DNA of 34,368 nucleotides from an uncultured Lachnospiraceae bacterium (GTDB taxonomy: Bacteria; Bacillota; Clostridia; Lachnospirales; Lachnospiraceae): positions 1-34,368 of the forward strand of contig CACXMK010000028.1 in NCBI GenBank assembly GCA_902768735.1, written 5' to 3'. How positions within the stretch are numbered: the stretch's first letter is position 1; the number at the start of each line of letters is the position of its first letter. The position numbers were made by a program, and so were the translations under genes. Positions 1 through 34,368 of this stretch are shown here, piece by piece. The notes under the pieces are model-generated. The model did not search any database. It was not told the DNA's origin and saw nothing but the letters and a program-made list of their open reading frames with translations.

Positions 1-1347
1 TACTATCACGGATACACCTACTCTGAGACGCATTTCCTCAACAATACGTACATCAACGGGATCAACGTCAGCAATATGACCGCGCCGGAAGTGGAGAAGA
101 TCCTCTCCCAGAAGGCGGACGGCTATCAGCTCACGCTGCGGTTCCGCGACGGCGAGGAAGAAGTCATCTCCGGGTCGGAGATCGGCTTTAAGGTGAAACC
201 GGATGGAAGCGTGGACAGGATTCTGTCATCGCAGGACCACAAAAAATGGTTCATGTGCTTTTTCAGGCGTACGGACGGCGAAGTGGAACTGAACACGACG
301 TACGATCCGGACCGCCTCATGACAGCGGTGAACGCGCTCCCCGAGCTCCAGAAAGACAAGATGATCGCGCCTGTGGACGCATATATCGTGCTCGAGGGCA
401 CGACGTTCAATATTATTCCCGAGATCGAGGGAAATACGATCAATCTCTCCGTCGTCAGGCTGGCGGCCGAGGAAGCTGTGCAGAAAGAGGAGACTGAGAT
501 CGAGGTCGCTAAGCTCAAGTGGTCCTACAGAAAGCCGAAAGTCCGCGCGAAGGACCAGGCGATCATCGATGAGTGTGCAAAATACAATCACATGCTCGCC
601 GGCAGCATCACATGGGATCTTCCGAGCGGCGAGACGATGACGATCGACAAAGAAACGACCGTAAACTGGCTCTCTCAGGATGAAAACGGGAACTACTACA
701 GGGATGAGGATCTCTGGGAAGAGAAGATCGAATTCTGGGTTGACGAGCTGGCGAGAAATGTCAACACAGTCGGAAAGACGTGGACCTTCCATGCGACGAA
801 CTATGGAGACATTCAGGTGAGCGGAGGTGATTACGGCTATTCCGTCAACAAGGTGAAGGAAAGAGAGGAAATCTTTGACCTTCTCTGGGACGGCGATACA
901 GATGAAAGGGATCCGTATTTCTACTCGCAGCAGTATACGCGCGGAACCGGTATTGGCGGAACCTATATCGAAGCAAATCTGTCAAAACAGCACGTCTGGA
1001 TCTATATCGACGGAACCTGCGTCTGTCAGACCGACTGCGTATCGGGACTTCCGGCGAACGGACGCGGCACCCCTACCGGTGTCTTCCAGATCCTTTACAA
1101 AGATACAGATACCGACCTCAAGGGACAGAGACTCGCGAACGGCCAGTACTCCTACATCTCTCATGTGGATTACTGGATGCCTTTCTACAACGGGTGCGGT
1201 TTCCATGACGCGAGCTGGAGGTCGAGCTTTGGCGGCACGATCTACAAATACGACGGATCACACGGCTGTATCAACCTTCCTCCGTCCATTGCCGGCACTT
1301 TCTACAGTTATGTGAGGACAGGAATGCCGGTTATCGTATTCTATTAA
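1..1347 (+). CDS. L,D-transpeptidase (YkuD) with N-terminal PG-binding domain, 5' partial
   Basis: The reading frame is open from base 1, so the true start lies upstream; the ATG at 76 is internal. The first residues resemble the entry to a PG_binding_4 (VanW-adjacent) domain: an asparagine-rich strand, then INGINVSNMTAPEVEKIL. The C-terminal third is a YkuD catalytic domain. Its signature SHGCIN has the catalytic Cys at codon 423 (bases 1267-1269), about 20 residues after an upstream His in GCGFHDASW. The family forms 3-3 peptidoglycan cross-links or attaches proteins to the wall, outside the membrane. The expected N-terminal membrane anchor would be in the missing part. It is transcribed alone here and is followed by a short tandem repeat and a terminator hairpin. 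Family assignment is strong; the substrate is not determined. Confidence 0.9.
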   Translation, partial: YYHGYTYSETHFLNNTYINGINVSNMTAPEVEKILSQKADGYQLTLRFRDGEEEVISGSEIGFKVKPDGSVDRILSSQDHKKWFMCFFRRTDGEVELNTTYDPDRLMTAVNALPELQKDKMIAPVDAYIVLEGTTFNIIPEIEGNTINLSVVRLAAEEAVQKEETEIEVAKLKWSYRKPKVRAKDQAIIDECAKYNHMLAGSITWDLPSGETMTIDKETTVNWLSQDENGNYYRDEDLWEEKIEFWVDELARNVNTVGKTWTFHATNYGDIQVSGGDYGYSVNKVKEREEIFDLLWDGDTDERDPYFYSQQYTRGTGIGGTYIEANLSKQHVWIYIDGTCVCQTDCVSGLPANGRGTPTGVFQILYKDTDTDLKGQRLANGQYSYISHVDYWMPFYNGCGFHDASWRSSFGGTIYKYDGSHGCINLPPSIAGTFYSYVRTGMPVIVFY

Positions 1348-1466
1348 TCTGTCGGGTTTTTGATCTGCCGGGGATCTGATAATCTGCCGGGGATCTGATA
1401 ATCTGCCGGGGATCTGATGATCTGCCGGGTTTCTGATCTGTCGGGGATCTGATGATCTGCCGGGTT
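1347..1466. repeat. short tandem repeat, 16/19-bp units, about 7 copies
   Basis: The motif ATCTG(C/T)CGGG recurs at 1347, 1363, 1382, 1401, 1420, 1436 and 1455. The spacing is 16, 19, 19, 19, 16 and 19. The first copy overlaps the stop codon of the transpeptidase. The unit contains two related half-units (CTGCCGGG and GGATCTGAT). It does not encode a conserved frame. It lies just before the terminator. Confidence 0.85.
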
Positions 1467-1487
1467 ACACTACAGGGATTTACCCTT

Positions 1488-1529
1488 CCACCTTCCATAG
1501 GAGAACACCCCTGTGGAAGGTGGTTTTTT
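1488..1529 (+). terminator. intrinsic terminator after the L,D-transpeptidase
   Basis: CCACCTTCCA at 1488-1497 pairs perfectly with TGGAAGGTGG at 1514-1523. The stem extends inward by three more pairs, one of them G-U, around a 10-nt loop. Six T residues follow at 1524-1529. Because it ends only 20 bp before the MATE start codon, it could also act as an attenuator for that gene. Confidence 0.88.
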
Positions 1530-1549
1530 GATAATCACAGGACAATTAG

Positions 1550-2899
1550 ATGCAAAGAGATTTGACGCAGGGCAACCTGTTCGGAAAGATGATGCAGTTT
1601 GCCGTTCCGTATCTCGTCGCCTGTTTTCTGCAGACGTTTTACGGGATGGCGGACCTGTTCATCACGGGACAATTCAATGGCGCGGCGGCGGTTTCCGCGG
1701 TAGCGGTCGGCAGCCAGGTGATGCATATGCTCACTGTGGTGATCGTCGGACTCGCGATGGGTACCACCGTGTGCATCAGCAGATCGATCGGCGCAGGCTC
1801 GCAGAAGCAGGCAGCCGGGTACATCGGGAATTCTGTTGTGATGTTTGCCGGCATTGCAGTGGTCCTGACTTTTATTCTGCTGTTCAGTATCGGCGGGATT
1901 CTGGGGATCCTGGCGGTTCCTCCGGAAGCGCTGGAGGATGCCCGCAGATACCTTGTCATCTGCTTTGCAGGTGTTCCGTTCATCGTAGCTTATAACGTGA
2001 TCAGCAGTATCTTCCGCGGAATGGGAGATACCGGGAGCCCGATGGCCTTTGTGGCGATCGCGGGTCTTATCAATGTGGGGCTAGACTATGTTTTGATCGG
2101 TCCCATGAAAATGGGGGCAGCAGGGGCGGCGTTCGCGACAGTCAGCGCCCAGGCGATTTCCGTGATGCTGGCCCTATTGTTCCTCGTCAAAGGAAACGGC
2201 GGAGTCGGCGTCACGAAGAGCGACTTTCGCCCTGACGGGCAGCTGATGTCCCGCCTTGCGGGGATCGGTGTGCCGGTAGCCTTCCAGGAGGGACTGATCC
2301 AGGTGTCGTTCCTCGTCATCACAGCGATCGCGAACAGCCGCGGCGTCAATGTCGCGGCGGCTGTCGGCATCGTGGAGAAGATCATCTGTTTTCTGTTCCT
2401 TGTGCCCTCGTCTATGCTCTCAACCGTTTCGGCGGTCGCCGCGCAGAACGCCGGCGCAGGTAAGCACGAGCGCAGCCGGAAAGCGCTGTGGTACGGCATC
2501 ACTGTCTGTGTGACTGTCGGCGCGGTCGTCTTTCTGGTCTGCCAGTTCGCGGCGGAACAGATCGTCGGCGTATTTGTGACAGACGAGCCGGAAGTGGTCA
2601 GGCTTGGCGGGCAGTACCTGAGATCCTACACGATCGACTGTATGATCGCGGGAATCCATTTCTGCTTCGGCGGATATTTCAGCGCGTATGGAAAGTCGCT
2701 CTATTCTTTTTTCCACAACATCGCGTCCATCGCGCTCATAAGGATTCCGGGCGCATACCTGGCGTCCGTCCTGTTTCCTGCGACGCTTTACCCGATGGGG
2801 CTCGCGGCGCCGACGGGCTCGCTCCTGTCGACGTTCATCTGCTTGTATCTGTATAAAAGACTGGTCGCGAAGCAGGAGAAGATGTTTCCCGGATTTTGA
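1550..2899 (+). CDS. MATE family multidrug/cation antiporter
   Basis: A 449-residue, very hydrophobic protein with about 12 predicted membrane segments in two similar halves, the normal MATE length. The N-terminus (LTQGNLFGKMMQFAVP, then a helix with QTFYGMADLFITGQ) and the AVGSQVMHM and MGTTVCISRSIGAG segments are typical of the DinF/NorM-like clade common in Clostridia. Such proteins export cationic drugs or metabolites from the cytoplasm using a Na+ or H+ gradient. The ATG at 1550 has a modest AGGA site 7 nt upstream. It is separated from the upstream gene by a terminator. Its last codons (GGATTTTGA) form the left edge of the repeat array that follows. The exported substrate cannot be read from the sequence. 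Confidence 0.93.
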   Translation: MQRDLTQGNLFGKMMQFAVPYLVACFLQTFYGMADLFITGQFNGAAAVSAVAVGSQVMHMLTVVIVGLAMGTTVCISRSIGAGSQKQAAGYIGNSVVMFAGIAVVLTFILLFSIGGILGILAVPPEALEDARRYLVICFAGVPFIVAYNVISSIFRGMGDTGSPMAFVAIAGLINVGLDYVLIGPMKMGAAGAAFATVSAQAISVMLALLFLVKGNGGVGVTKSDFRPDGQLMSRLAGIGVPVAFQEGLIQVSFLVITAIANSRGVNVAAAVGIVEKIICFLFLVPSSMLSTVSAVAAQNAGAGKHERSRKALWYGITVCVTVGAVVFLVCQFAAEQIVGVFVTDEPEVVRLGGQYLRSYTIDCMIAGIHFCFGGYFSAYGKSLYSFFHNIASIALIRIPGAYLASVLFPATLYPMGLAAPTGSLLSTFICLYLYKRLVAKQEKMFPGF

Positions 2900-3297
2900 G
2901 CGGTTGGGCGCATTTGTAAAGTGGGGAAAAAATGTTCCCACAGATTTTGAGTGAGTTGGGCGCAGGCATCTGATCAAGTGCAAAATGTTCCAATAATTCT
3001 TGCGATGAAAGGCAGAGTTGGGCGCAGCGAGCAGTGTTTTGAAAAATGTATACAAATAGAAGCCTGACTATTGGAACACTATTTCCGTATGCCCGTATCA
3101 CGCCCAACTATCCTAAGATTAGTCATTATTTGTGGAGCATTTTCTTAGAATAATCTCATTACGCCCAACCGCGATGAAATTAGATGGAACATTTTTGGCG
3201 AATGCCTATGTCACGCCCAACCATTCAGTATACGCAATAATCCCTGGGGAACAAATCTGAGAAACATTCTCACCCGGCAACATATGGGGAGAAAACA
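2900..3297. repeat. symmetric six-site repeat array (GTTGGGCG/AAAATGTTCC), no gene
   Basis: This 398-bp gap has no convincing ORF. GTTGGGCG occurs on the + strand at 2903, 2955 and 3017. Its complement CGCCCAAC occurs at 3101-3108, 3162-3169 and 3214-3221. The spacings are 52 and 62 on the left and 61 and 52 on the right, so all three pairs share a centre at about 3062. Most units carry a second block, AAAATGTTCC or a near match (GGAACATTTT on the right), 15-20 bp inside the first. The DNA between the blocks is little conserved. It could be a multi-site operator, a degraded MITE-like inverted element or a structured RNA. The last 76 bases (3222-3297) should hold the csoR promoter and ribosome binding site, but no clear -10/-35 pair is visible. 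Confidence 0.85.
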
Positions 3298-3810
3298 ATG
3301 AGAGAAACAGAAAAAATCCTGTCGAAAAATGAAGAAATGACAGCTGGAGTGGATGGCGATAGCCGGGAGGCAGCAAACGGACACTACCACACGCACGACG
3401 GCGTTCATTACCACACGCACGACGGCGAGGAAGCACACAGCCATGAAGGCGAGAACGCCCATGACCACAGCCGCGACGGAGAGCATGCCCATGACCACGG
3501 CCATAACGGCGGGCATGCCCATGACCACCACAACCACAGCCACACGCACGATCCGCAAGAGACGCGCGCCATCATCAATCGTCTCAAGCGGTCGATCGGA
3601 CATCTCGACAAAGTGCGCCGCATGGTGGAAGAGGGCGAGGACTGCGCGGACGTACTGATCCAGTTGTCCGCGGTGAAGTCAGAGATCAACAATACCGGAA
3701 AGCTCATTCTCAAGCAGCATATGGAGCACTGCATTGTAGAGGCCGTCAGGGAGAATGACCGGGAATCCATCGAAAAAATGAACGAAGCGATCGACCGCTT
3801 CATGAAATAA
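3298..3810 (+). CDS. csoR: CsoR-type copper-sensing repressor with His-rich N-terminal extension
   Basis: Residues 87-170 form a CsoR/RcnR/FrmR (DUF156) helical domain. The Cu(I) triad is intact with the exact family spacing: C116, H141 and C145 (CsoR C36-H61-C65, separated by 25 and 4). Copper sensing is therefore more likely than nickel or formaldehyde sensing. Residues 29-84 contain about 21 histidines in HTHDG, HAHDH and similar repeats; ordinary CsoR is about 90 residues with no such region. The extension looks like a metal-binding or buffering segment. CsoR tetramers release operator DNA when they bind Cu(I). No copper ATPase or chaperone gene is adjacent, so the target is unclear; the repeat array just upstream and the MATE gene are possible targets. 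A GGGGAGA site precedes the ATG. Confidence 0.88.
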   Translation: MRETEKILSKNEEMTAGVDGDSREAANGHYHTHDGVHYHTHDGEEAHSHEGENAHDHSRDGEHAHDHGHNGGHAHDHHNHSHTHDPQETRAIINRLKRSIGHLDKVRRMVEEGEDCADVLIQLSAVKSEINNTGKLILKQHMEHCIVEAVRENDRESIEKMNEAIDRFMK

Positions 3811-3900
3811 GATCATTCTGCCGCACTGATCGAAAACAACGGAGCAACTGACGCAGAGACAGCCTGCGGCGCTGTCCAAGGTAAAGAGAAAGGACTTAAA

Positions 3901-5148
3901 ATGGACGACAAACAGCGCAAGTACCAGATTGACACACCGGAAAACAGGGCGTTCCTGCAGGCAAACGCAGAGGCGCTGCTTAGCTTCGGGCATAGATTTC
4001 CGTCTCCCGAAGGCGGCTCCTATTATCTTGGCGACGACGGCACACCCTGGAAGGACAGAAACCGCGAGACATGGATCACGGCGAGAATGTGCCATGTTTA
4101 CAGCCTGGGCGCTATGCTGGGCCACGGCGGAAGCGAGGCGCTGGCCGACGCGGCACTGAAGGGCCTGCGCGGTGAGCTCCACGACACAGTGAACGGCGGG
4201 TGGTATAGCGGAAGAACTGCGGGGGGCGATGTTTTGGCAGGGAAGCAGTGCTATGCGCACGCTTTTGTGATCCTCGCCGCATCGAGCGCGCTGCTGGCAG
4301 GCCGCCCCGGGGCACAGGAGCTCTTTGACGAGGCGGTCGCCCTCTATGACGAGCGCTTCTGGAATGAGGAGGAAGGCCTCTCCTGCGACACCTGGAACAC
4401 GGAATTCACAGAACTCGACAGTTACCGCGGCCTGAACGCGAATATGCATACAGTCGAGGCGTTCCTTGCGGCATCCGACGCGACAGGCGAGCCAAAATAC
4501 AGGGTACGCGCAGGCCGTATCATCGACCGCGTTCTCGGATGGGCTCAAGACAACGGCTGGAGAATGCCGGAACACTATAGCAGCGACTGGCAGCCCGACC
4601 TTCTGTGCAACATGGATAAACCGGACGACCAGTTCAAGCCCTACGGAGCGACGCCGGGACACGGCATCGAATGGGCGCGCCTGATCGCGCAGTGGTCGCT
4701 CTCCACGTACGGTGGCGTTATCAGGAAAGAAGCATACTATCTGGAAGCCGCGGCAAACCTGTTTGACCGTGCGATTTCGGACGGCTGGAATGCGGACGGC
4801 GCGCCGGGAATCGTCTACACGACGGACTGGAACGGAAAACCCGTCGTCCACGACAGGATGCACTGGACGCTGGCTGAGGCGATCAACACGTCCGCCTGCC
4901 TGTACCGCATTACAGGAGATGAGAAGTACGCGGAGCGCTACGAGGAATTTATGCGCTATTTAGATGAGAAAGTGATGGACCATGTGAACGGCTCCTGGTT
5001 CCATCAGCTCGACAGCCGGAACAGGCCGCTGGATACTGTGTGGCCGGGCAAATCCGACCTGTATCACGCGCTGCAGGCGATGCTGATTCCGTACTACGAG
5101 CCGGATCTCTCGATCGCGGCGGCGGTAAAGATGGGGAAGAAGATCTAG
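3901..5148 (+). CDS. N-acylglucosamine 2-epimerase family sugar isomerase (YihS-like)
   Basis: A 415-residue (alpha/alpha)6-barrel protein of the AGE family. The residues known from E. coli YihS all have counterparts at matching offsets: R62 (R55), H183 (H176), H254 and E257 in PGHGIEW (H248, E251), and H389 in GKSDLYH (H383). YihS-type enzymes interconvert aldoses and ketoses such as mannose/fructose or sulfoquinovose/sulfofructose, and other members epimerise N-acylglucosamine. The sequence alone does not decide between these. It is cytoplasmic, with no signal peptide. A GAAAGGA site precedes the ATG at 3901. No sugar transporter or kinase gene is adjacent. The gene is followed by a 71-bp repeat array rather than a recognisable terminator. 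Confidence 0.88.
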   Translation: MDDKQRKYQIDTPENRAFLQANAEALLSFGHRFPSPEGGSYYLGDDGTPWKDRNRETWITARMCHVYSLGAMLGHGGSEALADAALKGLRGELHDTVNGGWYSGRTAGGDVLAGKQCYAHAFVILAASSALLAGRPGAQELFDEAVALYDERFWNEEEGLSCDTWNTEFTELDSYRGLNANMHTVEAFLAASDATGEPKYRVRAGRIIDRVLGWAQDNGWRMPEHYSSDWQPDLLCNMDKPDDQFKPYGATPGHGIEWARLIAQWSLSTYGGVIRKEAYYLEAAANLFDRAISDGWNADGAPGIVYTTDWNGKPVVHDRMHWTLAEAINTSACLYRITGDEKYAERYEEFMRYLDEKVMDHVNGSWFHQLDSRNRPLDTVWPGKSDLYHALQAMLIPYYEPDLSIAAAVKMGKKI

Positions 5149-5596
5149 CCGATGCTTTGGGGGATTTATTGCCGGTTGAGGGGCGGTGGAAGCCCTATGG
5201 GCGTCCCTCAACCGTCCGATTCGTCGATTTAAGCTTGAATTGCCGTTTGAGGGGCGGTGGAAGCCCTATGGGCGTCCCTCAACCGGCCAATTTATGGATT
5301 TAAGCTTGAATTGCCGTTTGAGGGGTGATGGAACCCTTTCGGGCGTCCCTCAACCGTCCAATTCGTCGATTTAAGCTTGAATTGCCGGTAAAGGGGCGAT
5401 GGAAGCCCTATGGGCGTCCCTCAACCGTCCGATTCGTCGATTTAAGCTTGAATTGCCGTTTGAGGGGCGGTGGAAGCCCTATGGGCGTCCCTCAACCGTC
5501 CAATTCAGAAATATCAACTTGATATGCCGCTTAGAAGGCGGCTAAAGGGTGTCAAACGGCACCAAACCGGAAACACTTGCAGGGAGAAGGAAAAGC
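5149..5596. repeat. 71-bp tandem hairpin repeat, five copies, no gene
   Basis: Units begin at 5178, 5249, 5320, 5391 and 5462, each exactly 71 bp apart; the last degenerates after about 5510. Each unit holds a potential hairpin. In copy 1, CGGTTGAGGG (5173-5182) pairs with CCCTCAACCG (5205-5214), with an inner GCCC-TAT-GGGC stem. In copy 3 the inner stem is kept with a different loop (CCC-TTTC-GGG) and the unit length stays 71. Because 71 is not a multiple of 3, the short ORFs here are not a repeated protein. There is no T tract after the hairpins. The 5' end of the following gene's leader lies at about 5533-5596. Confidence 0.93.
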
Positions 5597-7117
5597 ATGC
5601 CAGAAATTATGACAGAAAAGGAAGCGCAGGCGCTGAAAGCGCGTAGGGCACGAAGAAGACGTAAGCGTGAAGCAATGCGCAGAAAGAGACAGAGGCAGAT
5701 CAGGATCCGCCTGGCGATCCTTGCGATCGTAATCATAGTGGCGCTTATTGGCGTAGGTGTTGTTGCCTTCGGAAATCACAAGAAGAATGTGCGGGAGCAG
5801 GAAGCAGCGCTCGCTGCGTCCCGTGAGATCGCTGAGCAGCAGGAAGCGGCCGCAGCAGAGGCATCCCGCATAGCGGCGGAGGAAGCCGCAGCAGAAGCAA
5901 GCCGCAAGGCAGCAGAAGAAGCGAAGACTGCAGACAAGAAGACGGAAGAAGAAAAGACTGCAGACAAGAAGACGGAAGAAGAAAAGACTGCAGACAAGAA
6001 GACGGAAGAAGAAAAGACTGCAGACAAGAAGACGGAAGAAGCAAAAGCTGCAGACAAGAAGACAGAAGCAGCTGCAGCCGGCTCAACAAGTCAGGCGCCA
6101 ACAACCGACGACCAGAAGGCAGCTGAGCAGAAGAAGACCGACGACCAGAACACGGCTGATCAGAAGAAGACCGAGACTGCCACCGAGAAGTCTTCCCGCG
6201 AGAAAGCGGAGGAAGAAGGCGCTTTGGCGGCGTCCCGCAAAGCCGCTGAGGAAGAAAAGGCAAGGGAAGAAGCCGGAAAGATCCCCGGACTTAACAAGAG
6301 CTATGATTTCAAGACCACGGACCAGACAGAGGACGTGCCCGATGACATCGACAGCGAGTATGCCGTCATAGTCGACCTGGTAAGCGGCAACGTGATCGCG
6401 GGCAGGAATTACGATGAGACCATGTACCCGGCCTCCATGACCAAAATACTGACGCTCCTTGTAGCTGCCGAGAATATCGACCGCAAGAAGCTCGACACAG
6501 ACACCTATGAGATCCATCAGGGGATCACGAGCTATGTTTACAGCAACCAGATGAGCCAGGTGGGATGGGGCATCGGCGACACGCCGTCGATCAGGAGCCT
6601 GATGTACGGGACGATCCTTCCCTCCGGCGCGGACGGCGCGCTCGCGCTCGCAGAGTATACAGCCGGTTCGGAAGAGGCCTTTGTCGAGCTCATGAACAAA
6701 AAACTGAAAGAGCTGGGAATCTCCGACACGGCGCACTTTACGAACGTCGTCGGGGCTTTTGACGAGGATCACTACTGCACGGCGCTTGATATGGCGACGA
6801 TCCTGAGGGCAGCGATCGACAACGAGCTTTGCCGGGAAGTGCTCTCCTGCCATTACTATGAAGTGGAGCGCTCGCTCGACGATGATGCCGAGCTCATCGG
6901 CATCTCCAACTGGTTCCTCAGGAGGATAGAGGACAAGGACACACACGGCGAAGTCATCTGCGGAAAGACCGGCTTTGTTTCGGAAGCAGGATACTGCGCG
7001 GCAAGTTACCAGAAGTCTGACGGCGGCGGTCACTACATCTGCGTGACAGCTGACGGGCCCGGAATCTGGCCTTGCATCTACGACCATGTGGAGCTTTACG
7101 AGACGTACACAGAGTAA
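5597..7117 (+). CDS. membrane-anchored D-alanyl-D-alanine carboxypeptidase (peptidase S11)
   Basis: The ATG at 5597 is chosen over an upstream GTG at 5549 because AGGGAGAAGG lies just before it; this gives 506 residues. Order: a very basic cytoplasmic stretch (1-36), one membrane helix (37-59), a long Ala/Glu/Lys-rich probable coiled coil (65-230) with five KTADKKTEEE-type repeats, then an S11 penicillin-binding domain. Catalytic motifs are S280-x-x-K283 and K457-T-G459. The middle motif reads S343-G-A345 where the classical form is SxN. The family trims the terminal D-Ala of peptidoglycan stem peptides outside the cell. N-terminal anchoring and the long stalk differ from DacA/PBP5, which has a signal peptide and a C-terminal anchor. 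A copy of the gene's 3' end is duplicated just downstream. Confidence 0.9.
   Translation: MPEIMTEKEAQALKARRARRRRKREAMRRKRQRQIRIRLAILAIVIIVALIGVGVVAFGNHKKNVREQEAALAASREIAEQQEAAAAEASRIAAEEAAAEASRKAAEEAKTADKKTEEEKTADKKTEEEKTADKKTEEEKTADKKTEEAKAADKKTEAAAAGSTSQAPTTDDQKAAEQKKTDDQNTADQKKTETATEKSSREKAEEEGALAASRKAAEEEKAREEAGKIPGLNKSYDFKTTDQTEDVPDDIDSEYAVIVDLVSGNVIAGRNYDETMYPASMTKILTLLVAAENIDRKKLDTDTYEIHQGITSYVYSNQMSQVGWGIGDTPSIRSLMYGTILPSGADGALALAEYTAGSEEAFVELMNKKLKELGISDTAHFTNVVGAFDEDHYCTALDMATILRAAIDNELCREVLSCHYYEVERSLDDDAELIGISNWFLRRIEDKDTHGEVICGKTGFVSEAGYCAASYQKSDGGGHYICVTADGPGIWPCIYDHVELYETYTE
5924..6073 (+). repeat. in-frame 30-bp tandem repeat, about five copies
   Basis: A 30-bp unit encoding KTADKKTEEE is repeated almost without change, and the fifth copy has diverged to KAADKKTEAA. 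It lies in the stalk of the D,D-carboxypeptidase. The near-identity of copies at the DNA level implies recent expansion and likely length variation between strains. Confidence 0.92.
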
Positions 7118-7196
7118 TGACGCCGCCGCGTGATTGAGGCAGTCATACAACGAGACGTACACAGAGTAATGACGCCGCCCTGCGTGATTGAGGCAG
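7098..7196 (+). repeat. direct duplication of the 3' end of the carboxypeptidase gene
   Basis: About 45 bp at 7098-7142 (the last codons, the stop and the following bases) are repeated at 7150-7196 with a 2-bp insertion. The second copy again contains ACGAGACGTACACAGAGTAA, but it lies outside the coding frame. The offset is 52 bp. Confidence 0.88.
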
Positions 7197-7262
7197 CCCC
7201 GCAGTATTTCGCGCGGATGACAGAGAAAAGACAACATCGTTAGTGACAGATGAGGTACGGCA

Positions 7263-8006
7263 GTGAACAGTAATAACGGATATGGCAAAAACACTCTGAT
7301 CGGCGGCGCCCTGTTGCTCGCAAGCCTTGCGATCGCCGCGATCGGCGTGATCGTAAGTCTCAGGACCGGATCGGACCGGTATTTTCTCATAGCTAGCATT
7401 CCGACGGCAGCGCTGATCGTAGCCGGCGGAATGAAGATCCGTCGAGGAATGCTGATGGGCGAAAACCGCCTGCTCCTTCCCGCCGGCGAGCAGACGATCA
7501 CCGCGGAAGTGCTGGGCGTAACGAGAAGCCTTCGGACGGCAGGCGAAAAGACAACCTACTGCATCGTGGTCCGCTACAAGGACCCCGTGACAGGCAGGGA
7601 GGAGACCTTCAGCAGCCGCCCTTTGGACAGCTACCCCGGCAAAGAAGTCATTGGCAAAACAGTGACCGTCCGCCTGGATCCCGGCGAGAAAGGCAAATAT
7701 GTCGTAGAGATCGACCCGCTGCTTGAAGCGGTGAAGAAGGAGCGCGAGCTGCAGGCTGGCATAGCGCCGTCCGGCGCGCGTGAGCCTGAAGCGCCGAAGG
7801 AAAGCGCAGAAAAAAGCGCAGAGAAAAGTGCAAAAAAAAGCGCAGAGAAAAGTGCAGAGAAAAGTGCAGAGAAAAGTGCAGAAAAAAGCGCAGAGAAAAG
7901 TGCAGAAAAAAGCGTAGAAGAAAACGCAGAAAAAGGCACAGAAAAAAGCGTAGAAGAAAGCGCAGAAGAAAGCAGTACAGGGGGAAAAAATGGCGGAACT
8001 GCGTAA
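7263..8006 (+). CDS. DUF3592-like membrane protein with repetitive Lys/Glu/Ser tail
   Basis: A 247-residue protein starting at a GTG with a GATGAGG site upstream. Two membrane segments (about 13-32 and 40-57) precede a small beta-rich domain (about 72-155). Its pattern, with VRYKDPVTGREETF and then VTVRLDPGEKGKYVVEID, resembles DUF3592 proteins, whose function is not established. Residues about 178-240 are a low-complexity SAEK repeat with a 12-bp DNA period. The rhomboid gene starts inside its 3' end (17-bp overlap), so the two are probably co-transcribed and translationally coupled. A repeat-rich tail next to a rhomboid protease makes it a possible substrate or partner, but that is only inference. 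Confidence 0.65.
   Translation: MNSNNGYGKNTLIGGALLLASLAIAAIGVIVSLRTGSDRYFLIASIPTAALIVAGGMKIRRGMLMGENRLLLPAGEQTITAEVLGVTRSLRTAGEKTTYCIVVRYKDPVTGREETFSSRPLDSYPGKEVIGKTVTVRLDPGEKGKYVVEIDPLLEAVKKERELQAGIAPSGAREPEAPKESAEKSAEKSAKKSAEKSAEKSAEKSAEKSAEKSAEKSVEENAEKGTEKSVEESAEESSTGGKNGGTA
7799..7976 (+). repeat. in-frame 12-bp tandem repeat encoding SAEK
   Basis: About 14 copies of an AGCGCAGARAAA-like 12-mer encode (S/N)(A/V)E(K/E). The first copies are the most regular and the last diverge to SVEE and NAEK. The segment is strongly purine-rich on the + strand. Confidence 0.88.
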
Positions 8007-8598
8007 ATACAGATATTGCGGCGTGAACCTGTGCCTCGCGGCTGTGCAGGCGGTGATCTTCGCGCTCTGTGTTTTGAAAGGGAGCCGGTGGTACTTGTGG
8101 GGGCGCTGCGGCACGGATCTTGTGCTGAGAGACGGGCAGTATTGGCGGCTTCTGACGTCCGTTTTTCTTCATGCGGACATCCGGCATCTGGGGAGCAACC
8201 TTCTCGTCCAGATCCTTCTGGGAAATCCGGTGGAGAGGAACATCGGACACGTGAAGTATCTGGCCCTCTATCTGCTGTCGGGGATCGGCGGGAACATCGT
8301 CTCTGTCCTCTATGACAGCGCGCTGGGCGTCAACACGTATTCGGTGGGGGCGAGCGGCGCGGTCTTCGGCGTCATAGGCGTTCTGATCCTGCTCATCGTG
8401 AAGGGCAGAAAAAAACTGCGAAGAGGCTCCTCGTTGCTTGCGAGGGCGGCGTTCGCAGTCTTCTTCTCGATTTACAGCGGGTTCAGAAACCCTTATACGG
8501 ACAACGCGGCGCATCTGGGCGGTCTCGCCGCAGGCGTCCTTTTAGGCCTCCTCCTTACTCTTGGGATGGAGGATGTAGACCTGCGTGACCTGAGATAG
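7990..8598 (+). CDS. rhomboid family intramembrane serine protease
   Basis: A 202-residue protein with six or so membrane segments, close to the minimal rhomboid fold. The catalytic pair is visible: Ser in GASGAVFG and His in NAAHLGG. The HADIRHLGSN segment matches the conserved HxxxxHxxxN motif of the second helix. Rhomboids cleave transmembrane helices of other membrane proteins within the bilayer. The ATG at 7990 has an AGGGGGAA site and overlaps the upstream DUF3592-like gene by 17 bp, so the two form an operon. A long inverted repeat follows. No substrate can be named from the sequence. Confidence 0.92.
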   Translation: MAELRKYRYCGVNLCLAAVQAVIFALCVLKGSRWYLWGRCGTDLVLRDGQYWRLLTSVFLHADIRHLGSNLLVQILLGNPVERNIGHVKYLALYLLSGIGGNIVSVLYDSALGVNTYSVGASGAVFGVIGVLILLIVKGRKKLRRGSSLLARAAFAVFFSIYSGFRNPYTDNAAHLGGLAAGVLLGLLLTLGMEDVDLRDLR

Positions 8599-8620
8599 AA
8601 AAAATAGACAGGCCTAGAAA

Positions 8621-8688
8621 AGGCAGTATATGTGCCCGGCGGAGAGCATTAGAGTATCGTGAGCCGACGCCGGGCATATATACTGCCT
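8621..8688. terminator. 21-bp inverted repeat between convergent genes
   Basis: Bases 8621-8641 pair with 8668-8688 over 21 positions, all Watson-Crick except one G-U, around a 26-nt loop. It lies between the rhomboid (+) and DUF4317 (-) stop codons, which fits a bidirectional terminator. There is no T tract on either side, and the stem is longer than usual, so a small mobile or structural repeat is an alternative. Confidence 0.6.
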
Positions 8689-8702
8689 CATACTATGCCC
8701 GC

Positions 8703-9833
8703 TTAGTGATTGCGGGTCTGCAGGATCCGGATGCCGTTGACTTCGAGTTCGTCCGTCACCGGGATCAGCAGATATTCCATTCCGTCTATGACGCGGGTCT
8801 TCAGCATATCCGCCATCTCTGCCTTGACGCTGATCTTCAGCGAGGGGGACTTGACCTCCAGCTTTGACGTGTCGATCAGGTTCTCTGCCATCAGAGGCAC
8901 GCCTTCTCCTACGGCTTCGTCGTAAGCCGCGTCAAAATCGCTCAAAACGCTCTGATCCGCGCCGTTCTCTGAAAGGAGACGGCGCATTTCTGCTTTCTCG
9001 ATCTGCACGGGCTCCCCGCTGTCCTTGTTCTGTTCGATGAGTTCGTTCACCGCGTCGTTCAGGTTTTTGACATTCTCAAAGTTGCAGCCCCGGCCGAGCG
9101 TCTGCTCCACCATGGACTTGAAGAGCTCTTTCTGGTCCGCTTCCGGGATCGGGAGCACGCAGCCAAGGAGGTCCGAACTGATCTCCTCGTGGCGCTCGTC
9201 CTGCTTGCGGCAGTAGTAGAGGAGGCTGTGGATGTCGGGCATCCTGTCGTTGAAAGCGGGGAAGAGGAATCCGCTGACGGGCTTCTGGACAGCCCAGTCC
9301 ATGCGCCTGTCGAGGAATGTGCACGCCTCCTCGTCGTAGCAGAGACCCTCTTTCATAAGGATGACGGGGCAGATGCAGCACAAAAGGAACGGATAGACGT
9401 AGTCCGACGCGTCTTCCATCTCGGCGTTGTCGGTGCCCTTGGACGGAATGTCGTAGACCCCGTGGATGAGGAGGATCAGGTACTTGGACTCTGAGTGGAA
9501 ATGCTTTACAACGCTCTCAAAGAACTCTGTCAAAACACCGTCGTCCCGGAGCCCCGACTGCTGCAGCTTATAGAGCGCCTGCTGCCTGCCGCCGTCCATC
9601 TCCTCCGAGATAGGGAACTCCATGTTGAAGAGATTTCTGCCGAGCTTGCCGGAAAGGGCGCTGCGGAGGATCTCGCAGTATTTTTCCAGAGACTCCTTTT
9701 CCATGGAGGCGAGGGAGTCGTGCAGCTCCTGTATGACTTTACCTTCTTCATTCACATAGCAGCCGCGGATCCGGTCTATACAGCTGTCCGGCTTTATGAG
9801 TTTTCTGATCTCGCTGATCGCTTTTTTATCCAT
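8703..9833 (-). CDS. DUF4317 family protein
   Basis: A 376-residue soluble protein. The opening MDKKAISEIRKLIKPDS, the RIRGCYVNEEGKVI segment, and the later LLIHGVYDIPSKG and YPFLLCCICPV segments are those of DUF4317, a family common in Lachnospiraceae and relatives with no known function. It has no signal peptide or membrane segment. On the - strand AAGGAG lies just before the ATG. It appears monocistronic, converging on the rhomboid gene and diverging from the S1 gene. Family recognition is confident; no function can be given. Confidence 0.85.
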   Translation of the reverse strand: MDKKAISEIRKLIKPDSCIDRIRGCYVNEEGKVIQELHDSLASMEKESLEKYCEILRSALSGKLGRNLFNMEFPISEEMDGGRQQALYKLQQSGLRDDGVLTEFFESVVKHFHSESKYLILLIHGVYDIPSKGTDNAEMEDASDYVYPFLLCCICPVILMKEGLCYDEEACTFLDRRMDWAVQKPVSGFLFPAFNDRMPDIHSLLYYCRKQDERHEEISSDLLGCVLPIPEADQKELFKSMVEQTLGRGCNFENVKNLNDAVNELIEQNKDSGEPVQIEKAEMRRLLSENGADQSVLSDFDAAYDEAVGEGVPLMAENLIDTSKLEVKSPSLKISVKAEMADMLKTRVIDGMEYLLIPVTDELEVNGIRILQTRNH

Positions 9834-9890
9834 GCGTTCTCCTTCTGAATAGTGTTTTCTTATAGTGTTTTCTTCGCGTGTCGGAATCTT

Positions 9891-9896
9891 ACTATA
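9891..9896 (-). promoter_or_regulatory. possible -10 box for the DUF4317 gene
   Basis: On the - strand TATAGT lies about 58 bp upstream of the start codon. No good -35 box is seen. A 13-bp direct repeat (TAGTGTTTTCTTA) lies between it and the gene. Confidence 0.3.
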
Positions 9897-9945
9897 CTAC
9901 GAATTCCGGTGTTGCGCCAGTGAAAACAATCTCCGAAAATTTATG

Positions 9946-9974
9946 TTTCGCTAGTGGAAAAATAATGGTATAAT
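9946..9974 (+). promoter_or_regulatory. extended -10 promoter for the S1-domain gene
   Basis: A perfect TATAAT at 9969-9974 is preceded by TGG, an extended -10. The -35 position (TTTCGC, 9946-9951) is poor, as allowed with an extended -10. The predicted transcript starts near 9981 and carries two small TGCGC-TAC-GCGCA hairpins (9994-10006 and 10016-10028) before the ribosome binding site. Confidence 0.7.
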
Positions 9975-10049
9975 ACATATTCAGAGTGAATTTTGCGCTA
10001 CGCGCATACAATAATTGCGCTACGCGCAGAGAATGGGAGGAAATGTCTT

Positions 10050-10666
10050 ATGGAAACTAATGGAAATCGCAATGACGCCAAGTGGGATGCTTTTGAGGAG
10101 ATGATGGAGAACAAAGTCGTCTTCACAGTTCCGATCGACGAGAGGGTGTAAGAGCATTTATTCCCGCGTCCCAGCTGAGCACAAGCTATGTGGAAGATGT
10201 CAGCGAATGGATCGGCAAAGAGATCGACGTCGTTATCATCACAGCGGACAGGGAAAAGCAGCGTCTGGTGCTGTCCGGAAGAGAAGCGGCCAAGATCAAG
10301 CGCGGCCAGGAGAAGAAGGCCCGCATCGAAGCCCTCACTGTCGGCACTGTGCTCGAGGGCAAAGTTGAGACAATTAAGCCTTACGGCGCATTTGTAGACC
10401 TCGGAAACGGCATCAGCGGCCTGGTCCACATTTCTCAGATGAGCACCAAGAGAGTTGCTACCCCTGAGGAAGTCTGCAAGGAAGGCGACACCGTTAAGGT
10501 TAAGATCACGAGAGTGAAGGACGGCAAGGTCAGCCTGAGCATGAAGGCTCTTGAAGAAGCTCCCGCACCTGCGGAAGACGAGATCCCGGATCTGTCCAAG
10601 TTCGTTAGCCGCGAGAAGGCGACCACGAACCTCGGCGATCTGATGAAGAATCTTAAACTCAACTGA
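10050..10666 (+). pseudogene. S1 RNA-binding domain protein, frame-disrupted
   Basis: A strong GGGAGG site and ATG at 10050 start a frame (METNGNRNDAKWDAFEEMMENKVVFTVPIDERV in essence) that hits TAA at 10149-10151. The homologous protein continues in another frame from 10142 (EGVRAFIPASQLSTSYVED) to 10666. Related Lachnospiraceae proteins have about 10-12 extra residues (roughly VVKGGVVANL) between these two parts. About 30-35 bp, not a multiple of three, therefore seem to be missing, removing a strand of the first S1 domain. The second S1 domain (SYGAFVDLGNGISGLVHISQM-type) and the C-terminal tail are intact. Such proteins bind RNA or ribosomes and resemble ribosomal protein S1. Options are a true pseudogene, internal initiation giving a one-domain product, or an assembly error. 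Confidence 0.75.
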
Positions 10667-10684
10667 TTGATTGTATAGAGGGGA

Positions 10685-10715
10685 GAACGGGCGGTCTTTG
10701 TACCGCCCGTTCTTA
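10685..10715 (+). terminator. terminator hairpin after the S1 gene
   Basis: GAACGGGCGGT (10685-10695) pairs perfectly with ACCGCCCGTTC (10702-10712) around a 6-nt loop. The T tract after it is very short, so efficiency is uncertain. Confidence 0.7.
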
Positions 10716-10791
10716 CGTAGAGGCAGGGGACGCACTTTTGGGCCAAAACAGTGCTGAGCGCAGCGCATTCATGTGAAGAGGCAGAGTGATC

Positions 10792-11652
10792 ATGAGGATC
10801 AAAGGCAGGAAGAAAAACTTAAAAGTGAAAAACTCCAAAGTGAAAAACTCTATTGTGTTGATCCTGGCCCTTCTATTGCTCACTATGCCCTGCGGCATGA
10901 ACGGGAAGGCGGCAGAAGCGGGGGAACAGGCTGAGGAAGCCGCGACAGAGCAGGCTTCAGAGGAGGCATCTGAGGCATCTGAGGCATCTGACCAGGCCGG
11001 CGAGGAGATAGCAGACGGCTTTGTGGAGATCCTTGTAGAAGGAAGCCTCGAGGAGTTCGACAGGCAGGTGATCCTTGACAGGATCAATGAGATCCGGGAA
11101 GAAGCTTGCCGGGAAGGCGTGTCGAGCCCGATCGACGGCGAGCCGCTGCGTCCGGAGGACTATGTGCCGCTCACGTGGTCGTACGAGCTCGAAAAGATCG
11201 CGATCCTGCGCGCGGCGGAGAGCACGATCCTGCAGGATCATGTGAGGCCTGACGGCACAGAATGCTTCAGTGCAGCGCCGGAAGGTGTTCCGTACACAAT
11301 GGAGACGCTCGCGTGGGGATTTGGAAGCGCGGCTGCCGCCGTTGAAGGGTGGTATTCCGAAAAGACAGCTTATGTGGAAGGAGCCGGAAGCCCGGCGGGC
11401 CACTACATTGCGCTGATTAACCCTGAGAACCGGCTTGTCGGCGTCGCTGATCTTCGCGCCGAATGGCAGCGGGACGCCTGCGCGGGAGCGTTTGCATCGC
11501 ACGGGGAGGCGGGGACAGCTCAGAATGAACAGGTTTCTGAGACTGCCGGGTGGAGCATTCCACTGCTGAAGTCCTATCTTCCAACGGTGATCGACAGAGC
11601 AGTGCTGGTGACAGCAAAAAGGATCGCGAATGCGGTGAAATTAGCAAGATAA
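10792..11652 (+). CDS. secreted CAP-domain (SCP/PR1-like) protein
   Basis: The N-terminus is Lys-rich (KNLKVKNSKVKNS), then has a hydrophobic signal segment ending near MPCGMNGKA. An acidic Ala/Glu/Ser linker follows (with a 9-bp repeat GAGGCATCT x3), then a CAP domain from about residue 90 to 230. Likely CAP cavity residues, numbered from the GTG at 10786, are H152 (DHVRPDG), E173 (METLAWG) and H206 (GHYIALINP). CAP proteins are extracellular; bacterial ones have no settled activity, though calcium binding, lipid binding and proteolysis have been proposed. The ATG at 10792 gives better spacing from AGAGG than the in-frame GTG at 10786, but either is possible. The NUDIX gene follows 13 bp later and may be co-transcribed. 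Confidence 0.8.
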   Translation: MRIKGRKKNLKVKNSKVKNSIVLILALLLLTMPCGMNGKAAEAGEQAEEAATEQASEEASEASEASDQAGEEIADGFVEILVEGSLEEFDRQVILDRINEIREEACREGVSSPIDGEPLRPEDYVPLTWSYELEKIAILRAAESTILQDHVRPDGTECFSAAPEGVPYTMETLAWGFGSAAAAVEGWYSEKTAYVEGAGSPAGHYIALINPENRLVGVADLRAEWQRDACAGAFASHGEAGTAQNEQVSETAGWSIPLLKSYLPTVIDRAVLVTAKRIANAVKLAR

Positions 11653-11665
11653 AGAGGGGGACGCC

Positions 11666-12214
11666 ATGAAATACAAACTCAAAAGGCTCAGCAGAGAACT
11701 GGCAAGCCGCGGAAAAGTGCTTGAATTCTACAGGGATACGATGGAACTGCCGGGCGGACAGATCGAGAAGTGGGATTTTGTGCACCACACAAAGGGCGGC
11801 GGCGCCTGTGTGGTCCCTGTGCTGCCCGACGGGCAGATTCTGATGATCCATCAGTACAGGCCGATGGCTGAGAGGGAGACGACAGAACTGCCGGCGGGCG
11901 CTTTCGATGCGGACGATCCGGATTTTGCCGTGACAGCTTCGAGAGAGCTTGAGGAGGAGACGGGCTACAGATGCGGGAAGATCCGCCGCCTCGTGCGCCT
12001 CGATACTGCGATCGCGTGGTGCGATGAGCGCGTCGAGATCTATCTGGCGGAGGACCTTGTGAAGGTGGGCGGCCAGCAGCTCGACGAGGCGGAAGAGATC
12101 CGCGTGGAGGCGATCCCTGTCGAGGAGCTCAAGCGGAGGATATTCGCCGGGGAGATCCGCGACGCCAAAACAGTGGCCGGTGTTTTGGCCTATCTGGCGA
12201 CGCGGTCGGAATGA
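11666..12214 (+). CDS. NUDIX hydrolase, ADP-ribose pyrophosphatase type
   Basis: A 182-residue protein with the NudF/ADPRase layout: an N-terminal strand domain, then the NUDIX box beginning ELPAGAF and ending RELEEETGY. The distal RELxEExG part that binds metal is intact. The first Glu of the consensus (Gx5E) is replaced by Asp. The LDTAIAWCDERVEIYLAEDL segment is typical of ADP-ribose pyrophosphatases. It would hydrolyse ADP-ribose or a related nucleotide sugar in the cytoplasm. GAGGGGG lies just before the ATG. It follows the CAP gene closely and ends just before a minisatellite and the convergent yhaN-like gene. Confidence 0.87.
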   Translation: MKYKLKRLSRELASRGKVLEFYRDTMELPGGQIEKWDFVHHTKGGGACVVPVLPDGQILMIHQYRPMAERETTELPAGAFDADDPDFAVTASRELEEETGYRCGKIRRLVRLDTAIAWCDERVEIYLAEDLVKVGGQQLDEAEEIRVEAIPVEELKRRIFAGEIRDAKTVAGVLAYLATRSE

Positions 12215-12272
12215 AGAGGTGTCAATGAAGCAGCGACGCGGTCACAATGAAGCAGCGATGCGGCGTCAAAAC

Positions 12273-12410
12273 ACAGACCGCCGCAGCGTCAGAAGACAGA
12301 CCGCCGCACCATCAGAGGACAGACCGCCGCAGCATCAGAGGACAGACCGCCGCAGCGCCAGAAGACAGACCGCCGCACCATCAGAGGACAGACCGCCGCA
12401 GCATCAGACC
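12273..12410. repeat. 23-bp minisatellite, six copies
   Basis: ACAGACCGCCGCA starts at 12273, 12296, 12319, 12342, 12365 and 12388, exactly 23 bp apart. The variable part is AGCGTCAGAAG, CCATCAGAGG and similar. The array lies between the convergent NUDIX and yhaN-like genes and overlaps the last codons of the latter. ORFs through it shift frame with each copy and are not real genes. Confidence 0.92.
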
Positions 12411-14563
12411 CTGCTCGCGTGGCAGGTGAGATACAGGATCTGATATTCGTAGGAGGCATTGTGCAGGAAGCGCATGCCTCCTTTTACGCGCTCGTCGTCG
12501 AGGTTCGAGAAGGGATCGTCGAGGACGAGGAACGGCTTTTCTGAGGGATACATGGCGTCGATCATCGCCATGCGGCGGCACAGGCCGATAAGGTCCCTCG
12601 TGCCTTCGCTCATAAGGGAGGGGTCACGGGGAAGACCTTCGCTCATGACCGTGATGCCAAAATCGGCGTCAGTTTTGATATTCTCCGCCGATTCTCCGGT
12701 GAGCATCGCGTAGTGCTGGCTGAAGGAGCGAAGGAAAGGGTTCATGTAGCGCGAATTGAAAGAGGTGCGGGCCTGTTCCAGGTAGGCGGCTGTTTTGACA
12801 CAGGTGTCGTACTGAAGGCGGAGCGTTTCAATCTCTTTGCGGAGATTTTGGAGCTGGCCGGCGGCGTCCCCGGACTCTTTGATCCGGTCGCGGAGGTCGT
12901 CAGCCTGCTGCGCGGCGCTCAGAAGGCGGCGCCGGCATTCCTCCTCGCGGCGGTCATAAAGTGCGGGCTGGGCTGCGGCTCTCTGCAGAGAAACCGGCGC
13001 TGCGTTCAGGCCTTCACGGGAACCCGGCGCTGCGTTCAGGCCTTCACGGGAACCCGGTGCAGCGGTCAGGCCTTCACGGGAACCCGGTGCAGCGGTCAGG
13101 CCTTCACGGGAACCCGGCGCTGCGTTCAGGCCTTCACGAGAACCCGGTGCAGCATTCAGGCTTTCACGCTGCGACGCATCACTTGACTTACTGTCTGCCG
13201 GAAGTCGACGGAGCTGCAGTTTCAGAGCGTGCAGCGTCTGTTGTTCCTCCTGCATCTGCACCTGCGCGCGCTTCATCCTGATGCTAAGGGTGCGCAGAGA
13301 TGCGCGCAGTTCGGCTTCTTCTTCCTGTAGTGAGAGGAGATCCTGAGAAGGGATGATTTCCTCTGTTGCCACGCGGCGGAACCGAACCAATGAATAGGAT
13401 CCGGCACCGAGCAGAAGAATGCCAATCGTAAGGAAAGGCAGAGACAGGGCGCCTGTTCCAATCAGAACAAAGAGGATCACAGCGGCGAATACAGCCGCAA
13501 CCGCAAACATTTGAAATCTATGGGCGCGCTGTGACAGTGCCAGTGCTGCGGCGTTTTCTGCACGCGAACGTTCTCTGCCGACGCGGAGGTATTCCTCGCG
13601 CTCCCTGTGACCGGCAAGCGCTGTGTCACGCCGCACTTTGCGCAGCATTTCCAGCCGCCGGCGGGAAGCATCAAGTTTTGCCTGTAAGGCGGCCCTGGCA
13701 GCTCTTGTAGCAGCGGTGACAGCAGCTGGATCACCGGAGGCGGCTTCCGCATTCGTTCGTGCAGCAGCTTCTTCGGCCGCAATCCTTGCAGCGGCTTCTT
13801 CAGCCGCAATCCTTGCCGCCGCTTCTTCAGCCGCCGCTTTCGCAGCAGCTTCTCTTGCTTCTGCACGGATCTGCGCCAGCTCAGTGGACAGGCTCTTTTT
13901 TAGCATGGCACATTCCTCCAGCTGCTGACGCAGTTGTGGCAGTCGCGCAGCCTCTGCCTCAAGGACGGCGGCCCGGGCTTCCTTTTTGCGGATCTGTCCG
14001 GAAGCCCTGTCGGGACTGAGCCTGTCGATCTCTCTTTGCAGTTGGCGGATTGACCGATCATAGTCAGGAAGGTCACCGTGTTCCGCCGAGAGGTCACCGA
14101 TCTTAGCCTGGATCAGCGCTGTCGCCTCCGTCTGGTGGTCCTGCTGCGACCAGAAAACGGTGCGTGTGAAAGAATCCCTGTCAATTCCAAAGAGTTCCTC
14201 GCCGATATGCTCTGTGAAGTCGGCGGAAGGGAGCCCTGTCTCGTCATCGAACAGCAGGAAAGCGTCCTCTTTCCCACGCGCGCCAAAGGAACGGTGCATC
14301 CGGTAGACCCGGTCACCGCTCGTAAAGGTCACGGACCCTCCGTATGTGCCGCCGGCCCAGGGCCTGTATCGGAGCCGCTCGTTGCTGTCCTCGCTTCTGC
14401 GGTTTTCACCTTCAAATCCGTAGAACATGACCTTGAGAAAGGCAGCGAACGTCGACTTGCCCCATCCGTTCTCCTCAAGCAGGACATTGAGGCCGTCCTC
14501 AAACACATAGGAGAAGCCGGAGAGCTTACCGAAGTTTTCAATGTGACAGGAAAGAAGTTTCAT
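12404..14563 (-). CDS. yhaN: YhaN/SbcC-like SMC-type ATPase with two central membrane segments
   Basis: Walker A is ENGWGKST near residues 32-40. The C-terminal half has an ABC signature-like LMSEGTRDLIGLC (about 648-660) and Walker B PFLVLDDPFSNLDD (about 679-692). Long coiled-coil arms lie between, with Ala-rich repeats (AAARIAAEE) and a Gln/Arg-rich segment. Two adjacent membrane helices (about 354-371 and 376-393) break the coil, a hallmark of B. subtilis YhaN rather than SbcC. Residues about 470-525 are a 10-residue repeat (LNAAPGSREG). YhaN acts with the nuclease YhaO and is thought to work in DNA or nucleic-acid processing. The ATG at 14563 (M3 of the longest ORF) is preferred because AAAGGTG is 7 nt upstream. 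Positions above count from the longer start at 14569. Confidence 0.85.
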   Translation of the reverse strand: MKLLSCHIENFGKLSGFSYVFEDGLNVLLEENGWGKSTFAAFLKVMFYGFEGENRRSEDSNERLRYRPWAGGTYGGSVTFTSGDRVYRMHRSFGARGKEDAFLLFDDETGLPSADFTEHIGEELFGIDRDSFTRTVFWSQQDHQTEATALIQAKIGDLSAEHGDLPDYDRSIRQLQREIDRLSPDRASGQIRKKEARAAVLEAEAARLPQLRQQLEECAMLKKSLSTELAQIRAEAREAAAKAAAEEAAARIAAEEAAARIAAEEAAARTNAEAASGDPAAVTAATRAARAALQAKLDASRRRLEMLRKVRRDTALAGHREREEYLRVGRERSRAENAAALALSQRAHRFQMFAVAAVFAAVILFVLIGTGALSLPFLTIGILLLGAGSYSLVRFRRVATEEIIPSQDLLSLQEEEAELRASLRTLSIRMKRAQVQMQEEQQTLHALKLQLRRLPADSKSSDASQRESLNAAPGSREGLNAAPGSREGLTAAPGSREGLTAAPGSREGLNAAPGSREGLNAAPVSLQRAAAQPALYDRREEECRRRLLSAAQQADDLRDRIKESGDAAGQLQNLRKEIETLRLQYDTCVKTAAYLEQARTSFNSRYMNPFLRSFSQHYAMLTGESAENIKTDADFGITVMSEGLPRDPSLMSEGTRDLIGLCRRMAMIDAMYPSEKPFLVLDDPFSNLDDERVKGGMRFLHNASYEYQILYLTCHASRV
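12995..13160 (-). repeat. in-frame 30-bp repeat within the YhaN-like gene
   Basis: Six copies of a 30-bp unit encode (L)(N/T)AAPGSREG. The DNA copies are almost identical, which points to recent expansion. The segment lies in the distal coiled-coil arm, where a proline/glycine-rich insertion would break the coil. Confidence 0.9.
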
Positions 14564-14569
14564 ATACAT

Positions 14570-14956
14570 TCACCTTTCGCTTGCCAAGTGGTGCGAAATC
14601 ATCAAATTGGTCTGAAATCAATTACATTACGGTTTACGTGATGTTCTGTTGGTGTTGCCGTCACGCAAGTGTCAAATTCACTGAAGCTTTATTTATGTTG
14701 ACGTTACTTTGACGTTAAGTATGCCTCAGCGTCAATCCCAGCGTCAAAACTGGCGCAAGTATTAGTGAATTGACGCCGACTTTGACGTTAAGCATGCTTT
14801 GGCGTCAATCCCAGCGTCAAAACTGGCTCAAGCATAAGTGAATTGACGCCGACCTTGACGTTAAGCATGCCTCAGCGTCAATCCCGGCGCCAAAACCGGC
14901 CAAACCGTCAAAACCAGCCAGCTCCATTTTAAGAAGAACCAAGCATTTCCGAAAAA
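14570..14956. repeat. 73-bp tandem repeat, about 3 copies, between yhaO and yhaN
   Basis: TTGACGTTAAG-type units start at 14709, 14782 and 14855, 73 bp apart; the third is partial and ends near 14900. Each unit has repeated TTGACG and CGTCAA words in opposite orientation around a GCATGC core (TTGACGTTAAGCATGC...CGTCAA), so it can form a hairpin. A degenerate TTGACGTTAC precedes the first unit at 14699. No ORF is supported. The rest (14570-14690) shows only the yhaN ribosome binding site. No clear promoter for yhaN was found. Confidence 0.85.
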
Positions 14957-16150
14957 TCACGGGAACAGCGTCTCCCCGGACAGTGCCCTGAGCCCGCAGC
15001 GCAGGATCCGCGCCCGCTCCGTGTCGTCAAGCCCCTCCGCGGCGCTCACAACGCGCACGAACTCGCCCTTCAGCGTCGCGTCGCACACGAAATCTTCGCT
15101 GTGAACGACAGGGCTCGTGTTGTCGGTGTAGTCAAAATAGTGAAACCGGTCCTCCCATTCCCCCCGGACCAGCGCCGGACTGGGGCTGCAGCCATATTCC
15201 AGGCCGCCGGTCAGTTCCAGGCGCACAAGATCCTTTTCCTGCGCGGGAGAAGAGGAAAGCGCATTGCTGATCCTGTCATAGACTTCCGCGTTGCGCAGGC
15301 ACCCCGTCACGTCGCACAAAACGCGATAGATACGCCGCTCCGCGAAGGGAACGAACCTATAATCAATACGCCCTGACGCCGTATCGGTGTCGAGAAGCAC
15401 ATATCCGCACTCCCCGCACTCGTCAAATCCGCGTCCCTCAAGACAGCCGGCATAGGCTGCCGTTCCCCGATCGTCCAAGGGGAAGGAGCGGTAGCTGTGA
15501 AGGTGCCCCAGAGCAAGATAATCGATTCCCGTGCCCCGGAGAAGGCCGAGAGGGATGGAATCGGGAGCGGAAGCTGACCGGCCCTCCCGGATCTGTCCAT
15601 GCAGCATGACAATATTCAGGCAGGCGGGATCGAGCGGCGGGGAAGTGAGCGGCCTGCCGGGCTCGCGCCCGACGATGCGGATCCTGCGGCGCGCCAAGGC
15701 AGGTCCTGCAGCTGTCCGCGCAGCAGCCGTATCCGCGCCTGCCGCATCTGCGCCAGCGTCCGCTCCTTTTGCTGTCCCGGCAACACCTGTCGCTTCCTCA
15801 AGCTCCCGGCTTGTCCAGTCATCACCGAACAGGCAGAGGTTGTCCGGCTTCTCCCGCGTCCGGAACAGGACAGACGAACCGTCGTGATTTCCGCGCAGAT
15901 AGAAAAACAGGATCCCGCTGTAAGTCAGGATCAGGTCCTCGACGGCCCTGACAGCGGAAGCGGAAGGGGCATCCGTATCGAAGAGGTCCCCACAGATCAA
16001 AACAGCGCTGACGCCGGTCTCCTGTGCCTTCCGGCAGAGCCTTCGAAAGGTATTCATAAGTTCCGCGCGCCGCTCCGCGGCGGCGCCGGCATCAAATCTG
16101 CTGCGAAGGTCCGCGTCAAGATGCAGGTCGCTGCAGTGAATGATCTTCAT
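14957..16150 (-). CDS. yhaO: YhaO/SbcD-type metallophosphoesterase (DNA repair exonuclease subunit)
   Basis: A 397-residue protein with the full calcineurin-like set: D8-L-H10, G54-D55, G87-N-H89-D90, H184 in MLHG, and G-H216-L-H218. These bind two metal ions and cleave phosphodiesters. The C-terminal part resembles the capping domain of SbcD/Mre11 relatives. Residues about 124-155 are a low-complexity Ala/Asp/Gly insertion (GADAGADAAGADTAA) between the GNHD and MLHG blocks, which looks like a local expansion. The ATG overlaps the stop codon of the upstream HTH gene (ATGA), so the two are translationally coupled; AAGGAG is 8 nt before the start. It presumably acts with the YhaN-like ATPase downstream. 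Confidence 0.88.
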   Translation of the reverse strand: MKIIHCSDLHLDADLRSRFDAGAAAERRAELMNTFRRLCRKAQETGVSAVLICGDLFDTDAPSASAVRAVEDLILTYSGILFFYLRGNHDGSSVLFRTREKPDNLCLFGDDWTSRELEEATGVAGTAKGADAGADAAGADTAAARTAAGPALARRRIRIVGREPGRPLTSPPLDPACLNIVMLHGQIREGRSASAPDSIPLGLLRGTGIDYLALGHLHSYRSFPLDDRGTAAYAGCLEGRGFDECGECGYVLLDTDTASGRIDYRFVPFAERRIYRVLCDVTGCLRNAEVYDRISNALSSSPAQEKDLVRLELTGGLEYGCSPSPALVRGEWEDRFHYFDYTDNTSPVVHSEDFVCDATLKGEFVRVVSAAEGLDDTERARILRCGLRALSGETLFP

Positions 16151-17940
16151 AACACTTCTCCTTGTGAAGCATCTCCTTTGACCGTCAAAAAGATGAGCCT
16201 GTCCAGCAGCGCGATGGAGTGTTCGTCGCTCATGACGGCGCAGCCCAGTTTCTCTTCCCGCCTCCCGATCATCTCTTTAATGACATAGTTGTACAGGAGC
16301 GTTCCGATTTCCTCGTTTTCATAGAAATTGGTGATCAGGTGTTTGTGCCGTCCCCGCACATACAGAGGCGCAGCGCCGAAATCATCATACAGATAGAATA
16401 TGATCTCAGGGCAGGGATACGTCGGCTGGAGGATATAGTAATTGATCCAGTCGTATTTGGCGGGATCGGTGATACCTGCTGCCTGCCGGCGCAGGATGCT
16501 TGCCTTGATCATCTCAAGAAAGCTCCGGATCACGGGAGCAGGGAAACGCAGATGCTTCAGATCGCGATACTCACCTTTGTAGTCTGACGCTTTGGCGGAC
16601 AGATCCGAGATGATCCCCGACCGGACCATGTTCAGGAGCCCTTCCGGATGGCAGATGACGATTTTTCCGTTGGCAGCAGCAGCCTTGTTCCTCCGGTCGA
16701 TCGTGTCGATCGTCGCTTCAGAGAGACTCTTAAAATCCAGAAAAGCGTACAGATCAAAGGGGTCCATCAGCTGTCGGAAAGCCGACTCATACTGGATTCG
16801 GTCGCTGCTGTCCTGAACCGCGTCGTAAAGGGACATCCATACCTGTTTCGGGATATCGTCAAAACACAGATCGGGATGGATCTGAATGAAATGGCGGTCT
16901 TTATCCATCTCATAGTAAAACTGGTTCGGGTTTCCGACATCCTTTTTTATGGAAGCCTTTTCCGTGCCGCGGATACTGGTCAGCATAAAACGGTAGAAAG
17001 GGGTTGCTTCCTCGGATCCCAGCCGGCAGGCACTGCATTTCCCGCCTTCGGAGAACAGTAAAATATAGTATTCGGAGCGGGCGTTCTTTGCAGAAACGGC
17101 GGAAGCATCCGCGAAAGAAGTCCCGGCAGCTGCCGCCGCTTCCAAAGGGAAACTGCAGGTGTGCCGGATCAGACAGATATTGGTACCGTCCATACAGGAT
17201 TTGCCGAGCGCCTCTGACAGTTCAAACGAATAATCCTTCGCCGTGGAAAGAAGGGGCAGGAGAGAGTCCAGGGCGTGAAGATGGCAGAGCATGGCAGAGG
17301 TGTCGCCGGCGGCATTCTTTTTCAGCTGCGGGTACCACCGTTCCGACAGAAAGTGGCGGATCCGGATTTCTACGGAGGAAGCCGGCATGATAGCATCCTC
17401 CAGCTCTTTCATCAGGCAGGTTATGGTCAGGATGCTGTTATTCGGTTTGAACTGCCGGGTGCTCAGGTCACCGCTGAATATCGGGATGCAGTTGTAAATC
17501 GTGAAGAAAAAGTCATGTACCTGTCCCGGCGCAGTGCTGTATCTGCCCGCGATCATGCGGGCAAGCGATGCGGGAGACTCCATGGCGACGCGGCAGTCCG
17601 CCTGCATGTATTCGATCGTATCGAGGTCCGGCGCCATTTCCTCCGATAATCTGCGCTTGAAAAGACCTTCGATCACGCTGCCGAATACTGCAGGATCCGC
17701 TGTATAGCTGCCCTGCTGTTTCGGGTGAAGGTAGGAGTCGAGATGGTCGATCTCGTCGCTGTCCAGGGAAAGTACATCGGCGAGCGAATGTACGTTGTCT
17801 TCCGAGAAGCGCCGCGGTTCTTTGACGAAGCGGTAGAATTTCTGTCTGGAGATGCCGATCTTTTTGCAGAGCTCATCGACAGTCATTCCGTGCTGCCTGA
17901 GTTTCACAGTCAAAAAAGAGAGGAGGTTTTCTGTTTCCAT
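16147..17940 (-). CDS. large HTH-domain protein of unknown function, coupled to yhaO
   Basis: A 597-residue soluble protein. Residues about 11-60 look like an HTH_3/XRE helix-turn-helix (MTVDELCKKIGISRQKFYRFV). Of the remaining roughly 530 residues I recognise no domain. They include cysteine- and histidine-containing segments, an Ala-rich loop (270-290) and an ordinary globular composition. The gene is first in an operon with yhaO, with stop and start codons overlapping as ATGA. AGGAAAG lies before the ATG. It may regulate the operon or serve as a sensor for the YhaO/YhaN activity, but nothing in the sequence shows this. Inverted TTTCGATA/TATCGAAA sites lie upstream. Confidence 0.75.
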   Translation of the reverse strand: METENLLSFLTVKLRQHGMTVDELCKKIGISRQKFYRFVKEPRRFSEDNVHSLADVLSLDSDEIDHLDSYLHPKQQGSYTADPAVFGSVIEGLFKRRLSEEMAPDLDTIEYMQADCRVAMESPASLARMIAGRYSTAPGQVHDFFFTIYNCIPIFSGDLSTRQFKPNNSILTITCLMKELEDAIMPASSVEIRIRHFLSERWYPQLKKNAAGDTSAMLCHLHALDSLLPLLSTAKDYSFELSEALGKSCMDGTNICLIRHTCSFPLEAAAAAGTSFADASAVSAKNARSEYYILLFSEGGKCSACRLGSEEATPFYRFMLTSIRGTEKASIKKDVGNPNQFYYEMDKDRHFIQIHPDLCFDDIPKQVWMSLYDAVQDSSDRIQYESAFRQLMDPFDLYAFLDFKSLSEATIDTIDRRNKAAAANGKIVICHPEGLLNMVRSGIISDLSAKASDYKGEYRDLKHLRFPAPVIRSFLEMIKASILRRQAAGITDPAKYDWINYYILQPTYPCPEIIFYLYDDFGAAPLYVRGRHKHLITNFYENEEIGTLLYNYVIKEMIGRREEKLGCAVMSDEHSIALLDRLIFLTVKGDASQGEVL

Positions 17941-18074
17941 ATTGCTTTCCTACATTTTTCGTTTTTTTTGATGATTTTCGATACGTTTGCAACAGTGACA
18001 ATACATGTTTAGAATTATGAATGAAATATCTGTATTAAATAATAAAACATTATCGAAACAAATGAAAGGATAAA

Positions 18075-18170
18075 ATGGAACTATTTCGTGTAGTCACAGG
18101 GAACACGGGGGATAGAGAACGGCTGCAGAGACCCAAAAGCGCCGCGCCGCATCATCATCGGGCAGGTTGA
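18075..18170 (+). CDS. possible 31-residue ORF
   Basis: ATG at 18075 with GAAAGGA 4 nt upstream opens a frame of 31 codons, beginning MELFRVVTGNTGDRE and ending with HHHRAG. It resembles no family I recognise. The spacing to the ribosome binding site is short and there is no clear promoter. It could be a gene remnant or chance. Confidence 0.2.
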   Translation: MELFRVVTGNTGDRERLQRPKSAAPHHHRAG

Positions 18171-18292
18171 AAATACTGTGTAAATAAAGGCATTTTGGGG
18201 ACACACCTGTGAAATGATACCGGTGTCACCGTTATTTATATGAACTTTGCGCCAAAAACTGACCAAAGCGGAACGCCTGATGCGCTTTAGAA

Positions 18293-18320
18293 TTTACCTT
18301 TACTTAAGAACTGTTATAAT
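18293..18320 (+). promoter_or_regulatory. promoter for the WYL regulator gene
   Basis: TATAAT at 18315-18320 matches the -10 consensus exactly and has an upstream TGT (extended -10). TTTACC at 18293-18298 is a fair -35 with 16-bp spacing. The predicted 5' UTR is about 200 nt and contains the 17-bp repeat array. Confidence 0.72.
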
Positions 18321-18396
18321 AAAAACTATTAGTGCTGTCTGTACACTTTGTTACATATTGCGGTTACGTAAATGTATCGTAAAACCGGAAAGAACT

Positions 18397-18481
18397 GCGA
18401 ATTCAGGGCACCAATGAATTAAGAACACCTATGAATTCAATACATCAATGAATTCCGTACTTCAATGAATCGGGGATCTTT
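18397..18481. repeat. phased 17-bp repeat array in the WYL gene leader
   Basis: A (A/G)(T/C)GAAT(T/C) core starts at 18397, 18414, 18431, 18448 and 18465, exactly 17 bp apart each time. The intervening 10 bases vary, so only the core is conserved. It lies between the WYL promoter and its ribosome binding site. The arrangement resembles iterons or a cooperative operator. Confidence 0.8.
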
Positions 18482-18527
18482 CGGCGGCAGCGGAACCATA
18501 AGATTCACTTCATAAGCGAGGGGAAGG

Positions 18528-19505
18528 ATGAGTGTGATTAGAAACAAACAGAGACTTCTTCATCTCTATCGTTACTTAATGAAGAACACGGACGAGGACC
18601 ACCAGGTCACGACCAACGATCTTGTTGCGTTCCTGAGACAGGAAGACGCCAATGCCAGTCGCAAGACGGTGAAGGATGATATCGAAGTACTGATCCAGGA
18701 AGGCGTGGACATTGTAACGACGAAGAGCTACTACAATTCTTATTTTGTCGGGGACAGGCAGTTTGAGCTCCCTGAGATCAGGTTTATGATCGATGGGATC
18801 GCGGCCAATGTGTCGCTCACGACAGAACAGAAAGATAAGATGATCGACAAACTGTTAAAGACGCTGAGTATCTATCAAGCGGAGAAACTGAAGGCAAACA
18901 TCGTATATACAAACAGGCGCGGAAACGAACAGTTTTATTACAGCATAGACAGGGTCACTGAGGCGATCAGTGCGAAAAAAAAGATCGAGTTCCAGTATTT
19001 AGACTATTCCCCGTCGGGAGAGAAGGTCTTAAAGGATGACGGCAAGGCCAATACCATTACGCCTCTGGCGCTCAGATGCAGCAACAACCGGTTTTATGTG
19101 GTCGGGATTGCCGCCGATACCCGCAAGGCTGTGATCTGCAGGCTGGATCTGATGACGAAGACAAGGGTCCTGGACGAACAGGGAGACCCCGGGCCGGAGA
19201 AATCGAAGCTTGACGAGTATGTGGGCGGGCTTTTCATGATGCAGACCGGGCCGCTGACGGTAGTTGTCCTCGAATGCGGTAACGATATGATGGGGGCAGT
19301 CATGGACAAATTCGGCGAAAACGTCGATTTCTGGAAGAGCACGTCGGAGAGCTTCTATGTCAAGGCGCCGGTGTGCGTGAGCAACGCATTCTACGCCTGG
19401 GTATTCATGCACGACGGCAATGTCAAGATCGTCTCACCGTCTTATGCCGTGAACGGCTATATGAAGATGCTGGGCAGGGCGTCCAGGCAGGAGAACAGAA
19501 GATAA
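18528..19505 (+). CDS. WYL-domain transcriptional regulator
   Basis: A 325-residue protein with an N-terminal winged helix (about 1-75; RKTVKDDIEVLIQEG is the recognition region). A WYL domain (about 135-210) follows, with IEFQYLDYSPSG, ITPLALRCSNNRFYVVGI and RLDLMTKTRVL, and then a WCX-like C-terminal extension (230-320). WYL proteins sense ligands, often nucleic acids or nucleotides, and regulate defence, DNA-damage or metabolic genes. The gene is monocistronic, ended by its own terminator, and diverges from the HTH-YhaO-YhaN operon, so that operon is a candidate target. GAGGGGAAGG lies just before the ATG. Its own leader carries the 17-bp array, which could be an autoregulatory site. Confidence 0.9.
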   Translation: MSVIRNKQRLLHLYRYLMKNTDEDHQVTTNDLVAFLRQEDANASRKTVKDDIEVLIQEGVDIVTTKSYYNSYFVGDRQFELPEIRFMIDGIAANVSLTTEQKDKMIDKLLKTLSIYQAEKLKANIVYTNRRGNEQFYYSIDRVTEAISAKKKIEFQYLDYSPSGEKVLKDDGKANTITPLALRCSNNRFYVVGIAADTRKAVICRLDLMTKTRVLDEQGDPGPEKSKLDEYVGGLFMMQTGPLTVVVLECGNDMMGAVMDKFGENVDFWKSTSESFYVKAPVCVSNAFYAWVFMHDGNVKIVSPSYAVNGYMKMLGRASRQENRR

Positions 19506-19552
19506 TAACGCAGATAATAAAACTCAGATAAAAATTTATAAGAGAGGGAAAG

Positions 19553-19590
19553 TACCGCTGTATGATCTGACAATCATACGGCGGTATTTT
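19553..19590 (+). terminator. intrinsic terminator after the WYL gene
   Basis: A 14-bp stem (19553-19566 with 19573-19586, one G-U pair) has a 6-nt loop and TTTT after it. Confidence 0.88.
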
Positions 19591-19642
19591 GCATGTTCCG
19601 CAAAAGGATGATAGTATGTAGTTGTGAAAGTGCGGCCTTTCG

Positions 19643-19672
19643 TTGCGGAACAGGCGCCGCGCAGTGTATAAT
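19643..19672 (+). promoter_or_regulatory. promoter for the acylphosphatase cluster
   Basis: TTGCGG at 19643-19648 and TATAAT at 19667-19672 are separated by 18 bp. The first gene starts at 19710 with AGAGAGGATGAG upstream. Confidence 0.72.
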
Positions 19673-19709
19673 GCGGTTCATAACGCATGACTTATAGAGA
19701 GGATGAGAC

Positions 19710-20252
19710 ATGACAAATACGCTTTATGAGATCTATACGGACGATTCCGGCGCTTTTACCGTGGGAAGTATTTTTATGGAGAACGATGACGATATCGTGA
19801 TCAGAGGCATCGACGAGGAGGGGAAGGCCAGCGCTTACTACGCGCTGCCCAAAAAGACGGTGAAAGAGATGGCCGCCGACACCCCGTATCTTCAGAAGAT
19901 CCATAAATACATGCAGTACGCCGCGGAGCACCCGTTCGGCGGCTGGTTCACGCTGCCGCAGCTGACGATCAATCCGGAGGGGCCGATCCTTATGCAGGTC
20001 CTGCGCACGGCCGAGAGCGAGGGCTCGCTTGTGACGGTTTGCAGAATGGGAGAAGAAGAGCTCCTGTGCGGCTATGTGAGGCAGATCGAGAAAGGCAGGG
20101 TCCTTTTGGACTGCGTGGATCCGGAATCCGCAGGAGACCTCTCCCAGGTGAAGCTCCGCATAAAGGACCTCGAGTACATCGAATACGGCAGCATCGCGAA
20201 CATGCTCCTCATGTACGCGAACAAGCGCACCAGAACGGTGGAGTACGACTGA
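19710..20252 (+). CDS. unrecognised conserved-type protein, first of a three-gene cluster
   Basis: A 180-residue acidic, soluble protein. I do not recognise a family. The N-terminal part (TLYEIYTDDSGAFTVGSIFMENDDDIVIRGIDEEG) and the C-terminal part (EELLCGYVRQIEKGRVLLDCVDPESAG, then VKLRIKDLEYIEYGS) each look like a small Sm-like or beta-barrel module. Each has strands ending in an acidic turn, suggesting an internal duplication. It has no signal peptide or metal motif. A good promoter and ribosome binding site precede it, and an acylphosphatase gene follows 94 bp later with no terminator between, so co-transcription is likely. No function is proposed. Confidence 0.7.
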   Translation: MTNTLYEIYTDDSGAFTVGSIFMENDDDIVIRGIDEEGKASAYYALPKKTVKEMAADTPYLQKIHKYMQYAAEHPFGGWFTLPQLTINPEGPILMQVLRTAESEGSLVTVCRMGEEELLCGYVRQIEKGRVLLDCVDPESAGDLSQVKLRIKDLEYIEYGSIANMLLMYANKRTRTVEYD

Positions 20253-20346
20253 GAAGACGGTTCCGCCGGGACACAGATTCATGTGAGACTGTCAATGACG
20301 CGGCGAAGCGGGAGAAGATCCCTTTAAGGAGAACGGAGGCGGCAGG

Positions 20347-20925
20347 ATGGACGCGCAGGCAATGCGCTCGCTGATCGGAAATATCATCTTGTGCGTGATG
20401 GGGATCGCCGTGGTAGCGGCGTTCATTCGCAGCAACTGGGACAGGATCAGGGAGACCTTCACGGATGAAAATGGAAAATGGGATGTGATGGGAGGCCTGG
20501 AGCGGTACTTTAACGGCGGCGGCAGGCAGGAAGAAGTGGAAACAGAACCACAGAACGCATCCCCTGACGAGGATTTCCTGACGCAGTTCATGCGTCAGAA
20601 AGGAGCGGAGATGGCGGATTTTGACCCGGATACGTTTGATCCGGCAAAAGAATGGGTCCGGGAACATATCATCTTCAGCGGAAGGGTCCAGGGCGTCGGC
20701 TTCCGGTACCAGGCAATGGTCGCGGCCAGGACTTACGGGCTGACCGGCTGGGTGGAGAACCTGCCCGACGGTTCCGTGGAAATGGAGGTGCAGGGCACAC
20801 CGCTCGGCATCGGCAGGATGATGACGTATTTAAAGGGCGGACACTGGATCCGGATCGACGATATGGAAATGGAGAGCCGGCCGGTCGTGCCGGGAGAAAG
20901 AGGGTTCGGCGTTAAAGGATACTGA
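20347..20925 (+). CDS. membrane-anchored acylphosphatase
   Basis: Residues about 8-27 form one membrane helix, followed by an acidic linker (35-100) and an acylphosphatase domain (about 105-192). The catalytic pair is present at the exact family distance: R120 in GRVQGVGFR and N138 in GWVENLPDGSVE (R23 and N41 in E. coli YccX). Acylphosphatases hydrolyse acyl phosphates such as carbamoyl or acetyl phosphate and are normally free, roughly 90-residue cytosolic proteins. Here the domain is tethered, with NxxR-type charges (RSNWDRIR) after the helix suggesting a C-terminal domain on the cytoplasmic side. GGAGGCGG precedes the ATG. The next gene begins 23 bp downstream. Confidence 0.87.
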   Translation: MDAQAMRSLIGNIILCVMGIAVVAAFIRSNWDRIRETFTDENGKWDVMGGLERYFNGGGRQEEVETEPQNASPDEDFLTQFMRQKGAEMADFDPDTFDPAKEWVREHIIFSGRVQGVGFRYQAMVAARTYGLTGWVENLPDGSVEMEVQGTPLGIGRMMTYLKGGHWIRIDDMEMESRPVVPGERGFGVKGY

Positions 20926-20948
20926 CCGCCGGCCCGGGAGGACTACTA

Positions 20949-22373
20949 TTGCAGGCAGAACTAAGCACCCTTTGCTATCTGGAACAAGACGGAAAATACC
21001 TGATGCTGCACCGGGTAGTGAAGAAAAATGACATAAACAGAGACAAATGGATCGGTGTGGGAGGTCATTTCGAGCAGGACGAGAGCCCGGAGGAATGCCT
21101 TCTGCGGGAGGTGAAGGAGGAGACCGGATATACGCTCACATCCTACCGCTTCAGGGGGATCGTCACTTTTGTATCGGGCACCGGCGTAACGGAGTACATG
21201 CATCTGTTCACGGCGGACGGATTCGAAGGGGAGCCCATCGAATGCAACGAGGGCGTCCTGGAATGGGTCCCGAAGGAATCTGTCGAGTCGCTCAACCTCT
21301 GGGAGGGGGACAAGATTTTTTTCCGCCTCCTAAATAATAACGGGCCCTTCTTCTCGCTCAAGCTCGTTTACGATAAAGACGGCGATCTGGTGAGCGCGGC
21401 GCTGGACGGAAGAGAGATGAAGATCCAGGGGCCTTACATCCCTTCCGCGGATGAACTGACGGAGGCGGCGCTGTTTTCAGCCTGCATGCCCCAAACCACG
21501 GAATCTACCGCCACAAAGGAAGAGGCTGTACTTCACAAGCCCGAGATGCAAAAATCCGGTCTGCGCAGGATTCTCTGGGCGGCGGCCCTTTTCGCTGCCG
21601 TGCTGATCGCGGGGGCGGCGCTGTTTTGGCAAAACACTGCTGTGCAGGATGGTTCTCCGGGTGAGAAGCGCGCTGCGGTCTCTACCGGTCTTACGGCAGC
21701 AGTTTCGAGGGTGAAAAATGACGCGGCGGCCGCCGCGGAAGTACTCCGTTCCGTGGATACGGAGAAATACATGACAAAGGAGCTCATTCTCGTGAATCCC
21801 TGGCACCTTCTGCCGGACGGGTACGAGGCGGAACTTGAATCAGTGGAGTACGGGCACAAGATGGACGAGTGCGCGGCAGAGCACCTGCGGGACATGCTCA
21901 GTGACTGCAGGGACGAAGGCGGCTCTCCGCTGGTGTGCAGCTCCTTTAGGGAGCGCACGAAGCAGACGACGCTGTTTGAAAATGACGTGCGGCGGTTCAT
22001 GTACCGCGGCTTTTCCGAGGAGGAAGCGAGAGAGGAGACGGCTAAAAACGTGGCGGTTCCGGGTTCGAGCGAACACGAAGCGGGGCTGGCCGTGGATATC
22101 GTCTATCTCTACCGGCAGACGCTCGACGAGAACCAGGAAAACAACGAGACGCAGCAGTGGCTCATGGAGCACTGCCGGGAATACGGGTTCATCCTCCGGT
22201 ATCCCAGGGACAAGCAGGAGATCACAGGGATCACTTACGAGCCCTGGCATTACCGGTATGTCGGGAAAGAAGCCGCGGAGGAGATCACGTCGCGCGGCAT
22301 CTGCCTGGAAGAGTATCTCGGGGTCATTAGCGGGGACGAGTCGTTTGAAGCGCTTGATACGGATGAGTGGTAA
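20949..22373 (+). CDS. NUDIX hydrolase fused through a membrane helix to a VanY-type D,D-carboxypeptidase
   Basis: A single 474-codon frame starting at TTG 20949, with GGGAGG 7 nt upstream. Residues 1-165 form a MutT/8-oxo-dGTP-type NUDIX domain with a perfect box: G39, E45, then R53-E-V-K-E-E-T-G60. Residues 207-227 are one membrane helix preceded by KSGLRR, favouring N-in/C-out. Residues about 275-460 form a peptidase M15B (VanY) domain: SSEH376EAGLAVD383 and E431-P-W-H434 give the zinc ligands H376, D383, H434 and the catalytic E431. The cytoplasmic half would clean nucleotides and the outer half would trim D-Ala from peptidoglycan. An ATG at about 21486 could start a separate VanY protein. 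A frame-fusing error in the assembly is the main alternative. Confidence 0.85.
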   Translation: MQAELSTLCYLEQDGKYLMLHRVVKKNDINRDKWIGVGGHFEQDESPEECLLREVKEETGYTLTSYRFRGIVTFVSGTGVTEYMHLFTADGFEGEPIECNEGVLEWVPKESVESLNLWEGDKIFFRLLNNNGPFFSLKLVYDKDGDLVSAALDGREMKIQGPYIPSADELTEAALFSACMPQTTESTATKEEAVLHKPEMQKSGLRRILWAAALFAAVLIAGAALFWQNTAVQDGSPGEKRAAVSTGLTAAVSRVKNDAAAAAEVLRSVDTEKYMTKELILVNPWHLLPDGYEAELESVEYGHKMDECAAEHLRDMLSDCRDEGGSPLVCSSFRERTKQTTLFENDVRRFMYRGFSEEEAREETAKNVAVPGSSEHEAGLAVDIVYLYRQTLDENQENNETQQWLMEHCREYGFILRYPRDKQEITGITYEPWHYRYVGKEAAEEITSRGICLEEYLGVISGDESFEALDTDEW

Positions 22374-22539
22374 GTATTCTTTGGATCCTATTGCCGGCTG
22401 CTGTTTTTTGGCGAGGAAGGGCTTTTGCCGGGAATCGTTTTTTGATCCGGAATAGTGTGCCTGTCATAGTTTTTTCGCCCGCAATATGATAAATTGTTAG
22501 ATATAGGGATGTTTGACCAACAGTGGGAGGGTACCTCAT

Positions 22540-24186
22540 ATGGAACAGGATAAAGTATATGTTACAGGCCATCAGCATCCGGATACAGACTCGATCGCAG
22601 CGGCGATCGGGTATGCGTTTTTTAAAAGAGCGAACGGCGTCAAGGCAATCCCCTGCCGCCTTGGAAAACTGGCCAAGGAGACGAAATATCTTCTGGACCG
22701 GTTCGGATTTGAGGAGCCAATGCTGCTTGAGGACGCAAGGTTCAAGCTCAGCGAGATCAAGCTTGACAAACCTGTCACCATTTCGCCGGAAGAGACGCTT
22801 TCCGAGGCGATCGATCTCATGCTGGCCAATGACTGCCAGATCTGCGGCGTTGTGAACGAAGCGGGCGAGCTTCTCGGGATCGTGACGCATTCTGATGCGG
22901 CAGAGCTGGCCATCGGGGATGCGGAGAACACAACAAAGGCACTCCGGGATACGCCGGTCGAGTGCATCTGCAAGGCAGTGAACGGGAAGATCGTCTACAA
23001 TGATCCTCAGAGCAAAGTGAACGGCAAGGTCAGTATCGTCGCCCTTACCAAAGAGAAGTTCACCGATTTTGATTTCAGGGATCATATCCTCATCACCGGC
23101 AACGACCCCGGTGTTCACAAAGAACTGGTCGGGATGTGCCCCGGAGTCCTGATCGTCGTGCGCACGGACGAGGTGGAGCCGGAGACCATTGAAGCGGCGA
23201 AGGAGAACCACTGCTCGATCATCATCTCGGATTACGACTCGATCAATTCGGCCCGGAATGTCTTTTTTGCTCCGCAGGTCAAGAATATCATGACGCCGAA
23301 TACGAAAAAGCTCGAGAAATTCTACGCCGGCGAGCTGGTGGAGGAAGTGCTGCGCAAGATGATGAAAAGCCGCTACCACTCATATCCCGTCATTGACGAC
23401 GACGGGAAGCTCCTTGGGTTCGCGTCGCGTTTCCACGTCTTGAACGCAGGAACCAAAAAGATCATTCTTGTCGATCACAATGAGTTCTCACAGTCTGTAA
23501 AGGGGATCGAGAAGGCGCAGGTGCTGGAAGTCATCGATCACCACAGGATCAACGATTTCTCAACGAACCATCCCGTTGCGTTCCGAAACGAGATCATCGG
23601 CAGCTCGGCGACGATCGTCGCGACGGTCTTCAAAGAGAAACAGATCCCGCTGCCGAAGAACCTCGCGGGACTGCTTCTGGGAGCGATCCTCTCGGATACG
23701 CTCAAGTTCCAGTCGCCCACGACGACGAAGAGGGACATCGATACGGCGAAATTCCTCGCCGGGATCGCGGGACTCGATATCGATCAGTTCGCGATGGATA
23801 TGTTCTCGGTCAGCACAGACATCAAGGGCAAAACAGTAAACGAGCTGCTCAATCAGGATATCAAGTTCTTCAATATCGAAGGCTGCAAGACGATGATCTC
23901 GCAGGTCATGGTACCTTCCGCTGATACAGCAAGGCAAATGGCACACCAGATCAACAGGACACTGGAAGAATTTACAAAGAAGAAAGGGCTCGATCTGTGT
24001 GTCATGGCAATGACCAGCATTGTGGAAAACGGATCCATCATTTTTGAAGCCGGAGATAAGGCGCCATGGGCGGTGGAAGCTTTCCCGGAGAAGCCCGGCG
24101 AGACAATGACATTGCAGACGGGAGTGCTCTCAAGAAAGAAGCAGCTTGTTCCAAGGCTCACAAAGGTGATCGAGAAATACGCGTAA
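22540..24186 (+). CDS. ppaC: manganese-dependent inorganic pyrophosphatase, family II with CBS/DRTGG insert
   Basis: The ATG at 22540 (GGGAGG upstream) gives 548 residues; an upstream in-frame start at 22513 is not used. Catalytic motifs: GHQHPDTDS at 10-18, DHH in VIDHHRIND, and a C-terminal SRKKQLVP of the DHHA2 domain. Between the first DHH block and the rest lies an insert of one CBS repeat, a DRTGG domain and a second CBS repeat (about 70-310). The family hydrolyses pyrophosphate in the cytosol using Mn2+ or Co2+. In CBS-containing members, AMP/ADP inhibits and ATP or diadenosine polyphosphates activate. The length fits this subclass (about 545 residues, against about 310 without the insert). 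It appears to have its own transcript. Confidence 0.93.
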   Translation: MEQDKVYVTGHQHPDTDSIAAAIGYAFFKRANGVKAIPCRLGKLAKETKYLLDRFGFEEPMLLEDARFKLSEIKLDKPVTISPEETLSEAIDLMLANDCQICGVVNEAGELLGIVTHSDAAELAIGDAENTTKALRDTPVECICKAVNGKIVYNDPQSKVNGKVSIVALTKEKFTDFDFRDHILITGNDPGVHKELVGMCPGVLIVVRTDEVEPETIEAAKENHCSIIISDYDSINSARNVFFAPQVKNIMTPNTKKLEKFYAGELVEEVLRKMMKSRYHSYPVIDDDGKLLGFASRFHVLNAGTKKIILVDHNEFSQSVKGIEKAQVLEVIDHHRINDFSTNHPVAFRNEIIGSSATIVATVFKEKQIPLPKNLAGLLLGAILSDTLKFQSPTTTKRDIDTAKFLAGIAGLDIDQFAMDMFSVSTDIKGKTVNELLNQDIKFFNIEGCKTMISQVMVPSADTARQMAHQINRTLEEFTKKKGLDLCVMAMTSIVENGSIIFEAGDKAPWAVEAFPEKPGETMTLQTGVLSRKKQLVPRLTKVIEKYA

Positions 24187-24211
24187 TTCATGGCGAAAGG
24201 AGTTTATGAAA

Positions 24212-24745
24212 ATGTCATTTTGGGAAGAATTCGGACAGAGGATCACAAAGGAGAGCCGCAAGGCGCTCCAGAGGACCCGCGATCTGGCGAGCGTCGTCTC
24301 CATGAACGCGGACATTTCGGACTCAAAGAGAAAGATCAACGACCTTTATGCAGAGCTTGGACAGCTTCTTGTGAAAGAGGCGTTTGAAGGAGTGACTGCG
24401 GAACAGCTGCGCAGCGCGATCTCGGAGGAGAACGCAGTCCATGAGATTACGCTCTCAAATTGGCAGGAGATATACTCCAAGGTTATGTTTATCCGCTCTG
24501 AGGAGGAGGTCATCGCGCTCAACGAGTCGAAGATCGGCGAGCTGACGTTGGAGTCGAAATGCCCGGAATGCGGAAAAGTGATAACAAAGGGAATGCTTTT
24601 CTGCCCGGCGTGCGGCACGAAGCTGGCGCAGCCTGAAGAAGCGGCAGATTCGGAGACTCCTGCAGAGGCGGCAGCGCCTGCTCCTGCAGAGGCAGCGCCT
24701 GAGGAAGCTCCGGCAGCGGATACGGCAGAGAAACCCGCGGAATAA
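24212..24745 (+). CDS. zinc-ribbon protein with coiled-coil region
   Basis: The ATG at 24212 (third codon of the longest ORF) is chosen because GGAG is 9 nt upstream, against 3 nt for the ATG at 24206; this gives about 177 residues. The N-terminal 100 residues are helical and charged (FWEEFGQRITKESRK, then a helix with INDLYAELGQLLVKEAF). A C4 zinc ribbon follows (CPECGK, then CPACGT with 14 residues between). The tail is an Ala/Glu/Pro-rich low-complexity segment (AAPAPAEAAPEEAPAA). The fold is like many Lachnospiraceae zinc-ribbon proteins of unknown role. It is followed after 22 bp by a small membrane peptide with its own GGAGG site, so the two probably form an operon. Confidence 0.85.
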   Translation: MSFWEEFGQRITKESRKALQRTRDLASVVSMNADISDSKRKINDLYAELGQLLVKEAFEGVTAEQLRSAISEENAVHEITLSNWQEIYSKVMFIRSEEEVIALNESKIGELTLESKCPECGKVITKGMLFCPACGTKLAQPEEAADSETPAEAAAPAPAEAAPEEAPAADTAEKPAE

Positions 24746-24767
24746 ACGTAGGAAAGAGGAGGATATT

Positions 24768-24905
24768 ATGGATATCGGAGTTGTTATTGCACTGTCCGTA
24801 TTCGGCCTTGGCGGCTTGCTTGCTGTCCTTATGGGGATCATCGCCGCGATTTCGGCTGTTACCGGGATCAACATTACCAGCGCCCCTCACCAGGAAGAGG
24901 ACTAA
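24768..24905 (+). CDS. 45-residue membrane peptide
   Basis: ATG at 24768 with AGGAGG 6-7 nt upstream opens 45 codons to a TAA at 24903. Residues about 4-35 form one long hydrophobic helix rich in Gly/Leu/Ile/Ala (VIALSVFGLGGLLAVLMGI), and the C-terminus is polar (SAPHQEED). A strong intrinsic terminator follows 14 bp later, so this is a genuine end of the zinc-ribbon operon. It is too short to classify. Possible roles include a membrane anchor or modulator for its neighbour. Confidence 0.7.
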   Translation: MDIGVVIALSVFGLGGLLAVLMGIIAAISAVTGINITSAPHQEED

Positions 24906-24918
24906 ATACTTCGGAATA

Positions 24919-24947
24919 AAAAAGACCGGCACAGCCGGTCTTTTTTT
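24919..24947 (+). terminator. intrinsic terminator after the small membrane gene
   Basis: AAAGACCGGC (24921-24930) pairs with GCCGGTCTTT (24934-24943) around a 3-nt ACA loop. A run of T follows to 24947. This is one of the clearest terminators in the window. Confidence 0.95.
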
Positions 24948-25003
24948 ATCGATTTATCTTGCGTTTGGATGGGGTCAAAGGGTCTGTCCTTTTGACAGAG
25001 TTC

Positions 25004-26089
25004 TCACTGGAGCTTCAGGTCGCCATCTTTGATCCAGCCTGCCTTGCGGAGAGGCGCGGCGATCAGGGGAGTGAGGACTGCGGGAAGGACAAACGAGATC
25101 AGGATAAGGCCGATCCAGTCCATGCCGGTGATCGAAGCCTTGGTGCCGGCGGCGACATCCGCGACCCATCCGGCGTAAACGCCGATCTGTCCGACCAGTC
25201 CGCAGGTGCCCATTCCGGAAGCGACCGCGCTTGCCGGATCATTCATCTGAAGGTGGAAGAGGCAGGTGGCGATAGGCCCCGTGATGGCGGAAGCCAGCGT
25301 CGGCGGGATCCAGATCCGGGGGTTCCTCACAATATTGCCCATCTGCAGCATCGAGGTGCCGATTCCCTGCGAGACAAGGCCGCCCCATTTATTCTCTTTA
25401 AAGGACATAACGGCGAAACCGACCATCTGTGCGCAGCAGCCTGCTACAGCAGCGCCTCCCGCAAGGCCTGTAAGGCCGAGCGCCGCGCAGATCGCGGCGG
25501 AGGAGATCGGGAGAGTCAGCGCCATGCCTATAACGACGGACACGACGATGCCCATCAGGAAAGGCTGAAGGTCCGTCGCCCACATAATAACGGATCCTAC
25601 GCTCGAAGCAGCTGTTCCGATCGCGGGAGCGATGAGGGCGGAGAGGCCCACGCCGACGAGGATCGTGACGAGCGGGGTGACAAGAATGTCGACTTTGGTC
25701 TCTTTTGACACGGCTTTGCCGAACTCAGCCGCAATGACGGCAATGAAGAGAACGGCAAGAGGGCCGCCCGCGCCCTTACCACCGCTGAGCGTGGTGCTGC
25801 CCAGCGCGTTAGCGGCATAGCCGACAGTCGCGAGCGAGAAGAGGACCAGAGGAGGAGCCTGCAGGGCATATCCGATGGCGATCGCCATTGCCGCGCCGCT
25901 CATGGCAGAAGCATAGCCGCCGCAGGTGGAGAGCGCCTCGATCCCGAGCTGCGATCCCAGTGTATTAAGGATCGTGCCGATGAGAAGCGAAGCAAAAAGG
26001 CCCTGCGCCATGGCGCCGAGCGCGTCGATCCCGTAGCGCTTAGCGGAGATCACGATATTTTTTCTTTTCAGAAAGTCCTTAAATGCCAT
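25004..26089 (-). CDS. PTS_EIIC_2 / PfoR-type membrane protein
   Basis: A 361-residue, very hydrophobic protein with about 9-10 membrane segments. The segment IGTSMLQMGNIVRNPRIWIP and the later AITGPIATCLF identify PF13303 (PTS_EIIC_2), the family of Clostridium perfringens PfoR. These are annotated as PTS IIC components, but no IIA/IIB genes are nearby, so sugar phosphotransfer is doubtful. The start has an AAAGGGA site on the - strand. A promoter and a perfect palindrome lie just upstream, between it and the niaR-like gene, so it is probably under that repressor. A vitamin or niacin-related transport function is then possible, but unproven. Confidence 0.85.
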   Translation of the reverse strand: MAFKDFLKRKNIVISAKRYGIDALGAMAQGLFASLLIGTILNTLGSQLGIEALSTCGGYASAMSGAAMAIAIGYALQAPPLVLFSLATVGYAANALGSTTLSGGKGAGGPLAVLFIAVIAAEFGKAVSKETKVDILVTPLVTILVGVGLSALIAPAIGTAASSVGSVIMWATDLQPFLMGIVVSVVIGMALTLPISSAAICAALGLTGLAGGAAVAGCCAQMVGFAVMSFKENKWGGLVSQGIGTSMLQMGNIVRNPRIWIPPTLASAITGPIATCLFHLQMNDPASAVASGMGTCGLVGQIGVYAGWVADVAAGTKASITGMDWIGLILISFVLPAVLTPLIAAPLRKAGWIKDGDLKLQ

Positions 26090-26153
26090 TTCTTATCCCT
26101 TTTCCTTTCGTTGTGTCTGCCGCACCGGACAGATGACGCCTGACAATGTTGAC

Positions 26154-26169
26154 AGGTGTCTTGACACCT
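26154..26169. promoter_or_regulatory. putative NiaR operator
   Basis: AGGTGTC (26154-26160), TT, then GACACCT (26163-26169) is a perfect 7-bp palindrome with a 2-nt centre. It lies at the predicted transcription start of the PTS_EIIC_2 gene. From memory, NiaR operators have a TGTC-TT/AA-GACA core, so the match is good but not verified. Confidence 0.6.
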
Positions 26170-26176
26170 CGAGTGT

Positions 26177-26205
26177 ATTATGGGTGAAAGAGGGAAGAAT
26201 TGCAA
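26177..26205 (-). promoter_or_regulatory. promoter for the PTS_EIIC_2 gene
   Basis: On the - strand the -35 is TTGCAA (26205-26200) and the -10 is CATAAT (26182-26177), with a 17-bp spacer. The palindrome at 26154-26169 begins about 8 bp downstream of the -10, so a bound repressor would block initiation. Confidence 0.75.
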
Positions 26206-26250
26206 TACCCGGAAATGTCGTAATGTGTGATTCTTTTGTGTCTGTCTGTT

Positions 26251-26763
26251 CTAATTTTCAAACAAAAATCCCGCTTCCCTAAGTTCCCCGAGGACCCGCA
26301 GATACGTCTCCTCGTCCGGAAACAGCACTGTGTGCAGGTGGATCCCGCCGGTGAGGTCGGAGAGAGGAGATGCGTCCTTTAGCCTGACCAGGATCATAAA
26401 TTCTTCCACGTCATGGCGGGTCGATACGTTGAGCTGCCCCGCAAGTTCTCCGTAGACCGGGTGCTCGACGATGACGTCCCTGACCAGGCAGCCGTTGTCG
26501 ACCATGATCTGGAGCTCTTTCTTCATCTCTTCGGCACTGTGCCTGCAGGGGATCCGGTGCAGGACCCCTTCACTGTGCCCTGTCAAAATATAGCCGCGTG
26601 GCGTGGCGGTGATATCCGTCCCCGATGCGCGCAAAAGAGCGACGTCCCCGACGATGATCTGCCGGCTGACGCTGAAGATCCCGGCAAGTCTGCTCGCGGA
26701 GACGGGATCAGATGATTTCCGAAGGATCTCCAGGATCCTTTTTCTTCTGGTTTCTGCCTGCAT
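26251..26763 (-). CDS. niaR: NiaR/YrxA-type 3H-domain transcriptional repressor
   Basis: The start at 26763 (MQAETRRKRILEIL) has an AGGGG site; an in-frame TTG at 26814 is less likely. It encodes 170 residues: an HTH_11 winged helix (1-60, recognition helix near SVSRQIIVGDVALLR) and a 3H domain (70-170). The metal-binding residues known from Thermotoga TM1602 have matching counterparts: H75, E83, H142 and H144. The family represses niacin uptake and NAD synthesis genes when nicotinic acid (and a metal such as Ni2+) is bound. The operator-like palindrome downstream, in front of the PTS_EIIC_2 gene, is the probable site of action. No nadABC genes are in the window. Confidence 0.88.
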   Translation of the reverse strand: MQAETRRKRILEILRKSSDPVSASRLAGIFSVSRQIIVGDVALLRASGTDITATPRGYILTGHSEGVLHRIPCRHSAEEMKKELQIMVDNGCLVRDVIVEHPVYGELAGQLNVSTRHDVEEFMILVRLKDASPLSDLTGGIHLHTVLFPDEETYLRVLGELREAGFLFEN

Positions 26764-26917
26764 TGATACCCCTGCCTTTCTGCCTTCCGTGACATCGATC
26801 CGTTTTGAGCGCAAACATTCCCCGGGGATCGGTTCTGTTCCGGCGGCTTCCGGGGAATCACTTTCATTATAGCTTTTATTAACAGAAATTCATCTTCTTT
26901 TTCAGAGATGGCTTTGT

Positions 26918-26923
26918 TATAAT
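26918..26923 (+). promoter_or_regulatory. extended -10 promoter for the ABC lipoprotein gene
   Basis: TATAAT with TGT directly upstream is an extended -10. A TTCTTT at the -35 position (17-bp spacing) is weak. The gene starts 74 bp downstream. Confidence 0.65.
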
Positions 26924-26997
26924 ATCGTGGAGATTATGCGTGCTGATCTATTTGGGCCGCATAAGCGCATTACACAGGAAGAACGAGGACTTAGTAT

Positions 26998-28167
26998 ATG
27001 AACAGGAAACTGACAGCAGTAATCGTATGCTTTGCAATGGTATTGACACTGGCGGCATGCGGAGGAAAGAGCAAAAAAGAAGAAGAGGCAGCAGCCGCCG
27101 CTGCAACGGCCCAGGCGGCAGAGGAAGTTAAGAAGGTAGAGAAGTATGTCCCCGCCGTTCATGAAGACGGGATCTATTACGTCGGCCTCATTCAGGCGTC
27201 AGACCAGGAGGACCTGCGTCTTGCGTCGGAGGGATTTAAGAGCAGACTCAGTGACCTCTTGGGCGAGGAAGTCGTGATTGACTATAAAGTGGCGGACGGC
27301 ACAGCAGAAGACTGCGACGTGATCATCGACCACTTCCTTCAGGACAAGGACGACCTGATCCTTGCGGGCGGAACCCTTGCGCTCGAGAGAGCTTACGCCG
27401 CGACAAAGGAGGTCCCGATCGTGGGCGCCGCAGTCACGGATTTCCTCATTACCGGAGGCGTCAGCTCCGTAAACGAGCCCGGCGCCAATGTGACGGGAAT
27501 TTCCGATCTTCCTCCCATGGAATCGCAGAGGGACTATCTGGTGCACGTTGCTGACGGCAGCAGGATCGGCATCCTCTACTGCAATAAGGAGATCGGCTCC
27601 AGCTTCCAGGTGAAGATCATGGAGAAGTATCTCGATGATTACGGCGCAGAATATGAAGAATACGCCTTCTCCGGCGCGTCGGATATCGAGGCGGCGATCA
27701 CTAAGGCATGTGAGGAATGCGGAACGGTCTATCTTCCCAGCGATAACATGCTGGCAAATAATATGGCTGCAGTGAAGCGCATCTCCCTGGAAAAGGGAAC
27801 GAGGGTCTTCGCGTCGACAGAGAGCATGTGCAAGGAAGGCGCGCTGGCAGCGTACGGGATCGATTACTACGAACTCGGCAAGCGGACGGCAGATATGGCA
27901 TACGATGTTTTGGTCTATTGGGTCGATAAGCCGGGCGACTACACGGACGACGAGGAAGAGAGGGAAAAAGGCGACCCCGCCGAGTATGCCATCGACCGGG
28001 TGCGCGATACGGCAAGCGCCTATTACAATCCTGTGATCGCGAAGAAGCTCGACTGGTCTTCGGACTGGGACTTCACAGAATTGGAAGTTGAGGAGGAAAA
28101 GCCTCAGGAAAAGCCGCAGGAGAAGCCGCAGGAAAGCAGTGAAGAGGGCGGAACCCAGCAGAACTGA
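26998..28167 (+). CDS. ABC transporter substrate-binding lipoprotein, TrpX/COG2984-like
   Basis: A 389-residue lipoprotein precursor with signal MNRKLTAVIVCFAMVLTLAAC, and the lipobox Cys at 21. An Ala/Glu spacer follows (KSKKEEEAAAAAATAQ), then a two-lobed periplasmic-binding-type fold. Segments such as YYVGLIQASDQEDLRLASEGF, VPIVGAAVTDF, and VYLPSDNMLANNM match the COG2984/DUF534 (YtfQ-adjacent, TrpX-like) family that binds aromatic or other small ligands. The C-terminal tail is low-complexity (EEEKPQEKPQEKPQESSEEGG). Normally a permease and an ATPase gene follow; here none does, so this is an orphan receptor or it works with a transporter elsewhere. Ligand undetermined. Confidence 0.87.
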   Translation: MNRKLTAVIVCFAMVLTLAACGGKSKKEEEAAAAAATAQAAEEVKKVEKYVPAVHEDGIYYVGLIQASDQEDLRLASEGFKSRLSDLLGEEVVIDYKVADGTAEDCDVIIDHFLQDKDDLILAGGTLALERAYAATKEVPIVGAAVTDFLITGGVSSVNEPGANVTGISDLPPMESQRDYLVHVADGSRIGILYCNKEIGSSFQVKIMEKYLDDYGAEYEEYAFSGASDIEAAITKACEECGTVYLPSDNMLANNMAAVKRISLEKGTRVFASTESMCKEGALAAYGIDYYELGKRTADMAYDVLVYWVDKPGDYTDDEEEREKGDPAEYAIDRVRDTASAYYNPVIAKKLDWSSDWDFTELEVEEEKPQEKPQEKPQESSEEGGTQQN

Positions 28168-28223
28168 GCATGTGCACAGGGAGCGTATTTGGGGAAGTAT
28201 CTATTGTTTTTCGATAGAATTCA

Positions 28224-28243
28224 ATACCAATTGATGGTATAAT
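28224..28243. promoter_or_regulatory. promoter with overlapping operator for the XRE gene
   Basis: ATACCA (28224-28229), ATTGA, TGGTAT (28235-28240) is a perfect 6-bp inverted repeat. Its right arm overlaps TATAAT (28238-28243), which has TGG upstream (extended -10). This arrangement suggests autorepression by the XRE protein, whose gene starts 122 bp downstream. Confidence 0.6.
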
Positions 28244-28364
28244 TATATGTTGTCGGATGGTTCCGGCGGCATCAGGTGACTGTTCAGAAGGTGGAACACA
28301 CAACCGGGGGAGACGAGTCTGAGACTTTACGCTAGATATATTAACTGAAAATGGAGGTTTCAGA

Positions 28365-28712
28365 ATGGACAGCAAGATGAAAGCAGAGGCGCTGAAAGGA
28401 GTCATTTTATCCAGGTACAAGAGCATACGCCAGTTCGCGACGGCGGTCGATATCCCTTACAGTACGCTGATCACAGCGCTGGAAAGAGGTGTCGACGGGA
28501 TGGCGTACAGCACGGTCATCCGTATCTGTGATGCTCTTTCCCTCAATCCGCTTGATTTTTCTCCTATTGAGGACGGGAACTCACTGTCATCACAGATCAC
28601 GACGCGCCGCGTCATGGAAAAGTATCTGAAACTGAACAAGGCCGGACGGAAACGGGTCCTGGATATTATGGAAGACTACACCCGTATCCCCGAGTATCAG
28701 GCAGGGGAATGA
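28365..28712 (+). CDS. XRE family transcriptional regulator
   Basis: A 115-residue protein with an HTH_3-type domain at about 10-65 (YKSIRQFATAVDIPYSTLI, then a second helix pair with VIRICDALSLNPLDF). A helical C-terminal region (80-110; KYLKLNKAGRKRVLDIMEDYTRIPEYQ) follows, typical of small repressors in Clostridia. A GGAGG site precedes the ATG. It is preceded by a promoter with an overlapping palindrome and followed by glf after 72 bp. No prophage genes are near, so a resident regulator is more likely than a phage repressor. Confidence 0.85.
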   Translation: MDSKMKAEALKGVILSRYKSIRQFATAVDIPYSTLITALERGVDGMAYSTVIRICDALSLNPLDFSPIEDGNSLSSQITTRRVMEKYLKLNKAGRKRVLDIMEDYTRIPEYQAGE

Positions 28713-28784
28713 TTACCCGGGAATGAAATCATTACCGGGCGGTTAAACGAATAAGACAGATGTTTAGAATTACGTGAGGTGCAT

Positions 28785-29948
28785 ATGCAGTTTGATTATC
28801 TGATCGTTGGCGCAGGACTGTACGGTGCGGTATTCGCACATGAAATGAAGAAAGCGGGAAAGACCTGCTTCGTGATCGACCGCAGGGATCATATCGCGGG
28901 CAACATCTATACGGAAAAGAAAAACGGGATCCACGTGCACAAATACGGCGCGCATATCTTTCACACATCGGACAAGGAAGTTTGGAAGTACGTGCAGGAA
29001 TTCGCGACATTCAACAATTATATCAACTGTCCCGTGGCCCGCTATAAGGATGAGCTCTACAACCTTCCTTTTAATATGAACACTTTCAGTAAGATGTGGA
29101 ACATCCAGACGCCCGCACAGGCGATGGAGATCATCGAACGCCAGAGAAAGGAAGCGGCTGTCGAGAATCCCTCCAATCTGGAAGAGCAGGCGCTCTCCCT
29201 GGCGGGAAGAGACGTCTACACGAAGCTGATCAAGGGATATACGGAGAAGCAGTGGGGAAGGGACTGCACAGAGCTGCCTTCCTTCATCATCAAGAGGCTT
29301 CCGTTCCGCTTCACCTTTGACAACAACTATTTCAATGATCCTTACCAGGGAATTCCGATCGGCGGATATACCGGGATCGTCGAGAAGCTCCTCGAGGGAA
29401 CTCCTGTAAAGGTCGGCGTCGATTTTAAGAAAGAAGTCAGGGAAGTCCCTGCGGAAAACGGCGAAGGAACCGTTTTTGAATGGAATGGCGACACCTTTGC
29501 CAAAGTACTGTATACCGGCATGATCGACGAGTTCTTCGACGACTGCTACGGTCCTCTCGAGTACCGCTCCCTTCGCTTCGAGAGCGAGGAACTGCCCGAT
29601 GTTGACAACTATCAGGGCAATGCAGTCGTCAACTACACGGAGAGGGAGGTCCCCTTCACCCGCATTATTGAGCATAAGTTCTTTGAATTCGGAAAGGATT
29701 CCGAGACCGGGGAGCCGATCAAGGGTACGATCATCACAAGAGAGTATCCCGCGACCTGGGAGAAGGGGATGGAGCCCTACTATCCCGTCAACAACGAAAA
29801 GAACGACGCGGTCTATGAGAAATACCGCGCGTTGGCTGCCGGGAAGAAGAACGTCCTGTTCGGCGGAAGGCTCGGGTTGTACAAGTATTTTGACATGGAT
29901 AAAGTGATCAGAGCCGCCCTCGACGCTGCAAGAGCAGAATTGGCATGA
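28785..29948 (+). CDS. glf: UDP-galactopyranose mutase
   Basis: The ATG at 28785 (with TGAGGT upstream) gives 387 residues, as expected for the family. The N-terminal FAD-binding motif is IVGAGLYGAVFAHEM. The segments IDRRDHIAGNIYTEK, KYGAHIFHTSDKEVWKY, YTEKQWGRDCTELPSFIIKRLPFR and the C-terminal LFGGRLGLYKYFDMD are characteristic. It converts UDP-galactopyranose to UDP-galactofuranose, a precursor of cell-surface galactofuranose polymers, in the cytosol. No glycosyltransferase genes are adjacent. A terminator follows. Assignment is confident. Confidence 0.95.
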   Translation: MQFDYLIVGAGLYGAVFAHEMKKAGKTCFVIDRRDHIAGNIYTEKKNGIHVHKYGAHIFHTSDKEVWKYVQEFATFNNYINCPVARYKDELYNLPFNMNTFSKMWNIQTPAQAMEIIERQRKEAAVENPSNLEEQALSLAGRDVYTKLIKGYTEKQWGRDCTELPSFIIKRLPFRFTFDNNYFNDPYQGIPIGGYTGIVEKLLEGTPVKVGVDFKKEVREVPAENGEGTVFEWNGDTFAKVLYTGMIDEFFDDCYGPLEYRSLRFESEELPDVDNYQGNAVVNYTEREVPFTRIIEHKFFEFGKDSETGEPIKGTIITREYPATWEKGMEPYYPVNNEKNDAVYEKYRALAAGKKNVLFGGRLGLYKYFDMDKVIRAALDAARAELA

Positions 29949-29951
29949 CCT

Positions 29952-29975
29952 AAGGCCGGGTTTTTCCCGGCCTTT
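29952..29975 (+). terminator. terminator after glf
   Basis: AAGGCCGGG (29952-29960) pairs with CCCGGCCTT (29966-29974) around a TTTTT loop. The T tract after it is weak (TCCCTTT). Confidence 0.7.
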
Positions 29976-30017
29976 CCCTTTGATTTCTGTGTTTTGAAAA
30001 TCCGGTGTATATTTTTG

Positions 30018-30046
30018 TTGACTATTGCTGCCGAGTATGTTAAGTT
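30018..30046 (+). promoter_or_regulatory. promoter for rpmG-secE-nusG
   Basis: TTGACT (30018-30023) and TAAGTT (30041-30046) are separated by 17 bp. The -10 is weak. A hairpin with ACAGG/CCTGT arms and T/A tracts (30062-30096) lies in the leader, before the AGGTG site of rpmG. Confidence 0.5.
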
Positions 30047-30129
30047 TAAGTTCGAGATTGTGACAGGTCTTTTTTTTATGCACTAAAAAAGCCTGTAAAG
30101 ACGGAAAATCCACGCGGAGGTGACAAGAT

Positions 30130-30279
30130 ATGCGTACAAGAATCACATTATCCTGCACAGAGTGCAAGCAGCGCAACTATAATACCACAAAGGATAAGAA
30201 GGCTCATCCGGAAAGGATCGAGACCAAGAAGTACTGCAGATTCTGCAAGAGACATACTACTCACAAAGAGACCAAGTAA
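30130..30279 (+). CDS. rpmG: 50S ribosomal protein L33
   Basis: A 49-residue protein ([19 protein letters not shown]...). Four cysteines in two CxxC pairs (C9, C12, C36, C39) make this the zinc-binding C+ form. CGGAGGTG precedes the ATG. secE follows after 16 bp. The gene order rpmG-secE-nusG is standard in Firmicutes. Confidence 0.96.
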
Positions 30280-30295
30280 TAAGGAGTAAGCCCGT

Positions 30296-30517
30296 ATGAG
30301 TAAGAACGACAATACGGCCAAGCAGTCGAAATTCAGCATTTTCCGCAAGGGCGTGAAGGCTGAGTTTAAGAAGATCATCTGGCCGGATCGGGATACGCTT
30401 GTGAAGCAGCTGATCGCAGTGCTGTGCGTTACCGTCGTTACCGCCCTTCTTATAGCGGTCATTGATTTCGGTGCGCAGAATCTCATCGATCTGCTGACTT
30501 CGTTCAAGGCAAGCTGA
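30296..30517 (+). CDS. secE: preprotein translocase subunit SecE
   Basis: A 73-residue protein with one membrane helix (about 38-58). The conserved segment VKAEFKKIIWPDRDTL before it contains the family's EFKKIxWP motif. It clamps SecY in the translocon. AAGGAG precedes the ATG; nusG follows 16 bp downstream. Normal length for Firmicutes SecE. Confidence 0.95.
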   Translation: MSKNDNTAKQSKFSIFRKGVKAEFKKIIWPDRDTLVKQLIAVLCVTVVTALLIAVIDFGAQNLIDLLTSFKAS

Positions 30518-30533
30518 CAGATGAGGTAAGTCA

Positions 30534-31298
30534 ATGGCAGACAAGAATACAGAAGGCCGTAAGGGCGGCGTACGCGTTAAAGCGGGCGTGCTTCCCGGCG
30601 TTCGAGAGATCAAAAGGCCTGATTTTACCAAAAAGGCCGCGGACATCGAGAAAGCCGAGGCGGAGAGAGTCCTTATGCAGGGAGAGAATACTGACGCAGC
30701 GGACGAGGCGGCAGTGAAGGCATCCCTTGAGGCGCAGGCTGAAGGCGGCGAGGATGCGCAGCTCGACGAGAGCGCGATCACGGACGAACCCTTATGGTAT
30801 GTAGCCCACACTTATTCCGGCTATGAGAATAAGGTAAAGATCAATATCGAGAAGACGATCGAGAACCGGCATCTGGAGAACCAGATCTTTGAGGTCCGCG
30901 TTCCCATGCAGGATGTGGTCGAAGTCAAGAACGGCACGAAGAAGAACGTCTCCAAGAAGATGTTCCCCGGATATGTACTCGTCAACATGATCATGAATGA
31001 CGATACATGGTACGTGGTCCGCAACACGCGCGGCGTGACCGGATTCGTGGGACCGGGAAGCAAACCCGTTCCGCTGACGGAGGCGGAGATGAAGTCCCTC
31101 GGGATCCACACCGGCAGCATTACGGTGGACTTCGAAGTCGGCGATTCCGTTACAGTTGTGGCGGGAATCTGGAAAGACACAGTCGGACAGGTCACAAAGA
31201 TCGACTTCAACAAGCAGACGACCACGATCAGGGTCGAGATGTTCGGCAGCGATGTCCCTGTGGAGATCAGCTTTGCCGAGGTAAGGAAACTGGGGTAA
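30534..31298 (+). CDS. nusG: transcription termination/antitermination factor NusG, N-terminally extended
   Basis: A NusG NGN domain runs from W88 (LWYVAHTYSGYENKVK) to about 195, and the C-terminal KOW domain follows (FEVGDSVTVVAGIWKDTVGQV). It links RNA polymerase to Rho or the ribosome. The usual length is about 175-180 residues; here residues 1-85 are an extra acidic, Ala/Glu-rich segment with a basic start (KNTEGRKGGVRVKAG) and no recognisable fold. A later ATG cannot replace the start, because GAGGT lies just before 30534. The KOW loop has AGIWKDTVG where most relatives have a GPF/GPLxGFxG pattern. Confidence 0.93.
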   Translation: MADKNTEGRKGGVRVKAGVLPGVREIKRPDFTKKAADIEKAEAERVLMQGENTDAADEAAVKASLEAQAEGGEDAQLDESAITDEPLWYVAHTYSGYENKVKINIEKTIENRHLENQIFEVRVPMQDVVEVKNGTKKNVSKKMFPGYVLVNMIMNDDTWYVVRNTRGVTGFVGPGSKPVPLTEAEMKSLGIHTGSITVDFEVGDSVTVVAGIWKDTVGQVTKIDFNKQTTTIRVEMFGSDVPVEISFAEVRKLG

Positions 31299-31396
31299 TT
31301 TCCAGCATAACGGTAACTCTTCAGCACACCGGGGCACAAGGTCCGGACCGCTGAATGATTACATAAAGAAACAGACGGGCAACACCGTCACAGACA

Positions 31397-31429
31397 GTGG
31401 GAGCAGCGAAAGCTGCGAAAGAATACCAC
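31397..31429 (+). promoter_or_regulatory. L1-type ribosomal protein leader before rplK
   Basis: GTGG (31397-31400) pairs with CCAC (31426-31429). An asymmetric internal loop (GA on the left; GAAAGAATA on the right) and a GCAGC-GAAA-GCTGC hairpin lie inside. This mimics the L1-binding site of 23S rRNA, so ribosomal protein L1 (RplA) probably represses rplK-rplA translation by binding here. The rplK ribosome binding site follows directly. Confidence 0.75.
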
Positions 31430-31441
31430 AAAGGAGGAAAC

Positions 31442-31867
31442 ATGGCAAAGAAAGTTACTGGTTACGTCAAACTGCAGATTCCGGCAGGCAAGGCAACTCC
31501 CGCTCCGCCGGTAGGTCCCGCACTTGGACAGCACGGTGTCAACATCATGGAGTTCACCAAGCAGTTCAACGCGAAGACTGCAGACAAGGGTGATCTGATC
31601 ATCCCTGTAGTTATCACTGTCTATTCAGACAGATCTTTCAGTTTCATCACGAAGACTCCGCCGGCTCCCGTTCTGCTCAAAAAGGCAGCGGGCCTTGCGA
31701 AGGCCTCCGGTGTTCCGAACAAGCAGAAGGTCGGTTCTGTCACCAAGGCTCAGATCAAAGAGATCGCCGAGCTGAAAATGCCCGATCTCAATGCCGCTTC
31801 TCTCGAAGCCGCAATGAGCATGATCGAAGGAACTGCCAAGAGCATGGGAATCACAGTCACAGAGTGA
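31442..31867 (+). CDS. rplK: 50S ribosomal protein L11
   Basis: The ATG at 31442 has an AAAGGAGG site; the upstream GTG in frame at 31397 lies inside the L1 leader and is not used. The protein is 141 residues ([30 protein letters not shown]...), the normal length. It forms the GTPase-associated centre of the ribosome with 23S rRNA. rplA follows after 24 bp. Confidence 0.97.
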
Positions 31868-31891
31868 GCTGTCACACAGGAGGATTAAAAG

Positions 31892-32581
31892 ATGAAGCAC
31901 GGAAAGAAATATGCGGAAGCTGCAAAGCTTGTTGACCGCACTAAACTTTATGAGCCCGAAGAGGCGATCGCGCTTGCAAAACAGACCGCAGTCGCGAAAT
32001 TCGATGAGACGATCGAGATCCATATCCGCACAAGCTGCGATGGCCGTCATGCCGACCAGCAGATCCGCGGAGCAGTCGTTCTTCCCGCAGGTACCGGCAA
32101 GAAGGTCAGAGTTCTGGTCTTTGCCAAGGGCGCGAAGCTCGACGAGGCACAGGCAGCAGGCGCTGATTACGTCGGCGGCCAGGAGCTCCTTCCCAGGATC
32201 CAGAATGAGGGATGGCTCGATTTTGACGTTGTAGTCGCAACACCTGATATGATGAGCGTTGTCGGCCGTCTGGGCCGTATCCTTGGACCTAAGGGCCTGA
32301 TGCCCAACCCGAAGGCCGGCACAGTTACCATGGACGTCACCAAGGCGATCAACGATATCAAAGCCGGTAAGATCGAATACAGACTTGACAAGTCCAACAT
32401 CATTCACTGCCCGATCGGCAAGGCTTCCTTCACACAGGAGCAGCTGATGCAGAACTATGACGCGCTGATGGCAGCGATCGTCAAGGCGAAACCCGCGGCA
32501 GTCAAGGGTCAGTATCTCAAGAGCATTTCTGTCGCGAGCAGCATGGGCCCCGGCGTAAAGGTCATTGCGAACCGCTATTAA
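31892..32581 (+). CDS. rplA: 50S ribosomal protein L1
   Basis: A 229-residue protein, the normal length ([20 protein letters not shown]...; [19 protein letters not shown] near residue 130). It forms the L1 stalk and is the likely repressor acting at the leader before rplK. A strong GGAGG site is upstream. A terminator hairpin follows, so transcription of rplK-rplA ends here. Confidence 0.97.
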
Positions 32582-32603
32582 GATTTTTATTGAGAAAAGC
32601 AGG

Positions 32604-32633
32604 AAAAGGAGTTCATACAGAACTCCTTTTCTT
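32604..32633 (+). terminator. terminator after rplA
   Basis: AAAAGGAGTTC (32604-32614) pairs with GAACTCCTTTT (32620-32630), with an ATACA loop. The arm ends in TTTT and is followed by CTT. Confidence 0.88.
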
Positions 32634-32642
32634 GTGCGATAA

Positions 32643-32685
32643 GCCGGTAAGCGCAGCTCGTGCCTGCACGCAGATGCATACCGGC
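32643..32685 (+). promoter_or_regulatory. structured leader upstream of the capA-like gene
   Basis: GCCGGTA (32643-32649) pairs with TACCGGC (32679-32685), enclosing a CGTG/CACG stem. A second possible stem, CCCGG with CGGGG around TTTTT, lies at about 32717-32731. No known riboswitch is recognised. Confidence 0.4.
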
Positions 32686-32738
32686 AAACGGTCAATCGAG
32701 TAGGAGTCCCTCCTGCCCGGTTTTTCGGGGAGAACACG

Positions 32739-34019
32739 ATGAGCAGTAGTACAAAAAACTCAGTTTCTCTGATCCTGGCGGCGCTTATCGCTGTGGCAGC
32801 TCTTTTTGGAAAGGTGACAGCACTCGCCGCGCAGACCGGCGCCCCGGAGAAGAATACGAACCGGACGATCGCGGAAGTACTGCCCGGGATCTTTTCGGAA
32901 GCAGGGCGTACCGCAGAGGAACAGGCGCGCGAAATTGCCAAAACAGTGAAAGCCGACGCAATGATCCCTGCGGACGGAAGAAGCGCCGTCATCACATCTT
33001 CCGGGAAGGTCCTTCACAGGTCCGACGGAAAGTGGGTCCTCCCGGAGAAAAAACCGGCGTCGGACAGCGAGATCACGATCGTGTTTACCGGGGACATCAT
33101 CTTTGACACCCGGCAGAACCCGTGGAGCTCCATCGCGTATTCGGACGGGATCGAGGCGTGTTTTGACGACGAGACATGGGAGACGCTGACAGACGCGGAT
33201 TTTCTGGTCGTGAACAACGAGTTCCCGTATACGGACAGGGGAACCCCCACGCCGGACAAGACTTTTACGTTCCGCTGCCCGCCGGAGACAGCTGCCTGGA
33301 TCAAAGAGATGGGGGCGGACATCGCGGCGCTCGCTAACAACCACATCTATGACTATGGCTGGGACGGCGTGATGGACACGTTCGACACGCTCGATGAGGA
33401 GGGGATCCCTTACATCGGCGCCGGAAGAGACCTGAAAGACGCTGAACAGACGGCTTACTGCATTGCGAACGGCTTGACGGTGGCGATCCTGAACGCCACC
33501 GAGATCGAGCGGTATGAGAACCCGGACACGAGAGGCGCGGGAGAAGACAGCCCGGGCGTATTCCGCTGTCTCGATGTCACACGGCTCTGCGAGAAGGTCA
33601 GAGAGGCGAAGGAGAAAGCGGACCTTTGCATCGTGTTCGCCCACTGGGGAACGGAGAGGATGCCGTCGGCGGACTGGAGCCAGATCTCCAAGGCGCAGGA
33701 ACTCGCTGACGCCGGTGCGGACCTGATCGTCGGCGCGCACCCGCATGTCCTGCAAAACATAGAATACGTGGACGGCGTTCCGGTCTTCTATAGCCTCGGC
33801 AATTACTTTTTTGGCGCGGCTGCCCGGGACACAGGTGTGCTCCGGGTGACGATCGACACGAAAGACGCGTCCATCAGCTCCCTGCAGTTCATCCCTATGC
33901 TGCAATACCGCGGCGTCAGCACGATGGAAGGGAGCGAAAAGGAGAGGGTCCTCGACGAGATGCGCGCGGTTTCGCCCGGCGTTGATATAGACGAGGACGG
34001 ATTCTTTACAGAAGAGTAA
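32739..34019 (+). CDS. CapA/PgsA family metallophosphatase-like protein
   Basis: A 426-residue exported protein with an N-terminal signal or anchor (SVSLILAALIAVAALFGKV), an approximately 90-residue linker, and a CapA domain from about 110. Motifs: TGDI, VVNNEFPY (NLE in most), ADIAALANNHIYDYG, HWGTE, VGAHPHVLQ and YSLGNYFFG, i.e. the set of conserved D, N, H residues of the family. CapA/PgsA proteins take part in poly-gamma-glutamate or capsule synthesis, but most genomic copies have no assigned role. Placement is unusual: the gene sits between rplA and rplJ, which are normally adjacent. GGGGAGAA precedes the ATG. The rplJ promoter lies downstream. Confidence 0.87.
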   Translation: MSSSTKNSVSLILAALIAVAALFGKVTALAAQTGAPEKNTNRTIAEVLPGIFSEAGRTAEEQAREIAKTVKADAMIPADGRSAVITSSGKVLHRSDGKWVLPEKKPASDSEITIVFTGDIIFDTRQNPWSSIAYSDGIEACFDDETWETLTDADFLVVNNEFPYTDRGTPTPDKTFTFRCPPETAAWIKEMGADIAALANNHIYDYGWDGVMDTFDTLDEEGIPYIGAGRDLKDAEQTAYCIANGLTVAILNATEIERYENPDTRGAGEDSPGVFRCLDVTRLCEKVREAKEKADLCIVFAHWGTERMPSADWSQISKAQELADAGADLIVGAHPHVLQNIEYVDGVPVFYSLGNYFFGAAARDTGVLRVTIDTKDASISSLQFIPMLQYRGVSTMEGSEKERVLDEMRAVSPGVDIDEDGFFTEE

Positions 34020-34084
34020 TCCCCGGACGAAAACTTCAGGCTAAAACTCTGAACAATAAAAACCCGGAACAATAAAAAAACCAC

Positions 34085-34113
34085 TTGACAAATACAGAGT
34101 CAGATGATAAGGT
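34085..34113 (+). promoter_or_regulatory. promoter for rplJ
   Basis: TTGACA at 34085-34090 matches the -35 consensus. TAAGGT (34108-34113) is a weak -10 with 17-bp spacing. The L10 leader follows. Confidence 0.75.
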
Positions 34114-34127
34114 TTGTTAGGTTATAA

Positions 34128-34306
34128 GCCAAGCCGAAGACAGCAGGTGCCGAAAGGCGTAAAGAGCGATCTGCCTGCCGAGGATGTGGAAAAAAGCTGA
34201 CGGGTGCAGTAATGCACTCAATCCGCAGATCTGTATTTTCTCCCCGTCTTCGTGAAGACGGGGTTTTTCTTCGTTTCGGCTCCAAAATCTATAAGGAGGT
34301 AACAAA
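34128..34306 (+). promoter_or_regulatory. L10 ribosomal protein leader with attenuator
   Basis: The sequence between the promoter and rplJ carries the paired GCAGGTGCCG / CTGCCTGCC elements and the AGGATG segment of the L10(L12)-binding leader found in Firmicutes. A terminator hairpin follows: CCCCGTCTT (34242-34250) with AAGACGGGG (34255-34263) and five T. L10 binding controls whether transcription proceeds into rplJ. The rplJ ribosome binding site AAGGAGG is at 34293-34299. Confidence 0.85.
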
Positions 34307-34368
34307 ATGGCAAAGGTTGAATTGAAGCAGCCGGTCGTACAGGAGATTTCCAAGGCGATCGAAGGCGC
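34307..34368 (+). CDS. rplJ: 50S ribosomal protein L10, 3' truncated by the window
   Basis: Only the first 20 codons are present (MAKVELKQPVVQEISKAIEG), matching L10 starts of Clostridia. AAGGAGG is 7 nt before the ATG. L10 anchors the L7/L12 stalk. The rest of the gene lies outside the window. Confidence 0.95.
   Translation, partial: MAKVELKQPVVQEISKAIEG

Follow-up and report, generated by a model that had tools for sequence, protein, structure and literature searches.

A mirror-symmetric array beside csoR in a Lachnospiraceae genome: a probable solo copy of a dispersed element linked to a PD-(D/E)XK-type nuclease

Introduction

What is a mirror-symmetric set of six repeated sites doing between a MATE gene and csoR? 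The window (the whole stretch of DNA analysed, 34,368 bp) contains the word GTTGGGCG six times, three times forward and three times inverted, and all occurrences fall within positions 2903-3221. A sequence-only reading of the locus had offered three explanations: a looped operator, a decayed insertion whose ends carried multiple transposase sites, or a structured RNA. Is the array a local feature, a mobile one, or part of something larger? Comparison with the rest of the genome, with the genus and with the order offers an answer.

The six-site array

The array lies between the MATE gene (PF01554, ending at 2899) and the gene for a CsoR-type repressor (PF02583, starting at 3298). Its units are listed in Table 1. 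The spacings had been given as 52, 62 | 61, 52 and the centre of symmetry as near 3062, and the positions match. Most units had been said to carry an AAAATGTTCC-like inner block as well; such a block begins 26-27 bp inside every GTTGGGCG. It contains TGTTCC in four of the six units, whereas the third forward one has TGTATAC and the second reverse one TGCTCC. A minus-strand open reading frame that overlaps the array is antisense to MATE. The left edge was thought to include MATE codons, but the conserved unit starts two bases after the stop codon (TGA, 2897-2899) and thus holds none.

Table 1. Positions of the array, its units and possible relics in the window
Feature	Position	Strand	Remarks
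Whole conserved array, GGTTGGGCG...CGCCCAACC	2902..3222	.	321 bp, 3 forward and 3 inverted units
Ends of the whole array, GGTTGGGC...GCCCAACC	2902..3222	.	Ends common to five full-length copies
Unit L1: GTTGGGCG (2903) and AAAATGTTCC (2929-2938)	2903..2938	+	
Unit L2: GTTGGGCG (2955) and AAAATGTTCC (2982-2991)	2955..2991	+	52 bp from L1
Unit L3: GTTGGGCG (3017) and variant inner block AAAATGTATACA (3043-3054)	3017..3054	+	62 bp from L2
Unit R1: CGCCCAAC (3101-3108) and inner GGAACACT (from 3073)	3073..3108	-	89 bp tip to tip from L3
Unit R2: CGCCCAAC (3162-3169) and inner GGAGCATTTT (3134-3143)	3134..3169	-	61 bp from R1
Unit R3: CGCCCAAC (3214-3221) and inner GGAACATTTT (3186-3195)	3186..3221	-	52 bp from R2
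Probable decayed fourth right unit: GGGGAACAAATC (3246-3257) and degenerate CACCCGGCAAC (3271-3281)	3246..3281	-	
Relic of fourth left unit tail, ATGTTTCCCGGATTTTGAGC	2882..2901	+	Possible, by resemblance only; overlaps last MATE codons

On the right side, the array probably extends to about 3281 through a degenerate fourth unit. Positions 3186-3264 form a 76% alignment with an array of a relative (G013) that covers the candidate unit; fourth right units were scored in three other copies of the same genome (contigs C11, C17 and C64), and the window's candidate scored below the threshold. A fourth left unit was scored on contig C23 (L026, position 5177), and the MATE C-termini of nine relatives end otherwise than that of the window. 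The neighbouring CsoR-type gene (3298-3810) carries a histidine-rich N-terminal extension, the length of which varies among relatives.

Copies in the same genome

The organism's own genome assembly (G000; 2.73 Mb in 157 contigs, 85.5% complete, 2.7% contamination) contains nine matches to the array, itself included, and the other eight are 77-89% identical to it. A check on copies and spacing had been set beforehand as a refuting test; other copies exist, and they keep the spacing. Five copies are full length (C28, which is the window, C64, C23, C40 and C56) and one is internally shortened (C11:4013-4229). Contig ends cut the copies at C11:5-170 and on C17, and on C37 only the right end is found. 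The full copies begin and finish alike (Table 1), the sequences outside are unrelated, and the blocks are largely invariant. Spacers between the blocks had been called not conserved. This is correct between subfamilies but not within the window's own, where the five full copies show a mean column identity of 89%, as expected from common descent.

Beyond the own genome, the array DNA was not found in the set of relatives (one of 61 genomes, the own), nor was the triple-site pattern in the genus (one of 62, again the own), and plasmid and phage sequences gave no match to the array. Triple TTGGGC, sought as an exact pattern in the species collection, gave at least 116 stretches, six of which passed a loose filter, with none array-like among the matches listed. 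A scan of viral contigs with the composite pattern gave 30 matches, about two-thirds of them one recurring sequence, and none was array-like by eye.

Empty and filled sites

Was this junction always occupied? When the MATE-csoR region is aligned, MATE adjoins csoR without the array in nine genomes of the same genus, the gap from the aligned MATE end to the csoR core being 142-302 bases versus about 660 in the window. A tenth genome (G025) apparently has no csoR at the MATE junction. Other sites tell of presence and absence as well. A related solo array of about 411 bp in G013, also present in G033, has its place taken in G003 and G079 by about 13-15 bp. One flank of this site recurs on another contig of G079, the assembly of which may therefore be mixed. 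A module consisting of array, nuclease gene and array is present in G013, G033, G077 and G079 and absent from G003, with about 2.05 kb in G013 (two arrays and the gene) versus about 94 bp in G003. At a third site, G013 and G033 have this kind of array, G077 has an array with another motif by eye (TTAGGTACAG), and G003 and G079 have a short terminator-like region and no array. Terminator-like hairpins were seen by eye at or beside these three sites (the G013 solo array, the module and the third site).

Target-site duplications were not recognised in the empty/filled comparisons, in which flank identity was about 78-96%; no classical signature of transposition was seen at these junctions, which have drifted. 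Judged by these alignments, the pattern is one of arrays being gained or lost at particular places.

At one intergenic spot, two close relatives have different array families (L375 in G077:C86 and L247 in G013:C65) and two others have none, which marks an insertion hot spot common to relatives. Within L247, two near-identical units adjoin each other (1769-1891) and the G033 alignment overlaps as if that array were shorter, which suggests that whole units are gained and lost.

A nuclease gene between twin arrays

Which protein accompanies the arrays? An open reading frame of 278 aa lies between twin arrays in G013 and G024. In the loci read, the twin arrays of gene-bearing modules are about 1.0-1.2 kb apart and this is the only recognised gene between them. 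The encoded protein (about 278 residues) is taken as a nuclease of the PD-(D/E)XK type with a putative C-terminal nuclease domain, and its N-terminal part is presumed to be a DNA-binding region. Invariant among 20 aligned members are VRSK.E, DF of PDF and EH.G of WEHxG, among others. E168, D198 and E213 are invariant in all 20; E213 is followed by H214 and not by the x-K of the core E...PD...(D/E)-x-K. At E<=0.1, each of the 20 matches the PADLOC model PDC-S68 (best 7e-30, at the C-terminal end in the member shown) and the model HEAT_CxxC_PDDEXK (best 1e-6).

Searches of Pfam, NCBIfam and PDB with the nuclease gave nothing above cut-off; the TnsA model of Pfam reached E 0.25 and 12.3 bits against a cut-off of 26.5. 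An A1 profile found no solved homolog by sequence in PDB at E<=1, and the N-terminal half matched no model of a DNA-binding family. A relative of the nuclease was not found in viral contigs. Part of the protein matches six plasmid records (five annotated as AAA ATPase or RecQ helicase, one unannotated) and one unannotated phage record.

Matches to the nuclease occur in 35 of 62 genomes of the genus. The own genome has an intact gene at C11:2926-3756, with the shortened array about 256 bp away and the other array 2.8 kb off, and a broken gene on C17 near other arrays. It also has a second, distant homolog (L299, G000:C48, about 2555-3316) amid 14 copies of a CAACCGATAA-like word, which are spaced mostly by 63-64 bp and lie on both sides; a similar-looking repeat is found at G000:C53:7310.

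Array architecture and nuclease lineage in the genus

A looser pattern matched in 13 of 62 genomes of the genus, and mapping with a weight matrix placed composite-type units in seven (G000, G013, G033, G024, G025, G077 and G079). Most of these arrays have 3-4 units per side and a few have two. Spacings are 50-53 or 61-63 bp in the great majority of mapped arrays, values that are not free of choice because the matrix was seeded with sites whose neighbour lay 50-54 or 60-64 bp away, and the looser pattern allowed 50-72 bp; the centre, on which no limit was set, measures 89-92 bp. Spacers between the blocks have diverged across the seven genomes, and spacing and centre are kept. Incomplete arrays are exceptions, as are the shortened C11 copy (centre of 98), the fourth unit on C23 (spacing of 48 bp) and a spacing of 83 bp on C17. 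In the own-genome family, short and long spacings follow each other in mirrored order; in G025 this does not always hold (e.g. 51,62 | 52,62), and the order of the 52/62 spacings is not mirrored in L241-L243. In the remaining six of the 13 genomes the repeats are different by eye; those in G001 and G065 adjoin a nuclease homolog.

Do array motif and nuclease go together? With the exact TTGGGC pattern, the seven composite-array genomes are the same seven that have full-length nuclease matches of 62-100% identity, and their nucleases form one clade (support 0.981, or 0.993 when G081:C86 is added to the tree). Arrays of the exact pattern thus co-occur with this clade in 7/7 genomes and are found in 0/55 genomes that lack it. 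The G081:C86 nuclease, 65% identical over part of its length, falls outside the clade beside that of G007:C157 (support 0.991), and both are flanked by TTAGG-type units. Six weakly array-matching places of G081 were read. Four have solo arrays of the TTTAGGTAC type, with spacings mostly of 50-53 or 62-63 and centres of 90-100, one has a mixed array and one has no array. Because G081 combines TTAGG arrays with a nuclease outside the clade, the motif broadly follows nuclease lineage. As read from these loci, the match is not strictly one to one: the mixed array (L389, G081:C5, 524-968) has three TTAGG units on one side and then five TTGGG units, which the exact pattern missed, and no clade member was found in G081. 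L389 has the look of a recombinant between two motif families, or of one family in the course of changing into the other.

Nuclease-linked repeats across the order

At 23 genus-level nuclease loci, where units were counted within 900 bp of the gene and classes were assigned by reading, repeat units occur on both sides at 11, on one side at nine (among them L280, which has a single unit and a flank cut short) and none were seen at three (L287, L290 and L295). Motifs are specific to the locus, e.g. TTTCGGTACAG, GTTAGGTAT and GTTGGGCAAA. The nuclease family is present in 81 of 392 genomes across the order (E<=1e-20). For the flanks, 29 loci among the matches listed were used, the own genome left out, with up to 800 bp on each side; L322, the same locus as L023, was dropped from the flank, core-enrichment and spacing counts. 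The commonest flank 10-mer reaches at least six copies at 18 of the 29 loci versus five of 100 control windows of the same size (Mann-Whitney p 5e-14), the controls being drawn from 20 nuclease-carrying genomes and mostly coding, the nuclease flanks mostly not. At the other 11 loci it has five copies or fewer, and shuffled nuclease flanks reached 2-5. Adjacency of nuclease and array is therefore seen across the order, while the array motifs differ among loci. That one motif is kept throughout the order was tested and not supported: the TTNGGYAY core showed no enrichment among the order-level loci (p 0.20).

Helical phasing

The pitch of B-DNA is 10.5 bp. Spacings between same-strand neighbours pool near 41, 52, 63, 74, 85, 94 and 105 bp, and a set of 72 spacings is fitted best by a period of 10.54 bp (vector strength 0.68). 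When each locus contributes just its modal spacing (n=39), the vector strength at 10.5 bp is 0.77, with p ~1e-10, a rough value as related loci are not fully independent, and the best period is 10.66; the largest scan value in 2,000 random sets was 0.50. Control windows with at least four copies (n=31) gave 0.29 (p ~0.08). Order-level loci alone (n=24), for which the test was free of preset spacing choice (minimum of 25 bp, spacings of 30-125 used), gave 0.70, with an equally rough p of ~9e-6. The near-duplicates L286, L291, L333 and L338 and loci with fewer than five copies were left out of the spacing tests. A recurring spacing with drifting spacers, the quantisation, the dyad and the nuclease linkage are most simply accounted for by a DNA-bound protein complex, most likely of the nuclease, that occupies one face of the helix.

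The window holds other repeats. Two arrays, one of them intergenic (5168-5570; 71-bp unit, 4.8 copies) and one with TTGACGC words on both strands (14706-14903; 73-bp unit, 2.7 copies), have units of about seven helical turns. The former has a relative on C23 (L026 6352-6814), where a further six-site copy lies 1.2 kb away; it is possibly another nuclease-linked family, and no cognate gene was found for it. About 95 bp at 32622-32714 are 90% identical to a stretch of C23 (L026 8300-8395) and represent another dispersed repeat.

What does the array represent?

The window array is probably a gene-less ('solo') copy of a dispersed element that belongs to a nuclease-array system and whose spread would be driven by the nuclease. 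Several copies of the small nuclease would bind the six composite sites, which are spaced by whole turns around a dyad, and would lie on one face of the double helix. The bound nuclease would make breaks, and break repair would presumably copy the array DNA. In this way arrays, with or without the gene, may spread into intergenic sites, several of them beside terminators. The nuclease gene itself is often bracketed by such arrays. Binding of the units by the nuclease, cutting, and a spread driven by that cutting are what we infer from the genomic pattern. Among the three earlier options, an insertion carrying multiple protein sites is the closest: the copies are dispersed, the array is absent from the junction in nine relatives and it is linked to a nuclease. 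A decayed transposon end is less apt a description, as what is conserved is the six-site array as a whole, and no transposase model matches the linked enzyme above cut-off.

Could the array nevertheless be a miniature inverted repeat transposable element, i.e. a non-autonomous transposon with three transposase sites per end that depends on a transposase (DDE or other) from another locus, with the nuclease as a TnsA-like accessory or a neighbour? The ends of Tn7 and Mu each carry several repeated protein sites in inverted orientation, and Tn7 has a PD-(D/E)XK nuclease in its TnsA; the window array likewise has several repeated putative protein sites per side, inverted. The dispersed copies, the common ends and the weak TnsA-like similarity (E=0.25) also speak for such an element. 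Transposon ends tolerate any intervening length, however, whereas here the six-site array with its fixed centre of 89-92 bp is the unit in diverged copies; moreover, the modules read show no DDE partner, the nuclease being the one gene recognised between the twin arrays, and target duplication was not recognised, at junctions that have drifted. A transposon of this kind appears unlikely. Somewhat less likely is a regulatory or nucleoid array of the host, at which a host protein bends or bridges DNA and which the nuclease gene merely adjoins or in some cases exploits. Helical phasing and dyad symmetry would suit a looped or bridged complex, and the four other full copies and the shortened copy in the own genome overlap no open reading frame of at least 150 aa. 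But occupancy of the sites varies between genomes and the genes next to them are unrelated, nuclease and array stay adjacent across the order while motifs change, and the exact pattern separates genomes with and without the nuclease clade completely (the mixed array of G081 being missed by it). The location of copies at unrelated sites also disfavours a local looped operator.

The inverted units could form a long imperfect hairpin, as RNA or as single-stranded DNA, and the hairpin might be the form that functions or moves, a proposal also made for REPINs. The window array does fold better than shuffles (z -4.0, and -2.7 in a second test), and so do another 12 arrays, with z between -2.9 and -9.1. 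Inverted protein sites alone would yield such folds, so the folding can be explained without an RNA function. The covariation term is unfavourable (+1), with three of 89 pairs changing on both sides among five aligned copies. Flanks with same-strand units only, in contrast to the inverted arrays, fold little or no better than shuffles (0.3 and -0.2 for L296, -1.8 and -1.0 for L294). Spacing order is not always mirrored, as L241-L243 show, quantisation by 10.5 bp is a property of the double helix, and positions 2500-3700 gave no Rfam match at E<=1. The structured RNA put forward earlier is thus disfavoured, and a hairpin role is improbable. The integron attC site (GTTRRRY/RYYYAAC) was another candidate, rejected because its half-site order is the reverse of that in the array.

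Comparison with known systems

The preferred reading, a solo copy within a nuclease-array system, has its nearest known arrangement in REPIN-RAYT. REPINs are REP doublets with a Y1/HUH transposase, RAYT, whose lineages differ in the repeat that accompanies them; clusters of the matching REPINs lie next to every RAYT gene, and mobilisation in trans is proposed (PMC3116915). The array elements are likewise dispersed, short, intergenic and inverted, the enzyme gene lies beside its own repeat type (on at least one side at 20 of the 23 genus-level loci), and several nuclease lineages each have their own repeat. The two differ in enzyme, which is PD-(D/E)XK-like and not HUH, and in repeat, with composite sites of ~36 bp in helix-phased arrays, whole arrays bracketing the gene, instead of palindromes of 20-40 bp. 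The array unit does not consist of paired inverted short palindromes; it has mostly 3-4 + 3-4 composite sites at 52/62 bp, and elsewhere arrays are same-strand only. No Pfam match to the Y1/HUH transposase, which we take to be of the PF01797 type, was found at E<=0.1 in any of the 20 nuclease members. Because enzyme class and unit differ, the array system is not a member of REPIN-RAYT.

Homing endonucleases of the PD-(D/E)XK type are encoded by small genes that spread by break repair and lie inside their target site. The array-linked gene is also a small nuclease gene and would, as proposed, spread by break repair, but its putative sites form long phased arrays, which lie next to the gene and are also found on their own. 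PDC-S68 and HEAT_CxxC_PDDEXK, which share a related nuclease domain, are candidate defence models of 1202-1273 and 288 positions; the linked protein of ~278 residues has a different N-terminus and flanking arrays.

Significance

No description of nuclease-linked or intergenic repeats of this kind was found in the part of the literature searched, as judged on titles and beginnings of abstracts. Within that coverage, our judgement is that the array-nuclease system looks like an undescribed kind of mobile or self-spreading DNA. Could the nuclease suffice? Tentatively, and with more doubt than attaches to the reading of the window array itself, one may envisage a nuclease-only mobile DNA, in which one small PD-(D/E)XK-type protein assembles on phased arrays and, with no known transposase or recombinase, places new copies of the array, at times together with its own gene, at further intergenic sites, many lineages across the order using different motifs under the same whole-turn rule. 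If this is true, a stand-alone PD-(D/E)XK-type nuclease would join the classes of enzymes able to drive dispersed DNA. It would also be a rare case where genome sequence alone reveals proteins that read one face of the helix, through spacings near 41, 52, 62, 74, 85, 94 and 105 bp across different motifs. And it would provide an origin for otherwise unexplained intergenic tandem and inverted arrays in these genomes.
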